DNA of 28,357 nucleotides from a virus. The stretch spans positions 1 to 28,357 of the IMG/VR virus record IMGVR_UViG_3300042563_003875, one strand, 5' to 3'. The notes under the pieces were generated by a model. The model had not been told where the DNA came from. It did not search any database and saw nothing but the letters and a program-made list of their open reading frames with translations. This document shows positions 1 to 28,357 of the stretch, piece by piece (position 1 is the stretch's first letter; every line of letters begins with the position of its first letter). A program made the translations under genes and the position numbers.

Positions 1-18
1 AGTTTGGTAGTGGAACAT
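1..18 (-). CDS. Start of a minus-strand gene cut by the window edge
   Basis: An ATG on the minus strand at 18-16 opens a frame (M-F-H-Y-Q) that runs off the left edge. The support is its context: it is preceded by the same CCACCTCTCCCCAC leader that precedes the ATG of the next gene (start 298), and it follows that gene's stop by about 20 bases, the usual spacing in this minus-strand operon. Nothing can be said about the product. Confidence 0.4.
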
Positions 19-37
19 AGTGGGGAGAGGTGGGGGG

Positions 38-298
38 TTAGAGATCAGCGGGGCATTCCATCCATTTTGTGATCACCGAATCGAAGGATTCCTCGGTGTG
101 GGCATCGCACCAGACGCCATCAAGGGCGGTCCCCCCCTGAGCGTAGTAGGCAATGAAGATGCCCTCCTCATCGGAGGCGAGGACGAGCCGGAGGTTGTTC
201 GGCAGGAACTCTGCGGCGGGGATCCATGCCGGGAAAATCCCGGTGGGAGTGTTGGCGATGAGTATTGGCATCAGGTTGTGGAATTGCAGGGCGGTCAT
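38..298 (-). CDS. Hypothetical protein, 86 aa
   Basis: This small, mildly acidic soluble protein is not one I recognise. It has no signal peptide or membrane segment; a hydrophobic core stretch 'LRLVLASDEEGIFIAYYAQGG' near residues 36-56 suggests a small folded beta-rich domain. It is the left-most complete gene of the minus-strand early operon and lies about 20 bases from its neighbour at 320-679. The ATG at 298 is preceded by a C-rich leader, not a Shine-Dalgarno sequence. The gene is judged real because of regular spacing, shared strand and shared start context; the overlapping plus-strand frames look like GC shadows. Confidence 0.65.
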   Translation of the reverse strand: MTALQFHNLMPILIANTPTGIFPAWIPAAEFLPNNLRLVLASDEEGIFIAYYAQGGTALDGVWCDAHTEESFDSVITKWMECPADL

Positions 299-319
299 GC
301 AGGTGGGGAGAGGTGGGGG

Positions 320-679
320 TCAGCTGAGCAGGGCGGCGAGATAGGCGACCCCGTCCGGGGTGATGGTGAGGTGGATGTATCGGCGGATCCGGTAGTCACC
401 CGGGGTGGAGCCGGACTCGTTTTTTTTGGCGACCACCCCGGCGTCTGCCAAGACTTGTGCGGTGTAGAGGGATGCCTCCTTCGGGATGCCGGTCCGCCCG
501 CGGATGTCCACCAGCCGCAGGCCTGCGACGGGGTGGGTATGGAGGGCGGCGAGCATCGCCAGACCATCGTTGGATATACCCAGGGGATTGCGGGCGCGGG
601 TCCGGCGGCAGATGCTGCCGAGGGCATGGAGCCGACCGGTCAAGGCAAGCGGGGGAGTGGAAAGGGAAACAGTGTCCAT
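320..679 (-). CDS. Winged-helix (MarR-like) DNA-binding protein
   Basis: The protein has 119 aa. Residues about 39-119 look like a winged helix: helix-rich 'GLAMLAALHTHP', then 'LVDIRGRTGIPKEASLYTAQ' with the recognition helix around 66-80, then 'LADAGVVAKK' and a wing 'RRYIHLTITPDGVAYLAALL'. This is the general layout of MarR/PadR-like regulators. Residues 1-35 are basic and probably flexible. In a phage early operon such a protein would regulate transcription; its target is unknown. It lies 25 bases after the ParB-like gene, with the leader CCCCACCCTACC directly before ATG. Family assignment is by motif shape only. Confidence 0.7.
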   Translation of the reverse strand: MDTVSLSTPPLALTGRLHALGSICRRTRARNPLGISNDGLAMLAALHTHPVAGLRLVDIRGRTGIPKEASLYTAQVLADAGVVAKKNESGSTPGDYRIRRYIHLTITPDGVAYLAALLS

Positions 680-704
680 GGTAGGGTGGGGAGGGTTGAG
701 GAGG
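680..704 (-). promoter_or_regulatory. C-rich start leader motif CCCCACC(CT)ACC-ATG (best example)
   Basis: Directly before the ATG at 679 the coding strand reads CCCTCCCCACCCTACC. Near-copies precede the minus-strand ATGs at 18, 298, 1634 and 2053, and related leaders precede the plus-strand starts at 5334, 6391, 20246, 23062 and 23574. These spacers are almost free of G and carry no Shine-Dalgarno sequence next to the start. They may keep the start region unstructured or be recognised by a different route. Confidence 0.6.
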
Positions 705-1634
705 TTATTTGACGGTCAGACCGGCGGCTTGGGCGGCCTTGGTGGCGGTGGCGAGGGATTCCCGCAGCTCGGCGAGGATGTGGGACTTCTGCGCGGCGGG
801 CAGATCAGGCCGGGCCATGGCGGCCAGGGCCATCGTGGTGGTGTGGGTGCAGAGGCTGGTGGTGGTGGTGTGCAGCGCCAGTGGGGTCAGGTGCGCCCAG
901 CTTTTGCAGGCGCTGAGTTCCGTTTCCCACTCGGCCAGCATGTCGCTGTATTTGTCAGAGACCCGGGCGGCCTCGGCATCGGCGGCGGTGATGGCATCAA
1001 CCGGGGCGGTGGCTGGCTTGAGACTGTTGGGGCTGGGCCGCAGGTCAGCGAGGATCTGCCCGAGGCCTTCCCCGCTCCAGATGCGCTCCTCCACGGCGGC
1101 CCGGGCTGCGGCGGCGTTTTTGCTGGTAGTAAACCGTTTGTCAGTGGTGAAAATCCGGTAAAGGGCGGCGGCTTCCTTCATCAGGCTGCGGCTCACTCCG
1201 GCCGCATGGGCGGCATCCTCCAGACTTGGACATTCAATGTCCGACCCCTTTTTGCAGGAGGTGGAGGCATTGGCCACCGTGGGAACCAGCCAGAGGTGCA
1301 GCCAGGCCTTCTGGCCCTTGCTCATGCTGCGGCGGGCGAAGATCTCCGACCGGATGATTTCCATGGCATCCGCTGCGCAGACATATTCAACCGGCACGGT
1401 GGCCAGCCCGGCTTCCAAGGCCCAGGCCAGCCGGTGCCGACCGTCCACCACTTCGGTGGTGCCGTCGATCACTTGCAGGGGGACGCGGATCTTGCCAGAC
1501 TTCGTGACGCTGAGCAGCCCCGCGGCAAACTCGGCGCGGGTGTCATCGGTATCTACGGCGGAGAGCATCAGGATGCGGTCCAGCAGTGGGCTGATGGTCA
1601 GGGAAGCGGGGTGGAGGTGTGTGAATTCAGACAT
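705..1634 (-). CDS. ParB/Srx-type nuclease-domain protein
   Basis: The protein has 309 aa. Residues about 10-90 form a ParB N-terminal domain: 'EVVDGRHRLA' (61-70) is the conserved D-G-x-x-R-x-x-A box and is followed by 'GLATVPVEYV' (76-85). A region at about 137-160 ('LEDAAHAAGVSRSLMKEAAA') resembles the helix-turn-helix that follows in ParB/KorB-like proteins. The C-terminal third is Ala/Thr-rich and helical. ParB-fold proteins use CTP or act as nucleases, and phage versions often act in early DNA functions rather than segregation; no ParA ATPase is in the window. It is encoded in the minus-strand early operon with a C-rich leader before the ATG. A long plus-strand frame over the same DNA is an antisense shadow. 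Confidence 0.8.
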   Translation of the reverse strand: MSEFTHLHPASLTISPLLDRILMLSAVDTDDTRAEFAAGLLSVTKSGKIRVPLQVIDGTTEVVDGRHRLAWALEAGLATVPVEYVCAADAMEIIRSEIFARRSMSKGQKAWLHLWLVPTVANASTSCKKGSDIECPSLEDAAHAAGVSRSLMKEAAALYRIFTTDKRFTTSKNAAAARAAVEERIWSGEGLGQILADLRPSPNSLKPATAPVDAITAADAEAARVSDKYSDMLAEWETELSACKSWAHLTPLALHTTTTSLCTHTTTMALAAMARPDLPAAQKSHILAELRESLATATKAAQAAGLTVK

Positions 1635-1675
1635 GGTAGGGTGGGGTGGTTGTTGGTTGGGTGGGGGGAGAGGGA

Positions 1676-2053
1676 TCAGGCGGTGATCTGCGTGGAGGCG
1701 ATCATCTTGCGGGCGATGTTGCTGACGTTGGTGCTGATCAATGTCAGGGCCTTAACGCTGGGGCATCGGTTGAGGCATTCAGCGAGGAAGACCTCTTCGG
1801 CTTCGGGCTGGTTGATCGGGCCGCGAATGGCTCCGGTCAGTTGGAGTAGGTGCCCGTCGCCGTGCTTATAGAGCGCGCTGCAACACCAGAGGTCCCAGGG
1901 GATGCCCATCATGTGGGTGTCGGCGGCCAGTTGGTCGGCGCAGCGGCGGATGTGGCGGTCGGCGGCACTTTGTGCGCGGCGGAATATTAGGAGCAGACCG
2001 AGGGAGGTCAGGATAACGGCGGAGCCAAGGAGGAGGGGGATGGTGTTGTTCAT
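1676..2053 (-). CDS. Membrane-anchored hypothetical protein, 125 aa
   Basis: Residues about 4-24 form one hydrophobic segment ('IPLLLGSAVILTSLGLLLIF') followed by 'RRAQSAADRHIRR'. This predicts an N-terminal anchor with the Arg-rich side, and probably the soluble domain, in the cytoplasm. The remainder is soluble and contains a Cys pair in 'DLWCCSALY'; it ends in a helix-rich region. The family is not recognised. The gene lies between the ParB-like gene and a 76-aa hypothetical in the early minus-strand operon, with the leader CTCCCCACCTACC immediately before its ATG. A superinfection-exclusion role is conceivable for an early membrane protein, but nothing in the sequence shows it. Confidence 0.6.
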   Translation of the reverse strand: MNNTIPLLLGSAVILTSLGLLLIFRRAQSAADRHIRRCADQLAADTHMMGIPWDLWCCSALYKHGDGHLLQLTGAIRGPINQPEAEEVFLAECLNRCPSVKALTLISTNVSNIARKMIASTQITA

Positions 2054-2089
2054 GGTAGGTGGGGAGTAGGGGATTGTGTGGGGGGAGGG

Positions 2090-2320
2090 TCAGGGAAAGG
2101 TAGGGGTCTCGTCGTCGAGACTGAGGAGGATCTGGCGGATGGCGATGGTCTGTTGGTGAGTCAGATCAACCAGTTGTCCGGCGGCAAACCCTGCGGGAGT
2201 GCCATTGAGGAGGGCTGCCAAGGCAGCGGTTCCGGCGGGGTAATCCGCTCCGGGGATGTCTAGGAGGTGTTGGATGGCGGCGCTGGCCAGCCAGCGGCGG
2301 TGGGTGTGGGAGAGGGTCAT
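2090..2320 (-). CDS. Small hypothetical early protein, 76 aa
   Basis: The protein is short, helical and Ala-rich. It contains 'RRWLASAAIQHLLDIPGADY' and later 'LVDLTHQQTIAIRQILLSL', with no membrane segment, and is not recognised. Its ATG at 2320 lacks the C-rich leader of the downstream early genes. Instead, on the coding strand, the upstream bases contain ACGCAAAGCAAA, which differs at one position from ACGCAACGCAAA just before the repressor start. This may therefore be the first gene after a separate early promoter, with the Cro-like gene upstream. Confidence 0.55.
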   Translation of the reverse strand: MTLSHTHRRWLASAAIQHLLDIPGADYPAGTAALAALLNGTPAGFAAGQLVDLTHQQTIAIRQILLSLDDETPTFP

Positions 2321-2369
2321 TGTGTTCTACTTGTGTTTGCTTTGCGTATCGAGAGGGTAAAAAAGGGGG

Positions 2370-2573
2370 TCAGCTGGTGATTTTGTTTTTCCGCTTCCAG
2401 TCCTTGAGGGCGGCCTCGGCGGCGGGGCTTTTGGCGAGGCCCCGGGTCAGGCGGCTGATATAGCTCCGGGTGTAACCCAGATCCCCGGCTGCTTTGGAAT
2501 ACCAGCCGGGTTTAGGACCAGGCCTTACTCGGAGGTAAAGAAATTGCTTGATATTGGAATTAATTGCGTTCAT
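2370..2573 (-). CDS. Cro-like small HTH protein
   Basis: The protein has 67 aa when started at the ATG at 2573-2571 ('MNAINSNIKQFLYLRV..'). The open frame extends upstream to 2726, but that part overlaps the divergent repressor gene, so the inner start is preferred. Residues about 24-44 ('SKAAGDLGYTRSYISRLTRG') form a helix-turn-helix with the recognition helix SYISRLTRG. The basic tail 'LKDWKRKNKITS' could contact DNA. A small HTH gene divergent from a larger HTH gene across a 57-bp operator region is the lambda cro/cI arrangement, so it is likely the lytic-side regulator. Confidence 0.72.
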   Translation of the reverse strand: MNAINSNIKQFLYLRVRPGPKPGWYSKAAGDLGYTRSYISRLTRGLAKSPAAEAALKDWKRKNKITS

Positions 2574-2591
2574 TGTTTCAGTAGATGATGC

Positions 2592-2604
2592 GGTATTTAA
2601 TACC
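2592..2604. promoter_or_regulatory. Palindromic operator candidate GGTATT-T-AATACC
   Basis: This is a perfect 6-bp inverted repeat around one base, in the middle of the divergent HTH gene spacer and overlapping the candidate -10 boxes of both promoters. It is a likely binding site for the repressor, the Cro-like protein or both. Confidence 0.6.
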
Positions 2605-2606
2605 AG

Positions 2607-2628
2607 ACGCAACTTAAACGCAACGCAA
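2607..2628 (+). repeat. Three ACGCAA copies before the repressor start
   Basis: ACGCAA occurs at 2607-2612, 2618-2623 and 2623-2628. The first two sit in an 11-base tandem (ACGCAACTTAA, ACGCAACGCAA). A near copy (ACGCAAAGCAAA, minus strand, about 2337-2348) precedes the start of the 2090-2320 gene. They could be a second operator class; read on the minus strand they give TTGCGT boxes. Confidence 0.45.
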
Positions 2629-2630
2629 AT

Positions 2631-3134
2631 ATGAGATATTCGGAAGATTTCTTCGAACGCCTGCAAAACCTGATGGAACAACGGGGGCTGAGCATGGCGG
2701 AGCTGGCCCGTGCCCTGCATACCCAACCCAGCACCCTGACGCGATGGAAGAATGGGAGCAAGCCCCAGCGGAACACCCTGATGTTGTTGGCCAAGGTGAT
2801 GGGCGTCTCTGATACGTGGATGGCTACCGGAAAGGGCCCGTGCCCGGTGACGGAAAATTCTTCAGCAAATTCAGATTGTTATGGACAGGTGGGTAGAATC
2901 CCCCATCCTGCGCCTATGAGCTACGGAATAAACAGGGACCCCGTCCCCTTGGCAGCAGGATTAGCGGAAACAGTGTTGTGGTCAGTGCTGCGGACCATTC
3001 CCATGCCGGAGCTGTTGGCGATGGTCCCCCGGCTGGCCAGCGACCAGGTCGCCATGCAAGTCGTCCTCGGTGAGGTTGGCCGCCGCGCCACTGATCCTAC
3101 CACTAACGTATCCCTAACTGCTGACTTGTCATGA
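2631..3134 (+). CDS. CI-like XRE-family repressor (short, no peptidase domain)
   Basis: The protein has 167 aa. Residues about 5-62 are a typical XRE helix-turn-helix ('FFERLQNLMEQRGLSMAELA' then 'HTQPSTLTRWKNGSKPQRNT'). The C-terminal part (from about 75) is a linker and a helical region, 'ETVLWSVLRTIPMPELLAMV', with no Ser/Lys S24 peptidase signature. Induction by RecA-style self-cleavage is therefore not expected. It is divergent from the Cro-like gene and its ATG directly follows the ACGCAA repeats. The stop overlaps the next ATG (ATGA at 3131-3134), so the repressor transcript should also carry the secreted-protein gene. It is the likely maintenance regulator of lysogeny. Confidence 0.78.
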   Translation: MRYSEDFFERLQNLMEQRGLSMAELARALHTQPSTLTRWKNGSKPQRNTLMLLAKVMGVSDTWMATGKGPCPVTENSSANSDCYGQVGRIPHPAPMSYGINRDPVPLAAGLAETVLWSVLRTIPMPELLAMVPRLASDQVAMQVVLGEVGRRATDPTTNVSLTADLS

Positions 3135-3901
3135 AAACACCCCCCCGCCTCCGCCGCCTCTCTCTGCTTTTGATATTGGCCAGCATGGCGGGTCCGTTGC
3201 CAGGGGCGGAGGAGGCCCCCCGGGAGTTTGCCCGGTTGGAGACGACCAAGGGCGTGATCTATGAGGGAGTGAAGGTGACCAAGGCGGAGCCGGACGGCCT
3301 GCGCATCACTCACAAAAACGGCGTGGCCAAGGTGCTCTTCCTGGACCTGAAGGATTTCGGGATCGCGGAAAAGTTTGGTTATGACTTCGCGGCGGGAACG
3401 GACTTCGCCACGGCGCAGCAGGAACAGGCGGCCGCGGTGCCGGCCGCCGCCACCCACACCGCGCAGGATCTGGCCGTGGCAGACCGCCAGAGCCGCCAGC
3501 GGGCCGCCGGGGCGGAGGATACCCGGAAGCTGGAGGCAGGCCTCGACAAGCGGGCGGTGCGCGTGGAGTGCGACTCCTTCCAGCAGGCCAAAGTGGGCCT
3601 GATAGGCAGCGTGAAGGTGGGCCACGTGATCCGCTGGGAGGAGAAACCCGGCAGCATGGCCAAGACCATCCCTGTCTGGCAGTATGCCCCCCCGGTGGAC
3701 GCGGTGCTGAGTGGCTACCAATCCCCCATGCAGGGCACGGAGATTTCCCGGTCAGGTCTCACGCGGGATTACATCGCATGGTCTGGCAAGGCGTGGGACA
3801 TCGGCACCGTGACCTATATCACGGTCACCGGAGCCAGCCGGACCGTGAAACACTTCACAGCGGATCGGGCGGCGGCCTTGGCTTATTTCAAGGGGCGCTG
3901 A
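3131..3901 (+). CDS. Secreted/periplasmic protein co-transcribed with the repressor
   Basis: The protein has 256 aa. Residues 1-26 are a signal peptide: basic 'MKTPPRLRR', hydrophobic 'LSLLLILASMAG', and a likely cleavage after PLPGA. Residues about 36-80 contain 'TTKGVIYEGVKVTKAEPDGL' followed by 'RITHKNGVAKVLFLDL', a small beta domain I associate with exported proteins of Verrucomicrobia and relatives. An Ala/Gln-rich helical region (95-140) and a C-terminal beta domain (about 140-256, 'VGLIGSVKVGHVIRWEE') follow. The start overlaps the repressor stop by four bases, so it should be expressed in the lysogen. That suggests a lysogenic-conversion ('moron') gene acting in the envelope. No enzymatic motif is seen. 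Confidence 0.75.
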   Translation: MKTPPRLRRLSLLLILASMAGPLPGAEEAPREFARLETTKGVIYEGVKVTKAEPDGLRITHKNGVAKVLFLDLKDFGIAEKFGYDFAAGTDFATAQQEQAAAVPAAATHTAQDLAVADRQSRQRAAGAEDTRKLEAGLDKRAVRVECDSFQQAKVGLIGSVKVGHVIRWEEKPGSMAKTIPVWQYAPPVDAVLSGYQSPMQGTEISRSGLTRDYIAWSGKAWDIGTVTYITVTGASRTVKHFTADRAAALAYFKGR

Positions 3902-3921
3902 AAACTCAGCGGGAGCGCCCC
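3892..3921 (+). promoter_or_regulatory. Overlapping inverted repeats between 3131 gene and second HTH gene
   Basis: GGGGCGCT (3892-3899) pairs with AGCGCCCC (3914-3921), while CGCTGA (3896-3901) pairs with TCAGCG (3906-3911). The two stems share bases, so they are mutually exclusive. There is no T-run, so this is not a canonical terminator; it could affect translation of the gene starting at 3939. Confidence 0.35.
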
Positions 3922-3938
3922 CCCCCCGCCAGAGAGCC

Positions 3939-4385
3939 ATGAACTACCCAACTTTTGCCACCACCTTAAACCGGGCGCTGACGGAATCCCCTGAGACGGG
4001 AATTCGGAACTCTCTCCAGCTTGCCAAAAAAATCGGGGTGTCCCCCAGCACCGTGACGCGTCACGCGGCGGGTGATAAGCTGCCGACCCCGGAATCCCTG
4101 GAAGCGATGGTGGCGGCGTTTCCTGCGCGGCATCAGGCTTCGCTGATCTCAGCCTACATGCAGGATTCCCTCCCTGTGAGCCTGCGCGGCCGCGTCCATG
4201 CCGAAGTGAAGGAGGGACGCACCAAGGAAGAAGCGGACGATGATGCATCCGTTATTGGGGATTTGCTGATGTCGATGCACCCCTCCGAGGTGCAGGCTTT
4301 CCGTTATCTCCTGGAGCGGGCGGGAAGTCGCCCCGCGGTGCTCCGCGCTTTGCTGGCGGTTGTCCACGCGATGAGGGGGGAATAA
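3939..4385 (+). CDS. Second XRE-like HTH regulator
   Basis: The protein has 148 aa. Residues about 20-60 ('GIRNSLQLAKKIGVSPSTVT' then 'RHAAGDKLPTPESLEAMV') are a helix-turn-helix with the recognition helix SPSTVTRHAAG. The C-terminal half is helical and acidic/basic mixed ('EVKEGRTKEEADDD', then 'SMHPSEVQAFRYLLERAG'), suitable for oligomerisation. It lies 37 bases after the secreted-protein gene and just before a strong terminator, and is probably the last gene of the repressor transcript. It may be a second lysogeny regulator. A CII-like activator role cannot be excluded. Confidence 0.72.
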   Translation: MNYPTFATTLNRALTESPETGIRNSLQLAKKIGVSPSTVTRHAAGDKLPTPESLEAMVAAFPARHQASLISAYMQDSLPVSLRGRVHAEVKEGRTKEEADDDASVIGDLLMSMHPSEVQAFRYLLERAGSRPAVLRALLAVVHAMRGE

Positions 4386-4400
4386 AACGGGAATAAAGCA

Positions 4401-4434
4401 AAAGGCCCGCCGGAGTGATCTGGCGGGCCTTTTT
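4401..4434. terminator. Bidirectional rho-independent terminator
   Basis: AAAGGCCCGCC (4401-4411) and GGCGGGCCTTT (4422-4432) form a perfect 11-bp stem with a 10-base loop, followed by a T-run to 4434 and preceded by A residues. It lies between convergent genes (3939-4385 plus, 4474-4791 minus) and should stop transcription in both directions. Confidence 0.92.
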
Positions 4435-4452
4435 GTTTATTTGTGGTGGGGG

Positions 4453-4471
4453 GCTGCAAGGGGCTTGCAGC
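4453..4471. other. Hairpin at the end of the minus-strand HTH gene
   Basis: GCTGCAAG and CTTGCAGC form a perfect 8-bp stem around GGG, two bases past the stop of the minus-strand gene. No T-run follows on either strand. It may protect the 3' end of the message or assist the terminator at 4401-4434. Confidence 0.5.
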
Positions 4472-4473
4472 GG

Positions 4474-4791
4474 TCAGATCATGCCGCGGGCTCGTTTATA
4501 GTCGTCGAGGTCCCGGCGCAGGATCTTGCGGTCGCGGATGGCGGGGCGGTAGTTTTTCAGCAGGCCTTTTTCGCAGAGGTTTTGAACGGTTCTGCGACAG
4601 ACGCCGAGCTCGGCGGCGACGTCGGCGATGGTCAGGCTGGCCATGCCGTGGAGTGGGATTTGGCGGGTGCGGATCTGGAATAGATCACTGCGGCCGGGCA
4701 TCGGGATGATGTCATACTCCGTACGGAATCCCAGATCGGATTGGACGTAGGCAGTAGCGGGGGGGGACTGGCTCACGGGACATACTACCAT
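4474..4791 (-). CDS. Excisionase/MerR-type HTH protein
   Basis: The protein has 105 aa from the ATG at 4791; TTG at 4800 and later ATGs at 4701 and 4644 are alternatives. The C-terminal 55 residues are the recognisable part: 'LTIADVAAELGVCRRTVQNL' then 'CEKGLLKNYRPAIRDRKILR' and 'RRDLDDYKRARG'. This is the HTH_17/excisionase layout with a wing and a final helix, as in Xis-like or small MerR-like phage proteins. The N-terminal 50 residues have no recognised fold. The gene stands alone, convergent to the lysogeny operon and divergent from the lysis cassette. It could be a recombination directionality factor or a transcription regulator; no integrase is in the window. Confidence 0.72.
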   Translation of the reverse strand: MVVCPVSQSPPATAYVQSDLGFRTEYDIIPMPGRSDLFQIRTRQIPLHGMASLTIADVAAELGVCRRTVQNLCEKGLLKNYRPAIRDRKILRRDLDDYKRARGMI

Positions 4792-4876
4792 GCGTGTCAA
4801 ATTTTCCTGTTATGAGGGGACCCCGCGCCATGGGTGCCAGGGATGCACAAGAAAGGTCCTATCTCCCTGCGCTTGA
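4790..4876 (+). CDS. Possible Cys-rich mini-protein, 28 aa
   Basis: An ATG at 4790 preceded by CATACTACC (similar to the CTACC-ATG starts elsewhere in the window) opens a 28-codon frame ending in TGA at 4876. The product has four Cys residues (C7, C16, C19, C27), including a C-Q-G-C pair, so it could bind a metal. It lies in the otherwise empty 114-base spacer before the lysis cassette. Evidence is weak: the frame is short, and the matching start context overlaps the opposite gene's start. Confidence 0.2.
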   Translation: MRVKFSCYEGTPRHGCQGCTRKVLSPCA

Positions 4877-4905
4877 GTAATTTCCCCGGGCTTTATTGGG
4901 GCGGG

Positions 4906-5322
4906 ATGATCAATCTAACGCTGCTAACCTTAACGCCACCGGCTGGCCTGCGACAATGGATTTTCGGGCAGGCGGACTTCGGTGGCCTGCTGGTTTCCAA
5001 CCTCCTGATCCATATCACCGCCGTGGTGGTGCTGGTGGCGGGGGTCGTTAACATCTGGCACCGGATCAAGCGCAGCCCGCGGATCGAGGACCACTACGCC
5101 ACCAAGGTGGAGCTGAAGTCCGGTCTGGATGGCCTGCGCGTGGCCGGGGACATCAGGCGGAACGAGATCAAGGAAGAGCTGGCGGAGCTGGCCCTGTGCT
5201 TTTCGACTCAGCTGAATGCAATGGATAGCACGCTGGGCCGGGAGCTGAAGGAGCAGAATGCCATGCTGATGTCGATCCAGCGGACCCTCGGGCGGCTGGA
5301 GGGAAACAAGGTCAAAAACTGA
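4906..5322 (+). CDS. Membrane protein with coiled-coil tail (DUF2730/spanin-like candidate)
   Basis: The product has 138 aa from the ATG at 4906; an in-frame GTG at 4834 would add 24 residues. After 'MINLTLLTLTPPAG', residues about 28-51 form one membrane segment ('LLVSNLLIHITAVVVLVAGV') followed by a basic patch 'WHRIKRSPR'. A helical region then runs to the C-terminus ('KEELAELALCFSTQLNAMDS', 'LKEQNAMLMSIQRTLGRLEG') with heptad-like spacing. Mu-like phages carry a similar TM-plus-coiled-coil protein (gp25/DUF2730) near the lysis genes, and inner-membrane spanins have the same shape. The basic patch suggests the helix is cytoplasmic, which argues against a spanin. It opens the lysis cassette. 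Confidence 0.6.
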   Translation: MINLTLLTLTPPAGLRQWIFGQADFGGLLVSNLLIHITAVVVLVAGVVNIWHRIKRSPRIEDHYATKVELKSGLDGLRVAGDIRRNEIKEELAELALCFSTQLNAMDSTLGRELKEQNAMLMSIQRTLGRLEGNKVKN

Positions 5323-5333
5323 ACCCCCCTACC

Positions 5334-5750
5334 ATGAAAATTTTCTTCACTTTGTTTATGGGATGTGTGCTGCTGCCATTCTTCCTCTCCTCCTGCGCCA
5401 GCGGGAAAGGGGAGGGGTGGCAGTTTACCACCTTGGCTACCGACTACGGGACACTGGATGTCAGCCGGGACGGATTCAAGGCCACCGGGATGAACCAGAC
5501 CACCGGCTTTAAGCAGGCCGTCGATCTGGTGCAGAAATCCTTTTCGAACTACCTGCTGGCTGCCGGGCTGAAATACGTCACCGGGAAATATTACGATAAC
5601 AAGAACGCCGAGGTGAGCGCCGCCGCCACGGTGGACCTCGAAAAGCTGCGGAATGCGAAATCCTCGGCGGATGCCGCCGCCGCGCTGAAAACGCTGGAGG
5701 CCAACCACGCCGCCGAGGTCGCCGCCGCCACCACCATCCCCCCCCTCTGA
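5334..5750 (+). CDS. Phage lipoprotein, 138 aa
   Basis: Residues 1-20 are a lipoprotein signal with the lipobox L-S-S-C (Cys21), and 'ASGKGEG' follows the Cys. The mature protein has a beta-rich start ('WQFTTLATDYGTLDVSRDGF') and a helical, Ala-rich C-terminus. It should be lipid-anchored, most likely in the outer membrane. It follows the TM/coiled-coil gene by 11 bases, with the leader CCCCCCTACC directly before ATG. In a lysis cassette a small lipoprotein suggests an outer-membrane spanin subunit, but it is longer than usual and a surface-exclusion lipoprotein is equally possible. Confidence 0.65.
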   Translation: MKIFFTLFMGCVLLPFFLSSCASGKGEGWQFTTLATDYGTLDVSRDGFKATGMNQTTGFKQAVDLVQKSFSNYLLAAGLKYVTGKYYDNKNAEVSAAATVDLEKLRNAKSSADAAAALKTLEANHAAEVAAATTIPPL

Positions 5751-5753
5751 CAG

Positions 5754-6110
5754 ATGCCCAACGACAAGCTGCCCTCGTGGGATGCCCGGCAGCGGTCCCC
5801 GAAATACTACCCGCAGGAAGTCCGCCGGGCCATCGACCCGGAAACCGGGCGGCCCTTCGGTAAAATCTCCCTGACTCAAAAGCTCAAACTCAAAACCATG
5901 AACACCCTGCTCCGCCCCTTCCTCACCCAATGGCTGCCACGCCAGCTGCTGAAGATGCTCTCCGCCGGGGCCGCCGTGATCGGGGCAACCCAAGAGAGTG
6001 CCGACCAGACCGCGCTCTTCCTCACCGCTGGAGCCGCGTGGCTTTTGGAGATCGCCCTATCGTGGTTGTCTGTGAAATGGGCGCGGAAAAATACCGCCCC
6101 CACCCTCTGA
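5754..6110 (+). CDS. Holin-like membrane protein candidate
   Basis: The product has 118 aa. The N-terminal 48 residues are hydrophilic ('MPNDKLPSWDARQRSPKYYP'). Two hydrophobic stretches follow: about 63-79 (around 'KMLSAGAAVIGATQ') and about 86-109 ('TALFLTAGAAWLLEIALSWL'), then a basic end 'SVKWARKNTAPTL'. An in-frame ATG at 5898 would give a 70-aa protein consisting almost only of the membrane part, which is more typical of a holin, so start choice is open. The gene follows the lipoprotein stop by three bases and is flanked by lipoprotein genes upstream of the endolysin. The holin call rests on size, membrane segments and position only. Confidence 0.5.
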   Translation: MPNDKLPSWDARQRSPKYYPQEVRRAIDPETGRPFGKISLTQKLKLKTMNTLLRPFLTQWLPRQLLKMLSAGAAVIGATQESADQTALFLTAGAAWLLEIALSWLSVKWARKNTAPTL

Positions 6111-6121
6111 GCGCCACCGCT

Positions 6122-6364
6122 ATGCAACGCTCCGCCCTCCTGATCTTCGCCCTGCTGGCTACTGCTGGCCTGCCGGGCTGCCAGGCTATCCGCACCGCCC
6201 GCGCCGAGCGGGAGATGCGGGAGTTCTGGGGAGATGGCTATGACAAGGCTAAGGCCGAAATGGACGGGGCCACCTATGCCGCATGGGTGCTGAGCTGGGA
6301 AGACGGGCCGCCGGTCACTTTCCGGGAGGCTGCTGCCCAGCAGGCGCTTCCCTCCCCCCGCTGA
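6122..6364 (+). CDS. Small lipoprotein, 80 aa (outer-membrane spanin candidate)
   Basis: This starts at the ATG at 6122; a longer in-frame extension to 5930 overlaps the preceding gene and is rejected. Residues 1-19 are a lipoprotein signal ('MQRSALLIFALLATAGLPG') followed by Cys20. The mature part is 60 residues, helical and charged ('RTARAEREMREFWGDGYDKA'), ending with 'AAAQQALPSPR'. A short lipoprotein inside a lysis cassette is the usual form of an outer-membrane spanin (Rz1-like). It is the second lipoprotein gene within 1 kb. Confidence 0.62.
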   Translation: MQRSALLIFALLATAGLPGCQAIRTARAEREMREFWGDGYDKAKAEMDGATYAAWVLSWEDGPPVTFREAAAQQALPSPR

Positions 6365-6390
6365 ATTCCACCACCAACCTGCCCTCTACT

Positions 6391-6660
6391 ATGCTCGCTA
6401 AACTCCTCAAACTTTTCCCCCTGGATGCCCTCCTGCGGGCGGCCGCCCAGCTGCTCATGGATAACAAGGCGCATCTGGTCACCGCGGTGCTGTCGCTGAT
6501 CGCCCAGGCGGAAGCATCCATCGCCGGAGGTGGTGCAAAATTCGCGTGGGTGCGCACCCGCGTGGGGCCACTGCTCCACGGAAAAGCGGGGTGGGTGGTT
6601 GATAGTGCCATCCAGCTGCTGGTGGCCTTTGCCAAGAGCAAGACCCCCGCCGTGAAATAA
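6391..6660 (+). CDS. Small amphipathic protein, possible LLH-type holin
   Basis: The product has 89 aa from the ATG at 6391, which has the C-rich leader 'CCTGCCCTCTACT' before it. A longer frame from 6283 overlaps the lipoprotein gene. Hydrophobic and amphipathic helices alternate: 'LAKLLKLFPLDALLRAAAQL', 'HLVTAVLSLIAQAEASI', a Gly-rich turn, and 'VVDSAIQLLVAFAKSKTPAV'. The A-E-A-x-I-x-G-G-G motif followed by a final helix resembles the C-terminal part of LLH-family phage holins, though no clear N-terminal membrane segment is present. It stands just before the endolysin gene. Treat the function as tentative. Confidence 0.45.
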   Translation: MLAKLLKLFPLDALLRAAAQLLMDNKAHLVTAVLSLIAQAEASIAGGGAKFAWVRTRVGPLLHGKAGWVVDSAIQLLVAFAKSKTPAVK

Positions 6661-6695
6661 CTCATCTACACCACGCCTTCCCGGAATCCTCTAAT

Positions 6696-7307
6696 ATGAA
6701 CAGCTCCCAGATCAGACTGATCCAGCAACGCATCGGCGTGGCGGACGATGGCTTTTGGGGACCGGTCTCTATCAGGGGCGCGAAGGCGCACCTGCGGGGG
6801 CTGATGCCGGAGCCGCATCCCTTCCCGAAATCTGATCAGGCCAGCCTGTCGGCGTTTTACGGGGAGCGGGGCGACGAGGGCCAACTGACAAATCTGCCGG
6901 TGCCCCGGCTCGGCATCAAGTATGCCGGGCAGGAGGTGCGGACGATCCGTTGTCACCACCGGCTGGGCTCCAGCCTGCTGGCGGTGCTCCACGAGGTGCG
7001 GGCCTGGCAGGACGCGCAGCCACCGCTGACCCTGTGCGATGTGTTGGGGAATTACGATGGCTGCTACAACAACCGGCTGATGCGGAACGGCAGCACCCCC
7101 AGCCTGCACGCCCGCGGGGCGGCGATTGACTTCTGGGCCGGGCATAATGGCAACGCCACCCACTGGCCGCAGGCCGCCCTGATGCCTTTTGAGGTGATCG
7201 AAATTTTCGCCCGCCACGGCTGGCTATCCGGCGGGGCCTTCTGGGGCCGGGATGCCATGCACTTTCAAGCCACCCAACACCTTCACCACTATGTCTTCTC
7301 AAGCTGA
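6696..7307 (+). CDS. Endolysin: peptidoglycan-binding plus M15-type peptidase
   Basis: The protein has 203 aa. Residues about 4-34 ('QIRLIQQRIGVADDGFWGPV') match a peptidoglycan-binding repeat. The catalytic part is an M15-type (VanY/L-Ala-D-Glu) metallopeptidase: 'SLHARGAAIDFW' supplies H138 and D145, and 'WGRDAMHFQ' supplies D186 and H189, the usual zinc ligands and active-site residues. It should cut peptide cross-links of peptidoglycan at the end of the lytic cycle. There is no signal peptide, so a holin is needed, and two holin-like candidates lie upstream. The stop overlaps the next gene's start region by 17 bases. Confidence 0.85.
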   Translation: MNSSQIRLIQQRIGVADDGFWGPVSIRGAKAHLRGLMPEPHPFPKSDQASLSAFYGERGDEGQLTNLPVPRLGIKYAGQEVRTIRCHHRLGSSLLAVLHEVRAWQDAQPPLTLCDVLGNYDGCYNNRLMRNGSTPSLHARGAAIDFWAGHNGNATHWPQAALMPFEVIEIFARHGWLSGGAFWGRDAMHFQATQHLHHYVFSS

Positions 7308-7503
7308 CCCGTCCGATGTGGACGACCTCCTCCAGCAGTTGGCTGACGTTTACACCGAGGCCCTCGACTATCTGGACCACGCGGATCTGGAGGAGTTTGT
7401 GGCGGCGGAGTCCACCGCCCGGGAGGCCTGGCTGGAGCAGGTGGATGCCATCCGCGCCACCCGCCAACGCCCCGGGGCATTCCACAAAAAGTTCGTTCTA
7501 TGA
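7291..7503 (+). CDS. Small acidic hypothetical protein, 70 aa
   Basis: The ATG at 7291 lies inside the end of the endolysin gene, in another frame. The product is acidic and helical ('DVDDLLQQLADVYTEALDYL' then 'HADLEEFVAAESTAREAWLE') with a basic C-terminal tail 'RPGAFHKKFVL'. It is not recognised. Its stop overlaps the start of the next gene (ATGA at 7500-7503), so translation of the two is probably coupled. Small helical proteins of this kind sit upstream of terminase genes in Mu-like phages, but the role is not shown. Confidence 0.6.
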   Translation: MSSQADPSDVDDLLQQLADVYTEALDYLDHADLEEFVAAESTAREAWLEQVDAIRATRQRPGAFHKKFVL

Positions 7504-7766
7504 CCACCCCCCTCCCTTTCCCAGCCCTACCGGCGAAGATCCTCGTGATCATGGCCCGCCGCCCCAGCTCACCGAACACGGTGCGCACCCTTTGGGCATC
7601 GGTCGTGGAGGAAGTGCCCGACCGGCAAAAGCCAGAGCTGGTGGATGTGGAGCAGGGTCTGGAGCTACTCAAGGCGCAGGGGCAGGTGCTCGACCATGAA
7701 AACCCCTATCTGGGGATGGTCTGGAAACTGACCACGCTCGGCAAACTCAACCAGGGCCTCGTCTGA
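7500..7766 (+). CDS. Small hypothetical protein, possibly a winged helix, 88 aa
   Basis: Residues about 24-88 ('SPNTVRTLWASVVEEVPDRQ', 'DVEQGLELLKAQGQVLDHEN', 'GMVWKLTTLGKLNQGLV') have the helix-helix-beta pattern of a small winged helix with a D-V-E-x-G-L-E-x-L-K-A-Q-G-Q-V segment. There are no membrane segments. It is coupled by ATGA overlap to the preceding gene and ends five bases before the small-terminase start. A packaging or late-regulation role is plausible by position only. Confidence 0.6.
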   Translation: MTTPLPFPALPAKILVIMARRPSSPNTVRTLWASVVEEVPDRQKPELVDVEQGLELLKAQGQVLDHENPYLGMVWKLTTLGKLNQGLV

Positions 7767-7771
7767 AGTGA

Positions 7772-8302
7772 ATGGAAGCGCCACCCACCCGAAAAGTCAG
7801 ACCGGATGCCATCCTGCGGCAACTACCGGAGGAGCGGCAGCTCACCATCTTTGCGGCCCTGCAAAAACTGAGCTACGCGGATGTGAAAAAGAGTCTGGCG
7901 GCGGATGGGATCGAAATCGGCACCACGGCCTTGTCCGACTTCTATCAATTCTGGTGCTCGGAAACCTTTTTCCGCAAGGCGGAGGTGGGACGGCAGCAGC
8001 TGCTGGCCCAGATCACGGCCAGCACGCCGGAGCTGACCATGGAGCAGGCCACGGACCTGGCGGATGCGGCCTTCATCGCCACCACGGCGGCGGTGGGGGA
8101 TTTGCCGGGTTATCTGGGGGTGCGGAAAATTATTGCGGCGGAGCGGAAGACCCAGCTGGAAAGCCGCCGGGTGTCCCTGTTGGAGAAAAAGGCCAAGGCA
8201 CTGGATGCCCTCGAGGAGGACCTGAAAGCCAAGCGGGGCAAGGGCGGGCTGAGTGCGGAGACACTGAGCGTGATCGAAAATGCCTTGGGCATGATGAAAT
8301 AA
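7772..8302 (+). CDS. Terminase small subunit-like protein (Mu gp27/DUF3486 type)
   Basis: The product has 176 aa. The N-terminal 50 residues contain a DNA-binding helical region ('AILRQLPEERQLTIFAALQK', 'LSYADVKKSLAADGIEIGTT', 'ALSDFYQFW') similar to the HTH in Mu-like small terminases, where 'LP...R..I' is followed by a 'LS.F' recognition helix. The rest is a long helical region ending in a Lys/Glu-rich coiled coil ('LLEKKAKALDALEEDLKAKR'). It is immediately upstream of the large terminase gene (11-base gap). It should recognise phage DNA for packaging. Family assignment is from the N-terminal pattern and position. Confidence 0.7.
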   Translation: MEAPPTRKVRPDAILRQLPEERQLTIFAALQKLSYADVKKSLAADGIEIGTTALSDFYQFWCSETFFRKAEVGRQQLLAQITASTPELTMEQATDLADAAFIATTAAVGDLPGYLGVRKIIAAERKTQLESRRVSLLEKKAKALDALEEDLKAKRGKGGLSAETLSVIENALGMMK

Positions 8303-8313
8303 CCATTTTTGAA

Positions 8314-9813
8314 ATGAACCCCACGCTGACATTACCGGAGACCCCGCAGGAGGGCTGGCGCATCGCCAGCCAGCGGCCGGACCATGCGCGGGCGTTCAAG
8401 GGTGCGGCCAAGGCCATCCCGGAGAGCGATCAATATTGGGTATGGTATCAGCACCGCTGGGTGCATGACCAAAGCCTGCTGCGGGTGATGCGGAAAAGCC
8501 GCCGCGTGGGCATAAGTTATTCCACGGCCTACGACTACACGCGGCAGCACGCCGCCGAGGGGATGCGCTGGGACTCTTGGGTGAGCAGCCGGGATCTGGT
8601 CAGCGCCTTGGAATTCCACCGCTACTGCAAGAGCTTTTCACGGGCCTTGCACGCGGCCAGTCAGGATCTGGGCGCGGTGGTGCTGGACGAAGATAAACAG
8701 GTCAGTGCCCAAGTGCTGCACTTTGCCAATGGGACGCGAATCCACTCCCTGACGAGCAACCCGGACGCGATGGCCTCCAAGGGCGGCAACGTGGCCATGG
8801 ATGAATTCGACCTGCGCACCAACCAGGAGGAAGCCTATGCGGTGGCGCAGCCCACCATCATGTGGGGCGGGCGGTTGTCTATCATCACCAGTGTCCGCAA
8901 CGAGACCAGTTTTTTCAATCAGCGGATTGTGAAGCCAATCCTGGAGCAGGGGAACCCGATGGGGTGGAGCCTGCACACCGTGACGCTCCAAACGGCGCTG
9001 GATCAGGGTTTCTTGTGGAAGCTGCAAACCCGCCTCGGGGATAACGACCCTCGGCTGGCGATGGATGAGGCGGCCTTCTTTGATTTCTGCCGCAGCCAGT
9101 GCGCCGATGAAGAGACCTTCCTGCGGGAATACATGTGCCAACCGTCCTCGGACGATTCCGCCTTCCTCCCCTACGATCTGATCTTCTCGGCGGAGTATCC
9201 GGCGGGGAGCGATTGGGAGGTGTCAGGGCCGGAGGACATCGCAAACCGGGAATACTACTGCGGGCTGGATGTGGGCCGGGTGACGGATCTCACGGTGCTG
9301 TGGATTGCGGAAAAGATCGGCGGGGTTTTTCTCACCGTCAAAATCATCGAACTGAAGGGCATGGAGTTTTCCCGGCAGGAGGCGATCCTCTATCCATGGC
9401 TGGCGCACTGCCGCCGGGCCGGGATCGATGCCAGCGGACTGGGCCGCCAGTTTGCAGAGCGGGCGCGGCAGCGGTTTGGCCGGAAGATCGAGGAAGTGGT
9501 CTTCACGGCGGCTATGAAGGAGCAGCTGGCCTTCCCACTGCGCGGGGCCTTCGAAGATGGGCGGGTGAAGATCCCGGCGCTGGACAAAGTGCGCTCGGAT
9601 TTGCGCCTGATCAAAAAGACCACCACCGCCGCCGGGAATGTCAGGTTTGATGGCGAGCGGACCGCCGATGGCCACTCTGACAGATTCTGGGCGCTGGCCC
9701 TCTGCCTCCATGCGGGGTCCGGCACCGGGCCGGTGGCCATGCCACAAACTCTCAATTCCGCAGGGCCTGGCCGCCGCCCTGGCCAAGTCTCCACCCGTGC
9801 CCTCAAAGGCTGA
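8314..9813 (+). CDS. Terminase large subunit (Mu gp28-like)
   Basis: The product has 499 aa from the ATG at 8314; the frame is open 182 codons further upstream but there overlaps the small-terminase gene. The ATPase half has a deviant Walker A, 'MRKSRRVGIS' (59-68), Walker B 'NVAMDEFD' (149-156), and the coupling motif 'IITSVRNE' (180-187). The nuclease half has the RNase H-like acidic residues D309 in 'CGLDVGR', D362 in 'IDASG', and D446 in 'GHSDRF'. It drives DNA into the prohead and cuts it. Length and motif order match Mu-like terminases. If the phage is transposable, packaging would be headful with host flanks. Confidence 0.9.
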   Translation: MNPTLTLPETPQEGWRIASQRPDHARAFKGAAKAIPESDQYWVWYQHRWVHDQSLLRVMRKSRRVGISYSTAYDYTRQHAAEGMRWDSWVSSRDLVSALEFHRYCKSFSRALHAASQDLGAVVLDEDKQVSAQVLHFANGTRIHSLTSNPDAMASKGGNVAMDEFDLRTNQEEAYAVAQPTIMWGGRLSIITSVRNETSFFNQRIVKPILEQGNPMGWSLHTVTLQTALDQGFLWKLQTRLGDNDPRLAMDEAAFFDFCRSQCADEETFLREYMCQPSSDDSAFLPYDLIFSAEYPAGSDWEVSGPEDIANREYYCGLDVGRVTDLTVLWIAEKIGGVFLTVKIIELKGMEFSRQEAILYPWLAHCRRAGIDASGLGRQFAERARQRFGRKIEEVVFTAAMKEQLAFPLRGAFEDGRVKIPALDKVRSDLRLIKKTTTAAGNVRFDGERTADGHSDRFWALALCLHAGSGTGPVAMPQTLNSAGPGRRPGQVSTRALKG

Positions 9814-9835
9814 CGGTTTCCACTTTCACGACAAT

Positions 9836-10783
9836 ATGAAGAAGTCACAACCACCAACCCCAGAAAACAGTGCCACTGCAAGACCTTGCAAGGGTCAAAC
9901 ACGGGACGGAATGCCGTTTGCGGGTGATGTGCCCAGACCGGGGGGGGTAGGGCCTGAGCCAGACCAAAATGGGAAGCGGCCGTCCGGTGCTCTGATCCGG
10001 TCCATTAAGCGTCCCGGCGGCAAGGCCCGGTTGTTGCCTATCCTGCTGCCACTGATCGCCGAGCGGAAGCATATCTGTTATGTCGAACCGTTCGCCGGGA
10101 GCTTCACGGTGGGATTCAACAAGCCCCGCGCAGCCGTTAACGTGCTCAATGATATGGACGGGGAAATGCTGAATGCATTCCGGCAGCTCCAGCGTCATTC
10201 TGCCAGCCTGCTGGAAGAGCTGGACGGGATGATTAATTCCCGGGAGGAAATGTACCGGCTCAAAGCATCGAAAGGCGAGGGCCTTACTGAAATCCAGCGG
10301 GCCGCTTGGTTTTTGTGGACGGTGCATATCAGCTTTGGATCAGATGGGCGCACGTTCGGGGTCGTGAGGACCGGCCCATCCGGGGCGGCCACGAGGGTGT
10401 CCGCTCTGATGAGCAAGGTGAAGGCCCTCCGCCAACACTTGGATGGCGTCATCATCGAACACCTCGACTGGCTGCGCTGCCTGCGCCTTTACGATTCTCC
10501 TGATACGCTGTTTTTTCTGGACCCGCCTTACACCACCGGGAAGGTGGCAAGTTATGCCATGTTTACCGCCGCCGATATGGATGCGCTGCGGGACGGACTG
10601 CTGGAGTTGAAAGGGGCGTGGGTGCTGACGGTGGACGACACGGCGGACAACCGGCGGAGGTTCGGGCAGTGGCTGGCCGGTCTTAAAACCAGCCGGTCGG
10701 GGGTTTGCAACCAGGCCAAAGGGTCCAAGGACTTCAAAGAGCTGATCTGTGCATCATGGAAGGGAGGTCCAGCTGATGTCTGA
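9836..10783 (+). CDS. D12-class DNA N6-adenine methyltransferase
   Basis: The product has 315 aa from the ATG at 9836; an in-frame ATG at 9638 lies inside the terminase gene. Motifs: 'RPGGK' (59-63, the F/P-x-G-G-K box), SAM-binding 'YVEPFAGS' (82-89), 'NDMDGEM' (105-111), and catalytic 'DPPY' (229-232). Residues 1-50 are a polar extension not usual for Dam. It transfers methyl groups to adenine in double-stranded DNA; the target could be GATC but is not proven. Its stop overlaps the portal start by 8 bases, so it is translationally tied to head genes. Position between terminase and portal is unusual. It may protect packaged DNA from host restriction. Confidence 0.88.
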   Translation: MKKSQPPTPENSATARPCKGQTRDGMPFAGDVPRPGGVGPEPDQNGKRPSGALIRSIKRPGGKARLLPILLPLIAERKHICYVEPFAGSFTVGFNKPRAAVNVLNDMDGEMLNAFRQLQRHSASLLEELDGMINSREEMYRLKASKGEGLTEIQRAAWFLWTVHISFGSDGRTFGVVRTGPSGAATRVSALMSKVKALRQHLDGVIIEHLDWLRCLRLYDSPDTLFFLDPPYTTGKVASYAMFTAADMDALRDGLLELKGAWVLTVDDTADNRRRFGQWLAGLKTSRSGVCNQAKGSKDFKELICASWKGGPADV

Positions 10784-12332
10784 CCTATCAAACCGCCGCA
10801 CCCATCTTTCCGGGGTCGGCAATATGGTCCAGCAGGCCGGGCAGTGGCGGCAGACCCACAATCCGCTGCGGGGGCTGACCTCGGCAGTGGTGACCAGTTA
10901 CGTGGAGGCGGCGGAGCGCGGGGCGCAGGCGGACTTGCAGTGGCTGATCTTTTGGATTGAGCGGGAGAATGCGGTGCTGCTGGCGCTGGAAGAACGGTTT
11001 CGGGCGGCCCTGTCGGAACTGGACTGGGATGTGAAGATCCCGGACCACGTGCCGGAGGCGGACCGGGTGCTGGCAGAACGGCAGCAGCAGAGGCTGACGG
11101 AGTTCTATCACAGCCTGCGCGGGCTGCGGGGCAGCATCGAGGAGACGGGCATGGCCCGGTTCCGCGGGTGCAGCTTCCTCGAAAAGGCGTGGGTGCGCGG
11201 GCGGCTTTGTTTGGATGCGGTGCCGCCAGTCTATTTTGTCCGGGATGGCTACGGCCCATGGTCTTATAATGCGCAGGCCGGGAGCGGCAGCACCCTGGGG
11301 GTGCCGCTGGAGCTGCACCGCTGGGTCATCCGGGAGGTGGCGGCCCCAATCGGCAGGATCGCAGCGCGGCTGCACGTGATCCGGGGGATGTGCCTGGCAG
11401 ACTGGCAGGGGTATGTGGAGACCTTCGGCATCCCGGCCATCTTTGCGATCATGCCGGAGGGCGTGACCCCGGAGGATCAGGCGAAGTTCCAGAGCATCAT
11501 GGAGCAGATTATTTCCGATGCCCGGGGTGCCCTGCCTGCGGGGACTGACATCAAGACCGTGACCGGCAACAACGGCGCGGGCGGGTCTCCCTTCGCGGAG
11601 CTGATGGACTGGTGCGACAAGCAGTTGGTCCTCGCGGGCACCGGCGGCCTGCTGACGATGCTGGCGGAAAGTGGATCCGGCACCCTGGCGGGCGGAGCCC
11701 ACATGGAAGCGTTCCAACTGCTGGCCCGGCGGGAAGCGGTGATGGTTTCCGAATGTTTCCAAGACCAAGTGGACGCGGGTCTGCTGGAAGGATGGTTCCC
11801 CGGCCGGCCGCAATACGCCTATTTCGAACTGGCCGGAGCGGAAGAGAATGACCCGGACAAAGTGGTGGAACACTACGTGGCGCTGAAGGGCGCGGGCATG
11901 GTGATGCGAACGGAACAGCTGGCGGAAAAGACCGGCTATGATTTTGAGGAAGGGGCAGCCCCGGATGGACAGGAAGTGGATCCGCTGGCGGTGGCAAACG
12001 CCCTGCCGGAGGGTGTGGTGCTGAATGCGGATCCGGCCCCGGCGGCGGATGCGGTGGTGGAAGATGACCCCGCAGCGGATGCCACGCTGGCGGCCCGGCG
12101 GGAATTGGCGGCGGCGCTGAATGATGATTTTGAGGGGATTCGCACCCTGCTGCTGGCCTTGGCAGAGCTGGAACCCGGCACGCCGGAGTTTGTGGCGGCG
12201 GCGGAGGAAGCGCAGCGGGCGGTGGATCAACTGGCGGGCGCGGCCCCCGGCACCCTGGCCGCTGACAAGGCCATGGAAAGCCTGATGGCGGAAGGCCTGC
12301 TGGAAGGCTGGGCCATGGACACGGAACCCTGA
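10776..12332 (+). CDS. Portal protein (Mu gp29/DUF935 family)
   Basis: The product has 518 aa from the ATG at 10776. This is one of few starts with a purine-rich Shine-Dalgarno-like GGGAGG, eight bases upstream inside the methylase gene. DUF935 features are an early 'LQWLIFWIERENAVLLALEE' helix region, 'WDVKIPDHVPEAD', 'DWQGYVETFGIPAIFAIMP', and 'GGAHMEAFQLLARREA' near the stem. The C-terminal about 120 residues are acidic and Ala-rich. Portal rings form the DNA entry vertex and the tail attachment point. In Mu the next gene is the F head protein; here the protease follows directly. Confidence 0.88.
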   Translation: MSDLSNRRTHLSGVGNMVQQAGQWRQTHNPLRGLTSAVVTSYVEAAERGAQADLQWLIFWIERENAVLLALEERFRAALSELDWDVKIPDHVPEADRVLAERQQQRLTEFYHSLRGLRGSIEETGMARFRGCSFLEKAWVRGRLCLDAVPPVYFVRDGYGPWSYNAQAGSGSTLGVPLELHRWVIREVAAPIGRIAARLHVIRGMCLADWQGYVETFGIPAIFAIMPEGVTPEDQAKFQSIMEQIISDARGALPAGTDIKTVTGNNGAGGSPFAELMDWCDKQLVLAGTGGLLTMLAESGSGTLAGGAHMEAFQLLARREAVMVSECFQDQVDAGLLEGWFPGRPQYAYFELAGAEENDPDKVVEHYVALKGAGMVMRTEQLAEKTGYDFEEGAAPDGQEVDPLAVANALPEGVVLNADPAPAADAVVEDDPAADATLAARRELAAALNDDFEGIRTLLLALAELEPGTPEFVAAAEEAQRAVDQLAGAAPGTLAADKAMESLMAEGLLEGWAMDTEP

Positions 12333-12344
12333 AACTTTTTTGAT

Positions 12345-13361
12345 ATGAAATTCACACTCACAGGAACGGATGGCTGGTTTGATCTGCTGCGCCCGGGGGA
12401 ATTCCACAACGAGGCCACGGTGGCCGGGGAAACCCGCTACGTGCTCCAAGTGGTGGCCCCGGAGGATCTGGCGGACCTGATCGCACTCTGGGAGGAGCAG
12501 GGAAAACCTGAGCTCCTGATCGACCGTGAACACGAAAGCCACAAGCCGGGCGGGAATAGCGAGGCGCTCGGATGGATGAAGGGGCTGCGCCTCTCCCCTG
12601 CCGGGGTGCTGCAAGCGCAGGCCCGGTGGTCTGCTGCGGGGCTGGCCCTGCTGGAGGGCGGCAGTTATCGATACTGTAGCGCCAGCGTGAAGACCACGCC
12701 CATGGACGGAGCCAACGGCAACGGGGCCACCCGCGAGGATCCCGTGCGGGTCCGGCTGGTGGTGCTGAGCCGGATCGGCCTGACCAATCTCCCGGCCGTC
12801 GATGGCCTGCTACCCATTTCCAACAGTCTGCCCGCTGACGCGGCGGGCGGAGGAACCCAACCGGCGGCACTGCCCGCCACAACCCAACCCAAAAAAATGA
12901 CAAAACTCGCTGCCCTGCTGGGCCTGCCGGAAACGGCCACCGAAGATGAACTCGCCGCGGCGCTGCAATCCCTGATCGATGCCGGGAAAGCGGCCACGGA
13001 GGAAGGCGCGGAAGCCACCATGGAGGAATTCAAAAACTGTGTGCCGGAAAGCTCCCGCTCCTTTTTCAAGGAAATGCTGGTGACCAACCGCAAGGTCACG
13101 CTGGAAGTGCTGAACGGTCTGAAGGCCGCCGCCGAAACCAACCGCCAACAGGAAGAGGTCCGGGTGCATAACCGAGCCGGGGCCGGAGTGGTGACCACTC
13201 CCGCCGGGGTGAAGGATGCGCCAGGCCAGGCAGACCGCAGCTACGCCCAGAAAGCGGCCGTGATCGACGTGCTGAACCGCTCCGCCAACAAAGGCATGAC
13301 CCACACCGCCGCCTTCGAAGTCGCCTGTGGAGAAAAACCCGAACTTTTCGCCGCCCGCTGA
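12345..13361 (+). CDS. Prohead protease/scaffold (Mu I-like)
   Basis: The product has 338 aa. Residues about 1-165 resemble the Mu I protease: 'LLIDREHES' (57-65) carries the conserved D-x-E-H, followed by 'GWMKGLRLSPAGVLQAQARW' and 'YRYCSASV' (108-115), the equivalent of Y-R-Y-x-S-P. Residues from about 185 onward form a helical scaffold ('LAALLGLPETATEDELAAAL') separated by an Ala/Pro/Thr linker. The whole would assemble with the capsid and then cleave it and itself. An internal ATG at 12897 probably makes the scaffold alone. Confidence 0.82.
   Translation: MKFTLTGTDGWFDLLRPGEFHNEATVAGETRYVLQVVAPEDLADLIALWEEQGKPELLIDREHESHKPGGNSEALGWMKGLRLSPAGVLQAQARWSAAGLALLEGGSYRYCSASVKTTPMDGANGNGATREDPVRVRLVVLSRIGLTNLPAVDGLLPISNSLPADAAGGGTQPAALPATTQPKKMTKLAALLGLPETATEDELAAALQSLIDAGKAATEEGAEATMEEFKNCVPESSRSFFKEMLVTNRKVTLEVLNGLKAAAETNRQQEEVRVHNRAGAGVVTTPAGVKDAPGQADRSYAQKAAVIDVLNRSANKGMTHTAAFEVACGEKPELFAAR
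12897..13361 (+). CDS. Internal-start scaffold product (Mu Z-like), in frame with the protease
   Basis: The ATG at 12897 lies in frame within the protease gene (codon 185), exactly at the boundary between the linker and the scaffold domain. It is preceded by CAACCCAACCCAAAAAA, a C/A-rich, G-free leader like those before other late genes in this window. The 154-aa product, starting 'MTKLAALLGLPE', would be the scaffold without the protease. Mu and lambda both make nested scaffolds this way; here it is inferred, not shown. Confidence 0.6.
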   Translation: MTKLAALLGLPETATEDELAAALQSLIDAGKAATEEGAEATMEEFKNCVPESSRSFFKEMLVTNRKVTLEVLNGLKAAAETNRQQEEVRVHNRAGAGVVTTPAGVKDAPGQADRSYAQKAAVIDVLNRSANKGMTHTAAFEVACGEKPELFAAR

Positions 13362-13408
13362 GCGGACGCGAACCCTCAAACTGAATCCTGACAACTGAAC
13401 CCAATATC

Positions 13409-13852
13409 ATGAAAAAAAATCGAATCCACGAAATCTTCGCCTTGGCCCTTTCCGGGTCCCTCATCGAGGTCCAAAACGCCGTTACCAACGCCCACGACGA
13501 GGAGCTGGTCGCCAGCGCCGCCGCTGAAGGTGTCTTCACAGATCCTGCCGGGGTCGCCTTGGCATCTGCCACCGCCTATCCGTTCTACCTCGTCACCAGT
13601 GACGACTGCCCCACCGGCCAGCGCCGGGTGGTCCGCCCCGGTTTCCGTGGCGTGGTGGAAGCGAAACTGCACAGCACTGCTGGCGTGATCGTGAAGGGCT
13701 CCCGCCTCCAGCTGCACACGGACGGCACGCTGAAACTGGACCTCACCACCGGTGCCCGATACGTCGTAGCCATCGCCCAGGAAGCGAAGGCCAGCGAAAG
13801 CCAGCTCATCAAGGTGCGCCTCCTCTCCGATCCTTTGGTCTTCGCCGCCTGA
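13409..13852 (+). CDS. Head decoration-like protein (DUF2190 type)
   Basis: The product has 147 aa. After an N-terminal helix ('IHEIFALALSGSLIEVQNAV') the rest is beta-rich: 'AYPFYLVTSDDCPTGQRRVV', 'GVIVKGSRLQLHTDGTLKLD', 'GARYVVAIAQEA', 'ESQLIKVRLL'. This arrangement and the closing 'A-x-E-x-x-x-I-x-V-R-L-L' pattern fit DUF2190 / lambda D-like decoration proteins that sit next to the capsid gene. It lies between protease and capsid genes, the standard place. The function is by resemblance and position. Confidence 0.65.
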   Translation: MKKNRIHEIFALALSGSLIEVQNAVTNAHDEELVASAAAEGVFTDPAGVALASATAYPFYLVTSDDCPTGQRRVVRPGFRGVVEAKLHSTAGVIVKGSRLQLHTDGTLKLDLTTGARYVVAIAQEAKASESQLIKVRLLSDPLVFAA

Positions 13853-13860
13853 TCTGCCCC

Positions 13861-13882
13861 CTGAACCCTGAACCCTGAATCC
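13861..13882 (+). repeat. Tandem CTGAACC-type repeat before the capsid gene
   Basis: Three imperfect copies of a 7-8 base unit (CTGAACC, CTGAACC, CTGAATCC) lie in the 40-base spacer between decoration and capsid genes. Related bits occur at 13380-13402 (CTGAATCC, CTGAACC) before the decoration gene and at 15423-15437 (CTGACCT twice). They are G-poor leaders with a shared motif; function unknown. Confidence 0.5.
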
Positions 13883-13892
13883 TTTCCAAAAT

Positions 13893-14870
13893 ATGAATCC
13901 AAAACCTAAAACCGGCCGCTTGACCGCCGTCTTGGCCCTCGCCTGCACCGCCCCCCTCTGGGCCGTGAATAACAGCTTTGAGGCCGCGCACAATGACACC
14001 TTGACCACCTACGCCTCCGGGCTGGGAGTCGATGCCGCCAGCCAGTCCCTGCTGAACTGGATTGCCCCTATCGTCAACACCCAGGGGGAGACCCAAGGCA
14101 GTTATAAGAAATTCGTCACGGCGGATTCCTTCCGCACCTACACCACCGCGATGGTGAGCGGAGACCGCAACCGGGTGGTCTTTAACTCGGACGATGGCAC
14201 CTACGCCTGCAAACCGAACGGACTGGAAATCGTGACCACCCGCCACGAGCAATCCGGCAAGGGCGAGGTCCGCAAGAAAAAGATCCGCCAGCTGGTGGAT
14301 GCTGCCTTCCGTTCCCGGGAGCTGGCAGGCTGGACCTACATTGCCGCCAACGTGACCGCCACCGGTGGCGTGGGGGTGTGGAGCAATGCCGCCAATGACC
14401 CCGTGGCAGAGATCGATGCCCAGCTACTCGCCATCAGCATTGCCTGCTGCGGCAACAAGGCCAACCGGATCATCATCCCGTTGGCGGTCTGGAACACGGT
14501 CAAAAACCACGCACTGGTGAAGGCCCGCATTGTGGGACTGACGGCGGCCGCTTCCCTGGAGCAGTTTGCTGGGATGCTTTTGCACCCGGTGGAGATCAAG
14601 GTGGCCGATATGGCCTACGAGACCGCCGCCCGCGGGAAGACCACCAACGTGGCCGTGATCCTGTCCGCTGCGGTTTACATCTTCATCGCCAATGACAATC
14701 CCACCGAGATGGATTTGTCCGCCTTCAAAACCTTCTCCACCGCCGCCGGTCTGGTGGGCAATGTGGAGAGTTACAAGGAAAAGGGCACCAATGACGTCGA
14801 TTTGATCGACTGGAGCGAAGACCTCCAGGTCACCGCCGCCATCGCCATCCGGCGCATCACGGTCAGCTGA
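13893..14870 (+). CDS. Major capsid protein with signal-peptide-like N-terminus
   Basis: The product has 325 aa. Residues 1-24 are basic then hydrophobic, ending in W-A ('MNPKPKTGRLTAVLALACTA' then PLWA), and would score as a Sec signal in other contexts. The body is capsid-like: 'SLLNWIAPIVNTQGETQGSY', 'FRTYTTAMVSGDRNRVVFNS', then 'RELAGWTYIAANVTATG', 'RIIIPLAVWNTVKNHALVKA' and a C-terminal 'DLQVTAAIAIRRITVS', typical of HK97-fold proteins of Mu-like phages. Position after protease and decoration genes supports the call. The hydrophobic N-arm may be removed during maturation. No alternative downstream start fits, since the next Met is near residue 88. Confidence 0.8.
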   Translation: MNPKPKTGRLTAVLALACTAPLWAVNNSFEAAHNDTLTTYASGLGVDAASQSLLNWIAPIVNTQGETQGSYKKFVTADSFRTYTTAMVSGDRNRVVFNSDDGTYACKPNGLEIVTTRHEQSGKGEVRKKKIRQLVDAAFRSRELAGWTYIAANVTATGGVGVWSNAANDPVAEIDAQLLAISIACCGNKANRIIIPLAVWNTVKNHALVKARIVGLTAAASLEQFAGMLLHPVEIKVADMAYETAARGKTTNVAVILSAAVYIFIANDNPTEMDLSAFKTFSTAAGLVGNVESYKEKGTNDVDLIDWSEDLQVTAAIAIRRITVS

Positions 14871-14891
14871 CCTGATAACAATCTGCCGGTA

Positions 14892-14937
14892 ACCGGCACC
14901 GCGTGGAAATGGGTGGGGATCCATGCGCGGTGCCGGT
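14892..14937 (+). terminator. Hairpin directly after the capsid gene
   Basis: ACCGGCACCGCG (14892-14903) and CGCGGTGCCGGT (14926-14937) form a perfect 12-bp stem with a 22-base loop, starting 22 bases after the capsid stop. No T-run follows, so it may be a weak attenuator or a 3'-end stabiliser for the abundant capsid message rather than a full terminator. Confidence 0.5.
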
Positions 14938-14978
14938 GAAAGCAGCCCTGCCATCCCCCTCCTGACAACGCTGCCCCC

Positions 14979-15425
14979 ATGTCCTGGAATCTCTACACGA
15001 CCGAGCTCGCCGCCTCCCTGCTGGGGCCACGCGAAATGTCCGCCATCAACACGCACGCCGGGATCGATGTGCAGACGGATGTCCTCAAACGGGTGGTGGG
15101 AAAGATCCGCGCCTATTGTGCCGGGGCTGGGGAGTTGGGGGAAGAAGGCACTATCCCCGATGAATGCGAGGATGCCCTGGCCACCCTCTACCGCTACGCC
15201 CTGCTCAGTGTCCTCCCGGTGGGTGATCTGATCACCGCCGCCCGCACTGAAGAAAAGAAAGCCGCCGAGAACTTCCTCAAACTGGTCAGCGAAGGAAAGA
15301 TCGGGATCTCCCGGCCCACCACGGTGGCCGTGCCGTCTTCCGGCCTGACCGGCCCCGGCAGTGTCTCCCCTACCATTTCCGCCGGATCCCGCCGCCGCGA
15401 CCGCACCGGCCTGGACGGATCCTGA
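14979..15425 (+). CDS. Head-tail connector candidate (Mu gp36/DUF1320-like)
   Basis: The product has 148 aa. Residues 1-100 are helical, with 'RVVGKIRAYCAGAGELGEEG' then 'TIPDECEDALATLYRYALLS' and 'EEKKAAENFLKLVSEGKIGI'. The I-R-A-x-x-x-x-x...G-T-I-P-D-E pattern and E-E-x-x-A-x-x-x-L-x-x-x-x-x-G motif are those of gp36-type proteins encoded just after the capsid gene. The C-terminal 40 residues are Ser/Pro/Gly-rich and flexible. It likely sits below the portal. The ATG is preceded by GCTGCCCCC. Confidence 0.68.
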   Translation: MSWNLYTTELAASLLGPREMSAINTHAGIDVQTDVLKRVVGKIRAYCAGAGELGEEGTIPDECEDALATLYRYALLSVLPVGDLITAARTEEKKAAENFLKLVSEGKIGISRPTTVAVPSSGLTGPGSVSPTISAGSRRRDRTGLDGS

Positions 15426-15443
15426 CCTCTGACCTCTTGCCCC

Positions 15444-16124
15444 ATGTTCCGCTTTTCCCTCCTCCTATTTCTGGCCCTTGCAGGCCCCCTGCAAGCCCAG
15501 GTGCGCAGCCTGCCCATCAAGGCACAGCGCCCTGCCACCACCGGCCCGGCGATCAGCCACTACGTGGCCAACCCGCTGACCCTGACCCTGACGCTGGATG
15601 CCACCCGGCCCACCCTGACGGGTGCCGAGGCGCTGGCGGTGGAGATCCGCACCAGTGTGACCGACACCACCCCCGCGCTGGCCCTGACGGAAATCACCAG
15701 CCCCACCGGGCCGGGACCCTTTACCCTGGCGCTCAGCGGGCCGCAGCTGAACCAACCGCTGGGCGGGCAAAACCAGAAAGCCTTCTGGCTGGTGGTCTAC
15801 ACGATGGATGACGCCGGGGAGACTTTGGATGTCCTCTACACCGCGCCCCTCACTCTCAAGGCCCACGGGGCCAGCCTATCCGCCGCCTCTCCTCCCAATG
15901 TGGTGGGCAATCTGAACCGCCCGCAGGCCGATGCCCTTTATGCCCCGCTCACCACGATCGCTGATTTGCAGATCCTCATCAGCGGGCTGGAGGCCCAGCT
16001 GGCGGGGCTGGGACCTACCACGATCACCGCCGACAATTCCACGAATACCATCACCCTCACGGCCGATAACTCGACCATCACCTCTGATCAATCTGACCTC
16101 ACCGCCGACCAATCACCCCTATGA
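15444..16124 (+). CDS. Signal-peptide-bearing fibre-like protein 1, 226 aa
   Basis: Residues 1-18 are a signal peptide ('MFRFSLLLFLALAGPLQA'). The mature region about 35-140 is a beta-sandwich-like domain ('PLTLTLTLDATRPTLTGAEA', 'LAVEIRTSVTDTTPALALTE', 'KAFWLVVYTMDD'). Residues 150-190 contain 'NLNRPQADALYAPLTTIADL' and a short helix, a trimer-stalk style segment, and the tail is a Thr/Asp/Ser-rich low-complexity repeat ('TADNST' twice, then 'SDQSDLTADQS'). The stop overlaps the next start (ATGA at 16121-16124). It is part of the unusual exported cassette between head and tail genes. The family is not recognised. Confidence 0.65.
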   Translation: MFRFSLLLFLALAGPLQAQVRSLPIKAQRPATTGPAISHYVANPLTLTLTLDATRPTLTGAEALAVEIRTSVTDTTPALALTEITSPTGPGPFTLALSGPQLNQPLGGQNQKAFWLVVYTMDDAGETLDVLYTAPLTLKAHGASLSAASPPNVVGNLNRPQADALYAPLTTIADLQILISGLEAQLAGLGPTTITADNSTNTITLTADNSTITSDQSDLTADQSPL

Positions 16125-17395
16125 AATATTTCCTGATCTTCTGCCTGCTGGCCCTCCCTGCGTGGGGAGCGCAGCAATCCATTGGAGTCGGTGCCGCGGC
16201 TAACGACGGCACCGGCGACCCCCTCCGCACGGCCTTCTTAAAGTCGAACGCCAACTTCACGGAGCTTTACGGCCGCGCTTTTGATTCCGACATCACTTTG
16301 TGGGCGGGCATCACCCCCGCCGCCGGGGTGGGCACGGTGCTGGCCACCCCCTCCAGCGCCAATCTGCTGGCGGCTCTGACGGATGAGACCGGCACCGGGG
16401 CGGCGGTGTTTGGCACCAGCCCCACCCTTACCACTCCCTCGCTGGGCACGCCGTCCGCCTTGGTTGGCACCAACATCACCGGGACCGCCGCTGGCCTGAC
16501 GGCGGGGATCTCCAACGCGCTCAAATCGGCCACCACCACCGTGAGCGTGGCGGCCGCCACCGCGCCCACCGCGGGCCAAGTCCTCACCGCGACCAGCTCC
16601 ATCGCCGCCACGTGGCAAACCGTCACCGGGACTGGGGACGTCACCGCCGCCGCCGCCTTCGGAACCGACAACCGCCTGATCCGCTCCGATGGCACGGGCA
16701 AGGGCACGCAGGCCACCGGCATCACCGTCAGTGACGCGGATGCCATCTCAGGGATTGCCAGCATGGCCGTGACCGGAGCGCTGAGCACTCCATCCATCCT
16801 GATCAATGAGGCCGCCGCGCCAGCCACCCCTGCGGCTGGGCTGGTAACGTTTTACGCCAAAACGGATGGCCTGATCTACGGCAAGGACGATGCCGGAGCG
16901 GAAACCGCGCTCAGCAATGACACGGCCGCTCTATCACTCAAGGCACCCCTGGCCGCCCCTACCTTCACCGGCATTCCCGCCGCCCCCACCGCCGCGACCG
17001 GCACCAGCACCACGCAGCTGGCCACCACCGCCTATGTGCAGGCCGAGGTGGACACCACGCAGACCGGAGTCCACGCCACCCCGTCCACCACCAATCCACT
17101 GGCCCCCACGTGGTCCGGCCCCACTCAGCTGATCTGGTATGGAGCCACGGGGGAGGTCGATCTACCCGCCGCCGCTGGCTACACCGGCCGGGGTCTGATC
17201 CTCTACAACACCGGAGCGTTCACGGTGACTTTCGACCCCAACGCGTCCGAGGTGATTGTGCGGGACGGTGCGGTGCAGACCGGTGGCGTCTCCTTCACCC
17301 TTTCAAGCGGCGCGGGGAACTACGTGGCGCTCGTCTCGGACGGTGCCCGCTGGGTCACCCTCGGATTCAAAGGCACCTTAACCGCTGGCAGCTAA
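16121..17395 (+). CDS. Signal-peptide-bearing tail-fibre-like protein 2, 424 aa
   Basis: Residues 1-17 are a signal peptide ('MKYFLIFCLLALPAWGA'). It then opens with 'IGVGAAANDGTGDPLRTAFL' and 'KSNANFTELYGRAF', a motif common at the base of phage tail fibres. A long Ala/Thr/Gly-rich repetitive shaft follows (residues 60-280), including 'APTFTGIPAAPTAATGTSTT' and 'QLATTAYVQAEVD', which is a widespread fibre repeat. The C-terminal about 100 residues ('LIWYGATGEVDLPAAAGYTG', 'FTVTFDPNASEVIVRDGA') form a beta head. Fibre identity is fairly secure; the presence of a secretion signal on a fibre is odd. It is coupled to the preceding gene by ATGA overlap. Confidence 0.75.
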   Translation: MKYFLIFCLLALPAWGAQQSIGVGAAANDGTGDPLRTAFLKSNANFTELYGRAFDSDITLWAGITPAAGVGTVLATPSSANLLAALTDETGTGAAVFGTSPTLTTPSLGTPSALVGTNITGTAAGLTAGISNALKSATTTVSVAAATAPTAGQVLTATSSIAATWQTVTGTGDVTAAAAFGTDNRLIRSDGTGKGTQATGITVSDADAISGIASMAVTGALSTPSILINEAAAPATPAAGLVTFYAKTDGLIYGKDDAGAETALSNDTAALSLKAPLAAPTFTGIPAAPTAATGTSTTQLATTAYVQAEVDTTQTGVHATPSTTNPLAPTWSGPTQLIWYGATGEVDLPAAAGYTGRGLILYNTGAFTVTFDPNASEVIVRDGAVQTGGVSFTLSSGAGNYVALVSDGARWVTLGFKGTLTAGS

Positions 17396-17402
17396 ACCAC
17401 CC

Positions 17403-18137
17403 ATGAAAGCATTCATCCACTTCTGGATCCTCCTCGCCCTCGCCCTCCTACCCGCGCAGGGGCAAGGCGTCCTGTCTCTGGCCGGGTCTCCTCCGGCGGC
17501 TGGCGGCGGCGGACCCTCCTATCTGGTCAACCAGAATTTCGAGGGCACCGGCTACGACAACGCGGAAATCTGGACGGAAGACCTCGGCACCGGCGGGACG
17601 GTGAATGAGGACTACACCACCACCCCATTGGTGGGGAGTCAATCCCTCCTGCTCTCGGAGGCCACTGGCGATGTCTCCGCCAAAATCACCATCCCTGGTG
17701 GACCCCACACTGACTTGTGGGGCTACGCTCAACTCCAGGTGGTTTCCCACCCAAATGACGGAGTGGCAGGGCGGCAGTTGATCCGATTCGGTGATGGATC
17801 ACCCTTACTGGCTGGAGCGTTGATCGATGTGACGGGAGGGACCAGTTTCAAGCTGCGAGCACATAACGGTGACTCCAGCGGCACCCCCTCCACGGACAGC
17901 TTCACCTCGGGACTCGTCCACATCTGGTGGCACGCATCCACCATCACTGACACCTGCGAAGTCTGGTGGTCAGCCACCTCCACCCGTTCAGCGACCGGCG
18001 GGACAAAATACAGCACCTACACCTCCAGCGTCTCGACCGGCTACACGCAACTCTGGATCCTCTGCGACTACCCCGCTGCCCAATTCAAGTTCGACAAAGT
18101 GCTGGTCTCAACCTCCGAAATCGGCAACGCCCCATGA
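17403..18137 (+). CDS. Signal-peptide-bearing jelly-roll (LamG-like) protein 3, 244 aa
   Basis: Residues 1-20 are a signal peptide ('MKAFIHFWILLALALLPAQG'), followed by a Gly-rich linker. Residues about 40-240 resemble a concanavalin A/LamG-type jelly roll: 'NQNFEGTGYDNAEIWTEDLG', 'VNEDYTTTPLVGSQSLLLSE', 'SFKLRAHNGDSSGTPSTDSF', 'WILCDYPAAQFKFDKVLVST'. Such domains bind sugars and occur in phage adhesins. Its stop overlaps the next start by four bases (ATGA at 18134). The carbohydrate-binding role is inferred from fold resemblance. Confidence 0.68.
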   Translation: MKAFIHFWILLALALLPAQGQGVLSLAGSPPAAGGGGPSYLVNQNFEGTGYDNAEIWTEDLGTGGTVNEDYTTTPLVGSQSLLLSEATGDVSAKITIPGGPHTDLWGYAQLQVVSHPNDGVAGRQLIRFGDGSPLLAGALIDVTGGTSFKLRAHNGDSSGTPSTDSFTSGLVHIWWHASTITDTCEVWWSATSTRSATGGTKYSTYTSSVSTGYTQLWILCDYPAAQFKFDKVLVSTSEIGNAP

Positions 18138-20215
18138 AAAAACTCCTTCTGATTCTCCTCCTACTGCTGTCCTGCCAGGCGCAGGCCTATGTCATGCCAA
18201 TCGGTGTGCCAAACGCATGGATTGATCCAGCGGTCGCCGCCCCTGCTCGCCCCTCCCCATGGACCACTCCCACCGCAGGATATTACTTTGTGGATTGGAA
18301 CACTGGCACCGACTCTGGCCGCACCTACGGCACCCCATCCGCACCTCGCAAGACAATCCCAAACCCAGTCCCAGCGGGGTCACGGGTGGAGATGGCCGCT
18401 GGAGCCTACGGTGGAGGCACCCTCGCCGCTGGAGAATATTCCGGGGCCATCGAATTGGATTTGACCGCAGCAGGCACATCCGCCGCCTGGGCAGCGGGAT
18501 CGGCTGGCCCCGCCTGGATTATCGGGGCGGATAGCCTTGCCAGCGTCATGACCTGCTCATGGGTCATGCATGGATCATATCTACACATCAGCGGATTGAA
18601 ATGGCCGCGAATCCGTTACTACCGGTGCCAGATCGGGAGCGGTGGAGCCGATTATCCCTCAGACCATTTTTTGATCCGAAACTGCGAAATGGACGGAGGA
18701 GGGGGGGTCGGTTCGTTCGGGATGATTATTGAAGGCAAAGCGGGGTTCACGAACCAACACACGATTATTTACAACAACGTCATCCACGGCTACGGCAACA
18801 TGGCGACCACGACCGATGAGGACAACAATGCCTTGGCCACGGGGAGTCATTGTTTTGATATGTGGATCGTGAATAACACGATGCACACCTGCACGGCGGG
18901 TATCCGCGCCGGGGCCGCTGGCGGGGCGGCAGGGCCGGAGACATGCCAGCGACTTTATGTGGCTGGCAACGAGGTCTACAACATTTTGCAATCTGGAATC
19001 TGGGTGAAGTATTCCCAGGACGTGGTCATGTCATCAAACTACGTCCACGGAATTATTGATACCCCGTGGAGCCCGTCAAAGTGCATGGGTGCCCAGTATG
19101 CGCCAAAGGGGCTGTGGATCATCTACAACCGGATTGAGGCGGGACGTTATGGAGTAGCCATCTTTTCGACGGAGGGCGATGGAATCGCCGAAACCTGGCC
19201 GGTCTACATCATCGGTAACATCATCACCGGGGCACGGCAACCCAGCGGGACCTACAGCAATACCGGGGGGTATGGCAACGCGGCCATCGCCGTTTGGGGA
19301 TCGACGGAACGCTATATCGTCGGGAACACGCTTTACGACAACTGTTCCGGCATCCTTTTTCCGGGGAGTATCGCCAGCAGCACCACTCAAATCCGCAACA
19401 ACATCATTTCGGGTATCACGGAACTAGGCACGGCGCTCACCGCTGGAAAACACATTGGAGTGGGGGAGGGGGCCAGTACGGGCAACACAGTGATCAACCA
19501 CAACCTCTACTACCAATCCGGCGGGACCGCTCAAATCCGCTGGAATACCGGGGCCTATACCTTGGCGACGCTCCGATCATCGACCGATCAAGGGGACAAT
19601 GATGTGGAGGGCGATCCATTGTTCACCAATACCGCCACCGGGGATTTTACGCTACTCAGTGGAAGCCCCGCCAGAGACACCGGCAGTGCGACACTGATTG
19701 ACACGCTGGAGGCGCTCTACCTATCCACGTTCGGGGTGAACCTGTCCCGCGACTACGCCGGGAACGCCCGGCCTGTAAATGCCATCTACGATATGGGGGC
19801 CTATGAGTTCGGGTCGGCATTCGCAGACACCGCCCCGCCAACTCTGACTAGCGCCACCATCCTGACCGGAGGCACCACCCTTGTCCTGGCCTTTTCGGAG
19901 GCCGTCGGCCCCGGCGCGGGTGGATCTGTCGGCTGGGCGCTGTCCCTATCCACCGGCAGTGTCACCGCCTCCTATGCCAGCGGCAGCGGCACTTCCTCTC
20001 TGACCTACAACCTCAGCGGTACCGTAGTCACATCCACCACCGGGACGGTGAGTTACACGCAGCCAGGCAACGGCATCGAAGATGGCACCGGCAACGACCT
20101 GACCACCCTCAGTGGGTTTCCGATCACCAACAGCTCCACCCAAGTCGGAGGCGGAGGCGCTGGCACCATCACCACCGGCACGGTCACCGCCGGGTCCATC
20201 TCGGTGGGTCTGTAA
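18134..20215 (+). CDS. Signal-peptide-bearing parallel beta-helix spike-like protein 4, 693 aa
   Basis: This starts at the ATG at 18134, overlapping the previous stop; a longer frame from 17966 is rejected. Residues 1-18 are a signal peptide ending A-Q-A; L-L-S-C14 could instead be a lipobox. Residues about 155-450 show right-handed parallel beta-helix repeats with recurring Asn: 'FLIRNCEMDGG', 'IIYNNVIHGYGN', 'LYVAGNEVYNI', 'VVMSSNYVHGI', 'VYIIGNIITG', 'YIVGNTLYDN', 'IRNNIISGI'. 'YDMGAYEF' (about 551) ends it. Residues 565-670 are an Ig-like/SwmB-type domain ('TTLVLAFSEAVGPGA'). Spike or exported polysaccharide-binding protein; no catalytic site identified. Confidence 0.78.
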   Translation: MKKLLLILLLLLSCQAQAYVMPIGVPNAWIDPAVAAPARPSPWTTPTAGYYFVDWNTGTDSGRTYGTPSAPRKTIPNPVPAGSRVEMAAGAYGGGTLAAGEYSGAIELDLTAAGTSAAWAAGSAGPAWIIGADSLASVMTCSWVMHGSYLHISGLKWPRIRYYRCQIGSGGADYPSDHFLIRNCEMDGGGGVGSFGMIIEGKAGFTNQHTIIYNNVIHGYGNMATTTDEDNNALATGSHCFDMWIVNNTMHTCTAGIRAGAAGGAAGPETCQRLYVAGNEVYNILQSGIWVKYSQDVVMSSNYVHGIIDTPWSPSKCMGAQYAPKGLWIIYNRIEAGRYGVAIFSTEGDGIAETWPVYIIGNIITGARQPSGTYSNTGGYGNAAIAVWGSTERYIVGNTLYDNCSGILFPGSIASSTTQIRNNIISGITELGTALTAGKHIGVGEGASTGNTVINHNLYYQSGGTAQIRWNTGAYTLATLRSSTDQGDNDVEGDPLFTNTATGDFTLLSGSPARDTGSATLIDTLEALYLSTFGVNLSRDYAGNARPVNAIYDMGAYEFGSAFADTAPPTLTSATILTGGTTLVLAFSEAVGPGAGGSVGWALSLSTGSVTASYASGSGTSSLTYNLSGTVVTSTTGTVSYTQPGNGIEDGTGNDLTTLSGFPITNSSTQVGGGGAGTITTGTVTAGSISVGL

Positions 20216-20245
20216 TCATTCAACCTTTCCCCCATCCCCATCCCC

Positions 20246-21232
20246 GTGACTACTTTATCTGATGCCTACCGCCTGGCCAGGGGGCGGCGTGTGCTGCCCT
20301 CGGCGCTGAGTAGTGCGGAGCAGCGGGTGGCGTTTTCGGCGGCGGTGCGGTCGCGGGCGGTGTTTTCGGCACGGACGACATCGCTGGCCTATCTGGACAT
20401 CCAGCGGCGGGCGCTGGAGGATCTGCTGCGCGGCGAGGTGGAGACGGTGGATAAGGACGGGCAGCCTTGGACCCAGAGCATCGGCCAGGCGGAAACGCGG
20501 CTGCGGCTGAAGCAGGCGCTGGCGGCCTTGCACTACGACCCTGAGGCCGGGCACTTCGGCACGGCGGCGGATGCGGAGATCCCCCCGGCGGAGCGCGGCA
20601 GCTTGCAGGATCTGAGCAGTGACCGGCGGCTGGATCTGATCATCGACGTGCAGCGGCAGCGGTGGCAGAGCGCGGGCCAGCTGGAGCGCGGCATGGTGCC
20701 TGCGGTGCTGGCGGCCTTCCCCGCATGGGAGCTGACGGGCAGCAGTGCGATGGAGCCCCGGCAAAACTGGCCCGCCCGCTGGATGGCAGCAGGCGGGGTG
20801 CTCTATGGCCCCGGGGAAAATCGCATGATCGCAGCCAAGACCAGCAGGGTCTGGCAACGGCTGGGTGATCTGGAAGACTTCGCGGATGGGATCGATGGCG
20901 GCCTGCCACCCTTCGCCTTTGGCAGCAAACGCGGCTGGCTGGCGGTGAGCCGGGCGGAGTGCGTGGCCATGGGCGTGGAGCTGGCAGATGCCCCGGCCAA
21001 GGCCAGTGGCAAGCCCCCTGCAAGTCCCATGCAGGAACCCGGCACAAGTGCAGCGGAGCGTCTGCCTGCGCTAGTGGCCACGGTGCCTGCGGGTGTGAGC
21101 GAGGCCGGGCTGGCAGCCCTGCGGGCGGCGGTGGGCGGGAAGCTGGCGGGCAAACGCCTGACCTTTGAAGAGCGGCTGGCGAAGTCCCTGGCCCCGGCCA
21201 TGGCCAAGGCGGCGGAGGAGGCAGCGAAATGA
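20246..21232 (+). CDS. Minor head/morphogenesis-like protein
   Basis: The product has 328 aa from the GTG at 20246, preceded by the C-rich leader CCCCATCCCCATCCCC. The N-terminal 60 residues are helical ('RSRAVFSARTTSLAYLDIQR'). The central region 'DLSSDRRLDLIIDVQRQRWQ', 'VPAVLAAFPAWELTGSSAME', 'PRQNWPARWMAAGG', 'NRMIAAKTSRVWQRLGD' and 'PPFAFGSKRGW' matches what I recall of minor-capsid/morphogenesis proteins in verrucomicrobial prophages, where 'RDW..RW..AGG' and 'PPF.FNSGM' are conserved. The C-terminus is Ala/Lys-rich. It may replace the Mu F protein, which is missing after the portal. The family name is uncertain. Confidence 0.6.
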   Translation: MTTLSDAYRLARGRRVLPSALSSAEQRVAFSAAVRSRAVFSARTTSLAYLDIQRRALEDLLRGEVETVDKDGQPWTQSIGQAETRLRLKQALAALHYDPEAGHFGTAADAEIPPAERGSLQDLSSDRRLDLIIDVQRQRWQSAGQLERGMVPAVLAAFPAWELTGSSAMEPRQNWPARWMAAGGVLYGPGENRMIAAKTSRVWQRLGDLEDFADGIDGGLPPFAFGSKRGWLAVSRAECVAMGVELADAPAKASGKPPASPMQEPGTSAAERLPALVATVPAGVSEAGLAALRAAVGGKLAGKRLTFEERLAKSLAPAMAKAAEEAAK

Positions 21233-21843
21233 TTTTTCTGATGGCACTTTTAACTTTAACGATCAGCCAGGAAGGCGGCGAGGAAGCCCTGCGGGCCGTG
21301 AGTGCGCTCACCACCGCAGACCGCACCGCCGCGCACCAAGTGATGGCCGCGGGGGTGGAACGCCTGACGCAGGCGCACGTGATGGGCCTGCCATCCACCA
21401 AGGGATCGGCGGCCAAGCTGGGGGCCAGCGCATCAGGGTTTTACAAGAAGGCCGCAGGCTCAGTGCAGGGGAAAGGGGATGGCACGGGCGTGATGCTTTC
21501 CATGCAGCGGGCCGGGCTGAGCCGGGCCTTCCGCCCCTACGATCTGGTCCCGAAAGCTGGGCAACTGCTGACGATCCCGGTGGCGGCGGAAGCCTACGGG
21601 CGGCGGGCGGGGGAGTTTGGCGACGGGAAGTGGCGCAGGTTTTCGGAGGAGGATGTGGCGGCGGGTCTGTCTGACAAGGCGGGGCTGGTATTTGGCAGAC
21701 CGGCCCCGGAACCCGGCGGGCTTTTCCATGCGCTATTCCTCGGGGTGAAAAAAGTCCACCAGGATCAGGACCGCACCCTGCTGCCATCCGATCAGGTGTG
21801 GCTGGAGGAGATGGCAGAAGGGGCGCTGAGCCTGCTGGACTGA
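21229..21843 (+). CDS. Virion morphogenesis/head-tail joining-like protein
   Basis: The product has 204 aa. It begins ATGA-overlapped with the previous gene (21229-21232). The segment 'GLSRAFRPYDLVPKAGQLLT' followed by 'IPVAAEAYGRRAGEF', and later 'ALFLGVKKVHQDQDRTLLPS', has the pattern of Mu G-type virion morphogenesis/tail completion proteins (hydrophobic core, Y-G-x-R, then V-x-x-x-x-D). It is a small alpha/beta protein without membrane segments. Position after the minor-head gene and before the tail terminator fits a head-completion role. Confidence 0.6.
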   Translation: MIFLMALLTLTISQEGGEEALRAVSALTTADRTAAHQVMAAGVERLTQAHVMGLPSTKGSAAKLGASASGFYKKAAGSVQGKGDGTGVMLSMQRAGLSRAFRPYDLVPKAGQLLTIPVAAEAYGRRAGEFGDGKWRRFSEEDVAAGLSDKAGLVFGRPAPEPGGLFHALFLGVKKVHQDQDRTLLPSDQVWLEEMAEGALSLLD

Positions 21844-21870
21844 CACCCTTTTCCCCAAGCTGACAAATTT

Positions 21871-22338
21871 ATGAACATGGTCGAATTCCTCGAAACCCTC
21901 CGCGAGCCGGTGCGTCTGATGACGGGCCTGCCGGACGGGGCGGTGACTATCTACGCCCAGCAGGATCTGGCAGAACAGGTGGCCCATGCCTGCGCGGTCC
22001 ACCAGTGCGCGGTGCTGATCGGACTGACGGGAGCGCGGGGAAACCCGGACCGGCAGGTGCCGAACAGGACCATCACGGCGGTGCTGGAGGTGGAGGTGTG
22101 GACCCCAAAGGTGATCCTGACCACCGGCGGCGTGCAGTGCCTGACGATCTGCGAAAGCATCATGGCTGGCCTGCATGGCTACGCCGTCAGCGGGCGGCTG
22201 GTGACCACGGGATCGGCCCGGGTGCCAGCCTTCACCGCCTGGACTCTGCGCGAGGAGCGGAGCCGCGAGGGGGCAGAATACCTTGTGGGGAATCTGCAAT
22301 TCACGGTGCCGCTGGTGCCGGTGCCCCTGGTGGCGTGA
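21871..22338 (+). CDS. Tail terminator-like protein (Mu gp37/DUF1834 style)
   Basis: The product has 155 aa, alpha/beta: N-terminal helices ('MVEFLETLREPVRLMTGLPD'), then strands 'TIYAQQDLAEQVAHACAVHQ', 'AVLIGLTGARG', 'NRTITAVLEVEVWTPKVILT', and 'FTAWTLREERSREGAEYLVG' with a final strand 'NLQFTVPLVPVPLV'. This is the usual size and fold pattern of tail terminator proteins, and it is followed immediately by the tail tube candidate. The start has the A/T-rich leader AAGCTGACAAATTT. No direct motif proves the call. Confidence 0.58.
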   Translation: MNMVEFLETLREPVRLMTGLPDGAVTIYAQQDLAEQVAHACAVHQCAVLIGLTGARGNPDRQVPNRTITAVLEVEVWTPKVILTTGGVQCLTICESIMAGLHGYAVSGRLVTTGSARVPAFTAWTLREERSREGAEYLVGNLQFTVPLVPVPLVA

Positions 22339-22394
22339 GCCTGCCCAACCTTTTTTAACCGACGACAAAACCAACCCAAAAGAAAAATAACAAT

Positions 22395-22988
22395 ATGATC
22401 CGCAAATCTGGCACCCTGATGCCCCACCTCTCTGTCATGGTCGAAGGCATCACCTCCACCTTCCTCACGGGCCTGCCCACCAAAAGCTCCGACCTGATCG
22501 GGATCGATGTTGACCATGCCGACTGGGTGGCGCTGGGGGGCATCACCATTGCCAGCGACCTGCCGGTGCTGGGGAATGCCATCCAGATCATCAAGCCCAA
22601 GGCCAATGGCGGCACGCTGGAAATGACCAAGGAGATCCGGCTCGGGCCAGTGTCCCGGGTGATCACCCTGACGGCGGTGGAGTATAACAATTTCACGATC
22701 CAGTTGGCCGCGATGGCTACCCCCATCGACGAGACGGGTATCGCCGCCGGTGAGATGGTGCCTTACGTGCCCTTCAGCGGAGACACTGCCCCGATCCGTG
22801 GCTGGTTCCAAATCTGCTGGTATGATCAGGATGACGTGCTGGTGCGCCGGGAGGGACTCTGGGCTGAGCTGCGTCTGGCGCAGGCGCTGGCCAGCGGCAT
22901 GGGCGGAGCCATCGCCCCACAGTTTTCTCTGACGGTCTTCGCCGCGGAGTTCAACTTCGGGGAATTCCTCTCCCGCAGCGACGCGTGA
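22395..22988 (+). CDS. Major tail tube-like protein
   Basis: The product has 197 aa, beta-rich. It includes 'SDLIGIDVDHADWVALGGIT', 'GGTLEMTKEIRLGPVSRVIT', 'LTAVEYNNFTIQLAAMA', 'FQICWYDQDDVLVRREGLWA' and 'FSLTVFAAEFNFGEFLSR'. It lies between the terminator-like and tape-measure genes and is followed by a strong GC hairpin, as expected for an abundant structural gene. The leader before the ATG at 22395 is A-rich (AAAAGAAAAATAACAAT). The tube-protein assignment is by size, secondary structure and place; no tail sheath gene was seen next to it. Confidence 0.58.
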   Translation: MIRKSGTLMPHLSVMVEGITSTFLTGLPTKSSDLIGIDVDHADWVALGGITIASDLPVLGNAIQIIKPKANGGTLEMTKEIRLGPVSRVITLTAVEYNNFTIQLAAMATPIDETGIAAGEMVPYVPFSGDTAPIRGWFQICWYDQDDVLVRREGLWAELRLAQALASGMGGAIAPQFSLTVFAAEFNFGEFLSRSDA

Positions 22989-22994
22989 CCACCC

Positions 22995-23031
22995 GGCCGG
23001 GCCGGGGGAAACCTCCCCGGCCCCGGCCTTT
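22995..23031 (+). terminator. Strong GC hairpin after the tail tube gene
   Basis: GGCCGGGCCGGGGG (22995-23008) pairs with TCCCCGGCCCCGGCC (23014-23028) with one bulged base, a short loop, and three T residues at 23029-23031. It lies six bases after the tube-gene stop. It is probably a partial terminator that lets some transcripts continue to the tail genes. Confidence 0.68.
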
Positions 23032-23061
23032 GAATAACGAAACCCCTCCCCCTCTCTGCCC

Positions 23062-23544
23062 GTGTATCCTGGACTCCTGATTGAAAACTACCACACGGTG
23101 ACCTGCGGCCAGCCCCTGCTGCGGCCATGGGAAGCCGGGGACCTGTGGCAGGATTACTTTGTGCCGGACGCAGAGCCACGCATCAGCCGGGAGAGCAAGG
23201 CGGATGCGCCGGACTGCGCCGGGACGGTGGAGGGGGAACTCTATCACCGCGGGAACACCCGGTGGAAGATGACGATCGAACGGATGGTGTATTTCGGGGA
23301 CAACGTCTTTCCGCTGTCTCTGCCGAGTGGGTCTGGAGTGCTGCCCATTGGCACCTACGCCTCCCCGGCGGCCATGGCCCAGGCGTGGCTGGCCGCGCAC
23401 CTGAACGCCCTACCGGATGCCAACACGAGTCTGGTCTGGAATGGCACCAGCTTTCCCCGGTGCGTACTCTCCGCTGAGGGACGCACCCATGGCCCCTTCG
23501 TGGCCATGTCCTATTCCGCTGAGTGCTCCAAGGCCTCGGCCTGA
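23062..23544 (+). CDS. Hypothetical tail protein, 160 aa
   Basis: This starts at the GTG at 23062, preceded by CCCCTCCCCCTCTCTGCCC. The protein is mixed alpha/beta, with 'VPDAEPRISRESKADAPDCA', 'ELYHRGNTRWKMTIERMVYF' and 'WLAAHLNALPDANTSLVWNG', ending 'MSYSAECSKASA'. It occupies the slot where many siphophages encode the tail assembly chaperone, but no frameshift-extended second product is visible and the family is not recognised. It could be a tail accessory protein. Confidence 0.6.
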   Translation: MYPGLLIENYHTVTCGQPLLRPWEAGDLWQDYFVPDAEPRISRESKADAPDCAGTVEGELYHRGNTRWKMTIERMVYFGDNVFPLSLPSGSGVLPIGTYASPAAMAQAWLAAHLNALPDANTSLVWNGTSFPRCVLSAEGRTHGPFVAMSYSAECSKASA

Positions 23545-23573
23545 TCTGACAATCCCCCAACCCTCCCCACCCG

Positions 23574-25277
23574 ATGCCCAACGATAAAGAGCTGAATATT
23601 CACCTGCGGACCACGGCGGACGCGGCCGGGGTGGAAGCGATCAAGACCGGGGTGGAGGCCCTCAGTAAAGCGCAGCTGGAGGCGGCGGACATCATCGCCA
23701 AACGCGAGGCCTACAACGCAGAGGCCCGGGAGAAGCAGGCCAGTGCCGAGATGGACCTGATGAATAAAAACGCGGAAGGCCGCGCTGCGTTCCAGAAGGA
23801 AAACTTTGAGGCGGAGCGGGCAGGCCGGGCGCAGGCGGAGGCAGCGGAGGAGGCGCGGATCCAGACGGAGCTGGAGGGTGAGGAAAAGGTGGCCAAGGCA
23901 CAGAGCGGCAACACTGAAAAGCAGCTGAGCGATGTCAGGCGACTGGAGGCGGCGGAGTCCACCGCCCACGCGGTGCAGGCCCAGTTGGTGCTGCAAAAAC
24001 TGGCACGGCTGCGGGAGATCGCCAACCAAGCAGTGTCGTCGGCTGATGACATGGAGAAGGCCTTCGCGACGGCCTACGATGAAAACGCCACGGGCGTGGA
24101 AATCTTTGAAGACCTGTCGAAGGCGGGGGTGAGTGCGGCGGGAACGATCGCGGAAGCGTGGGCCAACGGTGGGCCGCTGGCGGCGGTGGGTGCGACCATT
24201 GTTATTTTCAAGGACGGGCTGCTGGCCCTCTTCCAGGATGCGGAGGATCTGGCGCTGGAGTTTGACGCGAAGAATTCGACCCGGCTGGAGGAGTTCCAGA
24301 AAAAGATCGACGCGGCCATGGGCGACGGGCCGAGCCTATCCACCGACCGGGAGAACACTGAGCAACGGCGGGCGCGGGAATACCGTGGGGCAGATCAGGA
24401 GGCGCTGGCGGCCAGCCGCACCGCCAGACAGGAGGGCCGCACCGATGGCCTGGACGCTGCCGACATCAAGGACCCGGCCGCACGCCAACGGCGGCAGACG
24501 GCTGATGCCCTGCAAGCCCAGAGCAAGGCCGCTGAAGCAGCCGAGCAGGAGGCCAACCGCAAGCTGGCCGCCGAGCAGAAAGCCCAGCAAAGCCTGACGG
24601 AAAACCTGGGCCGCCAACGTGAAAACCTGAGCCAACAGGGCCGGACGGCAGAGCGGACCAAGGACCAGATCCCGTTCGACGATGAGGACAAGACTTCTGA
24701 AAAGGCCCTGGCGGTGCAGCTGAAGGAAATGGAAGCGACCCGGGCGGAGATCAACCGGATCGAGGGGGAGCTGGACAAGAGCCGGGACCGGGCGGCGGAG
24801 TTATTCGACAAAGGTAAAGCCGGGCAGGAGGGGGGCGCTGCGGATGCCGCCTTCATCACCCGGAAGGGTGGGCAGGATCTGGGCAAGGTGGAGGAGAGCG
24901 AGCGGCAGAAGTGGCGGAAGGAATCGGAGGGACAGGCGGACGAGGATGCGGACCGCCGGGAGAAAGCCACGAAGGATTTTGAGCGGGTGAATAAAAGCCG
25001 CGGCGGACAGGTGGCAGACCGCGCCGGGGACTTCATGCGGAAGAACAAAAAGGGGAATGATTTTGATTCCATGGACCGGGCCTTTGACGACCTGAAGGAC
25101 GGGGCCACGGAGCAGGAGCTGGCCAAGGCCAAGCAGATCCTGCTGGAGTTCCGGGGCACGGTGCTGGCCAAGGACGCGAAGAACGCGGCGGCCCTCAGCG
25201 AGCTGTGGGCGATGGTCGCGCAGCTGGGCAAGGACGTGAAAGGCGGCGAACAACGAGCCAAAAACGAGCGGGACTAA
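23574..25277 (+). CDS. Tape measure-like protein
   Basis: The product has 567 aa, almost entirely helical and charged. Long coiled-coil stretches at about 30-150 ('LEAADIIAKREAYNAEAREK') and 260-500 ('KAAEAAEQEANRKLAAEQKA') flank one hydrophobic segment at about 190-222 ('GPLAAVGATIVIFKDGLLAL'). This layout fits a tail-length tape measure protein. The usual ruler of about 0.15 nm per residue predicts a tail near 85 nm. The ATG at 23574 has the leader CAACCCTCCCCACCCG, a match to the early-gene leader CCCTCCCCACCCTACC. It is short for a tape measure; an unknown coiled-coil tail protein is the alternative. Confidence 0.6.
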   Translation: MPNDKELNIHLRTTADAAGVEAIKTGVEALSKAQLEAADIIAKREAYNAEAREKQASAEMDLMNKNAEGRAAFQKENFEAERAGRAQAEAAEEARIQTELEGEEKVAKAQSGNTEKQLSDVRRLEAAESTAHAVQAQLVLQKLARLREIANQAVSSADDMEKAFATAYDENATGVEIFEDLSKAGVSAAGTIAEAWANGGPLAAVGATIVIFKDGLLALFQDAEDLALEFDAKNSTRLEEFQKKIDAAMGDGPSLSTDRENTEQRRAREYRGADQEALAASRTARQEGRTDGLDAADIKDPAARQRRQTADALQAQSKAAEAAEQEANRKLAAEQKAQQSLTENLGRQRENLSQQGRTAERTKDQIPFDDEDKTSEKALAVQLKEMEATRAEINRIEGELDKSRDRAAELFDKGKAGQEGGAADAAFITRKGGQDLGKVEESERQKWRKESEGQADEDADRREKATKDFERVNKSRGGQVADRAGDFMRKNKKGNDFDSMDRAFDDLKDGATEQELAKAKQILLEFRGTVLAKDAKNAAALSELWAMVAQLGKDVKGGEQRAKNERD

Positions 25278-25299
25278 TCCCTGCAAACACCTTTGAAAT

Positions 25300-27429
25300 A
25301 TGAGCAACTGGACACTGGATGGCAGCCCCTGCTGTGTGCAAAGCCTGACGCTGGGCGTGGCCCAGACGGACAGCGCCGTGGTGGAGCTGCGGGCAGGCAT
25401 GGCGGCGGTGCCCACGGAGGGCAGCTACGTGTCGCTGGCCTGCGATGGCGAGGTGATGCTCTATGGGCGGGCGAGGAGCGGCCGGACGGTGTCAGGTGGC
25501 CGGGATGCGGTGCGGGTGCAGATCGACGGGCCATGGGCTGATCTGGAGGAGACTGTCTACCAGCAAACCATGAAGGTGGTGCTGTCCGATGACGACGAGC
25601 CTGGCGGCTGGGTGCTGTCTGATATTCTCTCCCCAGAGGTGCAGCTGGGCATGACGGATGCCGGGGCGCTGCGCACCACCTTGCAGGAGATCGCGGCGAT
25701 CATTTCCTATGCGTCCGGCGCGGGGGTGCCGGTGACGGTTTCCAGCACCTTCACACCACAACAAATCCCGGTGATTTCGATGGACGGTCAGAGCTGCGCG
25801 GGATGCATCATGGCACTGCTGGATTACCACCCGGAAGTGGTGGCGCATTTCGTCTACTCAGCAGGCGCGGCGGTGCTGCATCTGACCCCGTTGGCCAGCC
25901 TGTCTGTGGTGACGGTGGCAGGGGGTGATGGAGGGGCGGATAAGGTGACCGGCGCGGCCTTTAAACAGGTGATCGACTACAAGCCGGGAGGGGTGCGGAT
26001 CGTCTATCTGCGGGTGGGTGCTTTTGGTCGGCTGGAGGCATCCACACCGGACGTTAGCGGGACCATTGGAACGCAGGGGAAAAGCCGCCGGGTGATCAAC
26101 TGGTTTGTGCATTTGGAAGGGGCAGAGCCGGGGCCGCAGCAGACCCAGCAAATCCGCACCCGAGCCATCCCGGAAAACACGGATGTGAGCGGGAAAATGA
26201 ACTTCTGGAGGGCGCACCTTCCTTGGCTGGATAACTCGGTTCTGGCGACCGGGACAGCCATCACTGAACACACCCGGACGGTGGACCCCCCCAGGGTGGA
26301 AACAGACCCCGTGGGAGAGGTGCCGGAGACGTGGAGCACGGACCCGGATGACTACCCCCGCGAGCTGGTGGACGGCACGATCCAACCATGGATGGCCAAG
26401 CTCAGCGCAGCGATCACGATCAAGGCGAAATTCGCGTGGAGCGGGGGCACTTTGACGGATGCGGTGAAGGCAATTTTTGGCCCTCTGGGCACGGAGGTGC
26501 GGGAGTATTCGGTGCAGCTGACCGGCACGGATGCCAGCACCAAAAACTACGCCACGCTGGCGGCTGGTGCGGCCATCCCTGATTTCCCGGCCGCGGGGCT
26601 GGCGGCATCATTCATGGCGGCCTTCGCGGGCGCAGTGTGGGAGGGTGGCCTGACCCTGACGGGAGAGGATCAGCCGATCATCAGGCCGGGGTCGATCCTG
26701 AATGTCACCGGCTATGCAGCAGCATGGGGCAGCATGGCAGCGGTGGTGCAGAGTGTGAGTTACGACCCTCAAGGACACTCCCTGACGGTGAGCTGCGGAC
26801 CGCCGCGGGTGATGGGTTTCGGGGACTTCTACGAGCTGCAACGGGTCTTCAAAAAGAAGAAGTATCTGAGCACCTCGGCGGCCTACGAAACGCGCACCTC
26901 AGCGCAGCCATCCGGGGGGGGGAAAGTGACGGGAGGCCAGCAGACGCCGATGCGCTCAGTGACCACTCCCGGAGGGGGTGGCGGCAGCCCTCTTGCAGGG
27001 GCCTTGCAGACCCTGCTGCGGAGGTCCGGCACAGACTGGAATATCGGCATCACGCCTGGCATTATCAGCGCAGTGGATAGCCACACGCCAACGATCGAAC
27101 CGGACGGCACAGCGATGGTGGGACTGCCCAGTTATTGGTGGGATGACACGCTGGCCGGGACGGACGTCGCGCACACCCGTTTCATCTACCTGAAGGTGCT
27201 GATCGACGACACCGACGACTACGAGCTGATCCTGACGGCGGCGGAGATCCACCTGCTGGCGGACCACCCCGCGACGGTGTTTTCTCCGGGGGCTTATCAG
27301 TATATCCACATCGGGACCGCCGCGGCGGATGGGGACGGGAACTTCACCGCAACCAGCCACATTTCCGGCAGCCTGCGGGCGCTGCGGCGTGGCGGGCCGG
27401 GGTGTCCGGTGGACGTTTACGTGCCGTAA
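25300..27429 (+). CDS. Large tail-tip/baseplate hub-like protein, 709 aa
   Basis: The N-terminal about 120 residues are beta-rich, with 'GVAQTDSAVVELRAGMAAVP' and 'EGSYVSLACDGEVMLYGRAR'. The middle part (about 150-540) has hub-like strands, including 'GGVRIVYLRVGAFGRLEAST' and 'LILTGEDQPIIRPGS'-type segments ('LTGEDQPIIRPGSILNVTGY'), with 'HSLTVSCGPPR' near 510. A Gly-rich linker (about 555-565, 'TTPGGGGGSP') separates a C-terminal domain (about 580-709, 'YWWDDTLAGTDVAHTRFIYL'). No peptidase motif is evident. Position after the tape measure and length fit a tail hub. The ATG has the leader CACCTTTGAAAT. Confidence 0.55.
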   Translation: MSNWTLDGSPCCVQSLTLGVAQTDSAVVELRAGMAAVPTEGSYVSLACDGEVMLYGRARSGRTVSGGRDAVRVQIDGPWADLEETVYQQTMKVVLSDDDEPGGWVLSDILSPEVQLGMTDAGALRTTLQEIAAIISYASGAGVPVTVSSTFTPQQIPVISMDGQSCAGCIMALLDYHPEVVAHFVYSAGAAVLHLTPLASLSVVTVAGGDGGADKVTGAAFKQVIDYKPGGVRIVYLRVGAFGRLEASTPDVSGTIGTQGKSRRVINWFVHLEGAEPGPQQTQQIRTRAIPENTDVSGKMNFWRAHLPWLDNSVLATGTAITEHTRTVDPPRVETDPVGEVPETWSTDPDDYPRELVDGTIQPWMAKLSAAITIKAKFAWSGGTLTDAVKAIFGPLGTEVREYSVQLTGTDASTKNYATLAAGAAIPDFPAAGLAASFMAAFAGAVWEGGLTLTGEDQPIIRPGSILNVTGYAAAWGSMAAVVQSVSYDPQGHSLTVSCGPPRVMGFGDFYELQRVFKKKKYLSTSAAYETRTSAQPSGGGKVTGGQQTPMRSVTTPGGGGGSPLAGALQTLLRRSGTDWNIGITPGIISAVDSHTPTIEPDGTAMVGLPSYWWDDTLAGTDVAHTRFIYLKVLIDDTDDYELILTAAEIHLLADHPATVFSPGAYQYIHIGTAAADGDGNFTATSHISGSLRALRRGGPGCPVDVYVP

Positions 27430-27444
27430 AGCCAAAGCAAAAAC

Positions 27445-28182
27445 ATGGCAGTTTCCAAGGACCCCATCGGCAAGGCAGTGGCGCTTTTTGGCGTGCAGGC
27501 GCAGTGGCCGAGATGGAAGCAAGTCCAGTTTGACAGCGCCTTTGAACGGGCCTTCACGGACAGCACCTACACAGGGCTGGATGCCTCTCCGCAATTCGGC
27601 GGCAACTACGGGGAAACCTTCGGCGAGGTGCAGACCATGGACCGCTGGACGGACCTCGGCGATGCCCTCAACCAGACCAATGCGCTGGGCCACGCCCTGG
27701 GCTTTTCCCTGCGCTGGGGAGGCGGCGGACTCTACACCCACGGTGGTGTCGCCACCCACCCGGACGAGGTGCAGGATGTGGGCCTGATCCACAGCGTGGA
27801 AGTCTCCTGCCAGTGGTATGCCGACCCCGCGATGACTACCGGCGACACCCCCCGGATCCCCGGCCTGAATCTGGAGCGCCAGCGATCCGATGGGCAGGGA
27901 ATGCTGATGCTGGGCAGTGTCGCCAGCCTGTGGTTTGGCTGGGCACCTGGCGGCGGCACCACCGGCGACTCAGAGCACACCGAGGTGGCCACCATCACCA
28001 CCATGACCCCCATCGCCTTCGACCTAAAAGACATCACCACCAGCCCATTCACCTTCTCAGCGACCAAGTCTGTGCTGACCACCTACCACCCCTCAGCCCC
28101 CGATAGCACCGGCTACCACCCCATCAGAGGTACCACCCTCTACGAGGCCACCGCCACCCTCACGGTGGAGTTTCTGGCCTGA
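27445..28182 (+). CDS. Hypothetical tail-tip protein, 245 aa
   Basis: The product is beta-rich and Gly/Trp/Thr-rich: 'GKAVALFGVQAQWPRWKQVQ', 'ALGHALGFSLRWGGGGLYTH', 'LGSVASLWFGWAPGGGTTGD', 'FSATKSVLTTYHPSAPDSTG', and a closing 'EATATLTVEFLA'. It is not recognised. It starts 15 bases after the hub-like gene, with an A-rich leader (AAAGCAAAAAC). Position suggests a tail tip or distal structural protein. The stop TGA at 28180-28182 is followed in frame by more coding-like sequence after a second stop, described separately. Confidence 0.6.
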   Translation: MAVSKDPIGKAVALFGVQAQWPRWKQVQFDSAFERAFTDSTYTGLDASPQFGGNYGETFGEVQTMDRWTDLGDALNQTNALGHALGFSLRWGGGGLYTHGGVATHPDEVQDVGLIHSVEVSCQWYADPAMTTGDTPRIPGLNLERQRSDGQGMLMLGSVASLWFGWAPGGGTTGDSEHTEVATITTMTPIAFDLKDITTSPFTFSATKSVLTTYHPSAPDSTGYHPIRGTTLYEATATLTVEFLA

Positions 28183-28183
28183 C

Positions 28184-28217
28184 CGGGCGCAACTGCCTGG
28201 TAAACGGGCGCAACTGC
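28184..28217 (+). repeat. 13-bp direct repeat with 21-bp period
   Basis: CGGGCGCAACTGC occurs at 28184-28196 and again at 28205-28217. The 21-base period keeps the reading frame, giving the peptide G-A-T-A twice with a TAA at 28201 between the copies. Confidence 0.75.
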
Positions 28218-28357
28218 GCGGCGAGTTACACTATCCGGCTCGAACGACGGCGGCACCAACTGGACGCGGCTGGATGTGCAGACAGCCCCTGGGTTTTCCG
28301 CCCAGCAATCCCGGCGCGAGTTCACCATCGCCCAGCCCGCCAAGTGGAATCTCTATC
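28204..28357 (+). CDS. Start-less partial frame resembling an F5/8 type C domain
   Basis: From 28204 the frame stays open to the window end and includes 'VTLSGSNDGGTNWTRLDVQT' followed by 'APGFSAQQSRREFTIA' and 'KWNLY'. The G-S-N-D-G-G-x-x-W-x-x-L-D motif is typical of F5/8 type C (discoidin-like) domains in tail adhesins. No ATG, GTG or TTG lies between the in-frame TAA at 28201 and this motif. It is in the same frame as the preceding gene (stop 28180-28182). Options are a non-standard start, a broken gene, or an assembly error at the 21-bp repeat. Confidence 0.45.

Follow-up and report, generated by a model that had tools for sequence, protein, structure and literature searches.

Signal-peptide leaders on four consecutive fibre-type genes in a phage structural block, and a possible route through host Sec

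Background

The assembly of tailed phages is taught as a cytoplasmic process, and P22-type tailspikes and T4 long tail fibres are synthesized in the cytoplasm without a signal peptide. The locus analyzed here raises the question of why four consecutive fibre-type genes (f1 to f4) within a phage structural block should each begin with what reads as a signal peptide, and where their products would go. We approached it in a viral DNA of 28,357 nucleotides, the whole of IMG/VR record IMGVR_UViG_3300042563_003875 (hereafter the window), whose gene content includes terminase, portal, protease, capsid, a gp36-like connector, minor head and lysis genes.

The export of phage proteins has precedents. 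The endolysin Lys44 of phage fOg44 has a true signal peptide and is exported through Sec and processed before lysis (PMC6116005), and the phage-encoded lambda Lom, whose gene lies in the tail-fibre region, has a signal peptide as well (PMC12309495). The likeness to f1 to f4 lies in the signal peptide; Lys44, however, is a lysis enzyme and no tail fibre, and Lom is a beta-barrel of the outer membrane made in lysogens, in contrast to the structural-block proteins f2 (fibre) and f4 (beta-helix). In the open-access literature searched we found no earlier description of Sec signal peptides on tail fibres.

Results and discussion

The gene block

The four open reading frames at 15444, 16121, 17403 and 18134 given in a preliminary description of this DNA were confirmed, together with their 4-base ATGA overlaps (at 16121 and 18134) and the 7-base gap before 17403. 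They form a single late block on the forward strand, with the gp36-like connector gene upstream (14979 to 15425, forward strand; PF07030 E 0.01, which is below the cut-off, with homologues in relatives) and the minor head (MuF-like) gene downstream (20246 to 21232, forward strand; its homologue at 18473 of the related locus L211 matches phrog_220, minor head protein, E 3.9e-8). The product of f1 (15444 to 16124, 226 aa) combines a predicted signal peptide (residues 1-18) with a beta-rich domain without assigned family and a predicted helix; f2 (16121 to 17395, 424 aa) has a signal peptide, a T4 gp9/gp10-type baseplate-docking N-terminus and fibre repeats; f3 (17403 to 18137, 244 aa) has a signal peptide (residues 1-20) and a beta-rich domain without assigned family; and f4 (18134 to 20215, 693 aa) has a signal peptide (residues 1-18), a right-handed beta-helix spike and a C-terminal domain common to other viral spikes. 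Among the four, a tail-docking N-terminal domain is seen in f2 only.

The domains proposed earlier hold for the base motif of f2 and for the beta-helix of f4 (PF13229, E 4.1e-9), which resembles the spike of P22-type tailspikes. The beta domain of f1 and the LamG-like jelly roll of f3 were not confirmed: neither protein has a Pfam match, f3 has no PHROG match either, and the single-sequence AlphaFold models, although beta-rich, are of low confidence (mean pLDDT 53 for f1 and 38 for f3) and too poor to use. No relative of f1 was found in viral contigs. A BppU-like upper-baseplate fold suspected by eye for f1 was not supported (hhalign probability 1%, a low-confidence model and no PDB fold match at E <= 0.001); we claim it neither for f1 nor for the similar domain of relatives. 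The f4 protein also matches phrog_30287 (E 9.3e-15), and its C-terminal domain recurs in other viral proteins.

Leaders compared with chance

Signal peptides were detected with a home-made rule-based n/h/c scorer. It flags f1 to f4, in each of which a short run of basic residues leads into a hydrophobic core free of charges, followed by a cleavage motif of small residues. As a null, every leader of fitting length derived from the window was set before each mature protein (about 56,600 leaders each). The f1 leader (15444 to 15497, forward strand; MFRFSLLLFLALAGPLQA, predicted cleavage between MFRFSLLLFLALAGPLQA and Q) is equalled or exceeded by 27 of 56,606 such leaders, and the f2 leader (16121 to 16168, forward strand; MKYFLIFCLLALPAWG, cleavage between MKYFLIFCLLALPAWG and AQQ, directly 5' of AQQSIGVGAAANDGTGDPLRTAF) by 53 of about 56,600. 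For f3 (17403 to 17462, forward strand; MKAFIHFWILLALALLPAQG, cleavage between MKAFIHFWILLALALLPAQG and Q) and f4 (18134 to 18187, forward strand; MKKLLLILLLLLSCQAQA, cleavage between MKKLLLILLLLLSCQAQA and Y) the counts are 36 of 56,594 and 5 of 56,606, respectively. Scores like those of f1 to f4 thus arise among random leaders at about 1 in 1,000 to 1 in 10,000 per gene, and whole-protein shuffles matched the observed scores in 0-3 of 2000 cases per protein. The signal peptides noticed earlier on all four products therefore stand well above both nulls. A possible weak lipobox in f4 (LLSC) precedes an equally good site (AQA before Y), and f1 to f3 have no lipobox.

The scorer's false-positive rate looks low. 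For the core genes of related loci (terminase, portal, protease, capsid, gp36-like, minor-head and tail), none of 152 homologues was flagged, and among 72 full-length fibre ORFs sharing f2 sequence, nearly all from IMG/VR, the only one flagged (L130) is a plausible true case. That the leaders are an artefact, i.e. chance hydrophobic N-termini or wrong start codons, might be suspected because the scorer is home-made and the capsid gene of the window has a second start. We nevertheless consider this very improbable: the genes are four in a row, each with a chance of about 0.0001-0.001, the ATGA overlaps fix the start codons of two of them, the core genes stay unflagged (0/152), and the feature recurs in related prophages and unrelated contigs, as described below.

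The leader of f2 precedes an ordinary docking domain

Residues 18-65 of f2 align with residues 2-49 of the T4 baseplate protein gp10 (E 5.7e-4). Along the full length only these N-terminal 48 residues align, the remainder of f2 being unrelated to gp10. The motif DGTGDxLR is common to f2 and the gp10/gp9-type connectors, and the family matches of f2 are to tail fibre and baseplate groups (phrog_454, E 3.2e-10; phrog_677; phrog_958), with PF07880 at E 0.0027, below its cut-off. The likeness to T4 gp10 and the cyanophage gp9-type connectors (PF07880, phrog_677, phrog_958) therefore lies in the N-terminal docking domain, but the connectors are leaderless with the domain starting at residue 2, whereas in f2 it starts directly behind a 16-residue signal peptide. 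In one Bradyrhizobium phage and six cyanophages, all seven annotated, the f2-type domain likewise opens at residue 2, and these homologues begin M-AQQ or M-AKQ without a leader; the Bradyrhizobium protein reads M-AQQVVNVGAVANDGTGDALRTAF and f2 of the window reads ...LPAWG-AQQSIGVGAAANDGTGDPLRTAF. Since the domain begins at residue 2 in the leaderless homologues, the first 16 residues of f2 are an addition placed exactly ahead of an ordinary fibre, and cleavage by signal peptidase would, judging from this alignment, restore a normal tail-docking N-terminus. The preliminary description had counted homologues lacking the hydrophobic stretch against its interpretation. They do exist (cyanophages, Bradyrhizobium phage, T4 gp10), but they indicate a leader that was added, not one that is fictitious. 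Used as the sole query, the N-terminal motif of f2 had no match in 388 Verrucomicrobiota genomes.

Host and related prophages

Relatives of the portal protein occur in 90 of 388 Verrucomicrobiota genomes (best E 2e-87), compared to a best E of 7.5e-21 in 120 Pseudomonadota genomes. As the matches are stronger in Verrucomicrobiota, the host is probably a verrucomicrobiote. The portal, protease and capsid genes of the Akkermansia phage DTMo-2021a (CP084202), whose host also belongs to Verrucomicrobiota, are related to those of the window (27%, 32% and 29%, respectively); no signal-peptide gene was flagged on the coding strand of the 24-kb stretch of this phage that was read. Capsid and portal queries against viral contigs returned no relatives, and the terminase was used as query instead.

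We collected and oriented 40 loci from portal-positive genomes and five more; 17 of them retain a late region that includes a minor-head or tail gene. A search for the same cassette in related prophages, as suggested beforehand, revealed a signal-peptide fibre or fibre-like protein of at least 180 aa in 11 of these 17 (L206, L211, L214, L215, L216, L220, L222, L223, L228, L233 and L235). Five others (L213, L218, L226, L231, L236) have no signal-peptide fibre in the late region, and L234 is ambiguous. Several of these proteins are clear fibres, among them a collar fibre with a leader at L211 12478 (phrog_523 E 1.6e-28; PF07484 E 2.3e-19) and a leader-bearing protein with a NPHSVTKAQIGLGNVDN fibre repeat at L223 12156 (phrog_35419 E 1.4e-25). 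Others, e.g. L206 12502 and L215 12269, could be assigned to no family, and only their position and composition make them fibre-like. In L206 and L211, where the right boundary was mapped, no further fibre gene was found between the hub and host DNA, which makes the leader-bearing proteins the best candidate receptor-binding proteins.

Leaders also appear to move. A small late protein (cluster 2) has a leader in five flagged relatives and is leaderless in three copies of one genome, so leaders have been gained or lost. Two late genes of L233 (7235 and 8449) are almost identical for about 60 bases of leader DNA, up to the cleavage site and no further; this leader behaves as a swappable module copied between two genes.

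Recurrence outside the group

Viral contigs found through the C-terminal domain of f4 contain runs of leader-bearing fibre-like genes, with three in a row in L306 and three in L308; L304 and L307, found in the same way, have leader-bearing fibre-like genes judged partly by eye. L325 carries three leader-bearing genes in a row, the first being a collar fibre whose N-terminus (NDFYNHGSFP...) occurs leaderless in L112, and L300, from Pseudomonadota, resembles L325. In nine Pseudomonadota Mu-like loci we found no leader-bearing fibre within about 14-20 kb, and some fibres may fall outside these slices. That leaders occur both in the related prophages and in contigs outside the group speaks against chance as their source. 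As a separate observation, the leaders at L308 8037, 9152 and 11193, around the f4-like gene, derive from a repeated AAGAGTACAAG-type DNA motif (YKSKRVQEYKS), and the 5' ends of these genes look copied.

Leaders on capsid proteins

The major capsid gene of the window (13893 to 14870, forward strand; phrog_1005 E 7.2e-19) encodes a 24-residue signal-peptide-like leader as well (MNPKPKTGRLTAVLALACTAPLWA, 13893 to 13964), which 111 of 56,570 leaders equal or exceed in score. An internal GTG (13965) lies where its relatives begin, and 0 of 26 of these carry a leader. Comparable leaders are found on Pseudomonadota Mu-like capsid proteins at L377 5410 and L380 5155 (reverse complement) (PF10124, E 1.6e-97 and 1.3e-117), whose genes have an internal ATG near the canonical start. 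Because an exported capsid protein could not assemble, a leader is by itself no proof of export, and leader-bearing capsid proteins in three Mu-like phages restrict our confidence in the export model. Such leaders can mean either that two forms of the capsid protein are made or that they serve membrane targeting.

T4 head assembly begins on the membrane. This, together with the leaders on capsid proteins bound for the cytoplasm in the window and the two Pseudomonadota phages, fits an explanation in which the leaders of f1 to f4 are membrane-targeting or anchor segments, either drawing virion parts to the inner membrane or remaining in the particle as hydrophobic N-termini that aid entry. We regard this explanation as improbable in view of the good type I cleavage sites in the leaders and of the two L233 genes, whose leader identity ends at the cleavage site. 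Moreover, the capsid genes keep an internal GTG or ATG at or near the canonical position, whereas f2 and the L300 and L325 fibres have no internal start there.

Proposed route of the fibre proteins

Our preferred reading, to which we assign a probability of roughly 0.45, is that f1 to f4 are receptor-binding fibres of a tailed phage, which would leave the cytoplasm by way of host Sec and be attached to virions at lysis. It starts from what is read directly in the sequence, i.e. the leaders, the add-on position in f2, the location in the late block, the recurrence elsewhere and the copying of leader modules. The four genes would be expressed from the late structural block, with leaders for Sec and signal peptidase I added before fibre N-termini of the usual kind. 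The products would be exported and trimmed in the course of lytic growth, f2 thereby regaining its docking N-terminus, and they would fold or wait in the periplasm until lysis mixes the compartments and allows them to join virions assembled in the cytoplasm. In P22 and T4, fibres or spikes join finished particles in extracts, and their addition comes last. A step that comes so late and proceeds in extracts makes joining at lysis plausible. The benefit may be, as a guess, that sticky or enzymatic fibres are kept out of the cytoplasm, or that folding is oxidative; cysteine content of the mature proteins, tested as a sign of periplasmic folding, showed no enrichment.

The preliminary description had offered several fates for exported products. 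This interpretation is partly supported. Export is still the most economical way to read the signal peptides, and it calls for no new export machinery, host Sec being sufficient. Addition to virions after lysis fits best, given that the f2 docking domain is intact behind the cleavage site and that the two mapped prophages hold no other fibre. A lysogen made sticky or resistant is less likely in view of the structural-block location, the overlapping joints and promoter-like sites that show no excess over shuffles at the block.

As the main alternative, the proteins could be exported without ever entering the virion and, in the manner of lambda Lom, act on the infected-cell surface, debris or neighbours, having borrowed fibre domains. 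Possible roles would include receptor masking, superinfection exclusion, adhesion or glycan degradation by enzymes. A signal peptide has no obvious role in a virion, Lom itself combines a signal peptide with a place in the lambda tail-fibre region (PMC12309495), and some Verrucomicrobiota host proteins combine a signal peptide with a collar domain. Leaderless fibres could also lie beyond the end of the contig, because it stops soon after the tail genes. We still consider a purely non-virion role rather unlikely, as f2 retains a complete tail-docking domain, the block is embedded among structural genes, and the two mapped prophages have no alternative fibre from hub to host DNA.

The export of receptor-binding fibres may extend beyond this phage. 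A tentative and more doubtful generalization is that virion construction is split between two compartments in many uncultivated phages, with leader modules shuffled among fibre genes and some capsid genes having dual starts. Heads and tails would then be made in the cytoplasm, the receptor-binding fibres would reach the periplasm by host Sec, and lysis would bring the parts together; the dual starts could yield leader-bearing and leaderless capsid forms. If the receptor-binding proteins of whole phage groups use Sec, fibre folding and phenotypic mixing in co-infection would need rethinking, as would the blocking of receptors by free fibres and the way in which secreted auxiliary enzymes are annotated in environmental viromes. 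A DGR survey counted the absence of signal peptides from phage target proteins in favour of their phage origin (PMC6199706); surveys that read a signal peptide as a bacterial or auxiliary mark would, if the proposal is true, mis-sort phage receptor-binding proteins.

Other observations in the window and related loci

The tail-collar domain proved non-discriminating as a phylum-wide probe, most of its matches being non-phage or host-type proteins. Seven loci (L199, L205, L208, L209, L210, L212 and L237) have portal, protease and capsid genes and no match to the window terminase gene, and three such portal/protease/capsid copies without a terminase match lie in one 3.9-Mb contig (G091). Loci without a window-type terminase could be capsid-only satellites or remnants. 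A signal-peptide gene of no known function (126-225 aa) lies directly or nearly behind the capsid gene in five related loci (L206 7004, L211 9060, L220 6562, L222 7156 and L228 8579). In the window, another signal-peptide protein is encoded at 3131 to 3901, adjoining a repressor-like gene, with weak homologues in 4 of 79 Verrucomicrobiota genomes versus 0 of 80 Pseudomonadota genomes. An adenine-methyltransferase-like gene (9638 to 10783) has the terminase on one side and the portal on the other; its homologues in L216 and L223 are placed differently, between the gp36-like and minor-head genes.
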